From contig SIAU01000002.1 of NCBI GenBank assembly GCA_009691685.1, forward strand, positions 1-64,000: 64,000 bases of DNA, given 5' to 3'. This document shows positions 1 to 64,000 of the stretch, piece after piece (the first letter of the stretch is position 1; each line of letters starts with the position of its first letter). Both the position numbers and the translations under genes were made by a program. This DNA is from Opitutales bacterium (GTDB lineage Bacteria > Verrucomicrobiota > Verrucomicrobiia > Opitutales > UBA953). The notes below the pieces were generated by a model. It made no database searches, had not been told where the DNA came from, and worked only from the letters and a program-made list of their open reading frames with translations.

Positions 1-1
1 T

Positions 2-562
2 GGTCTTTCCAATGAAATTCTAGAAGCGGCTTTTGTGCCCTTTCAAATTCACTCAATCGAAAAAGATAAAGATGAAACCGTCCGCCTCGCTCGCGTGGCT
101 GAACATATTCTCGACTCCGAAGAATTACTTTTCGCTCTCCCTAATGTTAAAGATGGCGAAAAAGGCTCTTATGCTGATTTTCTCGAACACATTACTCGTC
201 TTCGCGTAAAATTTATTAATGACACGATCAAGTTAGAGCAGAAGTTAACCATCGAAGACGTTGATGAACAATTGAGCGATCTGCGCAATCAGGCTTTGAT
301 TGAAGGTCGTGATATCCATCCCTTCGAAGAAATTACGGATATTTTAGAATTCGTTCCTGCCGGACATGAAGTACCGACGGACGACGACGATGATGATAAG
401 CCTGTGCGTCCTACTTCCGCGGCTGAAGAAATTACCGACTTACCTGAAGTTGAAGATGACGATAAGCTGAATAAGGAATTGAAGTGGGACGAAGAAGAGC
501 GCCCCGAGGACATGGAAGGCGAAGAAGGCGGCGAATCACGTGGCAGCAGCCGCCGTCGCTAA
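2..562 (+). CDS. C-terminal part of an unidentified protein with a very acidic tail (truncated by window start)
   Basis: Frame is open from base 2 to the TAA at 560-562; tail is D/E-rich and ends GGESRGSSRRR; no domain recognised. Confidence 0.6.
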   Translation, partial: GLSNEILEAAFVPFQIHSIEKDKDETVRLARVAEHILDSEELLFALPNVKDGEKGSYADFLEHITRLRVKFINDTIKLEQKLTIEDVDEQLSDLRNQALIEGRDIHPFEEITDILEFVPAGHEVPTDDDDDDKPVRPTSAAEEITDLPEVEDDDKLNKELKWDEEERPEDMEGEEGGESRGSSRRR

Positions 563-574
563 TCTTTAAGGCCT

Positions 575-2194
575 TCAGCTGACACTTTTTTGTCTTCGTC
601 GCCCAATATAGGCGAAGGCAAAAAACAGTCCGCCTATCGCTACCGCCCAATCGCCGTGCTGAACCCAAAAGGTTTCCGGCTGATGTTTTTGAGTGAATAG
701 CGGGCCAACCACGGCTTGTCCTGCAAAATAGATACTCTCGTTTTGAGTCATCGCCTTGGCTTGGCCGAAGCGATTGATGGTTCCACTCCAGCCAGCATTG
801 CCACATCGAATCACGGGTAGTCCGGTGGAGGCTGCTATCAAAATGGAGTGAGCGTTATGTTGGTAGGCACCTGCTTCGCGACCATACCAAGCATCGTTCG
901 TTACGACCACGAGGAGATTGGCGCCAGCGAGTGCATGCTCGCGCGCGAGTTCCGGAAAAACATCTTCGTAGCAGATGAGTGCTCCCGCAATAGCGGTTTG
1001 TCCTTTGCGATTGGTGATTGGAAATAAATTCGGACCACGCCCCGCCACACAGTCTTCGCTAATCGGGACAACTTTTCTGAGTGGTAGAATCGTCGCGAAC
1101 GGTACGTATTCACCGAAGGGTACTAAATGGCGTTTAGAATAAATCGGTCGCTGTAATCCTTCCGACGTAATCACGGCGACGCTGTTGGTGTAACCGGTTT
1201 TTTCTTTATCGATGGTCCCAATGATGAGCGGCGTATCGGTTTTAATCACTAAACGTGTTAGGAGATTTACATACGGCTGACTGGCCAAGGAGATGGGCAG
1301 GGCAGCTTCGGGCCATAAAATAAAATCAGGACGTTCACCTTTGGCGTTGGGCTGACTGGCTGTAAAAGTGAGTGACTCAATTTTTTCGATGTGATCTTGT
1401 AGTCGGACTGAATCCCATTTCGCATTAGGATCGAAATCGGTTTGTACGACTCCGGCGGTAAATGGAATTAAATCGGCTCGCGTGACTAAACTTTCACTGC
1501 AGGCGATGAAACCAAAAACCACAGGTGATAAACAAAGATAAAGTTCTGGCGTGAGACGACTGAACCAGCTTAAAGGATTAACGGCTCTCAGGTTAGATTG
1601 GGTCGTAACTTTAAGTCGAAATATCCAACTGGCGAATCCGAGATTAATGAGAACAAGAAGGGCGGAAAGACCGTAAGGTCCGACCCATGCACACAGACTG
1701 AGTAACACGGCGTTACCTTCTTGGCTGGCTGAAAGTGGAAGCCAACCGAAGCCTGTTAAAAATTGCGAGCGAACCCATTCGAGTAATCCCCAGGCACCTG
1801 CTAAACCAATGAGATAGAGCAGACGAATGGGAAGTGAGGCATTTTCAGTCGCAGGAAAAATCCAACGTAAGGCAATTAACCATAAAAATAAATACAGGGC
1901 GCAGTAGGCGGTCAGTAGCACTAAGCCGATATAACCCAGAGGCGGGTAGACGTGTCGTAGCCAGATGAGAAGTGCTATCCAAAGAATCCAACTGACGCCC
2001 CAGGCCGCTTGTCGCCAAATCTTCCAAGGTATTTTCTGAGTTGTTGCAAGAATCGCAGGGATCAGCGCGAAGAGTGCGACGAAGGGATGTCCGACGGGAC
2101 CAAATGAGAAAAATAACAACAAGCCGGTTAGACCTGTTCCCAGCCATGCGATCAGGACTGGCGATTTGAAGAGTGCGGGCCGCTCAAGGGTCAT
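575..2194 (-). CDS. lnt: Apolipoprotein N-acyltransferase
   Basis: N-terminal multi-TM region plus C-terminal CN-hydrolase domain (ILWPEAALP, LVPFGEYVPF, ICYEDVFPE, NDAWYG motifs). Confidence 0.93.
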   Translation of the reverse strand: MTLERPALFKSPVLIAWLGTGLTGLLLFFSFGPVGHPFVALFALIPAILATTQKIPWKIWRQAAWGVSWILWIALLIWLRHVYPPLGYIGLVLLTAYCALYLFLWLIALRWIFPATENASLPIRLLYLIGLAGAWGLLEWVRSQFLTGFGWLPLSASQEGNAVLLSLCAWVGPYGLSALLVLINLGFASWIFRLKVTTQSNLRAVNPLSWFSRLTPELYLCLSPVVFGFIACSESLVTRADLIPFTAGVVQTDFDPNAKWDSVRLQDHIEKIESLTFTASQPNAKGERPDFILWPEAALPISLASQPYVNLLTRLVIKTDTPLIIGTIDKEKTGYTNSVAVITSEGLQRPIYSKRHLVPFGEYVPFATILPLRKVVPISEDCVAGRGPNLFPITNRKGQTAIAGALICYEDVFPELAREHALAGANLLVVVTNDAWYGREAGAYQHNAHSILIAASTGLPVIRCGNAGWSGTINRFGQAKAMTQNESIYFAGQAVVGPLFTQKHQPETFWVQHGDWAVAIGGLFFAFAYIGRRRQKSVS

Positions 2195-5187
2195 TCGGCT
2201 ACAGGTTCAATAACTTCCCAGCCCTCTTCGCGAACGAGCACTTCAGCTTTTTTCCATTTCATTTCTTGGACGTCGTTACCTTTGCGAATTTTCACCACGT
2301 CATTGCGACCGATTTTGGGAGTCGCGCGACGGAACGGTTCTGCTTTCGACTGATTGTCGGAAGTTTGACTTGCGGAGTCTTCCGGTGTACCTGGCTCGGC
2401 GGGTCTGGTGGCGATGGCACGTCCTTGGGCTGAGCGCAGTAAAGATTCGAGAGCTTCCATCGATGAAGCGGTGCGGAAAAGTCCGGAGCAAACTTCAGAG
2501 CGTAGTTGGCGCATTAAATCAGAGAAAGTACGATAAGCTTCAGTTTTGTACTCATTTAATGGGTCTTTTTGGGCGTAGCCACGGAGGCCGACGGCGCGAC
2601 GGAGTTCGTCCATATCGGTCAAATGATTCTGCCAATTTTTATCAATCGCCCGAATTAAAAGATGACGTTCTAGATAATGCAGAGCTTCTTTTGATTCATA
2701 TTTTTCGCGACTCTCTTGCAGCTCGTTAATTTTCTTCATGATATAAGCGGCTGCTAAATCACGATTCAGCGTAAGAATTTCATCAATCGCGATGCGAATG
2801 GGGAAGCATTGTGAAAACCAAGAAAGAAAAACTTCGGCACCTTCGCGGTCCGCCATGCGATGGCTATCGGGATAAATTAAATTAACCCGCTCTTCGACTT
2901 CTTCAGCGATGACTTCGAGGATGTTTTTGCGGGTATTGGCATCGACCAATGAACGATTTCTTAGGCCGTAGATGATCTGACGCTGATAATTGAGCACGTC
3001 GTCATATTGTAAGAGACGTTTACGTTGAGAGTAATTCTGACCTTCGACGCGCTTTTGGGCGGTGCCGATGGAACGATTCAGTAAAGGGTGTTCGAGGGGC
3101 TCACCTTCTTTAAAAGATTTCTCTAAGAGCGATGAAATAATGCCTGCGTTCGAGAAGAGGCGCATTAAGTCGTCTTCGAGCGCGATTAAAAATCGGGAAC
3201 GACCAGGGTCGCCTTGACGGGAGCAACGGCCGCGCAATTGGCGATCCACGCGACGCGATTCGTGGCGCTCGGTGCCGAGTACGAAGAGTCCGCCGAGTTC
3301 TCGCACCCCTTCACCCAAACGAATGTCGGTTCCGCGTCCGGCCATATTGGTCGCAATAGTTACCGCGCCTTTTTGGCCGGCCATGGCGATAATATCGGCT
3401 TCTTGTTCGTGGTGTTTAGCGTTGAGTACCTTGTGTGGAATTTTTGCATTGGTGAGCATTCGACTTAAGGTTTCGGAAGCTTCAACGGAAGCGGTACCGA
3501 CCAAGACGGGCTGACCTTTTGTATATGATTCGCTAATTTGTTTTATCGAATAACTATATTTTTCACGACGCGTTTTAAAAACAATATCATTTTCATCGAT
3601 GCGAATGCAGTTTCGATGGGCGGGGATGGTCACCACCGTGAGACCATAGATTTCATGGAATTCAGTGGCTTCGGTTTCGGCTGTACCCGTCATGCCGGCC
3701 AACTTTTGGTACATGCGGAAATAATTTTGAATGGTGATGGTCGCGTACGTTTTATTTTCTTTTTCCAGGGCGACCCCTTCTTTGGCTTCGATCGCTTGGT
3801 GGAGTCCATCGCTCCAGCGACGACCGGCCATAATGCGTCCCGTATTCTCGTCGACGATCATGACCTTATCTTCTTGAACCACGTAATGACGGTCTTTTTC
3901 GTAGAGCGCGAAGGCTTTGAGTAATTGGCCAATCGCGTGAATATCTTCCGAAACTTGAACGTAGGCCGCTTCAGCTTGGGTGCGTAATTCGTTACGTTTT
4001 TCTACGGTCAGCGATTCATCTTTATCTAATTCAACATAGCGCGTCGGTAAATCAGGTAAAACGAAAGCATCCGGTTCACCGGGGCGTAAGGTGTCGCGCC
4101 CGAGTTGAGTGAGATCCGATTCATGATTCCGCTCGCTGATGGAGAAGTACAAACGCTCCTTGAGATAGTAGCGGCGATCTTTTTCGACTTCGCTCGCCAG
4201 ATTACCTTCAAAAGATTCGAGTACTTTTCGCCAGCGCCCCACTTCCATCAAGCGGCTGAAGGATTTATTGCGCGGCATCCCGTGGGCGGTGAGCCAGAGT
4301 TTATCTAAGGTGTCTTGGGAAGGTTCTTTATTTTCAGGAACTTTTTTTAGTTCGGCTTCGACTTCATTGATGATGCGTGTGACCAACTTAGTTTGTAATT
4401 CAAAAAGTTTATTGACGGGTTCAACCAAACGAGGAAAAGCGGGTTCGCGTTCTTCGGTGGTGGGTCCGGAAATAATCAGTGGGGTGCGTGCTTCATCGAT
4501 GAGAATTGAGTCGATTTCGTCGACGATACAGAAGTAGTGACCGCGTTGCACTTGTTCTTTGGCGGCTAAGGCCATGCCGTTGTCCCGCAAGTAATCGAAA
4601 CCAAATTCCGAAGCGGTTCCATAAGTAATATCGCAAGCGTAGGCTTGCTGGCGTTCTTCGTTACCCATTTGATTTTGGATACAGCCCACGGTTAGGCCGA
4701 GCCAGCGATAGAGGTGGCCGATCCACTCGGAGTCACGACGCGCCAAGTAATCATTCACCGTAATCAGTTGGCAGTTTTTCCCCGTGAGTGCGTTGAGGTA
4801 AAGGGGAAGTGAGGCGACTAAAGTTTTGCCTTCGCCGGTGGCCATTTCGGCAATTTTATTTTGGTGGAGAGCAATACCGCCGACTAACTGAACGTCGAAG
4901 TGCACCATTTCCCAGTTTAACTCATGTTCGCAGACCATGGCTTTGGTACCGCAGAGTCGGCGGGCAGCATTTTTAACGACGGCAAAAGCTTCGGGTAAAA
5001 GGGCGTCTAATTTTTCGCCTTTGGCCAAACGCGCTTTGAATTCGGCTGTCTTGGCACGGACCTGTTCGTCGGAAAGTTTCTGGTATTCTAGCTCCAGAGC
5101 ATTGATGCGCTTAACGATGGGGGCGCACTTGCGGAGAAAACTCCGATTGTGGCTACCAACAAAGAGTTTGAGGATGCTTTGGAACAT
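2191..5187 (-). CDS. secA: Preprotein translocase subunit SecA (start probably MFQSILKLF; the ORF extends to 5238)
   Basis: SecA motifs: MATGEGKT, VNDYLARRDSEW, IVDEIDSILIDEARTPLIISG, NMAGRGTDI; 4-bp overlap with lnt. Confidence 0.97.
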   Translation of the reverse strand: MFQSILKLFVGSHNRSFLRKCAPIVKRINALELEYQKLSDEQVRAKTAEFKARLAKGEKLDALLPEAFAVVKNAARRLCGTKAMVCEHELNWEMVHFDVQLVGGIALHQNKIAEMATGEGKTLVASLPLYLNALTGKNCQLITVNDYLARRDSEWIGHLYRWLGLTVGCIQNQMGNEERQQAYACDITYGTASEFGFDYLRDNGMALAAKEQVQRGHYFCIVDEIDSILIDEARTPLIISGPTTEEREPAFPRLVEPVNKLFELQTKLVTRIINEVEAELKKVPENKEPSQDTLDKLWLTAHGMPRNKSFSRLMEVGRWRKVLESFEGNLASEVEKDRRYYLKERLYFSISERNHESDLTQLGRDTLRPGEPDAFVLPDLPTRYVELDKDESLTVEKRNELRTQAEAAYVQVSEDIHAIGQLLKAFALYEKDRHYVVQEDKVMIVDENTGRIMAGRRWSDGLHQAIEAKEGVALEKENKTYATITIQNYFRMYQKLAGMTGTAETEATEFHEIYGLTVVTIPAHRNCIRIDENDIVFKTRREKYSYSIKQISESYTKGQPVLVGTASVEASETLSRMLTNAKIPHKVLNAKHHEQEADIIAMAGQKGAVTIATNMAGRGTDIRLGEGVRELGGLFVLGTERHESRRVDRQLRGRCSRQGDPGRSRFLIALEDDLMRLFSNAGIISSLLEKSFKEGEPLEHPLLNRSIGTAQKRVEGQNYSQRKRLLQYDDVLNYQRQIIYGLRNRSLVDANTRKNILEVIAEEVEERVNLIYPDSHRMADREGAEVFLSWFSQCFPIRIAIDEILTLNRDLAAAYIMKKINELQESREKYESKEALHYLERHLLIRAIDKNWQNHLTDMDELRRAVGLRGYAQKDPLNEYKTEAYRTFSDLMRQLRSEVCSGLFRTASSMEALESLLRSAQGRAIATRPAEPGTPEDSASQTSDNQSKAEPFRRATPKIGRNDVVKIRKGNDVQEMKWKKAEVLVREEGWEVIEPVAE

Positions 5188-5387
5188 AGGGGACCGGAGG
5201 CGAAACTTAGCAAACCCTCGGTAGAAAAGGCGAGCCAAAGCCCCTGTAGTTCAAATAATAAATGGGGGTAAATAAGCCCAGAGTGGGCTGATTTCGGCTA
5301 AAAAGTTCGATTTATTGGGCGTTTCGACCCCTTTACGGTCCCTCTGGACACCTGGGCTTTGGGTGGCGTAGGGTTGGATAACTCCCC

Positions 5388-6158
5388 GTGCTAAAGCTTT
5401 TATTCAAGTCATTAAGTGTTTTCGCCCTGTTCGTCGGCGGAGCAGTGAGCGCGGCGGAAAGTCCCAAGGTGGTAATTTGGAAATTTGATGATGTGCGAGC
5501 GGGAGAAAAAGCTCGGTTGCTACCAGGATTTAAAAAAGTGAGCGCTTGGGCTGTAAAAAATAAAACCGTTATTTCGATGGGCGTGATCTGTGATTCCTTG
5601 GCCAATCCGAATACTGATGATGTTGCGTGGATAAAGAAGAATGCAATCGAGAATGGTGGCTGTGTCGAATTTTGGTTACACGCCTGGGATCACAAGAAAA
5701 TTAAAAAACCCGATGGCACTGAGGGCTCTGAATTTAATGGTCCAGATTTAGAAACTCAGAAAAAGTATTTTAAAGACGCTTGTGATATTTTTAATAAAAA
5801 TACACAACTCACGTTCAACACTTTTGGGGCACCCTATAATCAGAGCGACGAAAATACGGCGACGGCGATGGATATTTGTCCGAATCTGACGAACTGGTTT
5901 TTCGGACCCAAAGATAAGAAGCGTCGGGTTTTGGCGCGTTCAATTAACATGGAGGTGACGACGGGGAAGGTGAGTTACGACAAATTCGCGGATGCCTATA
6001 AAGCCAAGACACCGGCTAGTCCTCTGGTTTTACAGGGTCACGTCGGCCAGTGGGATGACCAATCCTATAAGGATTTTGTTAAAATTGCTGATTTTCTGAG
6101 CAAAGAAGGTTGGATCGCCAAAACACCCAGACAATGGGCGGAGTCGCTCAAAAAATAA
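5388..6158 (+). CDS. Secreted polysaccharide-deacetylase-like / DUF2334-like protein
   Basis: GTG start, signal peptide, WKFDDVRAG and later H-containing motifs (WLHAWDHKK, LQGHVGQW) resembling NodB-like deacetylase folds. Confidence 0.6.
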   Translation: MLKLLFKSLSVFALFVGGAVSAAESPKVVIWKFDDVRAGEKARLLPGFKKVSAWAVKNKTVISMGVICDSLANPNTDDVAWIKKNAIENGGCVEFWLHAWDHKKIKKPDGTEGSEFNGPDLETQKKYFKDACDIFNKNTQLTFNTFGAPYNQSDENTATAMDICPNLTNWFFGPKDKKRRVLARSINMEVTTGKVSYDKFADAYKAKTPASPLVLQGHVGQWDDQSYKDFVKIADFLSKEGWIAKTPRQWAESLKK

Positions 6159-6247
6159 TTTTGCAGCATCGATGTCAGACCCAAACACGTGAAGCTTGAT
6201 TTTCTGTCTTGCCGTTACCTCAATCCACTCAAAATTAAAAACTCTTT

Positions 6248-7177
6248 ATGGCTGAAAACGTTTTAATTTTAGGAACGGGATGTGCGGGACTGACCGCTGC
6301 GATTTATGCTGCTCGTGCAGGGTTAAGTCCACTGGTTCTCGAGGGCGGCCAGCCCGGCGGTCAATTGACCACGACTTCCGAGGTCGAAAATTTCCCCGGT
6401 TTTGTGCACGGGGTGGATGGTAATGAATTAATTACTAATATGAAAGCTCAGGCGGAACGCTTCGGTGCACGTTTTGCTTGGGATCGCATTGAGAAGGTAG
6501 ATTTTTCTGGAGCCACTAAAAAACTCGTCGGCGGCGAAGCGACCTATGAAGCCAAGGCGGTTATTATTGCGACAGGGGCCTCGCCTCGACTCATGGGCAT
6601 TCCTGGTGAGATGGAATACTACGGCGGTAATGGAGTGACCACCTGTGCTACCTGTGATGGTGCGTTTTATCGCAACGTACCGGTCGTCGTGGTGGGTGGT
6701 GGTGACACGGCTTGTGAAGAAGCTTTATTTTTAACCCGTTTTGCCTCCAAAGTAATTTTAGTTCATCGTCGTGATAAATTCCGTGCTTCTGAAATCATGG
6801 TACAGCGCGTGAAGTCTCACGAAAAAATCGAACTCGCACTCAATTGCACACCGCTTGAAATTTTAGGGGGCGCGGATGGTAAAGTTCATACCATTAAAGT
6901 GAAAGAGGCGGACGGAAAAACCCGTGAAATCCCCTGTAAATGTGTGTTTATTGCCATCGGACACATTCCTAATTCCAAACCCTTTACTCCTGCCTTAAAG
7001 GTTGATGATAACGGTTACCTTGTCGCTGAAGCCAATACCGTGAATACTCAAGTCCCTGGTGTTTTCGTGGCGGGTGATTGTTCGGATCACGTTTATCGTC
7101 AAGCCATCACCGCGGCAGGGATGGGTTGTCGTGCCGCGATTGAGGCTGAACGTTGGTTGTCGGAGCACGCTTCATAA
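6248..7177 (+). CDS. trxB: Thioredoxin reductase
   Basis: FAD motif [16 protein letters not shown], redox CATCDG, NAD motif [13 protein letters not shown]-terminal [10 protein letters not shown]. Confidence 0.96.
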
Positions 7178-7186
7178 TTAACCCAT

Positions 7187-7216
7187 AAAAAAAGGTGCGG
7201 AGTCCGCACCTTTTTT
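7187..7216. terminator. Bidirectional intrinsic terminator between convergent trxB and ilvB
   Basis: aaaaaaaggtgcgg-agt-ccgcacctttttt hairpin flanked by A/T runs. Confidence 0.9.
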
Positions 7217-7235
7217 ATTTCTAAGAGAAGTGTGA

Positions 7236-9044
7236 TTACTTCGTGAGAATTTCCATGGCCGATTTCTTCTGAGGAATAAACGGCAACACGTGTTCGGTGT
7301 AAGGAACAACGACATCGAGTAAGTAGGGACCGTCGTGATCGAGCATTTCGCGAATCGCATCGCGGAGTTCTTCGCGCTTCATTACCTGGCGTGCTTTAAT
7401 ACCGAAGCCATTAGCAATCTTAACGAAGTCAGGATAGAGTCCGCTTGGATTATCGGGGCTACCGATATTGGAAGCGTCACCTAAGATGGTATGTCCGCGA
7501 ACGCCGGCGTAGAAGCGATCTTCCCACTGCACCACCATGCCCAAGTGTTGATTATTAAGGATGAGAATTTTGGCGTTAATCTTTTCAATTTTCATACACG
7601 CCAATTCTTGAATATTCATTAAGAATGAGCCGTCGCCATCGATATCGATGACCTGCTTTTTGGGGCAAGCCACTTTAGCGCCGATCGCAGCGGGCAGGCC
7701 GAAGCCCATCGTTCCAGCGCCTAATGAGCTAATGAAAGTGCGTGGTTTATTGAATTGGTAGTATTGCGGGGCCCACATTTGGTGTTGGCCCACGCCCGTT
7801 GAAATAATCGCTTCACCTTTGGTTTCCTCGTAGAGGGCTTCGACGGCTTCTTGAGGTAAGATATGCTTTGAGCCCTTGCGATCGTAAGTGAAAGGGAAGG
7901 GGTGTTCCTTTTTCCAGCCATTGATGGTGGTGTACCACTTTTTGAGATCAGGCTTTTTAAAATTCTTTTTGGTCAGTGCCGCGAGGCGTTTGAGCGCGTG
8001 CTTCACGTCGGAGTGAATCGGATAGTCTGCGAATTTATTTTTATGGTGTTCGGAGCGATCGATGTCGATGTGGACAATCGTTGCGTCGGGCGCAAATTTT
8101 TCAATCGCCCCGGTGATACGGTCGTCAAAGCGCGCGCCGAGTACGATAAGTAAGTCGCTCTTACAAACGGCCCAGTTACCCGCAACGGTACCATGCATGC
8201 CGTACCAGTAGAGTGATTGTGGGTGATTGGCTGGGAAAGAACCCAAGCCCATGAGCGTAGAAGCTACTGGAATGTTAGTCGCTTCAGCGAATTCCATTAA
8301 CTCTTTGTGGGCGTCGCCCGAAAGAACACCGCCACCAATATAAAGAACTGGCTGTTTGGCTTTTTCGATTAAGCGAATAATCGTTTCGAATTGGGCGTCG
8401 CCAGGCTTGGGCGGAACGGCTAAACCAGGAATGGATACATCGTCGATTGACTTAGGAAATACGGGCACAAACTCCACTTGTTGTACGTCTTTAGGAATAT
8501 CGATAACTACAGGACCTGGGCGACCGGTAGTCGCAATTTTGAAAGCCTTATACATGATCATCGGCAACTCTTCGTAATTTAATACGAGGAAGGAGTGCTT
8601 CACGATGGGCAGAGTCATGCCATAGAAATCAGTTTCCTGGAAGGCGGCACGTCCGATGAATTGTTGGTAAACTTGTCCGGTGATGCAAATGAGCGGAATA
8701 CTATCCATGTGAGCATCGGCAATCGCGGTAACTAAATTGGTAGCACCTGGACCCGAGGTCGCCATACACACGCCAGGTTTGCCCGTGGCGCGAGAGTAAC
8801 CGTGAGCCATAAACGCTCCACCTTGTTCATGACGAGGAAGGATGGTACGAATTTTTTTGGAACGGGTGAGGCCTTGGTGAAGTTCCATCGAGGCACCACC
8901 TGGGTAAGCGAAGATCGTATCGACGCCGAGGTTCTCGAGGCAACGGACCATGACATCACAACCGCGCATTTTCACGCCGGTGATGGCGGAAGAGGTGGAT
9001 TTTGTTTTAGAGGTCGATTGCTTCGCAGCGTTCTTTTTTGTCAT
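7236..9044 (-). CDS. ilvB: Acetolactate synthase large subunit (biosynthetic type)
   Basis: TPP enzyme: [62 protein letters not shown]...NNQHLGMV. Confidence 0.95.
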
Positions 9045-9189
9045 GGTCGAATGGCGGGATGTTTACCGCAGGGAATGGGTTAGAAAAGGTGTGCAAGGCG
9101 AAGGGGCAAGTGTGAATAACCTAGGAGGGTTAAAAACATCCGATTTAGCCTAATTAGACCGAAGTTAGACCCTGTTTTATGTCTAGAAT

Positions 9190-9996
9190 CTAGTGTTTAA
9201 TGTGCTTTAAACCGGCGACTGAAATAGGGGAGGTCATGCCAGCCTGCAGGTAGGCATGTCCCGCCACGACGGCTGATTGTAAATCTTTTCCCAGCGCGAG
9301 GTGCGCGGTGATGGCTGCGGATAAAGTGCAACCGCTTCCGTGAGTATCAATTTCTTTGATACGCTTCGCCTTTAGCACAAAAGTTTTTCCATCGGGCCAA
9401 GCGAGTACATCGATCAGTTCATCACCTTGCGCATGACCGCCTTTGAGTAAAAAAGGTACGCGATAAAGTTGAGCCAGTTCGCGGGCTTCTGCTACGCAGT
9501 GCACCCCGCCAACGGCAGTTTTACCCAATAAAATTGAGGCTTCATCGAGATTGGGGGTAACTAAAGCGGCTAAGGGTATCAGGTTTTTTTTGACCGCGTT
9601 AACGGCATCGGGTGACAAAAGACAGGCACCACTTGAGGCGACCATGACGGGATCAATCACGCTAGGAATTTTTGTTGAACTAATTAAGCGTGCGACCGCT
9701 TCGACGATTTCTGTATTCAGCAACATCCCTGTTTTAAGGGCGCGCGGCTGAAAATGGAGGATTACTTGTTGGCATTGCTCGATGACAAAGTCTGCTGGCG
9801 TAGCTTGAATTCCGCTGACTCCTGTTGGATTTTGAGCAGTTAAACAAGTGATGGCGGTGGTTCCGTAGACTCCATTCGCCGCAAATGTCAGCAAATCGAC
9901 CTGTATGCCCGCACCCGCGCCACTATCGGAACCGGCAATAGTGAGTGCCGAAGCTAACGCACTATTTTGGCTGTGATATTGATTATCGGATTTCAT
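9190..9996 (-). CDS. thiD: Hydroxymethylpyrimidine/phosphomethylpyrimidine kinase
   Basis: ALTIAGSDSGAGAGIQVDLLTF, TPNLDEASILLG, LLKGGHA, DTHGSGCTLSAAI. Confidence 0.94.
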   Translation of the reverse strand: MKSDNQYHSQNSALASALTIAGSDSGAGAGIQVDLLTFAANGVYGTTAITCLTAQNPTGVSGIQATPADFVIEQCQQVILHFQPRALKTGMLLNTEIVEAVARLISSTKIPSVIDPVMVASSGACLLSPDAVNAVKKNLIPLAALVTPNLDEASILLGKTAVGGVHCVAEARELAQLYRVPFLLKGGHAQGDELIDVLAWPDGKTFVLKAKRIKEIDTHGSGCTLSAAITAHLALGKDLQSAVVAGHAYLQAGMTSPISVAGLKHIKH

Positions 9997-10089
9997 TTTG
10001 AGACATAATTAGCCAGCCACCGCATTAAGTATTAATTGTTATTTGCCATTTGTATTATTTGCAATTTAGAAAGGTGAAAGCACACAAAA

Positions 10090-10455
10090 TTGAGCCCCGA
10101 TACTAAAAGTCCACCCCAACGGCGCTACATCACCTCCGATGCTCAGGCCGCTTTGGAACGTTTAGTCGTGGGCCGTGAGTGTAATAATTTTGATACTTTT
10201 AGTAGTGCTAGAAAAAGCATGGCTTATCTTATTTTATTAAAACTAGGTTTAATCAGTGCGACGGTTAAAGATGTTCCCGATCAATCCTACCCCGAGGTGA
10301 CTATTCTTAGTGTCACCCCGCTGGGACAGAGGACCTACGAGAATCAAATCAACTACAAGAAAAAGCCTTCCGCCAAAATCCCACAAATTTTAGTGGCATT
10401 AACTTTAGTCGGAATTGCCGTGATTATCACCCTGAAGTTTTTGAAAATCATCTAA
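10090..10455 (+). CDS. Hypothetical protein with C-terminal transmembrane helix
   Basis: 121-aa ORF in an otherwise empty gap; C-terminal ILVALTLVGIAVIITLKFLKII. Confidence 0.6.
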   Translation: MSPDTKSPPQRRYITSDAQAALERLVVGRECNNFDTFSSARKSMAYLILLKLGLISATVKDVPDQSYPEVTILSVTPLGQRTYENQINYKKKPSAKIPQILVALTLVGIAVIITLKFLKII

Positions 10456-10657
10456 GGTTTGGCCTGCCCTTAGACCTTTTGAATGGAGCGTTAAGATTTT
10501 CTAATGACCTATCTTTTTTTGGTGTTATGACCGAGGATGAAGGTTTTTTGAGCCCCCAAATCCGTTGACACCTTCGAGCGCTTTCTTCTTCTTTTAGTTC
10601 CCCCAATGTTCATCGGCTTGCCGTTGGACCGTGCAATTTCTCACACCTAACATCCCC

Positions 10658-13420
10658 ATGGCTAAAAATAAAAAAAGTAATCATTCACCGAAAACTAAAT
10701 CGACAAAAGTAGTTTACACTTGGGGAGGTGGCAAAGCCGATGGCGATGGTTCCATGAAAGCGCTCCTCGGTGGCAAGGGTGCCAACCTCGCAGAGATGAC
10801 CCGCATTGGTCTGCCCGTTCCTCCAGGCTTCACTATCACCACTGAAGTTTGCACTCACTACTACGCGAACAAGCGTACCTATCCATCCACCCTCCAAGCG
10901 CAGATGGAAGCGGGTGTTAAAAATATGGAAACTATTATGGGCACAAAATTTGGTGCCACCCAAGGCATGCCGCTATTACTGGCGGTTCGCTCGGGTGCTC
11001 GCGATTCGATGCCCGGCATGATGGACACCATTTTGAATCTTGGTCTGAATGATCAATCAGTCGTCGCACTTGAGAAAGCCACCAACAATGCCCGCTTCGC
11101 TTGGGATTGTTACCGTCGTTTTATTCAAATGTATGGTGACGTTGTGCTCGGCGTACAAAAGCGCGAAGGCGAAGACCACGAGCCTTTTGAAACAGTCATC
11201 GAAGAATTTAAACACCAAAAATACGACGCAGATATCGAAGACTCCAAACTGACCGCCGCCGACCAACAAGAGTTGGTGAAGCGCTTTAAAACTTTGGTTA
11301 AAGAGCGCACCGGCCGTGTTTTCCCTCATGATCCATGGGAGCAACTTCGCGGTGCTGCGGGTGCGGTTTTCAGTTCTTGGATGAATGACCGTGCAATCGT
11401 TTATCGCCGTAAATACAATATCCCTGCGGAGTGGGGTACCGCCGTTAACGTTCAAGCCATGGTGTTTGGTAACACCGGCGAACATTCCGGTTCAGGCGTA
11501 GCTTTCACGCGTAATCCTGCTAACGGCGTCGATGAGTTTTACGGAGAGTTTTTAGTGAACGCCCAAGGCGAAGACGTCGTCGCTGGTGTCCGTACGCCGG
11601 AGCCCGTCATCAAATTAAAGAACGTCATGCCTAAGAGCTACGAACAATTATTGAAGGTTCGTCAAATTCTCGAGAAGCACTTCAAAGACGTTCAAGACAT
11701 CGAGTTCACCGTTCAAGAAGGTAAACTCTACATGTTGCAGACGCGTAATGGTAAGCGCACGGCCGCCGCCGCACTGAAGTTTGCTGCCGACATGGTGAAG
11801 TCCAAACTCATCGATTGGGAAACTGCCATTCTGCGAAATCCGGCCGATCAGTTAGAACAATTGTTAGCTCCGATTTTTGACGTGAATGATGTCAAGAAAG
11901 CGAAAGCCATTGCGACGGGCCTGCCTGCTGGACCTGGGGCTGCGACTGGACGCATTTATTTCAATGCGGATCGTGCGGTTGTCGCTGCGGATAAAGGCGA
12001 AAAAGTTTTATTAGTACGCGTCGAAACTTCACCAGAAGATCTTCGTGGGATGATTGCCGCGGAAGGTATTCTCACTGCTCGTGGTGGCGTTTCATCGCAC
12101 GCCGCACTCGTGGCCCGTCAAATGGGTAAAGTCTGCGTCTGTGGTGCCGCTGCGGTGCACATCGATTACGATAAAAAAATCGCGACCATTGCCGGTCACA
12201 AATTCAAAGAAGGGGATTACTTATCCATCGATGGTACAGCCGGAACTGTTTACGCCGGACAAATCAAGACCGCCCCTTCTGAAATCGTCGCGGGAGTGAT
12301 TAATAACGATAAAAATGCTCAGAAGACCGAGAAATATAAAAACTATGTGCAATTAATGAAGTGGTGTGCTCAGGCCACTCGCTTACAGGTTCGTACGAAT
12401 GCTGACAATCCAGAGCAGACCAAACAAGCGGTCGCTTTCGGTGCACAAGGTATCGGTTTAACTCGAACCGAGCACATGTTCTTCGAAGGAAATCGTATCG
12501 ATGCTGTTCGCGAAATGATTCTCGCCGATTCACTTGAAGGTCGTCGTAAAGCTCTCGCCAAGATTCTTCCTTATCAACGCGAAGACTTCATCGGTATCTT
12601 TAAAGCACTGAATGGTCTGCCTGCGACGATTCGTTTACTCGATCCACCCTTACACGAATTCGTTCCTCATGATGATAAAGCCCAGGCTTTATTGGCGAAG
12701 AAATTAGGAATTTCTAAGGAAAAAGTCATCGCGCGCGTTCACGCCTTACACGAATTCAATCCGATGCTCGGTCACCGCGGTTGCCGCTTAGGTATCGCTT
12801 ATCCTGAAATCACCGAAACGCAGGCTCGTGCTATTTTTGAAGCCGCTGCCTTTGTCATGAAGAAGGGTATCAAAGTTAAACCTGAAGTCATGGTGCCTCT
12901 CGTTGGCTACAAACGTGAATTAGACTTACAGGTCGAAGTCATCCATCGCGTCGCCGCCGAAGTCCAAGCGGAGAAGAAAGTGAAGATTGCTTATTCAGTT
13001 GGGACTATGATTGAGGTTCCTCGTGGTGCCTTAACTGCTGATGAAATCGCACACACTGCGGAATTCTTCAGCTTCGGTACGAATGACCTCACCCAGACTA
13101 CCTTGGGTGTGTCGCGTGACGACATGGGTAACTTCCTGGGTGCTTATACCGAAAACGAAATCTTCAAAAAGAATCCGTTCGCGAGCCTCGATCAAACGGG
13201 CGTGGGTCAATTAGTGAAGATTGCCATCGAGAAGGGCCGTCAAACTCGTCCCGATATCAAACTCGGTATCTGTGGTGAACACGGGGGTGAGCCTGAGTCC
13301 GTTAAGTTCTGTCACCGCGTCGGCTTGTCTTACGTTTCTTGTTCGCCTTACCGCGTGCCCGTTGCTCGCCTTGCCGCCGCCCAAGCGGCGATTGAGGAAA
13401 AACGTGCAGCTAAGAAATAG
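10658..13420 (+). CDS. ppdK: Pyruvate, phosphate dikinase (ORF extends to 10631; the MAKNKKS start is likely)
   Basis: [61 protein letters not shown]. Confidence 0.96.
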
Positions 13421-13439
13421 TCGGTTGGCTTAATCCAAT

Positions 13440-13476
13440 AAAGAGGGACGAATCGAAAGGTTCGCCCCTCTTTTAT
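13440..13476 (+). terminator. Intrinsic terminator after ppdK
   Basis: aagagggacgaa-tcgaaagg-ttcgcccctctttt imperfect hairpin followed by T run. Confidence 0.75.
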
Positions 13477-13556
13477 GCCCAAAAATAAAGGGAATAAAAA
13501 TTATTGAGTTTTGTATCGTGCAATCGACCCATTTTCCAACAAAGTAAGAGGCAGAC

Positions 13557-16500
13557 ATGAATCGACTTTATGTAGAAAAGAAACCCGCGTTTAGGTCAGA
13601 GGCCGATGCGCTTCTGCATGACCTACATGACTCTCTTCGTCTCAAAAATTTAGAGTCTATCCGTATCCTGCAACGCTATGATATCGAAGGGGCGAGCGAA
13701 GCTTCTATTCAAAAAGCCACACCGACCGTTTTTGCTGAACCTCCGGTCGATGATGTTTATTTAGAAAACTTTCCATCGACATCTGACGAAACTATTTTCG
13801 GCATCGAATATTTACCTGGTCAATTCGACCAACGATCCGATTCCGCCGCTCAGTGTTTACAAATTGTCGGTGGAGGCGAACGTCCCACCGTTGCGGCGGC
13901 ACGCATTTATTTAGCCAAAGGCAAATTAACGACCGAAGAGATTATTAAGCTCAAAAAATATTTAATTAATCCGGTCGATTCCCGAGAAGCCGATTTAGCC
14001 AAACCTGTGACGATTCGCCGTATCGCCCCTGAGCCATCAGCCGTTCCGGCGATTAAAAATTTCTTAATTAAGTCAGCGCAAGAACTGGCTACACTTCGCA
14101 AAGATCTTGGATTAGCGATGTCGGATGCCGACCTTCTTTTTTGCCAAAATTATTTTACAAAGGAAGCCAAACGTGAACCTTCCTTAACCGAGCTAAAATT
14201 ACTCGATACGTATTGGTCAGATCACTGTCGCCACACGACTTTCTTAGCTGAATTAACCGCCGTTGAATTCGCGCCGTCGCCATTACTCGAACCTTTTCGC
14301 TTAGCCTGGGAAAAATATAAACAAGTGCGTCTGGGTCTTAATCGCCAAGGTAAAGCGATTTGCTTGATGGATATTGCGACCATCGGCGCCCGTGAATTGA
14401 AACGTCGCGGCTTACTGGACGATCAAGAAGAGTCGGAAGAAGTGAATGCGGCGTCGATTGTGGTGCCGGTCGAAATCGACGGAAAAATGGAAGAGTGGTT
14501 GGTGATGTTTAAAAACGAAACCCACAATCACCCCACAGAAATTGAGCCCTTTGGGGGTGCCGCGACCTGTTTAGGCGGTGCCATTCGCGACCCTCTTTCG
14601 GGTCGCTCCTACGTTTATCAGGCCATGCGCGTGACGGGTGCCGCCAATCCGTTAACGCCTTACGACCAAACACTTCCTGGAAAACTTCCTCAGAGCAAAA
14701 TCACCCGAGGCGCTGCTGCGGGATATTCATCTTATGGAAATCAAATCGGTTTAGCGACGGGTTTAGTCTCAGAGCATTACCATCCTGGATATGTCGCTAA
14801 GAGAATGGAAATCGGTGCAGTGGTAGCTGCGGGACCACGCGAATGTGTTCGTCGTGAAGTTCCTTCGCCTGGCGATGTGATTGTATTGGTCGGCGGACGC
14901 ACGGGTCGCGATGGTGTCGGTGGTGCCACAGGTTCATCGAAAGAACATACGGAAACTGCCTTACAAAATTCTGCCGAGGTTCAGAAGGGCGATGCCCCGA
15001 CGGAACGAAAACTCCAACGTCTTTTCCGAGATGCCACAGTCAGTAAACTCATTAAACGCTGTAACGATTTCGGTGCGGGTGGTGTTTCCGTTGCCATTGG
15101 AGAACTGGCTCCATCGCTACACATTCATCTAGATCGCGTGCCTCTTAAGTATGATGGCTTAGATGGAACCGAAATTGCGTTATCTGAATCGCAAGAACGC
15201 ATGGCAGTGGTTTTGGATCCAAAAGACGTCGCTCAATTTATTTCTGCAGCTCAGCGCGAAAATCTCGAAGCGGTTTTAGTGGCTGATGTTACGGATACTG
15301 GCCGGCTCATCATGGAGTGGCGTGGACAGCGGATTGTCGATATTACCCGAGATTTCTTAGATACCAATGGAGTAAGCCAGTCGGCCATGGCATCCGTCGT
15401 CGCACCTGACGCTAATCATCATCCCTTTTTATCTAGTACAAAGCCACTCACTGCTGACGAATTTAAAACCGCATTGTCGAGTCTCACTCTGGCCGCGCAA
15501 CGTGGCATGGGTGAACGCTTCGATTCATCCATTGGAGCTAATACAGTTCTCCATCCGTTTGGAGGATTCACCCAGACTACTCCGCAAGATGCGATGGTTG
15601 CCAAACTGCCTGTTTTAAATGGTACAACCGATGTTTGTACGATTATGGCCTATGGATTTAATCCGGAGGTCGCTCAGTGGTCACCCGGACATGGTGCCGT
15701 ATGTGCGGTGGTTGAATCGCTCGCTCGCCTTACCGCCGCTGGTGGAAATCCACTGCGCGCGCGTTTAACTTTCCAGGAGTATTTTGAAAAATTAGGTAAT
15801 GATTCCAAACGTTGGGGTAAGCCCCTGGTTGCATTGTTGGGTGCACTCGATGCGCAACTTGAATTTGGTACAGCTGCGATCGGTGGTAAGGATAGTATGT
15901 CGGGTTCGTTTAAAGATCTCGATGTTCCACCGACGCTGGTTTCATTTGCGATTGTGCCCGCTAAGTCGGGCGAAGTGATTTCTGCTGAATTTAAAAAACC
16001 GAATTCCGTCATTCTGCTCGTCGATGTACCCCGAACCGAATCTTTATTGCCCGATTTAAAATTAGCTAAAAAACAATGGGTCGCTGTGCATAGTTTGATG
16101 AAGCAGGGCAGGGTTTTGGCTGCGTCTGCGGTGAGAAGCGGTGGCGTCGGCCACACGCTTGCGCGGATGTCCTTTGGTAATCGAGTGGGTGTGGAGTTAC
16201 AGACCGCTCCTTCGGCTGATTTTTTGGTGCCTCATTACGGCTCTATCATTTTAGAGGTAGAATCGACCGTTGATCTGGGTGAATTGTCTTATCGTATTTT
16301 AGGAAAGACTCAGGCTGCCCCTGTTATTTCCTGGCCTGGGGTAAGTATCACCATCGATGAACTATTAAAAATTAATGAAGGCGTTTTAGAATCCATTTTC
16401 CCAACTAAAGCTAACGAACCCGTAGGTGAGCCACTGACTTTTGATTTTAATACGCGCTTAATTCATAAGCCCAAATTTAGAGTAGCCCGTCCACGCGTCG

Positions 16501-17285
16501 TCATCACCGTTTTTCCTGGAAACAATTGTGAGTACGATACAGCGAAGGCATTTAACCAAGCAGGCGCTGAGTCCGAAATATTAGTATTTAGAAATGGTAA
16601 TGCTGAGTCGCTCGCAGAATCACTGCAGGCCTTAGCCGAAGCGATTAAACGCTCGCAGATCCTGATGATTCCTGGAGGTTTTTCAGCGGGAGATGAGCCC
16701 GATGGTTCGGGCAAATTTATTGCGGCGGTGCTTAAGTCGCCCGTGGTTCGTGATGCGACGATGGAGTTACTGAAATCACGCGATGGTTTAATTCTCGGCA
16801 TTTGTAATGGATTCCAAGCTCTGATTAAAACGGGCTTAGTTCCGTATGGTGAAATTCGCGATGTGGATCACCATGCGCCGACTTTATTTCACAATTATAT
16901 CGGCCGACATATTTCACGCTACGCTTACACTCGCGTCGCTTCAGTCCAATCGCCTTGGCTCTCGAAGATGTCGGTCGGACAACAGCACACGATTCCGTTT
17001 TCCCATGGAGAGGGCAGATTTGTCGCGTCGCCTGGAATGATTAATGAATTGGCCCGCCATGGACAAATTGCTTTCCAGTATTGTGATTCAGCCGGTCAGC
17101 CTTCACATAAAATTGATTTCAATCCTAATGGGTCGATTCATGCGATTGAAGGTATTACTAGTCCCTGTGGACGTGTCTTAGGTAAGATGGGTCACAGTGA
17201 GCGTACGGGGCGTGACGTTGCTAAGAATATTCCTGGTAATAAATATCAGCCGCTCTTTGAAGGCGGCGTAGACTATTTTAGTTAA
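13557..17285 (+). CDS. purL: Phosphoribosylformylglycinamidine synthase, large single-chain form with C-terminal glutaminase domain
   Basis: 1242 aa; SDHCRHTTFL, KNETHNHPTEIEPFGGAATCLGGAIRDPLSGR, C-terminal GATase GICNGFQALIKTGLVP. Confidence 0.96.
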   Translation: MNRLYVEKKPAFRSEADALLHDLHDSLRLKNLESIRILQRYDIEGASEASIQKATPTVFAEPPVDDVYLENFPSTSDETIFGIEYLPGQFDQRSDSAAQCLQIVGGGERPTVAAARIYLAKGKLTTEEIIKLKKYLINPVDSREADLAKPVTIRRIAPEPSAVPAIKNFLIKSAQELATLRKDLGLAMSDADLLFCQNYFTKEAKREPSLTELKLLDTYWSDHCRHTTFLAELTAVEFAPSPLLEPFRLAWEKYKQVRLGLNRQGKAICLMDIATIGARELKRRGLLDDQEESEEVNAASIVVPVEIDGKMEEWLVMFKNETHNHPTEIEPFGGAATCLGGAIRDPLSGRSYVYQAMRVTGAANPLTPYDQTLPGKLPQSKITRGAAAGYSSYGNQIGLATGLVSEHYHPGYVAKRMEIGAVVAAGPRECVRREVPSPGDVIVLVGGRTGRDGVGGATGSSKEHTETALQNSAEVQKGDAPTERKLQRLFRDATVSKLIKRCNDFGAGGVSVAIGELAPSLHIHLDRVPLKYDGLDGTEIALSESQERMAVVLDPKDVAQFISAAQRENLEAVLVADVTDTGRLIMEWRGQRIVDITRDFLDTNGVSQSAMASVVAPDANHHPFLSSTKPLTADEFKTALSSLTLAAQRGMGERFDSSIGANTVLHPFGGFTQTTPQDAMVAKLPVLNGTTDVCTIMAYGFNPEVAQWSPGHGAVCAVVESLARLTAAGGNPLRARLTFQEYFEKLGNDSKRWGKPLVALLGALDAQLEFGTAAIGGKDSMSGSFKDLDVPPTLVSFAIVPAKSGEVISAEFKKPNSVILLVDVPRTESLLPDLKLAKKQWVAVHSLMKQGRVLAASAVRSGGVGHTLARMSFGNRVGVELQTAPSADFLVPHYGSIILEVESTVDLGELSYRILGKTQAAPVISWPGVSITIDELLKINEGVLESIFPTKANEPVGEPLTFDFNTRLIHKPKFRVARPRVVITVFPGNNCEYDTAKAFNQAGAESEILVFRNGNAESLAESLQALAEAIKRSQILMIPGGFSAGDEPDGSGKFIAAVLKSPVVRDATMELLKSRDGLILGICNGFQALIKTGLVPYGEIRDVDHHAPTLFHNYIGRHISRYAYTRVASVQSPWLSKMSVGQQHTIPFSHGEGRFVASPGMINELARHGQIAFQYCDSAGQPSHKIDFNPNGSIHAIEGITSPCGRVLGKMGHSERTGRDVAKNIPGNKYQPLFEGGVDYFS

Positions 17286-18703
17286 CTCCGTAGTTTCTTA
17301 AACGCAGCCAAGGCTCGATCTCGACCTTCCGTGAGTCCGATGGCGGGTGCGGGATAATTCTTTCCGAGGACGACGCCTGCTTTTGCTAAAACATCGGAAG
17401 GTGCTTCCCAGGGCTTATGAATCCATTCGGCGGGCATGTTGGCTAGCTCCGGAACATATTTACGAACGTAGTCACCGTTGGGATCAAACTTCTCGCCTTG
17501 AAGGACGGGATTAAAAACACGGAAGTAAGGTGCAGCATCGGCACCACAACCACCCGCCCACTGCCAACCAAGCGTGTTAGAAGCCAAATCGGCATCCACT
17601 AAGGTATCCCAGAACCATTTAGCTCCATCCTGCCAGGGTTGCAGTAGGTGTTTCACTAAAACAGACGCAGCAACCATTCTGACGCGATTATGCTGCCAGC
17701 CGGTCAGCAAAAGTTGTCGCATGCCCGCATCCACAATCGGGAATCCGGTTTCACCCTTTTGCCAGGCACGAAGAAGTTTGGGATCAGACTGCCATGGAAA
17801 ATCATCGTACTCTTTGCGTAAGGCTTTTTCGGGAGTGTGGTTGAAATGGTGGAGTAGATGGTAACCAAATTCTCGCCAGCCAATTTCGGCGATGTAACGC
17901 TGACCGCTCTTGGTTTCGGCAAAAGCGGTTTCTTTAATGGCAGTATAAATTTCTAAGGGAGAAATCTGTCCAAAGTGTAAATAGGGAGAAAGTCGAGAGG
18001 TGCCGTCGATATTGGGGATATCGCGTGCCTCGTTATAATCTTTAACGGGGGTTTTTTTGAATTCGGCGAGACGGCTTTCTGCGCCAGATCGTGTGGGATT
18101 CCATTCTTTGGAGAATTGTTTATCCCACTTTATCTTAGGTAGTAGTTTTAGGCTATCGACGGATACCGTTGATAAGGACTGACTAGGGCTCTGAATTTTT
18201 TTAGGCGCTTTCGTGGGTGTACCAAACTGTAAATTCGCTAAGCAATTTTTCCAAAACGGGGTGAAGACCTGGAAGGGATTGCCCGAAAGATTTTTAATTT
18301 TCTGCGGTTCGTGTAATAAGCTGCCATTATAAGATTCCGCTTTGAGTCCGCTATTTCTTAATTGGGTTTTGATTTCGGTATCGCGCTTCACAATCAACGG
18401 TTCGTAACGACGATTCCAGACGACACTCGTTGCTCCCGTTTCTTTGATTAATTTTTCTAATTCTTTTAAACTATTGCCTTCGCGAATGATTAAAGGGCTC
18501 CCTGCTTTGTTGAATTGTTCAGCGAGATCGAGGAGTGCGTGATGTAGCCACCATTGCGTCGCTCCGCCGGGAGCCCATTCGCCTTCCGATTTTATATCGT
18601 GGATATAAACAGGAATGACCGAATCGCCGGCAGCGATAGCGGCCTGCAGGGCTGGGTTATCAGCGAGACGTAAATCTTGTCTGAACCAGACGAGGGTAGG
18701 CAT
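17282..18703 (-). CDS. phr: Deoxyribodipyrimidine photolyase (CPD photolyase/cryptochrome family)
   Basis: MPTLVWFRQDLRLADNPAL, IGWREFGYHLL, ETGFPIVDAGMRQL, NRVRMVAASVLVKHLL, SNTLGWQWAGGCGADAAPYFRVFNPV. Confidence 0.95.
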   Translation of the reverse strand: MPTLVWFRQDLRLADNPALQAAIAAGDSVIPVYIHDIKSEGEWAPGGATQWWLHHALLDLAEQFNKAGSPLIIREGNSLKELEKLIKETGATSVVWNRRYEPLIVKRDTEIKTQLRNSGLKAESYNGSLLHEPQKIKNLSGNPFQVFTPFWKNCLANLQFGTPTKAPKKIQSPSQSLSTVSVDSLKLLPKIKWDKQFSKEWNPTRSGAESRLAEFKKTPVKDYNEARDIPNIDGTSRLSPYLHFGQISPLEIYTAIKETAFAETKSGQRYIAEIGWREFGYHLLHHFNHTPEKALRKEYDDFPWQSDPKLLRAWQKGETGFPIVDAGMRQLLLTGWQHNRVRMVAASVLVKHLLQPWQDGAKWFWDTLVDADLASNTLGWQWAGGCGADAAPYFRVFNPVLQGEKFDPNGDYVRKYVPELANMPAEWIHKPWEAPSDVLAKAGVVLGKNYPAPAIGLTEGRDRALAAFKKLRS

Positions 18704-18726
18704 AGTCTTAGAGTGAGGGATGCACT

Positions 18727-18745
18727 AAAAGGTGCAAATAGCACC
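18727..18745 (-). terminator. Possible intrinsic terminator after the M42 peptidase gene
   Basis: Minus strand GGTGC-tatTT-GCACC followed by TTTT. Confidence 0.5.
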
Positions 18746-18754
18746 GCGTATTTA

Positions 18755-19831
18755 TTACCAAGTGTAATTTTGGTTTTTCTTAACTCGGCTGGCGAATTCA
18801 ACCAGCAGCTGGACGCACTGCTCAACCACGGCGAGGTCCACGACTTCGCCAGGAGTGTGCATGTAACGCAGAGGAATGGAGACCAATCCGCAGGCCACGC
18901 CACCATTGGCCATTTGGATAGCACGGGCATCGGTTCCCGTGGGTCGAGATTCAGCAGCCACTTGATAAGGAATGCCGAGTGATTCGGCAGCGGCTACCAT
19001 TTGGTCGAACACGAGTGGATTAATATTAGGGCCGCGACTGATGATGGGTCCGCCCGATAAAGTAAATTTACCGAACTTGCGATTATCGGCGTCGGGGTGG
19101 TCCGTCGCATGCCCGACATCTACGGTGATCGAAACTTGTGGGTTGATTCCTTGGGCTGCGACTTGAGCGCCACGTGTACCAATCTCTTCTTGAGTGGTGG
19201 CAACGGAGACGACGCGAGCGACGAGGTCTTTTTGTTTCGCGAGACGACGGAAAGCTTCCATGCAGACGTAGGCACCTGCTTTGTCGTCAAAAGCGCGAGC
19301 GACGCCGATGGAGCCACGAAGAATTTCTGGACCGTCGACATAGATTGCGGGATCGCCGATGCGCACGATATTTAAGGCGTCGGTGCGATTGTTAACTCCG
19401 ATATCAATCCACATGTCGTGACGTTCGGGAACGCGTTTACGATCTTCAGGAGAGAGGAGGTGGACTGCGCGTTTTCCGGTAACGCCGAGAACGGGTCCAT
19501 TGCGGGTGAGAATATGAACGCGACGACCGGAAGGGATGACGTGGTCGTGACCGCCTAAAAATTCGAAGTAGAGGAAACCCTTGTCATCGATGTGTGAAAT
19601 AATGAGACCGATTTCGTCGATGTGACCGGCAAACATTAAGGTTGGTCCGCCTTTACCTTTAAGTTCAGCAATACGATTACCCAGCGTGTCTTTATTATAA
19701 TTATCGGCCGAGTCTTTCACATAGCGGTCGATGACGGCTTGGGCAGCGAATTCATGACCCGTGGGAGATTTGGCATCGAGGAGTTCTTTGAGAAACTCAG
19801 GATAGCCAGTCGGCGAAAGTTTTTTGGACAT
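18755..19831 (-). CDS. M42-family aminopeptidase/endoglucanase-type metallopeptidase
   Basis: SPTGHEFAAQAV, FAGHIDEIGLIISHID, AFDDKAGAYVCMEA, TTQEEIGTRGAQVAA, GVACGLVSIPLRYMHTPGEVV. Confidence 0.92.
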   Translation of the reverse strand: MSKKLSPTGYPEFLKELLDAKSPTGHEFAAQAVIDRYVKDSADNYNKDTLGNRIAELKGKGGPTLMFAGHIDEIGLIISHIDDKGFLYFEFLGGHDHVIPSGRRVHILTRNGPVLGVTGKRAVHLLSPEDRKRVPERHDMWIDIGVNNRTDALNIVRIGDPAIYVDGPEILRGSIGVARAFDDKAGAYVCMEAFRRLAKQKDLVARVVSVATTQEEIGTRGAQVAAQGINPQVSITVDVGHATDHPDADNRKFGKFTLSGGPIISRGPNINPLVFDQMVAAAESLGIPYQVAAESRPTGTDARAIQMANGGVACGLVSIPLRYMHTPGEVVDLAVVEQCVQLLVEFASRVKKNQNYTW

Positions 19832-19894
19832 GGAATACTTAATAAGAGTTTGGGCTTAAAAGTCGAGCGAGGGTAGTGAGGGATTTAGACATAA

Positions 19895-19921
19895 AAAATG
19901 CCCAATAAAATTGGGCATTTT
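19895..19921. terminator. Intrinsic terminator
   Basis: aaaatgcccaa-taaaa-ttgggcatttt perfect 11-bp stem. Confidence 0.85.
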
Positions 19922-19939
19922 GTGCGATTTAGGCTTAAA

Positions 19940-20674
19940 TTACTTCGAGCTTAGATCTTTGATTTTAACATTTTTAAACCAAACTTCGTCACCGTGTTCT
20001 TGGAGAAGAATGTGACCAGACTCCCATTCGCCGAAGCGTCCGCCGTACTTTTTATCGGCGTATTTACTCTTCGCCACGAGGGCTTTGAATTCATCGGTGG
20101 TGCGATCGTAGGCAACAACGAGCATTCCATTTAACCAATGTTCGGTTTTTTTACCATCGGTCTTAACGAGTGCCGTATTCCATTGTTCGATGGGGTTAGG
20201 CTTTTTATCTTTGTTGGCGGTTATGATGTCGTACAGCGAACTGATGGTGCGGTTGCCATTAGTGCCCAATTTTGCATCGGGGTGATTTTCGTCATCAAGC
20301 ATTTGGAATTCTAAACCGAAAGCGGAACCGGCGCCTTGGTTGAGGTTAGGTTGGACGAAATATTTTAATCCGCTGTTAGCACCCTTGGTCAACTTGAAGT
20401 CTACACTGACTTCAAATTTGGAGAACTTATCGTTGGTGATAATGTCTCCGGCGGCGGCCGATTCTTTCCCGCCCGTGGATTCGGTGTGGAACTGTCCATC
20501 GACGATAGACCATCCTGCTTTCGGAAAGTCAGGTCCTTTGGCAGAGCGCCAGCCTTCGGTGGTTTTTCCGTTGAACAATAATTTCCAACCTTCGGCTTTT
20601 TCGGTGTCGGTTAACTCATTATCCCCGGCAAAACCGACGAGGGGGATGAGTGCGGCTAATAAATATTTTTTCAT
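19940..20674 (-). CDS. Secreted DUF1080 (3-keto-disaccharide hydrolase/concanavalin-like) protein
   Basis: Signal peptide; GWKLLFNGKTTEGWRSAKG...GWSIVDGQF, NSGLKYFVQP, FGLEFQMLDDENHPDAK. Confidence 0.9.
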   Translation of the reverse strand: MKKYLLAALIPLVGFAGDNELTDTEKAEGWKLLFNGKTTEGWRSAKGPDFPKAGWSIVDGQFHTESTGGKESAAAGDIITNDKFSKFEVSVDFKLTKGANSGLKYFVQPNLNQGAGSAFGLEFQMLDDENHPDAKLGTNGNRTISSLYDIITANKDKKPNPIEQWNTALVKTDGKKTEHWLNGMLVVAYDRTTDEFKALVAKSKYADKKYGGRFGEWESGHILLQEHGDEVWFKNVKIKDLSSK

Positions 20675-20676
20675 AT

Positions 20677-22200
20677 TTAGAATTTCGTAGGAATTTTGAA
20701 TCCGGCACGGCCTTCACGTTTCGCCACGAGGTCGCGGTTGGCGGCTTCGGAGTTGGCGCCCGTGAAGAGTTCTGTTTTGGGATCTTGGGAGAGCGGAGTG
20801 CCCAGGGTTAAGCTGGCTGGATCAACTTTAACGCCATTAACACCCAAGTGTTCTTTCAGTCGGCTGTAGGCTTCGGAAAGACCGGAGCTTGATTTAATCG
20901 CCTCAGTGATTTCGTCGCTATTTTTCTTTGCACCGAGGCGGTACGAAATATTCGCCGCGTGTACGAGGTTGGTCGAAATATGGCACTCGTGTAAGGGTGC
21001 ATGGATGTCGGCATTGGAACCCGCCCGAATACATTCAATCCAGTTAGCGTGGTGACTGGAGGCGCCGCCTGACATGTCTACTTGGCTTACTTCTTTACCG
21101 TAGGATTTAATCACGACACCTGAGGCATCATAAGCTTTGGCAGAGTGGTAGTCAGGGACGATGATGGTCGCGTTTTCGCATTCAACCACGATACCGATGC
21201 TCGCTTTACTGAATTTATGGATCTTATCCATAGGGCCATCCAACGTGCCGTCGGAGGTCAGGCCGCGGACTTCTGCAATTAAAGGTGCTGCTGCATAATT
21301 ATAAATAGCGAGGAAGCTATTCGGTGTTTCGCCACAGTCACTGTACGCTAAGCGTCCACCGATGGACATCACTTCTGGAGCGACTTCATGGGTATTGAGG
21401 AACCAGCGGGCGATATCGATTTCATGAATCGCTTGATTGCACATGTCGCCACCACCGTAGTTCCAGAACCAATGCCAATCGTAGTGCACTGAACCAAAAC
21501 TTTTGGTTTCGTTAATGGGGTCGGTTTGATTTCCGCGAATGGATTCTTGAATGTCGGCTGGGCCATTCCACATGTCATAATCAATATTGCTTGGTAATTG
21601 GGTCTTTTTAGCGGGTCCGATGGATTTACGACGTTTGTAACAAATTCCACGAGCCACTTTTACTTTTCCGTACACGCCTGCGTGAACATCTTTGACTGCC
21701 GCACGAATACCCGCACCTGATCGGCTCTGGGTACCAGCCTGAATGACTAATTTATTAAAATAATTTCCCGCTGCAACCAATTGTTGTCCCTCGAAAATAT
21801 TATGGGAAAGAGGTTTTTCGATGAAGAGATGTTTGCCGGCCTGTAGTGTCCAGATGCCTTGAATCGCGTGTTGATGATTCGGGGTAGCGTTGGAGACGGC
21901 ATCGATATTTTTATCTTCCAGCATTTTACGAATGTCGGTGTAACCTACGGCACCAGGACATTCTAAAAGACCTTTGGCTAAGATGTCCGAGTCGACATCG
22001 CATAATGCGACAATGCGGACGCCGGGAACTTTTTTAATTTCTTTAATGTGTTCGAGGCCGCGACTGCGGAAGCCGACCACGGCGACACGAATGTCTCCAT
22101 TGGCACCAGCAGACTGGGCGAAGCTACGAGCACTTAGTCCGACTGCGGTAGCAGCGAAGGCGGTACTCTTAATGAATGAACGACGATCGAGGGGTGACAT
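20677..22200 (-). CDS. Gfo/Idh/MocA-family oxidoreductase with Tat signal
   Basis: LDRRSFIKSTAFAATAVGLSARSFA Tat signal; VAVVGFRSRGLEHIKEI; HLFIEKPLSHN; 2-nt gap to the DUF1080 gene. Confidence 0.92.
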   Translation of the reverse strand: MSPLDRRSFIKSTAFAATAVGLSARSFAQSAGANGDIRVAVVGFRSRGLEHIKEIKKVPGVRIVALCDVDSDILAKGLLECPGAVGYTDIRKMLEDKNIDAVSNATPNHQHAIQGIWTLQAGKHLFIEKPLSHNIFEGQQLVAAGNYFNKLVIQAGTQSRSGAGIRAAVKDVHAGVYGKVKVARGICYKRRKSIGPAKKTQLPSNIDYDMWNGPADIQESIRGNQTDPINETKSFGSVHYDWHWFWNYGGGDMCNQAIHEIDIARWFLNTHEVAPEVMSIGGRLAYSDCGETPNSFLAIYNYAAAPLIAEVRGLTSDGTLDGPMDKIHKFSKASIGIVVECENATIIVPDYHSAKAYDASGVVIKSYGKEVSQVDMSGGASSHHANWIECIRAGSNADIHAPLHECHISTNLVHAANISYRLGAKKNSDEITEAIKSSSGLSEAYSRLKEHLGVNGVKVDPASLTLGTPLSQDPKTELFTGANSEAANRDLVAKREGRAGFKIPTKF

Positions 22201-22277
22201 AAAATAGGGGTAGATTGAAGGATACTGAGATTGTAAAACAGTCGAGAAAGTTCCCTTAAAAAGTGAATAAATTCTTT

Positions 22278-22294
22278 AAAACCCGCCCGGTTTT
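22278..22294 (-). terminator. Intrinsic terminator downstream of the cyclotransferase-like gene
   Basis: aaaacc-cgccc-ggtttt; minus-strand hairpin followed by T-rich tract. Confidence 0.55.
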
Positions 22295-22299
22295 ATCAC

Positions 22300-22752
22300 T
22301 TAACCTTTATGGGATAAGCCTTTGAGCCAAGTGGTCCAGCCCGCGGGTAGACTTCGCGCAAGTGCACCTCTAATAATTGTATCTAAATAGGCTTTGGCGG
22401 GAAGGTGAGGTCCGGTGGGATCGATGACCTTAAAGGCATCGCATTCAAAGGGGCAGTCTTCGACGCCAGCTTCCCAGACGGTGATGGTTGTGCGGCGATA
22501 GCCTGGACCCTCAGCGGTAGATAGTCTTACCCAGTCATCTGCGGTGAGTTCATAGATGCATCCCCACACGCCGGGTGAAAGTTCGTCATCGATGATATCG
22601 GCTGATCCGCCTGCCCAAGTGGTGCTCGGGTGAGTAAAGGCTAGGCGATGTTTCGGGAGAAAAGCTTTACAGCGGTACTGATGTCCAGGGCAGCGACGCT
22701 CCATTTGACTGCTGTCGAGATTTGAGCCGTAGGCGAAGTAGTACCGACTCAT
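22300..22752 (-). CDS. Gamma-glutamylcyclotransferase (AIG2-like) family protein
   Basis: YYFAYGSNLDSSQMERRCPG, LAFTHPSTTWAGGSADI, GVWGCIYELT, EGPGYRRTTI. Confidence 0.88.
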   Translation of the reverse strand: MSRYYFAYGSNLDSSQMERRCPGHQYRCKAFLPKHRLAFTHPSTTWAGGSADIIDDELSPGVWGCIYELTADDWVRLSTAEGPGYRRTTITVWEAGVEDCPFECDAFKVIDPTGPHLPAKAYLDTIIRGALARSLPAGWTTWLKGLSHKG

Positions 22753-22805
22753 AGTTGAGGAGGGTCATACTAGTTGGCTATTCACGACCTTGGCAAGGAA
22801 GGGAA

Positions 22806-24683
22806 CTAGTATTTTACCGAAAAGGATAAATAAAATGAGCGAGGTTGAGCGGGAAACCCTAGGCTGGCGGGCGCAGCGGTTTCATTGAAGAGATTCTCCA
22901 CGTGCAGAGATAATTCTTGGCTAGTTTTATAACGATAAACGAGCCAGGTGCGCCAATAAGTTCCATCGGGTGATTTTACGACCGCGAAGCTGACGGGGTC
23001 GTAATCAATCCGGTTTGCGAGATGATTAACCGAGAGACCATAAGTCCACGCAGCCGTCGGATTCATTTCAGCCCCCAGAGTGAAAATGAGATCGGGTCGA
23101 CGGATTAAGCTATCGCCCGTCGCGAAATCCTTAGTGTTTAAATAGGTTCCACTGCCAAAGAGTTTAAGGGTATCGGTGATTTGAGTCTGTACTCCCAATT
23201 CTATTCCGCGAGTCCGTGCCTCATTAATATTGTAAGCTGGGTAGGGGGGAGTGAAATCAAAACTAATTAAGTCAGTTAAACTATTTTCAAAGACGACAAC
23301 GGTCCAGCTCAGATCTTTTCCGTTCTCATAACGTATCCCTAATTCTTTTCCGTAATTAGATTCTGGTCGTAAAGGAACTCCGCCCACTGTGCCCCCGGCG
23401 AGGTCATTCGCGGTCGGCGTATGATAAGCAGTGGCCAACTTAGCGTGCGCACTTAACTCTTTGTTCAATTGGTGTCGGTAGTTGATGTCCCAAGAAAAAT
23501 GTTTTTTGAAGTCCGAGAAAGTATCCTCGCGGAGGGTTACTTTCAATTGGTTATGGGCGTTTATTTTCCAATCCGCCCACGTCCAGAATCCGAGCGACTC
23601 CAAAGTATTAATATATATTTTGGGAGTGCTCTCAACTTGGTTGAACCGGTTATTTCCATAACTCACGCCCAGACCTAAGTGTAGTTGCGAGTTAACTTTT
23701 TGATCGACGTAGGCGGTGAGTTCGTCGCTCTTAACTTTATAACTGTAGTCCGTTGCAAAGGTATAGCTCTTGGTCGATGTTTCACTGTGTGACCAAAATG
23801 CGGCCGCCTGAGTGGACTCGTCGCGGAAAAATATTCCAGGCGACACGAGCCAACCATGATCGTTCTGCCAATCGTCGGGAGTGGGATTCACATCGGTTCC
23901 TGATAGCCGTGCGCGACCGTTATCCGCAGAGCCCAGTATATCGAAGTTAATTTTATCGGAAATTTTCCATACCGATTTAAATAATAGGTTAGAAGCGTCT
24001 CGAGAGCTATTATCTCTCCATCCATCACTGTGCGAGGTGGTGAACGTTACCGTATTACCTTGGGTGGCTGGTTCGGTGCCTTGGGCATTATTATTAGTGG
24101 CGGAGATGCTCAGTGACGCATAACCATAAGATCCGATTTCTAATGTTGAACGAACGTTACTGGATTCCGAAAGGGGTTGAGGGAGTCGACAGTCAATCAC
24201 TCCACCGAGTGCATTAGCGCCATAGAGTGATGATGACGGACCGCGCAGGATTTCTACCGAGGACAAACCGTAGGTGCGGTATCGGCCAATTTCGTAATTT
24301 CCAGAGAACCCTTCGGAGAGTCGACGGCCATCGAGGAGGAAAGCAGTGTGGGCTGAGTTTGTTCCACGGAAAAAAACTGAGGTCGAAGAACCGATACCCG
24401 CTTGCTCGCTCGCGTAAACTCCAGGCGTGGCCGAGAGAATATTGGAGAGGGTTCCAAATGGTGGCAGGGCACTGTCCTGAGGGGTGAACTTTGAAACTGA
24501 GGGTGAGGCTTTGCCCAACAACGACGGTCGGCGGTTTTCAATGACAATAGTTTCGGGTAATTCTACTACCTCCTGTTTGGTTTCATAGAGTTCAATCTTC
24601 AACTCGGCTGGGGGTGGGCTAGCTTGTGCTAATGGGCTAGCCTGAGCTAAGACAAGGGCGATAAACGCAATCATACCTTTCAC
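22806..24683 (-). CDS. TonB-dependent outer membrane receptor
   Basis: Signal peptide; plug domain (LSNILSATPGVYASEQAGIGSSTSVFFRGTNSAHTAFLLDGRRLSEGF, VEILRGPSSSLYGANALGGVIDCRL); terminal aromatic residue (FSVKY). Confidence 0.93.
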   Translation of the reverse strand: MKGMIAFIALVLAQASPLAQASPPPAELKIELYETKQEVVELPETIVIENRRPSLLGKASPSVSKFTPQDSALPPFGTLSNILSATPGVYASEQAGIGSSTSVFFRGTNSAHTAFLLDGRRLSEGFSGNYEIGRYRTYGLSSVEILRGPSSSLYGANALGGVIDCRLPQPLSESSNVRSTLEIGSYGYASLSISATNNNAQGTEPATQGNTVTFTTSHSDGWRDNSSRDASNLLFKSVWKISDKINFDILGSADNGRARLSGTDVNPTPDDWQNDHGWLVSPGIFFRDESTQAAAFWSHSETSTKSYTFATDYSYKVKSDELTAYVDQKVNSQLHLGLGVSYGNNRFNQVESTPKIYINTLESLGFWTWADWKINAHNQLKVTLREDTFSDFKKHFSWDINYRHQLNKELSAHAKLATAYHTPTANDLAGGTVGGVPLRPESNYGKELGIRYENGKDLSWTVVVFENSLTDLISFDFTPPYPAYNINEARTRGIELGVQTQITDTLKLFGSGTYLNTKDFATGDSLIRRPDLIFTLGAEMNPTAAWTYGLSVNHLANRIDYDPVSFAVVKSPDGTYWRTWLVYRYKTSQELSLHVENLFNETAAPASLGFPAQPRSFYLSFSVKY

Positions 24684-24753
24684 AGATGTAGATTTTTATT
24701 TTTGTCAAACTGAAATTGCTGGCTGAAATGCGATAATCTGTCATAAGGACTTA

Positions 24754-25212
24754 ATGACAGCCAAGACCGAGAAACATCCTGATGACGGATCCGTAAGGCA
24801 ATTTTCGGTCTTCGTTGAAAATAAAGTAGGTCGCCTCAATGAGTTGGTAGAGTCATTCGGCAAGGCGGATATCCATATCATGGCGCTGTGTTTGGTCGAC
24901 ACTACGGATTCAACCATCATCAGAATCATTGTCGATTATCCGGAAAAAGCGGAAGAGGTTTTAATTGAACACCGCTTTGCTTATGAAACTGTTCCCGTTG
25001 TCGCGATCGAATTACAATCCGAGTCACAACTAAAAGATGTAACCCGCTTTTTACTCGGTGCTGAAATTAATATTTATTACGTCTACCCATTTTTATTCCG
25101 ACCCAACGGACGCTACGGTCTAGTTCTGCGCACCGAAGCTCAAGATTTAGCAGCCTCAGTCTTACAAACACACGGCATCCAGGTGATTGGTCGCGGTGAT
25201 GTCGCGAGATAG
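24754..25212 (+). CDS. ACT-domain protein (tandem ACT, amino-acid-binding regulatory type)
   Basis: QFSVFVENKVGRLNELVESFGKADIHIMALCLVDTTDSTIIRIIVD followed by a second ACT-like repeat. Confidence 0.8.
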   Translation: MTAKTEKHPDDGSVRQFSVFVENKVGRLNELVESFGKADIHIMALCLVDTTDSTIIRIIVDYPEKAEEVLIEHRFAYETVPVVAIELQSESQLKDVTRFLLGAEINIYYVYPFLFRPNGRYGLVLRTEAQDLAASVLQTHGIQVIGRGDVAR

Positions 25213-25219
25213 TAGGATC

Positions 25220-25355
25220 AGGGGACAAGGGGACACGGTGACAAGTTGGCAAGGGGGAGTTGCAAAAGACACTTAATTTAAATTAAGGGGACATGGGACG
25301 CGTGCGCTGCACGCGAGGGGACACGGGGACAAGGTGACACGTGGGCAAGGGGTAG
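25220..25355 (+). repeat. Degenerate 8-bp repeat arrays (two sub-arrays) with GC hairpin module A
   Basis: AGGGGACA AGGGGACA CGGTGACA AGTTGGCA AGGGGGAG (25220-25259); AGGGGACA-T-GGGACGCGTGCGCTGCACGCG-AGGGGACA CGGGGACA AGGTGACA CGTGGGCA AGGGGTAG (25286-25355). Confidence 0.9.
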
Positions 25356-25567
25356 TTGTGCAGGACGCATCGCGCACCTACCAAACCCTTTCATCAAACT
25401 ATACATCTGTAGGAAAGCCAAGATGGTGCCTTATGTGCCTTTCCTTCAAATTGTTGTAAGTTATCCGATGAATAATTTAAAACATAATTCAGCTCAGTTG
25501 GGGTTGTCACTTGACCTCATCCATGGGTCGATTTACTGATTGATTCCGTTCAAATTTGGGCGGACCT

Positions 25568-25658
25568 GGAGAGGTGGCTGAGTGGCCTAAAGCGCCCGTT
25601 TGCTAAATGGGTGTACCCCAAAAGGGTACCGTGAGTTCGAATCTCATCCTCTCCGCCA
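25568..25658 (+). tRNA. tRNA-Ser (anticodon GCU)
   Basis: Acceptor GGAGAGG/CCTCTCC, anticodon loop TTGCTAA, long variable arm gtacccc-aaaa-gggtacc, T-loop GTTCGAATC, encoded CCA. Confidence 0.95.
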
Positions 25659-25672
25659 CTTTTATCAAGTTG

Positions 25673-25795
25673 AGGGGACAAGTGGGCACGGTGACACGGT
25701 GACAAGGGGGAGATACAAAAGATCCAATGCAGTCGCGCCCTACCTAATTAAATCGAGGGGACAAGTGGGCACGTGGGCAAGGTGACAAGGGGAGA
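25673..25795 (+). repeat. Degenerate 8-bp repeat arrays (two sub-arrays) downstream of tRNA-Ser
   Basis: AGGGGACA AGTGGGCA CGGTGACA CGGTGACA AGGGGGAG (25673-25712); AGGGGACA AGTGGGCA CGTGGGCA AGGTGACA AGGGGAGA (25756-25795). Confidence 0.9.
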
Positions 25796-25833
25796 GGCTG
25801 GACTTTAATTAAACTATTACCTAGGTAGTTTCT

Positions 25834-26373
25834 GTGAGTTTATTAAATCTTAAGTTAAAGTCCTTAATCGTGGTAGGAATTGTTTTATGCCTAGGCGCGT
25901 TGGGCTATTTTAGTTATTTCAAAAAATCAAAACCAGACAGTATTATTAAAAAAGAAATTGTAGTGAGCTCGCCTACACCCATTTCACCAGTGGCTGTAAC
26001 TAAGCCGGCCACTGTTTATAAGGAAAATCTGGATCCGCAGACTCGGTTAAAAACGTTAGAATTTAAATTGAGTGAGGCGCGTGCTAAGTATGAAAAACTT
26101 AAACGTCTTCGCACCGTCATCGAAGGACATATTAAACTAAGAAATGATTTGCTGAAGCCCGCTCAAGATCGGGTCACGCATATACAAAAACTTCAAAAAG
26201 AGGGTGCACTGAATGATCAAGATGTCGAATTGGCCCGCGGTCAATTTGTCTCCATTGAATCTTCGATTGAAAAAGCGCTGAAGGATAAGGAAAAAGTAGC
26301 TAAACTTATTTCCGCTCAAGAATTGGAAGTATCGAAAGCTGAAACTGAACTAAAAAAGTCCAAAGCTCTCTAA
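25834..26373 (+). CDS. Hypothetical membrane-anchored coiled-coil protein
   Basis: N-terminal TM helix (LIVVGIVLCLGALGYFSYF), then K/E/L-rich heptad-like region. Confidence 0.65.
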   Translation: MSLLNLKLKSLIVVGIVLCLGALGYFSYFKKSKPDSIIKKEIVVSSPTPISPVAVTKPATVYKENLDPQTRLKTLEFKLSEARAKYEKLKRLRTVIEGHIKLRNDLLKPAQDRVTHIQKLQKEGALNDQDVELARGQFVSIESSIEKALKDKEKVAKLISAQELEVSKAETELKKSKAL

Positions 26374-27425
26374 TTCTTGAGCGAGGCCACATCGATCACG
26401 AATCGATACTTTATATCCTGTTTGAGCATGCGTTCCCAGGCTTCGTTAATTTTCTGAATAGGAATGAGTTCAATCTCGGAAACAATTTTATGTTCGGCAC
26501 AGAAATTGAGCATCTCTTGAGTTTCGGCGATACCTCCGATACATGAACCAGCGAGGTTTTTGCGGGGGAGAATTAAACTAAAAGCGGAAACGGCTAAGGG
26601 TTTTTCCGGCACTCCTACCAGCGTCAAGGTGCCATCAAGCTTAATCAAATTCATGTACGCATTGATGTCATGGAGTGCAGATACACAGTCTAAAATGAAA
26701 TCGAAACTACCGGTGTGTTTAGCCATCGCTTCAGGATCGGTGGACAAAACTACTTCATGGGCCCCAAGACGTAATCCATCGCCCACTTTATTGGCAGAAG
26801 TAGTGAAGAGTACGACGTGCGCACCGAAAGCACGTGCAAATTTAACGCCCATGTGTCCTAGTCCGCCCAAGCCAACGATTCCCACTTTTTTACCGGCCGT
26901 TACTTTCCAATGTTTGAGCGGCGAATAAGTGGTAATGCCTGCGCAAAGCAGGGGAGCGGTGGCAGCTAAATCAAGACCCGCGGGAACTTTTAAAGCGAAT
27001 GATTCGTCGACCACGATGTGCGATGAGTAGCCGCCCCAAGTATGTCCGCCTAAATGTTTGTCTGGGCTATTGTAGGTAAACGTCGCGTAATTTAGACAGT
27101 ATTGTTCGAGGCCTGACTGGCAGTGATTACAGGTGCGACACGAATCGACCATGCAACCGACTGCACTGGTGTCGCCAACTTTAAATTGAGTAACCTTGTT
27201 TCCAACTTTAGTGACGCGACCAACGATTTCATGACCAGGAACGCAGGGATAGACGGTGCCCGGCCATTCGCTGCGAGCTTGGTGAATATCGGAGTGACAT
27301 ACGCCGCAGTATAAAATTTCCATTTCAACATCGGTGGGGCCTGCCTCACGTCGATTGATAGTTAAAGGCGCTAAAGGATTTTTACCTGCGGCGGTACCAA
27401 ACGCTTTAACGGAGAAAGATTTCAT
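26370..27425 (-). CDS. Zinc-dependent NAD(P)-dependent alcohol dehydrogenase (cinnamyl-alcohol/YahK-like)
   Basis: CGVCHSDIHQARSEW, PCVPGHEIVGRVTKVG, CRTCNHCQSGLEQYC, VGIVGLGGLGHMGVKFARAFG. Confidence 0.93.
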   Translation of the reverse strand: MKSFSVKAFGTAAGKNPLAPLTINRREAGPTDVEMEILYCGVCHSDIHQARSEWPGTVYPCVPGHEIVGRVTKVGNKVTQFKVGDTSAVGCMVDSCRTCNHCQSGLEQYCLNYATFTYNSPDKHLGGHTWGGYSSHIVVDESFALKVPAGLDLAATAPLLCAGITTYSPLKHWKVTAGKKVGIVGLGGLGHMGVKFARAFGAHVVLFTTSANKVGDGLRLGAHEVVLSTDPEAMAKHTGSFDFILDCVSALHDINAYMNLIKLDGTLTLVGVPEKPLAVSAFSLILPRKNLAGSCIGGIAETQEMLNFCAEHKIVSEIELIPIQKINEAWERMLKQDIKYRFVIDVASLKN

Positions 27426-27477
27426 AGTGCTCGTAACGATACGGCACTATGAAAAAATCTCAAGTGTTGGTACGAGT

Positions 27478-29223
27478 TTACTCGGGTGAGTAGACTTGCC
27501 ATTCCGCAACGCCGGCTGGTCCCAGTTCACGTTGTACGTGTAGTCGGATTTTTTGAACCTTAATTTCTGGAAATCTAAACAGTTGTCCGTGTCCGTTGGT
27601 TGGGGCTGTAAGCAGCTGACTCCAACCTTGGGCGGTTTCAATTTCGACCCGAACCACTTGTTTATAGCGTGGCCAGCGATCGGGTTCATCCACGGCAAGG
27701 GCGTGAATCAAGGTGGGCTTACCTAAATCATATTCTAAATAAGCATTTTTATCTTCTGCCGCGGCTTCCCAATATTGGGTGGCGTCACCATCTTGCGCTG
27801 CGGTGATCGGATTTTTGGGTGATTGGCTTGTCGCGATCAGTTTTTTCTTAAACGAAGCGATGGGTTCGACGACGGGCTCTTCAGCTACTTCCAGTTTGAT
27901 TACGGTAGCAACGCTGTCTGGCGCTTGTTTAGGTAGATAGATAATGGTGCCCGTGGCATCTTGAGTGGTCTTTAATTCTTTGCTGGAGTCGACGAGAAGT
28001 TTCGTGCTCTTAATTTTGCTGTGGAGCGGTAAACGTAACTCACCGTTCGCTGGCCAATTAAAGACGTGAAGGTAAACAGTTTGATTTTTTCGAGTTGCGG
28101 CACCCCAGGAGAGGAAGGTGAAGGGTCCAGCAGTCGTTCCATAAATAGATTCACCATTCACTTTGAGCCACTGACCTACTTCGTTGAGTCGCTTGACGCT
28201 TTCCTCTGGAATTTCTCCTTCGGCAGTGGGTCCCACGTTGAGCAGGAAGTTACCGCCTTTGGCACAGATGCCGATGAGTTTCTGAATCAGTTCGGAGGAC
28301 GATTTCCAATTTTGATCCGCCGCATTGTAGCCCCAATGTTTATTCAGTGTCATGCAGGTTTCCCAATCGCCCTTTAAGCCGGTAGAGGGTACAAACTGTT
28401 CCGCGATATGGTAGTCGCCAAATCCTCCGCCGAGTCGGGTATTACTGATAAGATTAGGGCTAATTTCGTTGATTAATTTGGCAATCGGCTCAGCCCTTGG
28501 CTTGTACATGTGTAAGGGTGTATCCCACCAGAGAACATCGATAGGGTACTGGGTCAGAATTTCGCGTATCTGAGGCATCGCTGTTTTCTCAAGGTAAGAA
28601 TCAAAGGTTCCTTTTTGAGACTCGTCCCAACCATCTCCCTCTTTAAATGCTTTAATCGCTCCGCCACGATTACCCCAATCTTGGGCGTGGGAATAATAAA
28701 AACCAATTTTCAAATCTTGATCGTGGGCCGCTTTAACCAGTGGGCCTAATAGATCTTTGCCGTAAGCCGTGGCATCAACGACGTTCCACTTACTGGCTTT
28801 GGAGGGGAAAAGTGCGAAGCCATCGTGGTGTTTAGAAGTGATCACCATGTAACGCATACCAGCATCTTTCGCAATTTTCGCCCATTGATCTGGGTTGTAT
28901 TTAACCGGATTAAATTTTTTGGCGTAACCTTGATATTCGGTGGGCGACATCTTGGTGTTCCACATGATCCATTCTCCGTAGTTATCTTGATCGCCATACT
29001 TACCAGCGGGGACGGCATAAACTCCCCAATGGATAAATAAACCAAACTTCGCTTCGCGCCACCACGCCATTCGGGCATCACGCTGGGCTCGTGTTTCAGC
29101 GACGACGGAATTAGCTGCGCTCATTTCAACGGTCACCCCTTCATCGGCACCGGAGGCATTTTTGGCTTCTGCCTGGGTAGCAAAGATTGAGCCGAGTATG
29201 ATTAACCAGAGAGTTTTTTTCAT
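27478..29223 (-). CDS. Secreted alpha-L-fucosidase (GH29-like) with C-terminal discoidin-like region
   Basis: WWREAKFGLFIHWGVYAVPAG, MRYMVITSKHHDGFALFPSKASKWNVVD, IDVLWWDTP, GGNFLLNVGPTAEGEIP. Confidence 0.93.
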   Translation of the reverse strand: MKKTLWLIILGSIFATQAEAKNASGADEGVTVEMSAANSVVAETRAQRDARMAWWREAKFGLFIHWGVYAVPAGKYGDQDNYGEWIMWNTKMSPTEYQGYAKKFNPVKYNPDQWAKIAKDAGMRYMVITSKHHDGFALFPSKASKWNVVDATAYGKDLLGPLVKAAHDQDLKIGFYYSHAQDWGNRGGAIKAFKEGDGWDESQKGTFDSYLEKTAMPQIREILTQYPIDVLWWDTPLHMYKPRAEPIAKLINEISPNLISNTRLGGGFGDYHIAEQFVPSTGLKGDWETCMTLNKHWGYNAADQNWKSSSELIQKLIGICAKGGNFLLNVGPTAEGEIPEESVKRLNEVGQWLKVNGESIYGTTAGPFTFLSWGAATRKNQTVYLHVFNWPANGELRLPLHSKIKSTKLLVDSSKELKTTQDATGTIIYLPKQAPDSVATVIKLEVAEEPVVEPIASFKKKLIATSQSPKNPITAAQDGDATQYWEAAAEDKNAYLEYDLGKPTLIHALAVDEPDRWPRYKQVVRVEIETAQGWSQLLTAPTNGHGQLFRFPEIKVQKIRLHVQRELGPAGVAEWQVYSPE

Positions 29224-29439
29224 GGGGGTGGGGGTGGTTTTGAATAAAATAGCATCATGAGTTTGTCACTCATTTTGACCTAAATGAGCTAATTTGACAG
29301 GGACTCCGAGGGGGAGGGGGGCACTGCTCAAATTTGCTCACCTCGCCGATTTTTTGCCTTATATTTGTAGCCGAATAATCATTAAAATTCATTTGCGTTG
29401 GGGATATAATTAAAAATATGAATCAAAATTTATTATATT

Positions 29440-30168
29440 ATGAAACCCTCGACTCACCCCACTGTCTTGATTGCTGCCGCAGCAATGCTCGTGACACCGA
29501 TCCAATCAAGTGCGGTGACGATTACGCAGACGGCGTCAGCTGTATTGTCCGTTAATCAGGATTACTCATTACAGTCATTCCGGACTTTTGATAGTTCTTT
29601 GGGTACACTCAATAGCGTAACATTTACCATTAACTCGGCGAGTATTGCCGGTTCTTTGATTTTTTCAGCTAACGCTGCGAGCACTGTGAGTAGTTTCACT
29701 TCCTACATTTCGGTTACTGAGGGTGATGCCAATGCCGAGATGGGATTCAATGGTTTATCCGAGGATTTAATTTCAAATAACCAAATACTAGCCATTTCAA
29801 ACGTGAGTTTGCCACTGCAGGTTGCTGCAAATACTAACCAGACTTTCACGTTAACGAGTGGGCAGTCCATCATCGCAGCTTCGCCACTGACTCAGACCTT
29901 AACTTCTTCTTCTCAGTTACAGGATTTTATCGGAAACAATATCACTTACGCTCCGATTTTTATTATAAATTTATCCTTAAACACCACTTTGAGTACCACG
30001 GGTGAAACCGTTACACAGGTATATACGGGAATTTCTTCTACTGCGAACGTCTCTTTAGCCTACAACTACACCCCCGTAGCCGTACCTGAGCCTTCCACGT
30101 ATGGTTTGGTATTAGGGGGTCTGGCACTCGCTGCAGTTGCTGTTCGTCGTCGTAAATTAAAGTCCTAA
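29440..30168 (+). CDS. PEP-CTERM sorting-domain protein (choice-of-anchor-like)
   Basis: N-terminal signal peptide; C-terminal VPEPSTYGLVLGGLALAAVAVRRRKLKS. Confidence 0.9.
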   Translation: MKPSTHPTVLIAAAAMLVTPIQSSAVTITQTASAVLSVNQDYSLQSFRTFDSSLGTLNSVTFTINSASIAGSLIFSANAASTVSSFTSYISVTEGDANAEMGFNGLSEDLISNNQILAISNVSLPLQVAANTNQTFTLTSGQSIIAASPLTQTLTSSSQLQDFIGNNITYAPIFIINLSLNTTLSTTGETVTQVYTGISSTANVSLAYNYTPVAVPEPSTYGLVLGGLALAAVAVRRRKLKS

Positions 30169-30191
30169 TCGGACTTTTAATTAGATGAACT

Positions 30192-30218
30192 TAAACCCCT
30201 AGGCCTCTAGGGTTTTTT
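30192..30218 (+). terminator. Intrinsic terminator after the first PEP-CTERM gene
   Basis: aaacccctag-gcct-ctagggtttttt. Confidence 0.75.
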
Positions 30219-30295
30219 GTTTGGGAATCAGATTAATCCTAAGAAAACGCTAAGGCATCTAATCGATTGGAGCTTTTGATTATGCGACCAATCAG

Positions 30296-31084
30296 TTGGG
30301 CATGATTAAAAACCACAGCTCTCCAAAGTTTATCCATCGATTAATAACCATCGCCGTACTGGGTATTTTATTCCGCCCGGTCGATACGCATGCCGTCACA
30401 ATTCTGAATCAAGTCCAGACGATTACTTTTAACCCGACGATTTTTGCCAACTTTAGCTATGGCGAGTTTCTAAAGTTTGATTCCCAGCTGGGAACCCTCC
30501 GCGCCGTTACGCTCAAACTTAACTCCGTCACAGTCGGCGGAAGTTTCTTCTTTAACCAAGGATCATCCGGCAGTTCGACTATCACTGACCTGAATATATC
30601 TATCCTTTTCTATGCTGCTTCGAGTTTAAATAATACAGCGCATAATGGTTTAATCACGGACTATGATGTCGGAAGCCTACCCAGGACAGGGAGCCTAAGT
30701 ATGATCAATCAAACCCTCCCTAAAACCATTGCGCGGAGAACTTCCGCAACTTTTAATTTCGATTCTAGCCGCAATCTTTTAACCGAACCGGTGGTCATTT
30801 TAAATTTATCAGCCACGAATGATTTAGCCTTTTATCATGGCCCTGGCCTTTCCTTTGCCCCCGCCTTTACTTCGATTACCCGGTTTCTAACGGTGGGCAG
30901 TTACGGTGGAGTCCCCACCCGCGATTTCTCCAAGTTAACGCCAGCCGTGGGCATGTCTTTAATCTATGACTACACCCCGCCCGCTATTCCAGAGCCTAGC
31001 TATTATGGTCTCGGTATAAGTCTCGCAGCCGTAGGCCTCTGTCTGCGCCGACGTCCTTCCAGGAAAAAGCGGCGTACCGCCTAA
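30296..31084 (+). CDS. PEP-CTERM-like protein, divergent relative of the preceding gene
   Basis: FDSQLGTLRAVTLKLNSVTVGGSFFF parallels FDSSLGTLNSVTFTINSASIAGSLIF in the upstream gene; C-term IPEPSYYGLGISLAAVGLCLRRRPSRKKRRTA. Confidence 0.82.
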   Translation: MGMIKNHSSPKFIHRLITIAVLGILFRPVDTHAVTILNQVQTITFNPTIFANFSYGEFLKFDSQLGTLRAVTLKLNSVTVGGSFFFNQGSSGSSTITDLNISILFYAASSLNNTAHNGLITDYDVGSLPRTGSLSMINQTLPKTIARRTSATFNFDSSRNLLTEPVVILNLSATNDLAFYHGPGLSFAPAFTSITRFLTVGSYGGVPTRDFSKLTPAVGMSLIYDYTPPAIPEPSYYGLGISLAAVGLCLRRRPSRKKRRTA

Positions 31085-31091
31085 CCTGTAT

Positions 31092-33149
31092 TTACTGCGC
31101 TGGAGTGTTTAAGAGGTAGGGCTGAGCCGTCTCATTCACTTGTATGTCGCCACCCTTGTTATCCTTCACCAAGGATTGGCTGAAGTAATTGTTGAGGCTG
31201 TTTCTGTTGCCCGTTCCGATACCGTAATCGGTATTACGCGAGCATTCATTATTAAAGTAGAAGTTGGAGGCTGATAGTTTCTTGGCGTCTCTGCCACCGC
31301 AACTCAGCCCACGACGGTTCCCATTACAAACATTGGCCACGACCGCATTGTCGGTCGTATTGCCATTCACTTCTTCGTTCCAGACGTGGACGCCAGAATT
31401 GAGATTCTCATTCAGCTCATTCCCGAAAACGATATTATTGTGCGAGGCTTCTTCAATGAAAACCCCGTGTCGTTTATTTTTAACCGAAGTATTGAAGACG
31501 CAGATATTGAAATGAGCCCCCGCGTCTAAATCAATCCCGTCTTTACCACTGGTCTCCAGATAGTTCTCAACCGCGAAAACGGGACCACTCACATGAGGCC
31601 AAAGGGCGCGTCCGTTGTTATTGGAGAAATTACATTTAGACACAATGAGCCTGGATTTGCTATTTCTATATTTGGTATAAAGACCATCGCGGGCCCCATT
31701 ATTCATAGTGACATCTTCAATCACGCCGTGATCCGATTTTCCTGATGAAGAACGGATACAGAAAAAAGTCTTATGGCTGGCATCGAGTTTGCCACCCGAG
31801 ACTGCGCCATAGCCTTCTTTAGGGAATTCAATTAACTGAGTGGGTTTTTCACCTCTTACCCAGGGTGGACTGACGGGACTATCGGTGTCTGCGATGATAG
31901 TGCCGTCGAGAATGATACAGCTATTTGCAGGCATGCTTAGTCCTTCCGGCGTGCGTGCCGCAAAGTTGCCTTTCAGGTGAATCACAATGAAGTCTTGGGG
32001 GTGTTGCGCCCGTGCTTCATCGGCTTGCTTCTGCGCTGAACTTAAGTCCGGCCATTTTTTGGTATCCGCATCCTTGTCGCCCTTAATCTCTAAATCGTAT
32101 CGGCCCATGCCCGGGAGAATAGCGCTATCTTTATGAGGATTTTTCGAAGTGGGCGGATTGAAGACAATGAGTGTCGGTTCGTTGCCAGTTTTAAGATGTG
32201 GGTTCTTATAAATTAAATGATTGGCAGGGGAGGTAGCCGCTGTGGAAATCTTACCTGCGGTCGTGTTGTCAAAGAGGGTGTGTTTTTCGCCTTCTAACTT
32301 AAAGAGGACTTCATTTCCCTGATTTTTATTTTGCGAAATGAAGGCTAATTTACTTTCCGCTGTGGTCTCCAAAGCAGTCTGGCATTTAATAAATAAGTTG
32401 CGGACAAAAGCAGCATTTTCTCCGCCAAACTGGAAGGCCTTCACCACCTTATCAAAGCTGTTTCCCGCCAAGGTGGCGTTGGGTGAATTGACCGTAATTC
32501 CCGTGCCCTTAATATCTTTAAACGAATTATCAAGTGCCACAAAACCGTTAATTTTATTAGCGATTAAGGCGTTTTCAATTTTCAGGAACTCGCAGCGTGT
32601 GACGGCGCAAGCTTGATGAATCAGGGTGGCTTCTTCGCTTTCGATTTTAACGCCCACGGACAGATTTTCGAAATGCAGCTGATCGATATTCACGCGTGAA
32701 CTTTTGCTGATGATAATACCGGCGGTCATTTTTCCGTTTCCTTTAAGGATGCCTCCTTTTTTGGACTTACTATAAAGGTTCAAGTTTTCACTTTGCTGAA
32801 TTTTAATTAAACATTCTGCGGTGGTTTTTTCGTCAGCAACAATGCTCGATTTTTCGGCGAACTCTAAGAAGTTTTTTGTACCGAGGATCAAAGGCGTCGC
32901 TTTAACGGTCAGCTTACCTTTGAGCACGAATACCCAAATGGCTTCAGGGTTTTCTAAACGGCAGTTCTCAATTTGGCTTTGGGCTGCTGCTACGCTCACC
33001 GTATTTAAGTCCACTTTTTTTAGAACTTCTTTGGGGTGGATTGCAAAAGCTGCATTAGGATCCCGGTAGAATTTATCCGAGATAACTGGATTAATTTCTA
33101 CGGCGAGCAAGGAGGTGCTAAGCCAAAGCAATGAGAGGATGAAGCGCAT
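31092..33149 (-). CDS. Secreted right-handed parallel beta-helix repeat protein (ORF extends to 33233)
   Basis: MRFILSLLWLSTSLLAVE signal peptide; repeated N/G-rich turns (NNRALWPHVSGPVFAVENYLETSGKDGIDLD...) typical of pectate-lyase-like beta-helices. Confidence 0.82.
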   Translation of the reverse strand: MRFILSLLWLSTSLLAVEINPVISDKFYRDPNAAFAIHPKEVLKKVDLNTVSVAAAQSQIENCRLENPEAIWVFVLKGKLTVKATPLILGTKNFLEFAEKSSIVADEKTTAECLIKIQQSENLNLYSKSKKGGILKGNGKMTAGIIISKSSRVNIDQLHFENLSVGVKIESEEATLIHQACAVTRCEFLKIENALIANKINGFVALDNSFKDIKGTGITVNSPNATLAGNSFDKVVKAFQFGGENAAFVRNLFIKCQTALETTAESKLAFISQNKNQGNEVLFKLEGEKHTLFDNTTAGKISTAATSPANHLIYKNPHLKTGNEPTLIVFNPPTSKNPHKDSAILPGMGRYDLEIKGDKDADTKKWPDLSSAQKQADEARAQHPQDFIVIHLKGNFAARTPEGLSMPANSCIILDGTIIADTDSPVSPPWVRGEKPTQLIEFPKEGYGAVSGGKLDASHKTFFCIRSSSGKSDHGVIEDVTMNNGARDGLYTKYRNSKSRLIVSKCNFSNNNGRALWPHVSGPVFAVENYLETSGKDGIDLDAGAHFNICVFNTSVKNKRHGVFIEEASHNNIVFGNELNENLNSGVHVWNEEVNGNTTDNAVVANVCNGNRRGLSCGGRDAKKLSASNFYFNNECSRNTDYGIGTGNRNSLNNYFSQSLVKDNKGGDIQVNETAQPYLLNTPAQ

Positions 33150-33233
33150 AGGTTTTAAATGGGATTTGGGTTGGGAGAGGCAAGCCATTCGACTGCATTC
33201 TTTCGGATTTGTTCCCCTTTCAATTACCGTCAA

Positions 33234-33980
33234 TTATTTCGGTTCTTTGGCGTAGGTTTTACCTGTCGCACTGAGCGACTTTCCTGAATCGTCGTATAGA
33301 CATGACGTGCCTTCACCCGAACTGTGCCAGGCGTAGCGCTGGACCCAGGGAGTTTTCTCCATCCAACGAGTCACTTCGGCAATAAACTGATTCACCTCTT
33401 GTTGACTGAATTTTTTCGGATCTGATTTTGATGATTCTGATGTCTGGCAGGCAAACTCAGTGATCCATAACGGTAAATTATAAGCTTTATGGATGGCCTC
33501 CATGTCATCGATAAATTTTTTCGAATTGGTACCTTTGTACCAATGAACCGCAATCGCATCGACCTTGGGCTTGGCTTTCATGAAATCAGGTAACCAGTCA
33601 TTATTGACTGGGTCTTTGCACATGGCAGGACTGACCACGAATTTACCTTTTGCTGTTACCTTCGACCAATTGGCCAAACCCTCTTTCACGCTGATGTTGT
33701 CTTGCTTGGGGTGATCGGGCTCGTTGTAGCCGAGAATGAAATCACCTCGACCTAGGGTCGGACCCACTTTACCGGCACGCAACATAGGCATGAATTCGAC
33801 ACTAGTATTAAATTTCGAATTAGTCGTTTGCCAATTATAGAACCAGGCGACTTTCAGTTCTTTTAATTCACTGGCCCCAAGCCAGTCAGGAAATCTGCCC
33901 AGACCTATTCCTTTTTTAACACTAATATTTTTTTCAACTTTAGGTGCGGGTTGGGCCAGAGACAGAGAACCTCCTAGCAA
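33234..33980 (-). CDS. Glycoside hydrolase, Asl1-like/GH128-like catalytic domain; 5' end apparently frameshifted (probable original start 34024)
   Basis: KVAWFYNWQTT, FILGYNEPDHPKQ, AIAVHWYKGT, LPLWITEFAC; see the finding at 33965-34034. Confidence 0.8.
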   Translation of the reverse strand: MLGGSLSLAQPAPKVEKNISVKKGIGLGRFPDWLGASELKELKVAWFYNWQTTNSKFNTSVEFMPMLRAGKVGPTLGRGDFILGYNEPDHPKQDNISVKEGLANWSKVTAKGKFVVSPAMCKDPVNNDWLPDFMKAKPKVDAIAVHWYKGTNSKKFIDDMEAIHKAYNLPLWITEFACQTSESSKSDPKKFSQQEVNQFIAEVTRWMEKTPWVQRYAWHSSGEGTSCLYDDSGKSLSATGKTYAKEPK

Positions 33981-34031
33981 AACTAGGCAATGAGGATGAA
34001 GGCAGAATAGGTTTTATTCCGCATAAAATAG

Positions 34032-34880
34032 TTATTTTTTACCGTAGCCCGCTTCTGGTTTTCCGTCAGGGCCCAGACGATTGACTGACCAGAGTAAGCC
34101 TCGAGTAATAAAATCAAGATAGCGATCATCGGCGACCGTTTTATTGTCGTGCCCCAACGTTGTACTAAAGATGCGAGTCTTATTAGGTCCGTATAAGTTG
34201 GTCCATGCGATGATCGCCTCCACTTTATTTTCTACTCCGGTTTTTTTATCCTTCACCATTTGGCTGCCGCGCACCAAGGGGGTGATTTGAAAAATTTTAA
34301 CATTATTGTAGAGCTCTTCGTTGGGGATGGTTGTCCAGTCAGTTAAACCTTTGGTGATGGGACTTTCCTGATTAAAGAATGAAATATCCAAGGCCAACTT
34401 AGGGCCGTGGCCGCTGGACTGTAGACCAATCATCTCGAACCAGTGTGCGTTATCGGCGCCTTCGGTGACGGGTTCTTTGTAATTACCCCAGCGATAACTA
34501 TGCATGGCGCAGTGGAGATTAACGGCGGGCTTTCCGTCGTGGTGGGCCTTTAAAATATTTTCAACGTACGCTGGCTCAGTCACATCGGCCGCACATTCAT
34601 CATGGATAATCACATCATAGGCATCGGCCCAGTTTGGTTTTTGGTAAGCTTCAAAAATAGGCTTGGTGCCCTTGGTGTCATTGTAAGCGATTTCTACGGT
34701 CGCATTAATCCGGGCTTCGATACCGTTTTTAAGTAGATCTTTTTGGGTAGCATAGTCGTGGCAACATCCACCAATCACTAAAAGAACTTTAATGGGCTTG
34801 GTCGTTTGCTCCGCTAAGCAGGTGACTGCACAAAATGCTATTAAGCAAACGGCGAGGGTTTTTTTATAGAGGGATAACAT
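34032..34880 (-). CDS. ThuA-domain protein
   Basis: KPIKVLLVIGGCCHDYATQ, VIIHDECAADV, KPAVNLHCAMHSYRW, TTLGHDNKTVAD. Confidence 0.9.
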   Translation of the reverse strand: MLSLYKKTLAVCLIAFCAVTCLAEQTTKPIKVLLVIGGCCHDYATQKDLLKNGIEARINATVEIAYNDTKGTKPIFEAYQKPNWADAYDVIIHDECAADVTEPAYVENILKAHHDGKPAVNLHCAMHSYRWGNYKEPVTEGADNAHWFEMIGLQSSGHGPKLALDISFFNQESPITKGLTDWTTIPNEELYNNVKIFQITPLVRGSQMVKDKKTGVENKVEAIIAWTNLYGPNKTRIFSTTLGHDNKTVADDRYLDFITRGLLWSVNRLGPDGKPEAGYGKK

Positions 34881-34882
34881 AA

Positions 34883-35416
34883 TTATTTGGCGTTAGAAAC
34901 CTTAGCAGGTTTTAAAGGAAAGTCTTCGCCGTGCACCATTTCACCACCGCTATGAGCAGCGAAGAACACGGTAACGATGGCCATAAATTGCACAACTAGG
35001 CGAACCATGCGTGATTTGTGCAGGCAGTACCACGAGATCGATGCCCAGCACGATGTCCCAATACCTGCATAGAGGTGGGTTTCTAGTTCTGCACCTTCAA
35101 AGCCATTAAAGTGTCCGTAAATAATTCCGAGTAGGGCTGCAACCCAAGCGCTTACCGCGCCGGCCATACAAAGTCTACGCGTCCCGATTTGGGCCGACTC
35201 AGTATTGTCGAGTAACTCGAAGAGTGGAACGATGAGTAAAAATGCGATAGGTAGGTGTAGGGCTAAAATATGAAAATTACCGAAAATCGAAATAACCGCT
35301 GGCCCTCGTACTTGTCCGTCCGCTGGTAGAAAACTCATCCCCGCAAACAAAAGTAAGTTGGGGGCGATGGCTAAAAATAATCTTAGCCAAGTGTTGATCG
35401 CGTTTCGTTCACTCAT
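34883..35416 (-). CDS. DUF2231-like multi-TM membrane protein
   Basis: GNFHILALHLPIAFLLIVPLFELL, HLYAGIG, HSGGEMVHGEDF. Confidence 0.65.
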   Translation of the reverse strand: MSERNAINTWLRLFLAIAPNLLLFAGMSFLPADGQVRGPAVISIFGNFHILALHLPIAFLLIVPLFELLDNTESAQIGTRRLCMAGAVSAWVAALLGIIYGHFNGFEGAELETHLYAGIGTSCWASISWYCLHKSRMVRLVVQFMAIVTVFFAAHSGGEMVHGEDFPLKPAKVSNAK

Positions 35417-35518
35417 GGGGCATCTACTTTTTAATTTTTATAAGATTAAAGGTCAACCGCCGAAGAAATGAAAAAAGTCACTTCGGGGAGCAGACTTTTT
35501 GATAATTAATTATGAATT

Positions 35519-35920
35519 TTACTTCGCTAAAATCCACGCCTTCAATTTACCCAATTGCTCGGTGGTCAGAGGTTCATTTTTAGATTTCTTTGGGGGCATG
35601 GCCATATCGTGTTCGCGATCAGTTGCTCCCAGGTGGGCGAGTCGGTAAAGTGAACTTTTCTCTGGGTCACCCCAAGTGATTCCTTTGCCTTCTTCTTTGC
35701 CGCCTTTTTCTAAACCTTCAATCGTGGTGGCATTGAATCCTGCCTTAGGTTTTTTCCCGTCTTTGCCGTGGCAACTGATGCAGCTCTGATCCAGCATCGG
35801 TTTGATTTCCTTATTATAAGTAGCCACGCGTGCAGTTGCGTTAGGATCGTCGGCAGCAAGAACAGCCGAAGCTAAAAAAATGACGGCTAAGATAGATAAA
35901 CGGCTCATGGCGATACTCAT
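35519..35920 (-). CDS. Secreted c-type cytochrome (planctomycete-cytochrome-C-like)
   Basis: Signal peptide; CISCHGKDGKKPKAG haem motif; MAMPPKKSKNEPLTTEQLGKLKAWI. Confidence 0.88.
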   Translation of the reverse strand: MSIAMSRLSILAVIFLASAVLAADDPNATARVATYNKEIKPMLDQSCISCHGKDGKKPKAGFNATTIEGLEKGGKEEGKGITWGDPEKSSLYRLAHLGATDREHDMAMPPKKSKNEPLTTEQLGKLKAWILAK

Positions 35921-35963
35921 AAGTAATAACCCCTATTTTGGGTCAAAGTTCCAGATAAAAACT

Positions 35964-37271
35964 CTAACTTCTCACTGCCCAAGGTAAGAATGTGCTTTGT
36001 AGGCGTTCGGGAACGACCGCCACAATACTTGTCCCTATCTCATCCGCTTTGGCAGATAGAATCGAGGCTGAAGCGTATAACTTGGAAAGTTGGCTATACT
36101 CAGCGTGAGGGATAAAGAGATTTAATTTTAGATCATTTTCCGACGCACAATCTTCAAGGGTTTGTAACAGTCGAGGTAGTCCTTCTCCGGTAATGGTGCT
36201 GATAATGATAGCTCCCGGGTGTGCCGCAAGTGCCTCAGCCCGTGTGGCTTCATCAACTATATCTGCTTTATTTAAAAGGGTGATGATAGGTCGATCACCC
36301 GCTCCGATATCCATCAACACATTCAAAGTAGTTTGCGCATGCTTAACGCGCTCGGGAGACGATAGGTCGACGACGTGTAATAAAAAATCGGCCTGCACGG
36401 CTTCTTCTAAGGTCGCTTTAAAAGCTTCCACCAGTTGGTGGGGGAGTCGACGGACAAAACCCACCGTGTCTGTCAAAAGTACGGCACGACCCGACGGTAA
36501 TTTTAATCTTCGCGTGGTCGGATCCAGGGTCGCGAATAATTTATCCTCTGCCAAAACATCGGCTCCCGTGAGACGATTGAGCAGCGAAGATTTTCCGGCA
36601 TTCGTATAGCCCACAATAGAAAAGGAGGGTAACGGAATGCGGTGCCGTTGTTTGCGTTGCGTCGCACGTTGCGCTACGACCGCCGCGAGATCGCGTCGCA
36701 CTTTCGCAATCTTATCACGGATTTTTCGTTGATCCATTTCCATCTGCGTTTCCCCAGCATCACGTTGCATGGCGCCGCCACCACGTTGACGATCCAAGTG
36801 CGACCAGAGTCTTTTTAGTCGTGGTAACTGTTGTTGTAATTTTGCTAATTCGACCTGTAAAACTGCCTCTTTGGTCTTAGCACGGGTCACAAATATATCT
36901 AAGATGATTTCTTGTCGGTCGATGGCTTTGAGTCCGCCCGAATCTTTTTCCCAATTGCGTTGTTGGGCCGGAGTTAGCGCATCATCGAAAATAATTAGTC
37001 CACACTCTTTGGATTTCGCGAGCGCGACAATTTCTTCCATTTTGCCCGAGCCTACTAAATGCCTTGGACTCTCTTCGCGAATTCTGGCGATGACGGCGTC
37101 GCAAATTTCGACCCCGAGATTGCTCACGAGCTCATGGAGTTCGTTGAGTAGGGCTTGAGACTCCTCGGCCGTATCTTCTTGGCGCTGTAGACCTACCAAG
37201 ATAGCACGATTACTCCGGGCAATAACTTCCGGATCGTACGGATCGAAGGCTTTAGGTTTTTCGTCAGCCAC
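35964..37271 (-). CDS. hflX: Ribosome-associated GTPase HflX
   Basis: PRHLVGSGKMEEI, LTPAQQRNWE, IVGYTNAGKSSLLNRLTGADVLAEDKLFATLDPTTRR, LTDTVGFVRRLPHQLVEAF. Confidence 0.95.
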   Translation of the reverse strand: MADEKPKAFDPYDPEVIARSNRAILVGLQRQEDTAEESQALLNELHELVSNLGVEICDAVIARIREESPRHLVGSGKMEEIVALAKSKECGLIIFDDALTPAQQRNWEKDSGGLKAIDRQEIILDIFVTRAKTKEAVLQVELAKLQQQLPRLKRLWSHLDRQRGGGAMQRDAGETQMEMDQRKIRDKIAKVRRDLAAVVAQRATQRKQRHRIPLPSFSIVGYTNAGKSSLLNRLTGADVLAEDKLFATLDPTTRRLKLPSGRAVLLTDTVGFVRRLPHQLVEAFKATLEEAVQADFLLHVVDLSSPERVKHAQTTLNVLMDIGAGDRPIITLLNKADIVDEATRAEALAAHPGAIIISTITGEGLPRLLQTLEDCASENDLKLNLFIPHAEYSQLSKLYASASILSAKADEIGTSIVAVVPERLQSTFLPWAVRS

Positions 37272-37277
37272 TAAAAA

Positions 37278-37904
37278 TTAAATCAGACCGAGTTGCATTT
37301 TCCCGTCTTCGGAAATCATCGACTGGGTCCAAGGTGGATCCCAAACGATACTTACCTGCGCACGATTCACACCGGGCACCGTTAAAATTCGATTACGTGC
37401 ATCTTCGGCAATCACTGGACCCATCCCACAGCCGGGTGCTGTCAGCGTCATGGCCACTGTGACGCTATGATTATCGGGCGAACCATCAATCGATTCTATC
37501 TGCAAGGAATACACTAAGCCCAGATCAACAATGTTCACGGGAATTTCCGGATCAAAAACGGTCTTGAGCTGAGTCCAAATGGTTTCATCGCTGGGTTTGC
37601 CTTGGTGTCCAGGGTGCTCGGCTGTTCCGATAGAGCCATGGGCATCGGTCTTACCTTCTGCTTCATTCGAATCAGTCGGAATGGATTCACTGAGAGAGTC
37701 GGCGTCGGAACCGCGAATACGGAACATGCCCGAATCACAGACGACCGTAAAATTTCCACCGAGACGATGGGTGATGCTTACCTTGGTGCCCGCAGGTAAG
37801 ACGGCAGGTTCGCCCGCAGGAATGACGGTGGCCTGCACATCACGCGTGAGGGTACGGTCGTGGGGACTCGGAATGTGACGCTGGCCTGTGGTGTCTTCGG
37901 ACAT
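37278..37904 (-). CDS. sufT: Fe-S assembly protein SufT-like (DUF59/MIP18 family)
   Basis: [52 protein letters not shown]. Confidence 0.9.
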
Positions 37905-37905
37905 A

Positions 37906-39231
37906 TTAGGATTGATGAAATTTTTGACGGAACATTTCTCTTACGACCGAGGCAGATTCTTCGTCATCTACTTTGGATAAAACTTCTTCGAGGAAACCTT
38001 CGGCGAGTAATTCTTGAGCCACCGAGAGGGGAATACCGCGGGCTAAAAGATAAAAGAGTTCTTCTGGATTAACTTGGCCGGTAGTCGCCCCGTGCGAACA
38101 TTTTACATCGTTCGCTTCGATTTCTAAACCAGGCATCGAATCGGCTTCCGCTTCCCCTGAAAGCAAGAGATTGCGATTGGTTTGATACGCATCCGTTTGT
38201 TGGGCGTCGGGTGCAACTTTGATCAGACCCGAGAAAATGGTGCGCGATTTACCGAGAAGCACATTCTTAAAGAGTAAATCAGACTTCGCTTTTCCGGCAT
38301 TGTGAATTTGCAGCGTGCGTTGGTCGAATTCTTGTTCACCCGTCGCAACACTAATTCCGTAAAGTCGAACATCGGCCCCTGGACCATCAATACGCACGGT
38401 ATTTTCAAGACGTGCCCGACGACTGCCCAGCGCAGCATTGACCGATGAAATGTGTGAGTCCTTCGCACCACTGGTATTGGCGATTTCGAATGACTGTGTT
38501 TCCTGGCTCCAACCTTGGACGGAAAAGCGAGAGATCCTAGCTCCCGAACCAGCATAAAGATCGGCCGCAGAAATCGCTAAGGCTTTTTGCTGTGGATGAG
38601 CACTTAAATTGTATTCGTGAATGGATAATTGAGCACGCTCATCTGCCACCACCAAGGCGTGAGGAAAAACCGCGACCCCGTCAGTGAGTGTCCAATTAAC
38701 CGAAACGAAAGGCTGTTTGATTTCAACACCCTTGGGCACATGAAGAACATATCCAGACTGAAGGTAGGCTTGGTGCAGTGCTAAAAACTTCGCACCGCCT
38801 AAACCCGCTTCGTGTTTTAATAAAAATTCCTTTAACAGCGCAGGGTGGTGTTTGAGTGCATCTTCGAGTGATTCGAATTTGACACCTTGTGCGGCGAGCT
38901 CAGCACTGATGGCGGGACGGAGGACGCAATGTCCATCGATGTGGATGATGAGTCCGGCAGGTCGAGAAATAAAATGAGACTGTGCAATTAACTGATTTAC
39001 TTCATCTTCGCTGGGGATTTTTCCAATATGATAGTTCTCTAAACTGAGTGAACGCGTATCGGAATAACGCCATTTTTCATCAGTCCGAATGGGCATAGGC
39101 AGGGCGGTGAACTTATCCCATCCCTTTTGTTTTAACTGGATAAACCAGTCATGACTGACCTGTCCTTGCGACAGATTCTTCTGAGTGGCCTGATCGAGAA
39201 TATTACCCGCGGAAGTAGAAAGAGTAGTCAT
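37906..39231 (-). CDS. sufD: Fe-S cluster assembly protein SufD
   Basis: Paralogous C-terminal region to Suf[36 protein letters not shown]. Confidence 0.94.
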
Positions 39232-39233
39232 GG

Positions 39234-40661
39234 TTATCCGACTGACCCTTCCATTTGTAATTCAATCAGACGTTTTAATTCTACCGAGTATTCCATCGGG
39301 AATTCTTTGACCAAATCATTGACGAATCCGTTGACGGCGAGAGACATCGCTTCGCCTTCCGAGAGTCCGCGCTGCATCATATAGAAAATCTGTTCAGCTG
39401 ACACTTTGGATACACTGGCTTCGTGTTGCACGAAGTTTTTCTGTCCGCGAACGGAAATCGCTGGATAGGTATCGGTGCGACTATGCTCATTGATTAAGAG
39501 TGCGTCACACTCGGTATTATTTTTACAGTTTCTAAGAGTCTTCGGCATGTGCACGAGACCACGATAGGTCGAACGACCTGTGCCTACGGAGATAGACTTG
39601 GCGATGATGTTAGAAGTAGTTTCATCGGCGGCGTGAATCATTTTTGCGCCGGTATCTTGGTGCTGTCCGTCATTTGCCAAAGCAATCGAGAGAACTTCGC
39701 CCCGGGCACGTTTACCGCGTAAGACAACGCCAGGATATTTCATCGTGAGGCGTGAGCCGATATTACAATCAATCCAGCGAACTTCAGCGTCTTCTTCGGC
39801 AACTCCACGTTTCGTCACTAAGTTAAATACGTTAGCAGACCAGTTTTGCACAGTGATGTACTGAATTTTGGCACCTTTGAGTGCGACTAGTTCGACCACG
39901 GCTGAGTGTAAGGTCGCCGTTTCAAATTTAGGAGCGGTACAACCTTCCATGTAAGTGATTTCGGATCCTTCGTCGGCGATGATGAGCGTACGTTCGAATT
40001 GTCCGAAGTTTTCGGCGTTGATCCGGAAGTAAGCTTGGAGCGGCTGAGCGACTTTGACGCCTTTAGGAACGTAGATGAATGAACCACCTGAAAATACAGC
40101 AGAATTCAGTGCAGAGAATTTGTTGTCGCCGATTGGGATGACTTTTCCAAACCACTTACGGAAAATCTCAGGGTGATCGCGCAGGCCTTCGGTCGGTCCG
40201 CAGAAGATGACGCCGAGTTTCGACATTTCATCCTTCATGCGGGAGTACACGGCTTCGGAGTCGAATTGTGCTTCGACGCCGGCGAGGAATTTTCTTTCTG
40301 CTTCGGGAATACCGAGGCGTTCGAAAGTTTCTTTAACGTCATCCGGAACTTCTTCCCAGGTGCGACTCACTTTTTGTCCTTTCGAAAGGTAATAGCGAAT
40401 CTTGTCGAAATGAATATTTTTTAAGTCCTCCGTCGCCCAGTGGGTGGGCATAGGCATATCGGTGAACGTTTTCAGCGCTTTTAAGCGGAACTCACGAATC
40501 CATGATTCTTCACTTTTCACATCGGCAATGTAGTTAACGACTTTTTCCGATAGGCCGATGCCGGCATCGAAGGCATAATTTTCTTCGTATTTAAAATCAC
40601 CCTTCGTGCGATCGACATCGATCGCATCGCGTTGGGCTTGAGTGTCTTCGAATTGGGACAT
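39234..40661 (-). CDS. sufB: Fe-S cluster assembly protein SufB
   Basis: [56 protein letters not shown]. Confidence 0.97.
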
Positions 40662-40665
40662 TTTA

Positions 40666-41424
40666 TTAGGCGTTGGCTAAATCTTTTTTGACCCACTCGT
40701 AGCCTTTTGCTTCGAGTTCAATGGCGAGTTCTTTGCCACCGCTGTGGACAATGCGTCCGTCGTACATGATGTGTACGCGATCGGGTACGATGTATTCGAG
40801 GAGGCGTTGATAGTGAGTGATTACGAGGAAGCCAACATCCGGTCCGCGCATGTGATTAACACCGTCGGAGACGATACGGAGGGCGTCGATATCGAGGCCC
40901 GAATCAGTTTCATCCAGCACGGCATACTTTGGCTTGAGCATCATGAGCTGAAGAATTTCGCAGCGCTTTTTTTCGCCACCCGAGAAACCTTCGTTCACGA
41001 ATCGTGCGGTAAATTTGCGATCCATTTTGAGAGCATCCATCTTGGCGTAGAGTTCAGCGTAGTAGGCTTTAGCGTCGAAGGGAGCGCCTTTAGCTTGGCG
41101 AGCAATGAGGGCGGCACGAACAAAGTTGGCGATGGTCACACCAGGGATTTCGCTCGGGTATTGAAACGCGAGGAAAAGGCCAGCACGGGCAATGGCATCG
41201 GGCTCTTGGCCGATAATTTGTTGGCCGTCGATAAACGCTTCGCCGGATTGAACAGAATAGTCGGGGTGGCCTGCTAAAACTTTAGCGAGGGTGCTTTTAC
41301 CTGTGCCATTGGGTCCCATGATGGCGTGAACTTCGCCTTTGGGTACGGTCAAAGAAAAATCTTTGAGAATCGCACGTTCGCCGATGGAGGCGTTGAGGTT
41401 TTTGATGACGAGAGAGTCGGGCAT
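40666..41424 (-). CDS. sufC: Fe-S cluster assembly ATPase SufC (ORF extends to 41493, overlapping fur)
   Basis: [60 protein letters not shown]. Confidence 0.97.
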
Positions 41425-41431
41425 GTTAAAA

Positions 41432-41872
41432 TTAATTTTGGGTGGAAGATTTAGTGCGACCTTGGAAACTGATTTCGATGGTTTCAGTTTCAAAGTTGGC
41501 TGGTAAGATTTTGGTTAATTGATCCAAAATTTCTTTGGGAAGTTCGATGTCATGTACGCGGCCCGTGGACTCGTCGCGGAAGTGGGCATGAGGGGCGAGG
41601 TTGGGGCAGTAGCGGGTGGATTCACGTTCGTGATTCACTTGGCGGACAAGGCCGCAACCTACGAAAGTTTCCAGACAGTTGTAGACTGTGGCGAGTGACA
41701 GACCTGGCATCGTTTCTAAAGCACGATTATAAACCTCATCGACGGTCGGGTGATCGCGTTGGGCCAAAAGAACCGTGTACACAATCTCACGTTGCGGGGT
41801 GATTTTTTGTCCGCTTTTTGCGAGAGCTTCATGCAGAGACTCCCGTTCGTGCTTATTGAGATTTTGAATCAT
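41432..41872 (-). CDS. Fur-family transcriptional regulator lacking CxxC zinc motifs (ORF extends to 41911)
   Basis: [72 protein letters not shown]. Confidence 0.93.
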
Positions 41873-41889
41873 TCTAAACGAGTAATGAG

Positions 41890-41904
41890 TTGGAATGATT
41901 CCAA
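41890..41904. promoter_or_regulatory. Perfect 7-1-7 palindrome upstream of the fur-family/suf operon (candidate Fur-family operator)
   Basis: TTGGAAT-G-ATTCCAA, 18-32 nt upstream of the probable start codon at 41872. Confidence 0.65.
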
Positions 41905-41959
41905 GTTGCAAGTTAAACCTACCCTAAAACCTTGGAAAATAGCCTATTTAACCAAAATG

Positions 41960-42619
41960 CTAATTTAGCCCGAGATTAGGGGGCTTAATTTCGTCATCGA
42001 GGTCTTTTTGGGCAGTTAAAGCGGAAAGGACTTCGGCGACTTTGGCGATTCGTTTGATGGGTGAAAGGCACTCGAGGAGTTCACGTCGGATATCCGTTTG
42101 CGCGACAAGGTGACCCGCGACGGCATCGGCTAATGCGCCCGGCTTATTGGCTAGTCCGCGGAAGCGATCGAGGAGCGGTTGGACGTCCTCTTCAGCATCA
42201 GACAAAAGATGTTCGGTGAAGGCGAGAGTTCGGGCGATTTCGCGGGTGAATGCGATAGAGTCAGCCTCATCTTCGTCGACCACTGGGCTGATTTCTAAAA
42301 GTGGATAAGGACCCTCGTGAGAAATTGAGTGAACCTTAGCGCGTCTTAATCCTTCTAGAATGATTTGGTGGGTTCCATCTTCCAATTCAAGATGTCCGGT
42401 AATTCTGCCTACGCAGGTAAAGGGGTAGGGCTGCTCCTGTTTAGTTTTAGAAGTCTTCGCTTTATCTAACTGAGAGACCGCAAACATTTGATTTCCCGCT
42501 AAGGCTGCTTTGAGCATGCGCTGATAGCGCGGCTCAAAAATGCGCAAAGGCAGAAGCTGTTGAGGCAGGAAAACACAATGTGCCATTGTCATGACAGGTA
42601 CGACGATAGTGGTTTTCAT
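41960..42619 (-). CDS. LON peptidase substrate-binding (Lon N-terminal) domain protein
   Basis: PVMTMAHCVFLPQQLLPLRIFEPRYQRML, GRITGHLELEDGTHQIILEGLRRAKV. Confidence 0.9.
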   Translation of the reverse strand: MKTTIVVPVMTMAHCVFLPQQLLPLRIFEPRYQRMLKAALAGNQMFAVSQLDKAKTSKTKQEQPYPFTCVGRITGHLELEDGTHQIILEGLRRAKVHSISHEGPYPLLEISPVVDEDEADSIAFTREIARTLAFTEHLLSDAEEDVQPLLDRFRGLANKPGALADAVAGHLVAQTDIRRELLECLSPIKRIAKVAEVLSALTAQKDLDDEIKPPNLGLN

Positions 42620-42676
42620 TAGGACAACTTACGCATAGCCCCATGAGTGCAAATCAAACGTCCAAAAAACTAAACT

Positions 42677-43351
42677 TTAAGACACTCTCTCAAAGATGGC
42701 AAAACCGTTACGTAGGGCTACCTCACGAGCGATTATTTTATAACCCGGGTGGTTTAAGAGCAGTTGGTAGGACTGAAAATTCTTAAATGCATTGATATCA
42801 TCTAGGGCGATGATTTTTGCACCGATCACTGCACTAAGTTCGGCACTTCCGGTAAACTCTGAACCATCAATCAAAACCATATCAAAATATTCAATGCCTT
42901 GGTCTTTCTTGATAAAATCAATACCACACGCATCTAAACCGCTGCTTGCGATATAGCTAAGATCTTGTTCGAGCCAGCCGAGCACTTGTTCTAAGGGGTA
43001 AAGATTAAGATTGGTCTTAAAATTTTGATAAAAATGGATGACCGCCTCTTTCGAGGGAAATTGGTTAACACGGACAGATGAAAGTCGATAGGGTTTTACA
43101 AAAGAATCATTTTTGTAGATTCCAGATAGTTTTTCAAAACGTGCTTGGCTGATTTCCATACAGAATAGTTTAACCGAGTTTGAGTCGGGTCTATTTCGGA
43201 TAGCTTTTACAAAGGCGTCGGTACTCCCTTCGCCGCTCGAGGATCCTATTTCTAGAATGGTTTTAACATCGGATCTACTCGCACAATGTACAAGTGAATG
43301 ATAGAAATTATCATCTAAAACCTCAGGTGGAATGATTTCGTTATTGGACAT
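42677..43351 (-). CDS. SAM-dependent methyltransferase-like protein
   Basis: ILEIGSSSGEGSTDAFVKAI, FDMVLIDGSEFTGSAELSAV. Confidence 0.65.
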   Translation of the reverse strand: MSNNEIIPPEVLDDNFYHSLVHCASRSDVKTILEIGSSSGEGSTDAFVKAIRNRPDSNSVKLFCMEISQARFEKLSGIYKNDSFVKPYRLSSVRVNQFPSKEAVIHFYQNFKTNLNLYPLEQVLGWLEQDLSYIASSGLDACGIDFIKKDQGIEYFDMVLIDGSEFTGSAELSAVIGAKIIALDDINAFKNFQSYQLLLNHPGYKIIAREVALRNGFAIFERVS

Positions 43352-43353
43352 AT

Positions 43354-43938
43354 TTATGCTTTTTTGCGAAAAGCCACTTGGTAGCTGGAAATGACTACCT
43401 GTAGCTCGTCTCTGTAAACACTGGCAAAAGCATTAATACCGGGTTTAGGATATTCCAATTCGCCCAAGGTTTCGGGCCATTGCCATTGATAGTCATCGAA
43501 TAGAATAATTCCCCCTACACGGAGTAAGCCCCAACACATACAGGCATCGGCTAAGACATCCGGCGCGGTGTGACTACCATCGACGTAAATAAAATCGAAA
43601 GATTCATTATCTTTAATTAATTGAGCCAAACCTTGAAACGACCGTTTTACTTGGACGTTACAGGTTTGTTTTTCGCAGATCACACCTTTCACGTTATTTT
43701 GCCAGCGCTCAAATAAACCGGCAAGTTGGATGTCGGTGTGCTCGGGCGATCCTTCAAATGTATCGATACAGCAAATGGTTCCATCGGCTTCTAAGAAGTT
43801 CTGTAAGATCCAGCAAGTGCTGCGACCTTCAAGACAGCCAATTTCCAGAACGCGGTTGCGGTTAGGGAGTAACGATTTTATTTCCGAAAAACTAGGAATA
43901 TTATGGCTAAACCAATCGGGTAAAAGATAGTTTTGCAT
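43354..43938 (-). CDS. Class I SAM-dependent methyltransferase (Methyltransf_24-like)
   Basis: RVLEIGCLEGRSTCWIL, ICCIDTFEGSPEH, DFIYVDGSHTAPDVLADA, ILFDDY. Confidence 0.85.
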   Translation of the reverse strand: MQNYLLPDWFSHNIPSFSEIKSLLPNRNRVLEIGCLEGRSTCWILQNFLEADGTICCIDTFEGSPEHTDIQLAGLFERWQNNVKGVICEKQTCNVQVKRSFQGLAQLIKDNESFDFIYVDGSHTAPDVLADACMCWGLLRVGGIILFDDYQWQWPETLGELEYPKPGINAFASVYRDELQVVISSYQVAFRKKA

Positions 43939-44050
43939 CAGTGGTAATCCTTTGAGCAGTAGGATTAAAGTTTTCTTAGTGTCAACCGCCCTAAACGGTA
44001 GAGTATTAATTGAGTCGATATTTAGAATATTTTATAGTTAATTCCTTTAA

Positions 44051-44965
44051 ATGACTCACAGCCCTAACGAGCATGATTGTCGGTTTGTTAGTTCCCGAGG
44101 GATTCTGAAGTCCTGTGATATCCGTAGTGCCACGCCTGTTTCCAGTATTCACAATCTATTAAATTATCAGTGGAATAATTTACAGCCAGGTTCCACCGTT
44201 TATGTTTGCACGTCTGCGGTCGGATCATTCACCCAATTACTGGCTCAGATTCCTTATCCGATAGTTTTCGTTTCTGGTGATGCGGATGAAGATGCCCCCA
44301 CCAATATTTTTGCGAGTGAGCAGGACTACCTCAATTTTATTGAAAGCCCAAACATCATTCACTGGTTCGCGCAAAATGGTATCGTCAAGCATCCAAAGTT
44401 TTCGCCCATCCCGATTGGTCTGGATTATCATACTATGTCTCAGGGTGATAGTCACTGGGGTCCTAAAATTTCACCGACCGATCAGGAACAATTATTACGG
44501 TCGATTCATGAAGCCGCCGCGCCTTTGTCTCAGCGAATTCCCAAGGCTCATGCTAACTTTCATTTTTTAATGACGACGAAATATGGTGCTGATCGTGTTC
44601 GAGCAAAGCAACTGATTGCACCTGATTTAATCGATTACGAATCACAGCGTGTTGATCGCGAAACTACCTGGAGAAACCAGTCCAAATATGCGTTTGTGAT
44701 TTCTCCCCATGGTAATGGCTTAGACTGTCACCGCACTTGGGAAGCCCTGTCTTTAGGCTGTATTCCAATAGTAAAAACATCTCCTCTTGATTCTCTCTAC
44801 GATGAGCTGCCGGTCTATATCGTACAAGATTGGTCCGATGTTACCGAAGAAAATTTACGCAAAGTTCTAACGAATTTTTCTCAACGTAAATTCGACTTAA
44901 ATCGTCTGACGCTGAAGTACTGGATGGACAAAATTAACTCAAAAAAGATTTCTCACACCCACTGA
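44051..44965 (+). CDS. Exostosin-like/GT47-type glycosyltransferase domain protein
   Basis: SKYAFVISPHGNGLDCHRTWEALSLGCIPIVKTSPLDSLYDELPVYIVQDWSDVTEENL. Confidence 0.75.
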   Translation: MTHSPNEHDCRFVSSRGILKSCDIRSATPVSSIHNLLNYQWNNLQPGSTVYVCTSAVGSFTQLLAQIPYPIVFVSGDADEDAPTNIFASEQDYLNFIESPNIIHWFAQNGIVKHPKFSPIPIGLDYHTMSQGDSHWGPKISPTDQEQLLRSIHEAAAPLSQRIPKAHANFHFLMTTKYGADRVRAKQLIAPDLIDYESQRVDRETTWRNQSKYAFVISPHGNGLDCHRTWEALSLGCIPIVKTSPLDSLYDELPVYIVQDWSDVTEENLRKVLTNFSQRKFDLNRLTLKYWMDKINSKKISHTH

Positions 44966-45246
44966 TCTAGGAAAAGTTTTTTAGCATCGGGTGTCGAAGT
45001 TTCTGCAAAATATATCGCCATACGTAACGCTGGCAGGAAATGAGCTGCTGGTTTTTCTTTTATTTTCTGACGAATCTCCTCAACGAGTGATTCAGCGGAG
45101 CGTCCGGATAGTTGATCAATTCGATAATATCCGGAATCGAGTAACTCGCGTGCGACATCCACGGGGAAGCGTGGAATGCGCATGAAGGGACTACAGACCG
45201 CTTCCCGACGTCGTTCCTCCGCCCGCAGTCGTTCTGATTCGTCCAT
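44953..45246 (-). CDS. Small helix-hairpin-helix-like protein (possibly Cdd1/Pcd1-like)
   Basis: IPRFPVDVARELLDSGYYRIDQLSGRSAESLVEEI...FLPALRMAIYFAE; adjacent to leuB. Confidence 0.5.
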   Translation of the reverse strand: MDESERLRAEERRREAVCSPFMRIPRFPVDVARELLDSGYYRIDQLSGRSAESLVEEIRQKIKEKPAAHFLPALRMAIYFAETSTPDAKKLFLDQWV

Positions 45247-46340
45247 TACAGACGGGCGAGAATCGCTTGGCCCATTTCCTTGGTGCCCACCGCTTTGGCT
45301 CCACCTGCGATATCCGCAGTGCGAATTCCATTGGCAACCGTTTTTTCAACGGCGAGTTCGATGGCCTTAGCTTCCGCTTCTAATCCGAAAGAGTGACGAA
45401 GCATGAGTGCTGCGGAAAGAACTTGAGCACAAGGATTCGCTTTGTCTTGTCCGGCAATATCAGGCGCCGTGCCACCCGAGGGCTCATAGAGTCCATAACC
45501 TTTACCGTGACGGTTGATATCCATGCCGAGTGAGGCCGAAGCCATCATTCCAAGGGATCCGCAAACGACGGCCATTTCATCGGAGAGGATGTCGCCGAAC
45601 ATATTTTCAGTCAGGACGACATCGAATTGTCCAGGGCGAAGCACTAACTGCATCGCCGCATTATCAATATAGATGAAAGCTAAAGTAATATCGGGTGCTT
45701 TATCTTTAATACGGTCAGCCACTACTTTTCTCCAGAGCACTGAAGTCTCAAGCACATTGGCTTTATCGACTAAGGTGATGTGTTTGCGGCGCGCGCGCGC
45801 CGTCGCAATCGCTACATCTGTGATACGTTCAATTTCCGATTTTCGATATACCATCGTATCAATCGCTTCAATATCACCATCAGGTAAGGTGGTGGTTGAT
45901 TTCGCACCGAAATAAAGTCCGCCGGTAAGTTCACGAATACAAACCATGTCGACGCCGTTAGGAATGCGGTCAGGACGAATCGGTGAGGTTTCGATTAAAT
46001 TCTTAAGTAGTAAGCCCGGACGAATATTAGCGAAGAGACGGAAATGTTTTCTTAGAGGTAAAAGCGAAGCGCGCTCGGGTTGTTCTTTAGGAGGAAGTTT
46101 TTCCCACTTAGGTCCACCGACTGATCCGAATAAAATTGCATCTGCTTTACGACAGGCTTCGAGAGTCGAGTCGGGCAAGGCCTTGCCATGATTATCAATT
46201 CCGGCGCCACCGACGTCATGCGTCGAGTGCTCGAGCGTGTGACCCGATTTCTTGAGCACAGCTTCGAGAACGGGCAAAGCTACGGCCATGACTTCAGGGC
46301 CGATGTAGTCGCCAGGCAGAATTGCAATTTTTAGGTGCAT
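45246..46340 (-). CDS. leuB: 3-isopropylmalate dehydrogenase
   Basis: IAILPGDYIGPEVM, ADAILFGSVGGPKWE, RELTGGLYFG, LTENMFGDILSDEMAVVCGSLGMMASASLG. Confidence 0.96.
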   Translation of the reverse strand: MHLKIAILPGDYIGPEVMAVALPVLEAVLKKSGHTLEHSTHDVGGAGIDNHGKALPDSTLEACRKADAILFGSVGGPKWEKLPPKEQPERASLLPLRKHFRLFANIRPGLLLKNLIETSPIRPDRIPNGVDMVCIRELTGGLYFGAKSTTTLPDGDIEAIDTMVYRKSEIERITDVAIATARARRKHITLVDKANVLETSVLWRKVVADRIKDKAPDITLAFIYIDNAAMQLVLRPGQFDVVLTENMFGDILSDEMAVVCGSLGMMASASLGMDINRHGKGYGLYEPSGGTAPDIAGQDKANPCAQVLSAALMLRHSFGLEAEAKAIELAVEKTVANGIRTADIAGGAKAVGTKEMGQAILARL

Positions 46341-46406
46341 AGAGGAAAGAAAAATAAGGCAAAGCTCGGTCCCGAGTGCAAGGACAAGCGATTAACAGTG
46401 GCTGAT

Positions 46407-46664
46407 TTAATTCTTAGGCATCGGGCCCGATCCAAAGCCACCACGGATATCGACCACATACCAGGCTTCCACTTTCTCACGTGCCCACGGCGTACGACGA
46501 AGAAAAGTGAGGCTGGATTTAATCGAAGGATCATAGGTGAAACAACGAATCGGGATACGGTTACCCATTTCCTGCCAACCATGTTTATTCTGTAAATGTT
46601 CGAGAACTTTTTGCAGGGTGACCCCATGAAGTGGGTCGCGCGGGTGTTGCGAAGGCGAAGTCAT
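46407..46664 (-). CDS. VF530 family (DUF2132) DNA-binding protein (ORF extends to 46703)
   Basis: DPLHGVTLQKVLEHLQNKHGWQEMGNRIPIRCFTYDPSIKSSLTFLRRTPWAREKVE. Confidence 0.9.
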   Translation of the reverse strand: MTSPSQHPRDPLHGVTLQKVLEHLQNKHGWQEMGNRIPIRCFTYDPSIKSSLTFLRRTPWAREKVEAWYVVDIRGGFGSGPMPKN

Positions 46665-46671
46665 ACTCACC

Positions 46672-47670
46672 TTATTGTCTGTCCTTGGCGAAGGCCTCTG
46701 CAAAATAAGTTAAAATTAAATCTGCACCCGCTCGACGAATGGCGAGAAGGGATTCATCGCGGGTTGCCTTAAGATTGAGCCAGCCTTTTTCGGCTGCCGC
46801 ATGAATTTGTGCATACTCGCCCGAAACTTGATAAGCAGCAATCGGACGAGCAGAGGACTCACGAACGTCGCGAATGATGTCCAAATAAATTCCCGCAGGT
46901 TTAACCATGATGATGTCTGCACCCTCCAACTGATCTAAATGGGCCTCGCGAATTGATTCGCGACGATTGGCTGGGTTGATTTGATAAGTAGCTTTAGAGA
47001 GAGATTCACCTGATTTTCTGGTGCTGCCGACCGCATCGCGGAATGGACCATAATAGGCCGAAGCGAATTTAGCCGAGTAGGCGAGGATGCCAGTTTGTGT
47101 CAGGCCATTCTCATCGAGTGCACTACGAATGGCACTGACGCGTCCATCCATCATATCGGACGGTGCAACAAAATCCGTGCCCGCTTGGGCTGTGAGCACC
47201 GACATCTTAACCAGTGCCGCGACCGTCTTGTCATTATCTACATCGGTCTTCGCACTATTTAAAATTCCATCGTGTCCGTGTGTGGTGTAAGGATCCAAAG
47301 CAATATCCGCAAAGATAACCATCTCCGGACATTTTTGTTTCACTTCACGTATCGCACGCAGCGCGAGGTTGTTTGAATTATGTGCCTCTGCTCCGTCGGC
47401 CGATTTTTTACTTTCGTCAATTTTTGGAAACGGTGCGATACCATGAATTCCTAATTTAAGTAACTCATGACATTTGGCGGCGAGCTGCGAAAGGGGAATA
47501 CGATTAATTCCTGGGAGGGAGGGAATCGGTTCTAAGTTTTCACCTTCGGTGACAAAAATCGGCTGAATGAGATGGCGAGGCTCGACAGAAATTTCGGTGA
47601 GCATGGTACGAATACCGGCGGTAGCACGTAGACGACGTAGGCGAGTAGATGGGTCGAGTGATTCCGACAT
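46672..47670 (-). CDS. hemB: Delta-aminolevulinic acid dehydratase (porphobilinogen synthase)
   Basis: RLRRLRATAGIRTMLTE, FADIALDPYTTHGHDGI, VAPSDMMDGRVSAIR, ADIIMVKPAGIYLDII, YQVSGEYAQI. Confidence 0.96.
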   Translation of the reverse strand: MSESLDPSTRLRRLRATAGIRTMLTEISVEPRHLIQPIFVTEGENLEPIPSLPGINRIPLSQLAAKCHELLKLGIHGIAPFPKIDESKKSADGAEAHNSNNLALRAIREVKQKCPEMVIFADIALDPYTTHGHDGILNSAKTDVDNDKTVAALVKMSVLTAQAGTDFVAPSDMMDGRVSAIRSALDENGLTQTGILAYSAKFASAYYGPFRDAVGSTRKSGESLSKATYQINPANRRESIREAHLDQLEGADIIMVKPAGIYLDIIRDVRESSARPIAAYQVSGEYAQIHAAAEKGWLNLKATRDESLLAIRRAGADLILTYFAEAFAKDRQ

Positions 47671-47752
47671 CGGAGGGTTGAGTTAGTCGAGTCACTGTCG
47701 AAGGGCAAGGCGAAGGGCAGGCTTTGACCCACGAGACACACGCAGGGTGTGA

Positions 47753-47767
47753 CACTTTGTCAAAGTG
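47753..47767. promoter_or_regulatory. Perfect 7-1-7 inverted repeat in the divergent hemB/dnaK intergenic region
   Basis: CACTTTG-T-CAAAGTG. Confidence 0.5.
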
Positions 47768-47789
47768 CCCGACAATTTGGCCATAAACT

Positions 47790-47823
47790 ATGACTAATTC
47801 TGTTAAAAACGCCTATTAGTCAT
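47790..47823. promoter_or_regulatory. Perfect 9-bp inverted repeat with 16-nt spacer upstream of dnaK
   Basis: ATGACTAAT-N16-ATTAGTCAT. Confidence 0.6.
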
Positions 47824-47833
47824 GTATTTATCC

Positions 47834-47850
47834 TTGGCACAAGCCCTGCC
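47834..47850 (+). promoter_or_regulatory. Candidate sigma-54-type -24/-12 promoter upstream of dnaK
   Basis: TTGGCACAAGCCCTGCC with canonical GG-N10-GC spacing; an overlapping TATAAT at 47852-47857 is an alternative sigma-70 -10. Confidence 0.45.
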
Positions 47851-47879
47851 ATATAATTTGCAAACCCATAAATATAACT

Positions 47880-49808
47880 ATGAGCAAAATCATCGGAATC
47901 GATCTCGGAACTACCAACTCCTGTATGGCCATCCTGGAAGCAGGTGAAGCTGTCGTCATCGCCAATTCAGAAGGCGCACGTACGACGCCTTCAGTCGTCG
48001 CCTTCACGAAGACAGGCGAAGTGCTCGTCGGCCAAGCGGCGAAGCGCCAAGCGGTCACTAACCCGAAGAACACCGTTTTCTCGGCGAAGCGCCTCATCGG
48101 TCGCAAATTTTCGGAAGTTAAAAATATCGCCTCCAAACTTCCTTACAAGGTCGTTGAAGGAAAAAATGGCGATGCTGCTATCGAATGCGACGTCGAAGGA
48201 AAACCTCGCGTCTTTGCCCCTGAAGAAATCGCGGCAAAAGTTTTAGCTAAACTCAAAGCCGATGCTGAAGCTTACCTCGGTGAAAAAGTTACCCAAGCGG
48301 TGATCACCGTTCCTGCTTACTTCAACGACTCCCAACGTCAGGCTACCAAAGACGCTGGCACCATCGCAGGTTTAGAAGTGCTTCGTATTGTGAACGAGCC
48401 AACTGCTGCATCCTTAGCTTATGGTTTAGATAAGAAGGGTGATGAGAAGATTGCCGTTTACGATTTAGGTGGTGGAACTTTCGACGTCTCGATTCTCGAA
48501 ATCGGCGGCGGCGTTTTTGAAGTTAAAGCAACCAATGGCGACACCGAGCTCGGTGGTGACAATTGGGATGAACGCATTATCCAGTGGCTTATTGATGGCT
48601 TCCGCGCTGAACAAGGAATCGATCTCTCCAAAGATCCAATGGCTCGTCAGCGTCTGAAAGAAGAAGCAGAAAAAGCGAAGATTGCTTTATCCTCTTCGAA
48701 CTCAGTCGATATCAACTTACCGTTTATCACGGCCGATGCGACTGGTCCAAAGCACCTTAACGTCACTCTCACCCGCGCCCAAATGGAAAAGGTCTGTGAT
48801 GATCTTTCCGAGCGCACCAGAAAGCCTTTCGAAAACTGCTTAAAAGATGCCGGCCTTTCGATGAGTGAAGTCGATGAACTCGTCTTGGTCGGTGGGATGA
48901 CTCGTATGCCTAAGATTAACGACATCGCTCGTTCACTCGCTGGCAAAGATCCACACAAAGGAGTTAACCCCGATGAAGTGGTTGCCATCGGCGCTGCTAT
49001 TCAGGCCGGTGTGTTGAAGGGAGACGTTAAAGACGTTCTCCTGCTCGATGTTACACCTTTAACGCTCTCGATTGAAACCATGGGTGGTGTATCGACCGCG
49101 ATGATTGATCGTAACACCACGATTCCTACTAAGAAATCACAAGTGTACTCGACCGCTGCCGACAATCAACCTGCTGTAGATATTGTTATTCTCCAAGGTG
49201 AACGTCCGATGGCTAAAGACAACAAACACCTCGGTACATTTAAGCTCGATGGCATTATGCCAGCAGCACGTGGTACTCCCCAAATCGAAGTGACCTTTGA
49301 TATCGATGCGAACGGTATCTTACACGTCAGCGCGACGGATAAAGGAACCGGCAAAGCTCAAAAGATTTCCATCACCGGATCTTCGGGTCTTTCTAAAGAA
49401 GAAGTTGAGAAGCTCCGTAAGGAAGCCGAACTCCATGCCGATGAAGATAAGAAAGCGCGTGACGGTGCCGAAGCGCGTAATCAACTCGACGCCATTATTT
49501 TCCAAGGCGAAAAACAAATCAAAGAAAACGGCGACAAGTTCCCTGGCGACACTAAGGCTCAAGCCGAAGCTGCGATCAAGGAAGCTCAAGAGCTCCTCAA
49601 AAAACCTGAAGCCACCGCTGAAGAGTTCCAAAAGGCGCACGAAGCCATCATCAAGCCACTCAGCGAAGCCGCTCAGGCAATTTACGCTGACGCCGCGAAA
49701 CAAGCCGAAGCTAACCCTCAAGGTGGTGCCGAAGCAAAAGACGGAAAAGCTAAGGACGGCAAAGTGGTCGACGGCGACTTCGAGGTTGTCGACGACGGTA
49801 AGAAATAA
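47880..49808 (+). CDS. dnaK: Molecular chaperone DnaK (Hsp70)
   Basis: [53 protein letters not shown]; acidic C-terminal tail. Confidence 0.98.
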
Positions 49809-49825
49809 TCTCTCATAATGTTCTT

Positions 49826-49856
49826 AAAAGGGCCAGCCAACCAGCTGGCCCTTTTT
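49826..49856 (+). terminator. Intrinsic terminator after dnaK
   Basis: aaaagggccagc-caacca-gctggcccttttt. Confidence 0.9.
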
Positions 49857-49911
49857 GTTTTAATATCGCTCAACCGTTGACCAAATGCCTCGGCTGTGTT
49901 GCCTTTAAAGT

Positions 49912-51189
49912 GTGAAATCTTCCGAGCAGTTATTCCAAGAAGCCCTAGCGATGATTCCCGGTGGGGTTAATTCTCCCGTTCGAGCCTTTCGCTCGGTCGG
50001 TGGTATACCTTTTTTCACGAAGTCGGCCAACGGTGCGCGCTTAACGACCGTAGATAATAAGCAACTGATTGATTTCGTTTTAACCTGGGGACCAGCGATT
50101 CACGGACACAACGATCCTGAAATTAGAAAGGCGATCCAAGAGGCCTTGGAGGCCGGAACGAGTTTTGGTACGCCTAATCCTCTGGAAGTTGAAATGGCTA
50201 AACTGATTTTAGAATGCGTGCCAGCAGTTAAAAAAGTTCGTATGACTAATAGTGGGACCGAAGCTACGATGTCGGCTATTCGCTTGGCTCGCGGTTATAC
50301 GGGCCGAGAAAAGATTATTAAATTCTCGGGATGCTATCATGGTCACGTAGATTCTCTTTTGGTAAAAGCTGGCTCGGGCGCGCTCACCCAGGGAAATCCC
50401 GATTCAGCAGGCGTGACGAAGGGTACGGCGGCTGATACTTTGGTGGCTGAATATAATAATTTACCCGATGTAGAAAAACTCTTTGAGGCGAATCCAGGCG
50501 CCATCGCAGGAGTTATTTTAGAGCCTTATCCCGCCAATGTTGGATTAATTTTACCGCAAAAAGGCTTTCTCGAAGGCCTGCGAAATCTTTGTACCAAACA
50601 CGGTGCCGTATTAATTTTTGATGAAGTGATGACCGGCTTCCGTCTTTCTTTAGCCGGCACTCAGGGATTACATCATGTGGTGCCTGACTTAGTTTGCTTA
50701 GGAAAAATTATTGGTGGCGGACTTCCCGTGGGGGCATTCGGAGGCAAAGCAGAGATCATGGATAAACTCGCGCCGCTGGGTCCGGTGTATCAAGCGGGCA
50801 CACTCAGTGGAAATCCACTCGCCATGGCGGCTGGCTTGGCAGCGGTCAGAAAATTAAAACGTGAAAATCCTTATCAGAGATTAGACCGACTCGGTATAAA
50901 AGTTCGCGACACCTTATTGTCTGCGGCGAAGGCTAAAGGAATTCCTCTGCACGTTCCGCAAGTAGGTTCGATGTTCTCATTATTTTTCAATCCCGAGGTA
51001 GTTAACAATTACGATCAAGCGATTGCGTCGAACGGTGATTTGTATCGTAAAGTATTTCGCTACGCGTTGGACCATGGGGTATATTTAGCACCTTCGCCTT
51101 ATGAGACGGCCTTTATCTCGACCGCTCACGAAGGGGTCGACATCGACCAAGCCTGTGCTACACTGGATTTAGCAATTCGCTCACTTTAA
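49912..51189 (+). CDS. hemL: Glutamate-1-semialdehyde 2,1-aminomutase (GTG start)
   Basis: [77 protein letters not shown]. Confidence 0.97.
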
Positions 51190-51196
51190 TATCACC

Positions 51197-51997
51197 ATGG
51201 CTAAACTTTCATTCATCGGTGCAGGGCGTATGGCGGGGGCCATCGTGCGTGGTCTCATTCGCTCTGGCGCCTGTGTGCCTAGTGATATTAAGATTATCGG
51301 CGGAGCTAATCACTCAGCGAAAGACTTAGCCAAGGAAACGGGCGTAATCATCGCCACCAGCGCAGAAGATTTATTTGCGGGTGCAGATGCGGTTGTGGTC
51401 GCTTGCAAGCCACAACAGTTTCCGATGCTCAATGAGTCCTATGGGAAATTATCTAAAGAAAAATTAGTCTTATCTGTTTTAGCGGGCAAGCGCTTGGCGA
51501 CTCTTACTCAATTTTTTAACTCGGCGCGTAACGTGGTACGCACCATGCCGAATACACCTGGAGCGATTGGCAAGGGTGTGACCGCGCTTTGCTCTGCGAA
51601 AACTCTTACAACGGGTGATCGGTCTATTGTGGAAGCCATCTGCAACGGACTTGGGACGACTTTAGAAATCCCTGAAAATATGTTCGACGCGGTGACCGCA
51701 GTCTCCGGTAGCGGCCCTGGATTTTTCTTTGAAACCATTTCAGCCTATGAAGAAGCGGCTGTTGAACTTGGGTTTACACCCGCCCAAGCTCAGTTACTCG
51801 TCAGACAAACCTTTTTAGGTTCACTCGCCTTATTGCAGTCGACCCAGGAAACGCCGGAAAATTTACGCAACCAAGTGACCTCGCCTGGTGGAACGACCAA
51901 AGCGGGCTTAGACGCTCTCACTAAGAATCAATTCCGCGAAACGATTAAGGCCGCCTTATTAGCTGCTAAGAATCGCTCCGAAGAACTTGGGAAGTAG
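51197..51997 (+). CDS. proC: Pyrroline-5-carboxylate reductase
   Basis: FIGAGRMAGAIVRGL, VVACKPQQ, VRTMPNTPGAIGKGVTAL, VTAVSGSGPGFFF, QVTSPGGTTKAGLDAL. Confidence 0.94.
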   Translation: MAKLSFIGAGRMAGAIVRGLIRSGACVPSDIKIIGGANHSAKDLAKETGVIIATSAEDLFAGADAVVVACKPQQFPMLNESYGKLSKEKLVLSVLAGKRLATLTQFFNSARNVVRTMPNTPGAIGKGVTALCSAKTLTTGDRSIVEAICNGLGTTLEIPENMFDAVTAVSGSGPGFFFETISAYEEAAVELGFTPAQAQLLVRQTFLGSLALLQSTQETPENLRNQVTSPGGTTKAGLDALTKNQFRETIKAALLAAKNRSEELGK

Positions 51998-52003
51998 TAA
52001 ACG

Positions 52004-52098
52004 TTGAGGGGACACGTGGGACAGGGTAGGGGCGCGACTGCGTCGCGTCCTCGCATCTCCCCTTGTCACCGTGTCACCTTGCCCCCGTGTCCCCTCAA
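52004..52098. repeat. Palindromic octamer-repeat element with hairpin module B, filling the convergent proC/rhodanese gap
   Basis: TTGAGGGGACACGTGGGAC...GGCGCGACTGCGTCGCGTCC (52031-52050)...TCTCCCCT TGTCACCG TGTCACCT TGCCCCCG TGTCCCCTCAA. Confidence 0.9.
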
Positions 52099-52101
52099 TA
52101 A

Positions 52102-52629
52102 CTATTTATTCCAAGGGGCGCGGGCCATGAGGAGTCCCATGCCGCACCAATCGGTAATTCCCGCAAAGATGAGTCCGGCTCCGATAAAAGCACTGAGGAA
52201 ATAAAAATTAGGATGAACGAAATGTCCGAGAGCTACACCTAGACATATTAAACTTCCAGCACCGATGCGCACTTGTCGCTCAATCGAAATCACTGCCTCT
52301 CCGCCTTTTTCAATGGGGAGATTGGCATCAACGCAGGCATTAGTTCCGCCTTCCACGACGAGAAGATTAAATGACCCAGCTTGAAGAATTTCCGCAGCTT
52401 TGCGTGCTCGGCCACCTTTTCCGCAAAGTAAAATAATGGCCGGATTTTGTTTATCACCAATAAGTTTTTGGACGTCAGCGCAACTGATGGTATTTAAAGG
52501 CAGATTGACGGCGCCTTGAACACGCAGGCTGCGGTATTCCGCAGGCGATCTGACATCGACAAAGATTTTATCATGTCCCTCGAGCTTCTGTAATTGCTCA
52601 ACAGAGATGACTTTAAATTTTTCACTCAT
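52102..52629 (-). CDS. Rhodanese-like domain protein with C-terminal DUF2892-like membrane domain
   Basis: IFVDVRSPAEYRSLRVQGAVNLPLN, ILLCGKGGRARKAAEIL; ERQVRIGAGSLICLGVALGHFVHPNFYFLSAFIGAGLIFAGITDWCGMGLLMARAPW. Confidence 0.9.
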   Translation of the reverse strand: MSEKFKVISVEQLQKLEGHDKIFVDVRSPAEYRSLRVQGAVNLPLNTISCADVQKLIGDKQNPAIILLCGKGGRARKAAEILQAGSFNLLVVEGGTNACVDANLPIEKGGEAVISIERQVRIGAGSLICLGVALGHFVHPNFYFLSAFIGAGLIFAGITDWCGMGLLMARAPWNK

Positions 52630-52630
52630 T

Positions 52631-54292
52631 TTAGGAGAGGCGATTAACGGCGCTGACTAGTGCTTTGAGGCCAGCGATTTCAATGTTCGGATCGACGCCC
52701 CCGCCCCAAACGGTTTTTCCGCTGTCGGACTGTAAAGATACATAAGCTGCAGCAGAGGATTCTTCGCCCGACGATAAAGCGTGTGAGCGATAATCGCGCA
52801 GTGTGAACTTGGCCCAGCCTTTATTGGCAATGGCATGGACCAAAGCGCTGATTGGACCATTACCTTGGCCTTCAATGTGCATTTTTTCTCCACGGTATTT
52901 TACTTCCGCGGTGCACTTCACTGATTCCTTGCTGGTGGACTGGGTATTGAAATCAATTAACTCAAGGGGCTTAGAAACATTTACGAAATCTAAACGGAAT
53001 TTTTCATGAATTTCTTTAGGTGTTAATTCGCGTCCTAAGCTATCGGCGTATTGTCCGATGATATTGCCGACTTCAGGGTGCATCAACTTAGGTAAATCAA
53101 AACCGAACTCGCGGTCTAAAATATAGGCGACTCCACCTTTACCGCTTTGGGAATTAATACGAATGATGGCTTCGTAGGATCGACCAATATCCATCGGGTC
53201 GATTGTGAGGTAGGGGACCTGCCAAGCGCTGTGTTCGCCATCTTTATTGCGACGATCCATCCCTTTTTTAATCGCATCTTGGTGTGAGCCAGAAAAGGCG
53301 GTGAAAACTAAATCGCCAGCGTACGGATGGCGTTCATGCACGCTCATCCGTGTGCAGCGTTCGTAGATTTCGCGAATCTGTGGTAGGTTTTTAAAGTTCA
53401 ACTGAGGATTAATGCCATGTGAGAACATGTTTAGTCCGACTGTAACGATATCTAGGTTGCCCGTGCGTTCACCGTTACCAAATAAAGTGCCTTCAACGCG
53501 ATCAGCTCCGGCCATTAAACCTAATTCAGTAGCAGCGACGCCCGTTCCGCGGTCATTGTGTGTATGTAAAGAAACCACGGCACTCGCACGATTTTTCAAA
53601 TGAGTGCAGAACCATTCAATCTGATCCGCATGGGTGTTCGGTGTGCCGGCTTCAATAGTGAGTGGTAAATTTAAGATAATTTTTCTTTCCGCGGTCGCAC
53701 CCCAAGCTTTCGAAACCGCTTCGCAGACTTCTAAAGCGTATTCAGCCTCCGTTAAGACGAAGGTTTCCGGACTAAACTCAAATTGCCAATCCGTATTAGG
53801 TAAGGCGTCGGTTAACTCGCGAACCAACTGGGTACCCGCCACAGCCATTTCCAGGACTTTTTCTTTCGATAAGCCGAAAACGATTTCGCGTTGGGCCGGA
53901 TTGGTCGGGGTATAAAGGTGGACGATGGCACGACGGGCACCTTTTAATGACTCGATGGTTCGACGAATCAAGTGTTCACGGGCTTGAACTAATACCTGCA
54001 CGGAAACATCATTCGGAATTAATTTCTTTTCGATGAGTTCACGCGTGAAAGCAAATTCCGTGTCGGAAGCGGAGGGGAATCCAATTTCGATTTCTTTGAA
54101 GCCGATATCGCACAACATTTTAAACATCTCTAATTTTTCAGAGACGTTCATCGGAATGGCTAAGGCCTGATTACCATCGCGTAAATCGACCGAGCACCAG
54201 CGAGGGGCGTGGGTGATTGACGCGTCGGGCCATTGACGTTTTTCTAAACGCACCGTTTGGAAGGGACGGTATTTGGAGCCAGAGTTTTGCAT
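52631..54292 (-). CDS. leuA: 2-isopropylmalate synthase (long form)
   Basis: WCSVDLRDGNQALAIPM, FKEIEIGFPSAS, SLHTHNDRGTGVAATELGLMAGADRVEGTLFGNGERTGN; C-terminal LeuA allosteric domain. Confidence 0.96.
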   Translation of the reverse strand: MQNSGSKYRPFQTVRLEKRQWPDASITHAPRWCSVDLRDGNQALAIPMNVSEKLEMFKMLCDIGFKEIEIGFPSASDTEFAFTRELIEKKLIPNDVSVQVLVQAREHLIRRTIESLKGARRAIVHLYTPTNPAQREIVFGLSKEKVLEMAVAGTQLVRELTDALPNTDWQFEFSPETFVLTEAEYALEVCEAVSKAWGATAERKIILNLPLTIEAGTPNTHADQIEWFCTHLKNRASAVVSLHTHNDRGTGVAATELGLMAGADRVEGTLFGNGERTGNLDIVTVGLNMFSHGINPQLNFKNLPQIREIYERCTRMSVHERHPYAGDLVFTAFSGSHQDAIKKGMDRRNKDGEHSAWQVPYLTIDPMDIGRSYEAIIRINSQSGKGGVAYILDREFGFDLPKLMHPEVGNIIGQYADSLGRELTPKEIHEKFRLDFVNVSKPLELIDFNTQSTSKESVKCTAEVKYRGEKMHIEGQGNGPISALVHAIANKGWAKFTLRDYRSHALSSGEESSAAAYVSLQSDSGKTVWGGGVDPNIEIAGLKALVSAVNRLS

Positions 54293-54363
54293 ACGCCGAA
54301 GGTATTAGATGAAGGATGAGAAAAAGAGGAGGGATAGGCGAGCGTGGGTTTTGGTCTTAAAAC

Positions 54364-54398
54364 AAAAAAGCCCGCTTGGAATGTCCAGGCGGGCTTTT
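54364..54398 (-). terminator. Intrinsic terminator downstream of the small basic protein gene
   Basis: aaaaaagcccgc-ttggaatgtccag-gcgggctttt. Confidence 0.8.
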
Positions 54399-54420
54399 CG
54401 CAAAAGGGTGCGACCCGGAC

Positions 54421-54579
54421 TTAAGCTTCTGGTTTAGTCTTAGGAAGTTTGGTCACGCGCTTGATGTCCTTGATGGTACCGCGTTTCTTGAGTAACTCAA
54501 CGCGCTCGAAGCGTTTGAGAACATTGCGTTTGGCACCAGCTGAACTGGCGCTTGATTTGAAACTATTGTGCTGGGTCAT
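54421..54579 (-). CDS. Chlamydiae/Verrucomicrobia-type small basic protein (52 aa; ORF extends to 54708)
   Basis: MTQHNSFKSSASSAGAKRNVLKRFERVELLKKRGTIKDIKRVTKLPKTKPEA. Confidence 0.85.
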   Translation of the reverse strand: MTQHNSFKSSASSAGAKRNVLKRFERVELLKKRGTIKDIKRVTKLPKTKPEA

Positions 54580-54729
54580 GTCCGTAAGAAGTGGAAAGGT
54601 GGAGAAAAGGGTTGGAGTGTTCGGGGGCAAGGGGAAAACACTCGAAAATGATATTAATTGAATAAATGGACGGTTTGTCGGCCTGGAGCAATGGTTTTGC
54701 AGCCCCACCGCCCGTTCAATCGATAACCT

Positions 54730-55893
54730 TTGGGATTGCTGGCTGGGGCGACTCTGCTGACATCGAGAGCGGTGCGTTTACTCGATCGTTATATTCTCTC
54801 AGAATGGGCCAAGGTTTTCAGCCTCTGCTTTGCGAGTTTTTGTGGAATTCTCATCATATCCGAGGCCTATAATTGGCTTCCAGAATTCATTAATCTGAAA
54901 ACCTCGGTTCTTAATATCCTGATATATTTTTCTTACAGCATCGTGGTCCGAATTTCGACGATTGTGCCGATTTCGTTGATGGTCTCCACGGTGTTTGTTT
55001 TGACCAACATGAATCGCAATCAAGAGCTCGCTGCATTGCGTGCCGCGGGAGTGGGCATCGCGAGAATCACCGCTCCGCTCTGGTGGGTCGGCGGAATTTT
55101 CACCGCGCTACTTATTTTGCTCAATGCGGTGTTCGTACCTGATGTGATCGAAGCACAGAACAGTCTGCTCGAACGTGAAGAGTTTAACGCACTGAAGTCA
55201 AAAGGTGTGACGGTACTGCCTTCAGGCCATTCCGACTTCGTCTCGTTCGAAAATACCAAGAAGCATCGCTTTTGGCTGATTACCCGCCTGGGTTTGAGTA
55301 CTGGACAAGCTTTCGAGGTGTCCATTGATTCCTTTGACGAAAAAGGGCGAAAAATCCGTGGCATAAAGGCCGACTTCGCGGAATTTAAAAAAATAAATAA
55401 TCAGTGGGTCTGGATTTTTAAAGAGGGACGCGATTCTAAATTTAATCCTGAGACGGGCTCGTTATTATCCCAACCACGCTTTAAAGAATTAAATATTCCT
55501 GATTATGATGAGGATCCGGAGGTGATGCTTTTTGCGAAACGCGATCCCGATACTTTATCGTTCCGCGAAGTGAATCGCTTCGTGGATCATACGGGTAGCA
55601 ATGCGGGTGGACGTAATGCTGCCTATGCGATGCGCTATCACTCCATTCTGGCTGCACCCGCCATCTGTTTGGTCGTGATTGCCGTGGCTATTCCTTTCTC
55701 GGTGGTCGGAGGTCGGGTGAGTCCGATGGTCGGCGTGGCTAAAACATTCGGATTATTTCTTCTGTTTTATTTCATTTCAGCACTGTGTTATGCTTTGGGT
55801 AACAGCGGAGCACTTCCGCCGGTGGTTGCTGCATGGTTGCCGGTTATACTCACTATTCTTTGGATCACGCCCAAACTTAGGGCTGTAAATTAA
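54730..55893 (+). CDS. LptF/LptG-family permease (YjgP/YjgQ)
   Basis: LLDRYILSEWAKVFSLCFASFCGILI, LTNMNRNQELAALRAAGVG, RYHSILAAPAICLVVIAVAIPFS. Confidence 0.93.
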   Translation: MGLLAGATLLTSRAVRLLDRYILSEWAKVFSLCFASFCGILIISEAYNWLPEFINLKTSVLNILIYFSYSIVVRISTIVPISLMVSTVFVLTNMNRNQELAALRAAGVGIARITAPLWWVGGIFTALLILLNAVFVPDVIEAQNSLLEREEFNALKSKGVTVLPSGHSDFVSFENTKKHRFWLITRLGLSTGQAFEVSIDSFDEKGRKIRGIKADFAEFKKINNQWVWIFKEGRDSKFNPETGSLLSQPRFKELNIPDYDEDPEVMLFAKRDPDTLSFREVNRFVDHTGSNAGGRNAAYAMRYHSILAAPAICLVVIAVAIPFSVVGGRVSPMVGVAKTFGLFLLFYFISALCYALGNSGALPPVVAAWLPVILTILWITPKLRAVN

Positions 55894-55894
55894 A

Positions 55895-57049
55895 ATGCTG
55901 CAAACTCTACGTCTCAAAGCGGGCCCTCCGGCTCGCGTTCTTTTGGGTCACCCCTGGGCATTTCTCGGGGAAATAATTACCAATGGTCCATTACCTAAGT
56001 CAGGTGACTGTGTGGAGCTCCTTGATCTTAAAGGCCAGAGTCTCGGCTCAGGTCTCTGGAGTAGTAAGTCTCAAATCGCCTGGCGTCGTTATTCCCACCG
56101 ATTGGTTTCGTTGGATGGCCCGTTACTCGATGAACTGATTGTGGCAGCGATTCGCCGTCGTGCTAACAAACCTTTCTGTCGCCTCATTTGGTCAGAGGCG
56201 GATAATTTACCAGGCTTGGTCGTGGATCGTTACAACGATTTGCTTTCGGTGCAGGCTCTGACTTTTGGCATCGATCAACGCTTGCCCCAAATTATTGATT
56301 GTTTGAAACGCGAGTTACAACCTCGTGAAATCGTGATTCGCAATGATGCTTCAGTTCGAAAACTTGAAGGCCTAGATAATAGCATAACCACCGCCTCGGG
56401 TAACCCGCTCGAACCGTGCTGGATGAAGATAGGGGATATCGAAGTGCGCGTTGATTTAGTAGGCGGTCAGAAAACCGGAATGTATCTCGACCAAATCGAA
56501 CAGCATGCGCGCATCGCTCAATTAGCGAAAGGCCGTCGCGTGCTGGATGCTTTTTGTAATCAGGGTGGATTTGGCTTAGCCTGTGCGAAGGCTGGTGCTG
56601 TTTCAGTGCTAGGTTTAGATTCATCCGAAAGCGCAATTAAAGCTGCTCAGTTGGCCGCGGAGCGTAATCAGCTCAATGCGACTTTCGAAGTCGCCAATGT
56701 TTTTGATTGGTTTGGTGCTAATCGCGAAGTGACCTTTGATTTGATTATCTTGGATCCGCCACCCTTCGCCCGCAGTAAGGAGTCGATCGACGGAGCGATG
56801 CGCGGATATAAAGAACTTAATTTGAGAGCTCTTCGCCTGTTATCACCGAAGGGTATTCTTGCGACCTACTCCTGCTCGCATCGCATCTCCGATGAAATGT
56901 ATTTTGACGTAATAGAATCCGCCGCTCGCGATGCTCGTCGCCAGGCCATTCTGCTCGATCGTGTCTCGCAACCTTCCGACCACCCGATTCTCTTAAATTT
57001 CCCGGAAAGTCGTTACCTCAAAGGTTTTATTCTCGAAGTTCGGTCCTAA
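55895..57049 (+). CDS. Class I SAM-dependent rRNA methyltransferase (RlmI-like)
   Basis: N-terminal PUA-like region, VDLVGGQKTGMYLDQIEQHARIA, VLDAFCNQGGFGLACAKAGA, LIILDPPPFARSKES, YSCSHRISDEMY. Confidence 0.92.
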   Translation: MLQTLRLKAGPPARVLLGHPWAFLGEIITNGPLPKSGDCVELLDLKGQSLGSGLWSSKSQIAWRRYSHRLVSLDGPLLDELIVAAIRRRANKPFCRLIWSEADNLPGLVVDRYNDLLSVQALTFGIDQRLPQIIDCLKRELQPREIVIRNDASVRKLEGLDNSITTASGNPLEPCWMKIGDIEVRVDLVGGQKTGMYLDQIEQHARIAQLAKGRRVLDAFCNQGGFGLACAKAGAVSVLGLDSSESAIKAAQLAAERNQLNATFEVANVFDWFGANREVTFDLIILDPPPFARSKESIDGAMRGYKELNLRALRLLSPKGILATYSCSHRISDEMYFDVIESAARDARRQAILLDRVSQPSDHPILLNFPESRYLKGFILEVRS

Positions 57050-57074
57050 TCGCTATTATTTCTAATCCGACCTT

Positions 57075-57674
57075 ATGATAGTTTCCCTTCGCGGTAAATT
57101 AATTGAAGCCACTGTGCTTCGCGTGGTGATTGAATCTGCCGGCGTGGGTTATGAAGTAAATATTCCTGTAACGACGGCCGAACGCCTACCTAAAGTGGGT
57201 TCAGAAATATTTTTATTAATCCATCATGCCTTTCGTGAAGATGGCCAAGCGCTCTATGGTTTCGCTGTTCCAGAGGAGCGTGATTTTTTCCGTCTACTCG
57301 TCGAAAAAGTTTCGGGGGTGGGTCCGAAATTAGCGCTCACGATTTTAAGTCGCCTTTCCTTGCCTGTATTGTGCGATGCGATTTCACGGGGTGACGTGGC
57401 GCTTTTATCTCAGTGTCCTGGTATTGGTAAAAAAACTGCTGAGCGTTTAGTCATCGAACTGCGCGATAAAGTAGGCGCTGGTTCCGGTACATCTTCAGTG
57501 GGTGCAAGTCTGCCCTCGGGTGTCCAACCTTCTGCGGTGTCCGATGCGGTCGCTGCCCTCATTGCTCTAGGTAATAAGGCCGTTGATGCCGATAAATCAG
57601 TGCGCGCTGCCGTACTTAAACTCGGCTCAGGCGCTACCGCAGATCAATTGGTGAAGGCTGCGTTGGGGCGGTAG
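57075..57674 (+). CDS. ruvA: Holliday junction branch migration protein RuvA
   Basis: MIVSLRGKLIEATVLRVVIESAGVGYEVNIP, LLVEKVSGVGPKLALTILS, LSQCPGIGKKTAERLVIELRDK. Confidence 0.95.
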   Translation: MIVSLRGKLIEATVLRVVIESAGVGYEVNIPVTTAERLPKVGSEIFLLIHHAFREDGQALYGFAVPEERDFFRLLVEKVSGVGPKLALTILSRLSLPVLCDAISRGDVALLSQCPGIGKKTAERLVIELRDKVGAGSGTSSVGASLPSGVQPSAVSDAVAALIALGNKAVDADKSVRAAVLKLGSGATADQLVKAALGR

Positions 57675-57680
57675 TAATAA

Positions 57681-57855
57681 TTGAGGGGACATGGGGGCAA
57701 GGGACGCGTGCGCTGCACGCGAGGGGACAAGCTGGCACGGTGACACGGGGACACGGGGAGATGCATTTACATTCTTAGGAAGGTTAGGGCGCGACTGCGT
57801 CGCGTCCATGCACTACCCCTTGCCAACTTGTCCCCTTGCCCACGTGTCCCCTCAA
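57681..57855. repeat. Large palindromic octamer-repeat element with hairpin modules A and B, filling the convergent ruvA/dapB gap
   Basis: TTGAGGGGACA...GGGACGCGTGCGCTGCACGCG (57701-57721) AGGGGACA AGCTGGCA CGGTGACA CGGGGACA CGGGGAGA...GGCGCGACTGCGTCGCGTCC (57788-57807)...CTACCCCT TGCCAACT TGTCCCCT TGCCCACG TGTCCCCTCAA. Confidence 0.92.
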
Positions 57856-57860
57856 TTCGA

Positions 57861-58604
57861 TTACTTCAACCCTAACACATCTTCCATCGAATAGAGGCCG
57901 GCTGACTTGTCTTTAACCCAATGGGCGGCTCTGACAGCTCCACGTGCAAAGATTTCACGGTTCGCAGCTTTGTGCGTTAACTCAATGCGCTCACCTTCCG
58001 CAGCGAACATAACGGTGTGATCGCCTACGACGTCACCACCACGAATCGCATGAACTCCAATTTCATTCAGAGGGCGTTCACCGACTAAACCCTCGCGACC
58101 ATGCTTAAGGGCATCAGCCGCGAGCTTACGTTCTTCGAGTAAAATTTTGAGTAAGGTTTCAGCGGTTCCACTCGGTGCATCTTTTTTAAGACGGTGATGC
58201 ATCTCGGTGACCTCAATATCCCAGCGACCCGCTTGGCTTAACGCACGAGCGGCTTGACGAACTAAAGCGTTAAGAAGGGTAACACCGACGGAATAATTTC
58301 CAGCCCAAACCACCGGAATGCCTTTGATGGCTTCGGTGATTTGCTTTTTTTCTTCCGCGGTATGGCCAGTAGTTCCGATGATTAAAGGCTTTTTGTGTTC
58401 TGCACAAATTTTAGCTACAGCGAGAGTGACGGAGTGAAGTGAAAAATCGATAACTACATCGGCATTACCAATCGACTTCTTTAAATCGTCACCTTGATCG
58501 AGTCCGGCAAACACGTTGGCGCTTTCGCTGCTAGCAATCGCGGTGATGGCTTGGCCCATGCGACCTTTGGCACCATTCAATAAGATTTGGAGGGAGTGGC
58601 TCAT
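57861..58604 (-). CDS. dapB: 4-hydroxy-tetrahydrodipicolinate reductase
   Basis: ILLNGAKGRMGQAI, VIDFSLHSVTLAVAKICAEHKKPLIIGTTGH, TEMHHRLKKDAPSGTA, IHAIRGGDVVGDHTVMF. Confidence 0.95.
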   Translation of the reverse strand: MSHSLQILLNGAKGRMGQAITAIASSESANVFAGLDQGDDLKKSIGNADVVIDFSLHSVTLAVAKICAEHKKPLIIGTTGHTAEEKKQITEAIKGIPVVWAGNYSVGVTLLNALVRQAARALSQAGRWDIEVTEMHHRLKKDAPSGTAETLLKILLEERKLAADALKHGREGLVGERPLNEIGVHAIRGGDVVGDHTVMFAAEGERIELTHKAANREIFARGAVRAAHWVKDKSAGLYSMEDVLGLK

Positions 58605-59527
58605 CGGATGGAAGATTTATAAGCATCTGCAGTGCTTTCGACAAGTTTACGATTCGCTTCAGACATCTCACAAAGCGGGAGACGAACTTCGGCCGACTGG
58701 ATGAGCTTATCGCGATGCATCAAATGCTTAACGGGCACTGGATTAGGCTCAACAAAGAGCACTTTGAAGATTTCGGCTAATTGATGATGCAGGACCTTGG
58801 CCTCAGCGAATTTCTTGGCTTGGACGAGTTGATTAAGTTTCGCGACGGGTGCGGGTAACCAGTTTGAGGCCACTGAGATAATTCCTTGTGCGCCCACTTC
58901 ACCAAAGGCGACAGTTAAGGAGTCGTCTCCGCTAAGAACTAAAAATTCAGGATCCAGTTCACGAACCAGGCGTGCCGCTTTCTCGACTTGGCCACCGGCT
59001 TCTTTAATGCCGATGATATTACGATGGGCTTTGCGCAGACGTACGACTGTTTCGACGGCGATTTCGATTCCGCAACGACCAGGGATTGAATAAAGCATAA
59101 TCGGCTTTGCGGTGGATTCTGCAAGGACTGAGAAGTGACGATAGAGACCCTCTTGGCTCGGCTTGTTATAATACGGAGCGACCAACAAAAAAGCATCTGC
59201 ACCGACTTCTTCGGCACGCTTCGTTAAATCGAGGGCTTCGGTGGTGGCATTGGATCCCGTTCCAGCCATGACGGGCACGCGACCAGCCGAATACTCAACC
59301 ATGCGTTGAATGACTTCGATGTGTTCGTCGTAGTCGAGCGTGGGTGATTCGCCAGTCGTACCCACAGAGATCAAACCATTGATTCCGCCGGCGATTTGAA
59401 AATCGACCAATTTCTTTAAATCATCCCAAGCTACTTTGCCGTTAAGGAAAGGAGTAATCAGCGCCGTATGTGCCCCTGCGTAAACTTTAGGGTCGTTGAA
59501 GCGAGTGGACTGGCTGGTGGATGACAT
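58601..59527 (-). CDS. dapA: 4-hydroxy-tetrahydrodipicolinate synthase
   Basis: TALITPF, ISVGTTGESPTLDYDEH, VMAGTGSNATTEAL, LLVAPYYNKPSQEGLYRHF, IIGIKEAGG. Confidence 0.96.
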   Translation of the reverse strand: MSSTSQSTRFNDPKVYAGAHTALITPFLNGKVAWDDLKKLVDFQIAGGINGLISVGTTGESPTLDYDEHIEVIQRMVEYSAGRVPVMAGTGSNATTEALDLTKRAEEVGADAFLLVAPYYNKPSQEGLYRHFSVLAESTAKPIMLYSIPGRCGIEIAVETVVRLRKAHRNIIGIKEAGGQVEKAARLVRELDPEFLVLSGDDSLTVAFGEVGAQGIISVASNWLPAPVAKLNQLVQAKKFAEAKVLHHQLAEIFKVLFVEPNPVPVKHLMHRDKLIQSAEVRLPLCEMSEANRKLVESTADAYKSSIR

Positions 59528-59703
59528 CGTGCGTTGGGTCGACTAAAACAAACTCTTCAAAGCTTCGGCTGACAAACCAAAAGCCAGACTTTCACCTTAA
59601 ATCTGAAATATTCTCAATCGAATCGGCTAGTTTGGCATGCTTTGCTGTTGGGTGAGCGATTTGAAAATAACCATTGAGCAAAGACTTAAATCGGATTGGT
59701 CTG

Positions 59704-60489
59704 ATGTTCATGGCCAAAGTTTTACCATTAGCGGCACGTGAACTCGGCGGTAGTGGTTCACCCATCGTTATTTTACATGGTCTCTTAGGCTCATCGCGTA
59801 ATTGGCAATCTGCGGGTGTGGCTCTCGCGGCGAGTGGACATCGCGTCATCGGATTAGACTTACGTAATCATGGAATCTCTCCCTGGGATGATGATTGTAG
59901 TTACACCGCTATGGCTGAAGACGTTTACACTTTCTTGCAGTCCGAAAAATTAGATTCTGTTCATCTGGTGGGACACAGTATGGGCGGAAAAGTCGCGATG
60001 CGTTTAGCGTTCAGTTATCCTAAACTCGTGAGTCGTCTTACCATCGTTGATATTGCACCACGTTCTTACTCGGATCGTGTACGGGTAGAATTTACGGCGA
60101 TGAACTCGATTGATTTAACCAAGATTAAATCTCGTCGTGACGCGGAGAATCAACTGATGGATACGGTCACTGACTGGGGGATGCGTCAGTTCATTTTAAC
60201 CAATCTTAATAGTGATGAAAAGGGGGTGTGGAAGTGGACGGTTAATCGCGAAGCCCTCACGCAATCCCTTCAATCCATTCTCGATTTTTCGATTAATGAT
60301 AACGAGACTTTCAATGGCCCGACGCGCTTTATTCGCGGAGGTAAGTCGAATTACATCACGGACGCAGATACTATTTTAATTAAGAAACACTTTCCGGCTG
60401 CGGATTGGGTGACGTTGCCTGAGAGCGGACATAATCCGCACTTCGATTCTCGGACCGGGTTTGTGGATGCAGTTCTTAAAACTGACTAA
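59704..60489 (+). CDS. Alpha/beta-fold hydrolase (YbfF-like; ORF extends to 59674)
   Basis: IVILHGLLGSSRNWQSAG, GLDLRNHGISPWDD, HLVGHSMGGKVAMRLAFSYP, PESGHNPHFD. Confidence 0.9.
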   Translation: MFMAKVLPLAARELGGSGSPIVILHGLLGSSRNWQSAGVALAASGHRVIGLDLRNHGISPWDDDCSYTAMAEDVYTFLQSEKLDSVHLVGHSMGGKVAMRLAFSYPKLVSRLTIVDIAPRSYSDRVRVEFTAMNSIDLTKIKSRRDAENQLMDTVTDWGMRQFILTNLNSDEKGVWKWTVNREALTQSLQSILDFSINDNETFNGPTRFIRGGKSNYITDADTILIKKHFPAADWVTLPESGHNPHFDSRTGFVDAVLKTD

Positions 60490-60493
60490 ACAA

Positions 60494-60519
60494 AAAGACC
60501 TTCCGGATGGAAGGTCTTT
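60494..60519. terminator. Bidirectional intrinsic terminator
   Basis: aaagaccttcc-ggat-ggaaggtcttt between convergent genes. Confidence 0.85.
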
Positions 60520-60542
60520 GTTTGGAAGTATTTTGATGAGAA

Positions 60543-62360
60543 TTACTTCGTGTTGGCTTTGATCCATTCCTGTTCGCTGACATCGCTGCTCTTGTCGGCG
60601 TCATAACGAACGAAACTCTTCTCGGCTTTAGCGGGATCTTTTTTACGGACCGCTAAGAACTCATCCTTGGTGACTTTGCCGTCTTTGTTGGCATCCGCTT
60701 TCTTAAAGTCAGCAGACATTTGTTCTGGGGTTTTAACTTCAGCAGGTGCGGTTGTTGCAGGTGCGGTTGTTGTTCCACTGGCATTGACGCCACCAAACAT
60801 GGTATCTTCGTCTTTACTCTTGGCTGTAGTGTCGACGATTTTAGTTTTTTTACCTTTTCCGATAACGATGGCGTTTGGATTAGGTGCTGGAATGGGTGGA
60901 GGCAGGAATTTGGAGAGACGCTCAATCACCGCTTTATTCTCGGGCTTGTTTGCTAAGTTAACAGGCTCGGTCGGTGCGTTAACGTAATCGTATAATTCGG
61001 TGTCGTAAATTTTGTTATCTTCGATGCCGCGCCAGAGGATTAAGCGCCAGCGATCGTCGCGGATACTGTAGCCCATGATGTTGCATTTGCCGCCTTTGAT
61101 GAAGCCGTCTTTAACCGCAGGAGCTTCCTTATTTGCTTTTGGATATTGGCTCAGGGCGACTTCTTTAACCTGCACTGTCGGATTTTCTAGAACAGGGCGG
61201 AGTGATACGCCATCCACATCAGGTTTAGGTAATCCGCAAAGATCAGCGAGGGTAGGATACACGTCTACGAATTCGACTAAGGAGTCGGACTTCATATTGG
61301 CGTTCTTCATGTTTGGATAGCTGAAGATAAGAGGTACGCGATTATCTGCTTCGAAGTTGGTGTGCTTGCCCCACTCTTGGTGGTCGCCTAGTTTCCAACC
61401 GTGGTCACCCCAGAGTACAATAACGGTACTGTCCGCTAAGCCTTCTTTTTCTAAGGCATCAAGAAGAACACCCAGATTCGCATCGGCGTAACTAACGGCA
61501 GCGTAGTAACCGTGACGAAGTTGTTTGGCTAATTTATCGGGGATTGCGGTGAAATCTTGTTTTTTCTCGCGCGGAGGAATGTTGGTGTAAGAGCGTAACT
61601 CGCCGCTATCGCTATCGTTAGCGTAGACTGGAGAGCCCTCAGGATACTTGCTGCTGGTATCAGGCAATTTATCGGCATCATACATATCCCAATATTTCTT
61701 AGGGGAAACGAAGGGGAGGTGAGGTTTGGAGAAACCCACGGCTAAGAAGAACGGAGAATCTTTTTTCTTGAGTTCACCGAGAGTTTTCGCGGCGAGACGT
61801 GCGGTCTTTCCGTCGGTGTAAAAATCATCAGGCACATCGCCGGCTTCGAAGGCAGGACCTTTGACTTTTGCTGCACCGCTTTTTCGGGAGTTTTCAAGAG
61901 CTTGGCGACTTTCAGCATTCGCGTAGATTTCTGCTTCAGGAGTTCCCCAGGGTACAGACCAACCTACTGCATCATCGTAACCCCCGTGGAAAATTTTACC
62001 CATACCTTGAGAGAAGTATCCATTTTTAATGAAGAACTGTCCAAGGGAGACCGCGTTGGGCAGGGCCGTGCGGAAGTTTGTTTCTAAATCCCAGACACGT
62101 GTATTGTCGGGACGTTTGCCAGTCATGATAGACGCACGTGAGGGAGCACAAATGGATTGCTGGCAGTAGGCGCGATTAAAAACCATGCCGCGTTTAGCGA
62201 GACGATCAAAGTTAGGGGTCTTGATGGCAGTATTACCATAACAACTTAATTCAGGACGAAGGTCATCAATGGCAATAAACAGCACATTCATTTTTTTCTC
62301 CTGAGCACAAAGCTGGGCGCTGAGTAGTCCGAGGGTTATTAAGGTAAGTAACTTTTTCAT
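60543..62360 (-). CDS. Secreted sulfatase (iduronate-2-sulfatase-like) with C-terminal EF-hand extension (ORF extends to 62408)
   Basis: Signal peptide; NVLFIAIDDLRPELSCYG, CAPSRASIMTGKRP sulfatase signature, VILWGDHGWKLGDHQEWGKH; C-term DANKDGKVTKDEF and DADKSSDVSEQEW EF-hand loops. Confidence 0.93.
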   Translation of the reverse strand: MKKLLTLITLGLLSAQLCAQEKKMNVLFIAIDDLRPELSCYGNTAIKTPNFDRLAKRGMVFNRAYCQQSICAPSRASIMTGKRPDNTRVWDLETNFRTALPNAVSLGQFFIKNGYFSQGMGKIFHGGYDDAVGWSVPWGTPEAEIYANAESRQALENSRKSGAAKVKGPAFEAGDVPDDFYTDGKTARLAAKTLGELKKKDSPFFLAVGFSKPHLPFVSPKKYWDMYDADKLPDTSSKYPEGSPVYANDSDSGELRSYTNIPPREKKQDFTAIPDKLAKQLRHGYYAAVSYADANLGVLLDALEKEGLADSTVIVLWGDHGWKLGDHQEWGKHTNFEADNRVPLIFSYPNMKNANMKSDSLVEFVDVYPTLADLCGLPKPDVDGVSLRPVLENPTVQVKEVALSQYPKANKEAPAVKDGFIKGGKCNIMGYSIRDDRWRLILWRGIEDNKIYDTELYDYVNAPTEPVNLANKPENKAVIERLSKFLPPPIPAPNPNAIVIGKGKKTKIVDTTAKSKDEDTMFGGVNASGTTTAPATTAPAEVKTPEQMSADFKKADANKDGKVTKDEFLAVRKKDPAKAEKSFVRYDADKSSDVSEQEWIKANTK

Positions 62361-62496
62361 TATTAAGAGTATCGTTAGGTTCATAGGAAACACCTCCAAG
62401 GCTAACAAGTTCCAAAATCGTGAAATTGGCTTAAATAGCCCAAATTTTCGGAATCTTGCTATTTCGATTGAGGTAACCTACCGATGGAGCAACTGC

Positions 62497-64000
62497 ATGT
62501 CAGAATCTCGCTTAAAGTTTAAATTAGAGGCCAAAGCCTCCGGCTCCAGAGCGCGAGCGGCGACATTCTATACCCTCCATAATGAGGTTAAAACTCCTCT
62601 GTTTATGCCCGTGGGCACGCAGGCGACGGTTAAAGCACAAACCTTCGAAACCTTACACGACTCGGGATCGCAAATTCTCTTAGCGAATACTTATCACTTA
62701 TTACTGCGACCCGGCCCCGAGGTTTTTCAAAAGTTTGGTGGTATTCATTCTTTCATGAATTGGAGTAAATCGGTACTCACGGATTCGGGTGGCTACCAAA
62801 TTTTTTCACTTCCGCATTCTCGTTCGATCGGCGAAGACGGCGCAGAATTCAGAAGTTACGTGGATGGTAAAAAAATTCTGCTGAGTCCGGAAGTGAGTAT
62901 CGCCACGCAAATGGCCATCGGCAGTGATATTATGATGGTGCTGGATCAGTGCATTCCGTCGACCGCTGATAAGGCCACGGCGAAACGTGCCTTAGAAATT
63001 ACCCAACGTTGGGCAGTGCGTAGTTTAAAAGCGCGCGGCGAATCTCCGCAATCTATGTTCGGTATCGTACAAGGTGCACTCTATCCCGAACTGCGAAAGC
63101 AAAGTGCGGATGGATTAACTCAACTACCTTTTGATGGATTCGCGATTGGCGGTCTCGCCGTCGGCGAAGAAAAACAAGAGCGCGAGGACACGTGCGAAAT
63201 CGCCGCCGCACTTTTACCCGAAGATAAACCACGCTATCTCATGGGTGTAGGAACTCCGCTCGATTTACTTGAGGCCGTGCATCGCGGGGTGGATATGTTT
63301 GACTGCATTATCCCCAATAAAGTCGCACAATTTGGCACTGCTTTCACCTCGAAAGGCTTACTGCAATTACGTCGATCGGTTTACAAATTCTCGGAGGAGA
63401 AAATCGATGCTAATTGCGCGTGTCCGGTCTGCCAAAAATACTCTCGTGGCTATCTCCATCACTTAACTAAGACGCGTGAGCCCTTGGGTTGGACTTTGCT
63501 CGGCCAGCATAACATCGCCTTTTATCACCAGATGATGCGGGAGATTCGTCAGAGTATTTTAGAAGATAGATTTTTAGAGTACTACAATAGTCGTCGAACG
63601 GTTCTTGCCGTTGAAGATGCGGAGAATCCCGCCAGCCCTCCGAAGGTCGGCAAGGAACGTCGCCCGCGTACACTCGGCGATTATGTGGTGCATATCGCCT
63701 CCGCGGGCTTTGCGAGTATTAAGCAAGTATCCTCGGGGGAAATCATGCACTCGCACACGCCACCGATGGATGAGGCGAAGTCCCTTTACGTCGATCAAGC
63801 GGAGTTGCTTAAGCACTTACGCTTACCCGAAGGAAAATCTGCAAACGATGTTCCTGAGCTGATTATTTGGGATGTGGGATTGGGTGCTGCCACGAATGCG
63901 ATGGCGGCGGTACAATGTTACGAGAAACTCGCGAGTGAAGGTGAAGTGCGTCGAATGAAAATCATCAGCTTCGAAAATAATCTCGATGCGCTCCGTTTAG
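62497..64000 (+). CDS. tgt: tRNA-guanine transglycosylase fused to MnmC/DUF752-like methyltransferase domain (truncated by window end)
   Basis: Frame open from ATG 62497 to window end (not in the ORF track because it lacks a stop); TGT motifs TPLFMPVGTQATVKA, LLANTYHLLLRPG, VLTDSGGYQIFSL, CACPVCQKYSRGYLHHL; then GEIMHSHTPPMDEAKSLYVDQ, LIIWDVGLGAATNAMAAV, KIISFENNLDALRL. Confidence 0.93.
   Translation, partial: MSESRLKFKLEAKASGSRARAATFYTLHNEVKTPLFMPVGTQATVKAQTFETLHDSGSQILLANTYHLLLRPGPEVFQKFGGIHSFMNWSKSVLTDSGGYQIFSLPHSRSIGEDGAEFRSYVDGKKILLSPEVSIATQMAIGSDIMMVLDQCIPSTADKATAKRALEITQRWAVRSLKARGESPQSMFGIVQGALYPELRKQSADGLTQLPFDGFAIGGLAVGEEKQEREDTCEIAAALLPEDKPRYLMGVGTPLDLLEAVHRGVDMFDCIIPNKVAQFGTAFTSKGLLQLRRSVYKFSEEKIDANCACPVCQKYSRGYLHHLTKTREPLGWTLLGQHNIAFYHQMMREIRQSILEDRFLEYYNSRRTVLAVEDAENPASPPKVGKERRPRTLGDYVVHIASAGFASIKQVSSGEIMHSHTPPMDEAKSLYVDQAELLKHLRLPEGKSANDVPELIIWDVGLGAATNAMAAVQCYEKLASEGEVRRMKIISFENNLDALRL

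Follow-up and report, generated by a model that had tools for sequence, protein, structure and literature searches.

What kind of element places short runs of degenerate 8-bp repeats on both sides of a tRNA-Ser(GCU) gene, and does it belong to the tRNA? The runs lie in a 64,000-nucleotide stretch of DNA from an Opitutales bacterium (hereafter the window), which is part of contig C2 of a genome of 1.33 Mb in 57 contigs, 88% complete, put together from pieces that hold 1,330,340 of its 1,330,358 bases. A simple hexamer model called 1142 genes (91% coding), in agreement with the ORFs of the window, and ARAGORN found 37 tRNAs; a search of Rfam gave nothing above threshold except the tRNA.

Array structure

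Four arrays in exact 8-bp units can be read directly from the sequence, all on the + strand, and shuffled sequence gives none. Array 1 (AGGGGACA AGGGGACA CGGTGACA AGTTGGCA AGGGGGAG, 25220-25259) starts 7 nt past the stop codon of an ACT-domain gene; array 2 (AGGGGACA CGGGGACA AGGTGACA CGTGGGCA AGGGGTAG) occupies 25316-25355; array 3 (AGGGGACA AGTGGGCA CGGTGACA CGGTGACA AGGGGGAG, 25673-25712) begins 14 nt past the tRNA; and array 4 (AGGGGACA AGTGGGCA CGTGGGCA AGGTGACA AGGGGAGA) follows at 25756-25795. A sequence-only reading of the window had already named these four, and only its second array needs trimming: it had been drawn from 25286 to 25355, of which the part before 25316 is a lone opening unit, AGGGGACA (25286-25293, + strand), and a perfect hairpin, CGCGTGC-GCT-GCACGCG (25299-25315, + strand), immediately before array 2. 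The step from the lone unit to array 2 is 30 bp, which is no multiple of 8.

An array measures 40 bp and consists of AGGGGACA, three variable octamers with the skeleton nG--G-CA, and a closing unit beginning nGGGG. Across the middle units of 30 strong arrays the skeleton is invariant, whilst unit positions 1, 3, 4 and 6 vary, mostly to A/C/T, G/T, G/T and A/G respectively. Positions 3 and 6 are moreover coupled: a G at position 3 accompanies an A at position 6, and a T (or C) accompanies a G (50+34+2 of 90 units; Fisher 1.8e-20). Exactly four units are present in 29 of the 40 tracts of this genome and more than four in none; across the genus, where the units differ slightly (GTGGACA and GTTGACA occur), four is still the rule, with 128 of 225 tracts at exactly four and three longer. 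Nearly every array of this genome (29/30) is unique. At the site of array 1, the relative G006 carries an eight-unit array (C257; L336:11218) that arose by a 16-bp duplication, with the pair AGGTGACA CGTGGGCA repeated, so slippage occurs but is rare.

The repeats stand well clear of chance. The 32-bp skeleton pattern finds seven distinct arrays in the window and none in each of 100 shuffles, the matches beyond the first four being at 52064-52095 (-), 57722-57753 (+) and 57821-57852 (-). A genome-wide profile gives 37 matches, 30 of them above 45 bits, against a Markov control with no match of at least 8 bits and a reversed sequence with none of at least 16 bits; among periods 4 to 13, period 8 is the sole one clearly enriched in the intergenic DNA of this genome (18 vs 1 in the control). 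The profile set also bears out the fixed opening and closing units that had been seen at this locus. That earlier reading held the arrays to be an organised element and not random slippage, and the fixed four-unit length, fixed ends, fixed skeleton and genus-wide recurrence support it; both the genome-wide search and the comparison with relatives, which it had proposed as checks, have been run, and the arrays recur elsewhere with the 8-bp phase kept, so that neither refutes an organised element.

Position behind genes

The first array of a site begins 2-15 nt past a stop codon or a tRNA 3' end, with its G-rich strand in the sense direction. In this genome the neighbour on the 5' side is the end of a same-strand gene for 29 of 35 arrays, and at 201 loci of the genus the same holds by 151 to 50, with 87 of the 151 lying within 20 nt of the stop. 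Tandem gene gaps hold 14 sense arrays and 3 antisense; only 2 of 37 arrays fall in apparently divergent gaps, and one 'divergent' array (C54:24039) is in fact behind a gene that the gene caller missed. Because arrays follow gene ends, the ACT-domain gene is the owner of the first pair at our locus, and tRNA-Ser (25568-25658, + strand) that of the second, arrays 3 and 4; the element centred on the tRNA that the sequence-only reading implied thus gives way to arrays that each belong to the 3' end of their upstream gene.

Where genes converge, two arrays face each other about a core of ~50 bp. The window holds two further copies: one between convergent genes (52026-52095, - strand), with an array at 52056-52095 (-) and a GTAG-tagged hairpin at 52026, and one in a gap between ruvA-like and dapB-like genes (57684-57852), with an opening unit and hairpin, an array at 57722-57761 (+), a core, and an array at 57813-57852 (-).

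Arrays or array clusters come after every tRNA-Ser gene found in this genome (G000 in our set), namely those for GCU, GGA and UGA and a partial gene at the end of C30; among the other tRNAs, one tRNA-Val alone has them. A second hairpin-rich element, of ~110 bp, begins with the inverted complement of the tRNA-Ser 3' end and closes with a copy of that 3' end (G000 C46:3800-3912, C31:7763-7867 and C54:25841-25899; also L172 and L174). The copy in G006 ends in a match to the local tRNA-Ser(GCU), which gives the impression of an element fitted to each tRNA.

Hairpins and composite form

Two classes of hairpin accompany the arrays. Those before arrays have the form CGCGNNN-nnn-NNNCGCG with a variable stem, and they covary between copies, with a two-sided change in 5 of 7 pairs vs 0 of 500 shuffles. 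Those after arrays (GGACGCGACGCAGTCGCGCCCCTACC) are GTAG-tagged on the opposite strand. The latter module adjoins several arrays, the array itself being without a GTAG-tagged palindrome; at 25363-25382 it is degenerate (GGTAGGTGCGCGATGCGTCC on the - strand), whilst at other copies it is intact. The 'related A/T-rich spacers' previously noted between the sub-arrays are related indeed, being in the main degenerate versions of the hairpin half of the element. GTAGG-tagged hairpins number 13 in the genome, and the control-tag count is also 13. Pairing of the two inverted arms as one RNA hairpin was considered and rejected: the two arms of a site do not match, and the differences between them tend to outnumber those between random arrays (on average 7.6 of 12 sites for the arms of one site and 5.8 for random arrays, n = 5; genus permutation P = 0.06).

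Distribution and constraint in place

The octamer array family is specific to one genus of freshwater Opitutae. Its opening pair of units occurs in 34 of 36 genomes of the genus and in none of 20 other genera of the order, where the lone match (G050) is an isolated 16-mer; in public genomes, the array-bearing ones among the matches listed are freshwater Opitutae/Verrucomicrobia assemblies. Viral contigs and distant bacteria were dismissed as carriers, the matches checked being single 16-mers without arrays, i.e. chance. Other genomes of the genus hold further degenerate intergenic arrays (loci L151-L267, e.g. L164:1-100, L157:2625 and L151:905), amongst them period-6 AGGGGTA-like (AGGGGTAGGGGCA) and period-7 GCGGTTR-like and GAGTAYN-like arrays (GCGGTTGGCGGTTAG; GAGTATGGAGTATC). 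These are of the same degenerate style, which makes the octamers one of several such families.

Most array sites of this genome are shared with the relatives G059 (~92% identical) and G006 (~87%), and here the two kinds of position part company. Across 15 same-site pairs checked by hand, 1 of 180 skeleton positions differed, against 52 of 180 variable ones, in a comparison that recognises the relatives' arrays by their unit pattern and so under-counts decayed copies; by relative, the figures are 1/84 and 0/96 for the skeleton and 30/84 and 22/96 for the variable positions, beside fourfold-degenerate sites changed by 25.5% and 36.3%. A few decayed copies are visible, such as that of G006 at the site of array 4, with three units and mutated skeleton letters. 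Judged by these pairs, the variable positions change about as fast as silent sites do, within a restricted set of letters, and the skeleton appears strongly constrained in place, although concerted copying between arrays could be an alternative keeper of it. Hypermutation of the units had been suggested by a divergence of 33-46% at variable sites vs 8-11% in coding flanks (some pairs misregistered); it is rejected because the hand-checked pairs are comparable to fourfold sites (25-36%).

Which letters are fixed also bears on the G-quadruplex, the structure proposed for the heptamer arrays of Xanthomonas and Nostoc. Four G-rich units on the sense strand past stop codons would suit it (PMC4692102), and a two-layer version is possible in 26 of 30 arrays; yet the canonical G3+N1-7 pattern fits none of the 30, units without GG (GTTGACA) are common in other members of the genus, and C7 and A8, for which a quadruplex has no use, are among the fixed letters. 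A canonical quadruplex is not conserved, and we consider a quadruplex element of any kind very improbable.

Spread and inversion

Could the family simply be mobile? Two marks of a MITE, inverted arms in convergent copies and a precise insertion with an empty site, are seen: at C26:4511-4624, 114 bp that lie past a TAA stop codon and before the next ATG are cleanly absent from both G059 and G006, with a target-site duplication of at most ~3 bp that is ambiguous (TAA). Together with the arrays that occur as identical copies in other genomes of the genus (87 distinct of 128), insertion argues for REP/MITE-like spread. Taken to its end, this gives a selfish, non-autonomous element without host function, tolerated behind genes, whose sense orientation would reflect a target preference. 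A dispersed multi-copy family is what such an element would leave; its hairpin module is like that of GTAG REPs and its opening unit fits the GGGGWSAS of tyrosine-transposase TIRs (PMC3733652), and Y1 transposases are present in 34 of 55 genomes of the genus. Against it stand the skeleton frozen at common old sites, the strong orientation in tandem gene pairs, and the transposase itself: none was found in this 88%-complete genome or in G059, and no arrays adjoin it at the 10 loci checked in the genus, so that the Y1 transposase was set aside as the arrays' partner. Nor did this genome or the neighbourhoods of the Y1 loci yield an autonomous MITE partner. We regard a purely selfish element as a real possibility, albeit one we would not bet on.

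The inverted arms invite another thought, namely that a recombinase recognises them, flips the core and admits gene cassettes between them. Relative to the flanking genes, G059 has the core at 57761-57811 of the window in inverted orientation (inverted alignment score 36, direct -3.5); G006 at 57755 has the same orientation as this genome. The whole 52026-52095 block is also inverted in G059 (54 vs 16.5), and a third inversion, at C54:23075, is probable in a comparison by eye. Genes of 0.7-1 kb have also appeared between arms: G059 has a fasciclin-like gene (L309:10882-11875) where G000 has a short core, and G006 a similar gain (L324). On the other hand, many arrays are without an inverted partner, the core at C31:7657 is not flipped, and inverted repeats can undergo small flips without a dedicated enzyme, as in the hairpin loops of plastids. 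A dedicated recombination site seems to us improbable.

A possible role at the ends of transcripts

In-place constraint and a strong sense orientation at transcript ends argue for a cis-acting 3'-end element. We tentatively favour, at a little short of an even chance, arrays that are maintained for such a role, in transcript ending or stability, and are REP-like in their spread – a function that we infer. Four 8-bp sites with a half unit, lying on the sense strand and 2-15 nt past the gene end and usually followed by a variable-stem hairpin, would be read as RNA or during transcription, offering four side-by-side contacts to a protein or to RNA polymerase, and would end or protect the transcript in a lineage without Rho. 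That array and gene sets differ between species counts against this reading. A cis-acting role and REP/MITE-like spread can both hold together.

The state of Rho matters here in two ways. Its RNA-binding domain is missing from 30 of 30 genus genomes, and the full Rho model scores weakly in all 36 (G000-G035; best E 1e-6), as expected of other ATPases, whereas 19 of 20 other families of the order have a match at E 1e-120 or better. The genus is, on this sequence evidence, without Rho. This removes an explanation in which the C-rich antisense strand, with a YC step in every unit and hence one per 8 nt, serves as a Rho-loading (rut) site: such a role is refuted, barring an unrecognised Rho, and we give it next to no credence. 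It also makes a substitute role at gene ends conceivable. Rho was lost in a single event in a single clade, however, and this is no proof of such a role. Punctuation of gene ends that partly replaces Rho is no better than unlikely in our view; here a putative octamer-reading protein or RNA polymerase itself would read the four G--G-CA contacts and stop or trim the transcript, and the wobble letters would be free so long as each unit stays in either coupled form, GG-GACA or GT-GGCA. The genome does have intrinsic terminators (hairpin and T-run), and gene ends that carry arrays show no clear shortage of them (pooled convergent p = 0.05, tandem p = 0.2); with ~21 sites per genome vs ~1140 genes, the array cannot be a general terminator.

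Comparison with known systems

Short degenerate tandem units in intergenic DNA are familiar from the STRR heptamers of cyanobacteria, bacteria that are likewise not known to have Rho. The octamer arrays share this general character and differ from them in unit length, fixed copy number and ends.

Closer in location are the GTAG REPs, in which Opitutus terrae (Verrucomicrobium) is rich, and the related transposases whose TIRs carry GGGGWSAS (PMC3733652). Like REPs, BIMEs and the RAYT or TIRYT elements of that study, the octamer arrays are short and sit at gene ends in tandem and convergent gaps; they also form dimers in opposite orientation, and their opening unit resembles the TIR motif. A palindromic GTAG-tagged hairpin lies next to several arrays, in a genome where such tags are as many as control tags. 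Unlike GTAG REP/RAYT systems, the octamer array is not palindromic, its hairpin stems vary freely, and this genome is without the associated Y1 tyrosine transposase.

The nearest likeness is to the GGGAATC and GGGGA(C/T)T heptamer arrays of Xanthomonas and Nostoc, about four G-rich units past stop codons (PMC4692102). Here, too, there are four tandem G-rich units (29/40 tracts), just past the stop on the coding strand (29/35) and rare in divergent gaps (2/37). The present units are octamers and not heptamers, with period 8 alone in this genome; they have four defined degenerate positions with coupled letters between invariant opening and closing units, lack canonical quadruplex capacity (0/30 arrays), and come with variable-stem hairpins and inverted arms. 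Four-unit G-rich arrays behind stop codons were thus already known in two unrelated groups, without an assigned function, and this third version brings a different unit length, a measurable constraint in place and the loss of Rho in the same genus, which gives a clean basis for comparative work on whether transcripts are ended or protected by such arrays. That four sense-strand units directly behind the stop recur in bacteria so distant from one another suggests a shared mechanism.
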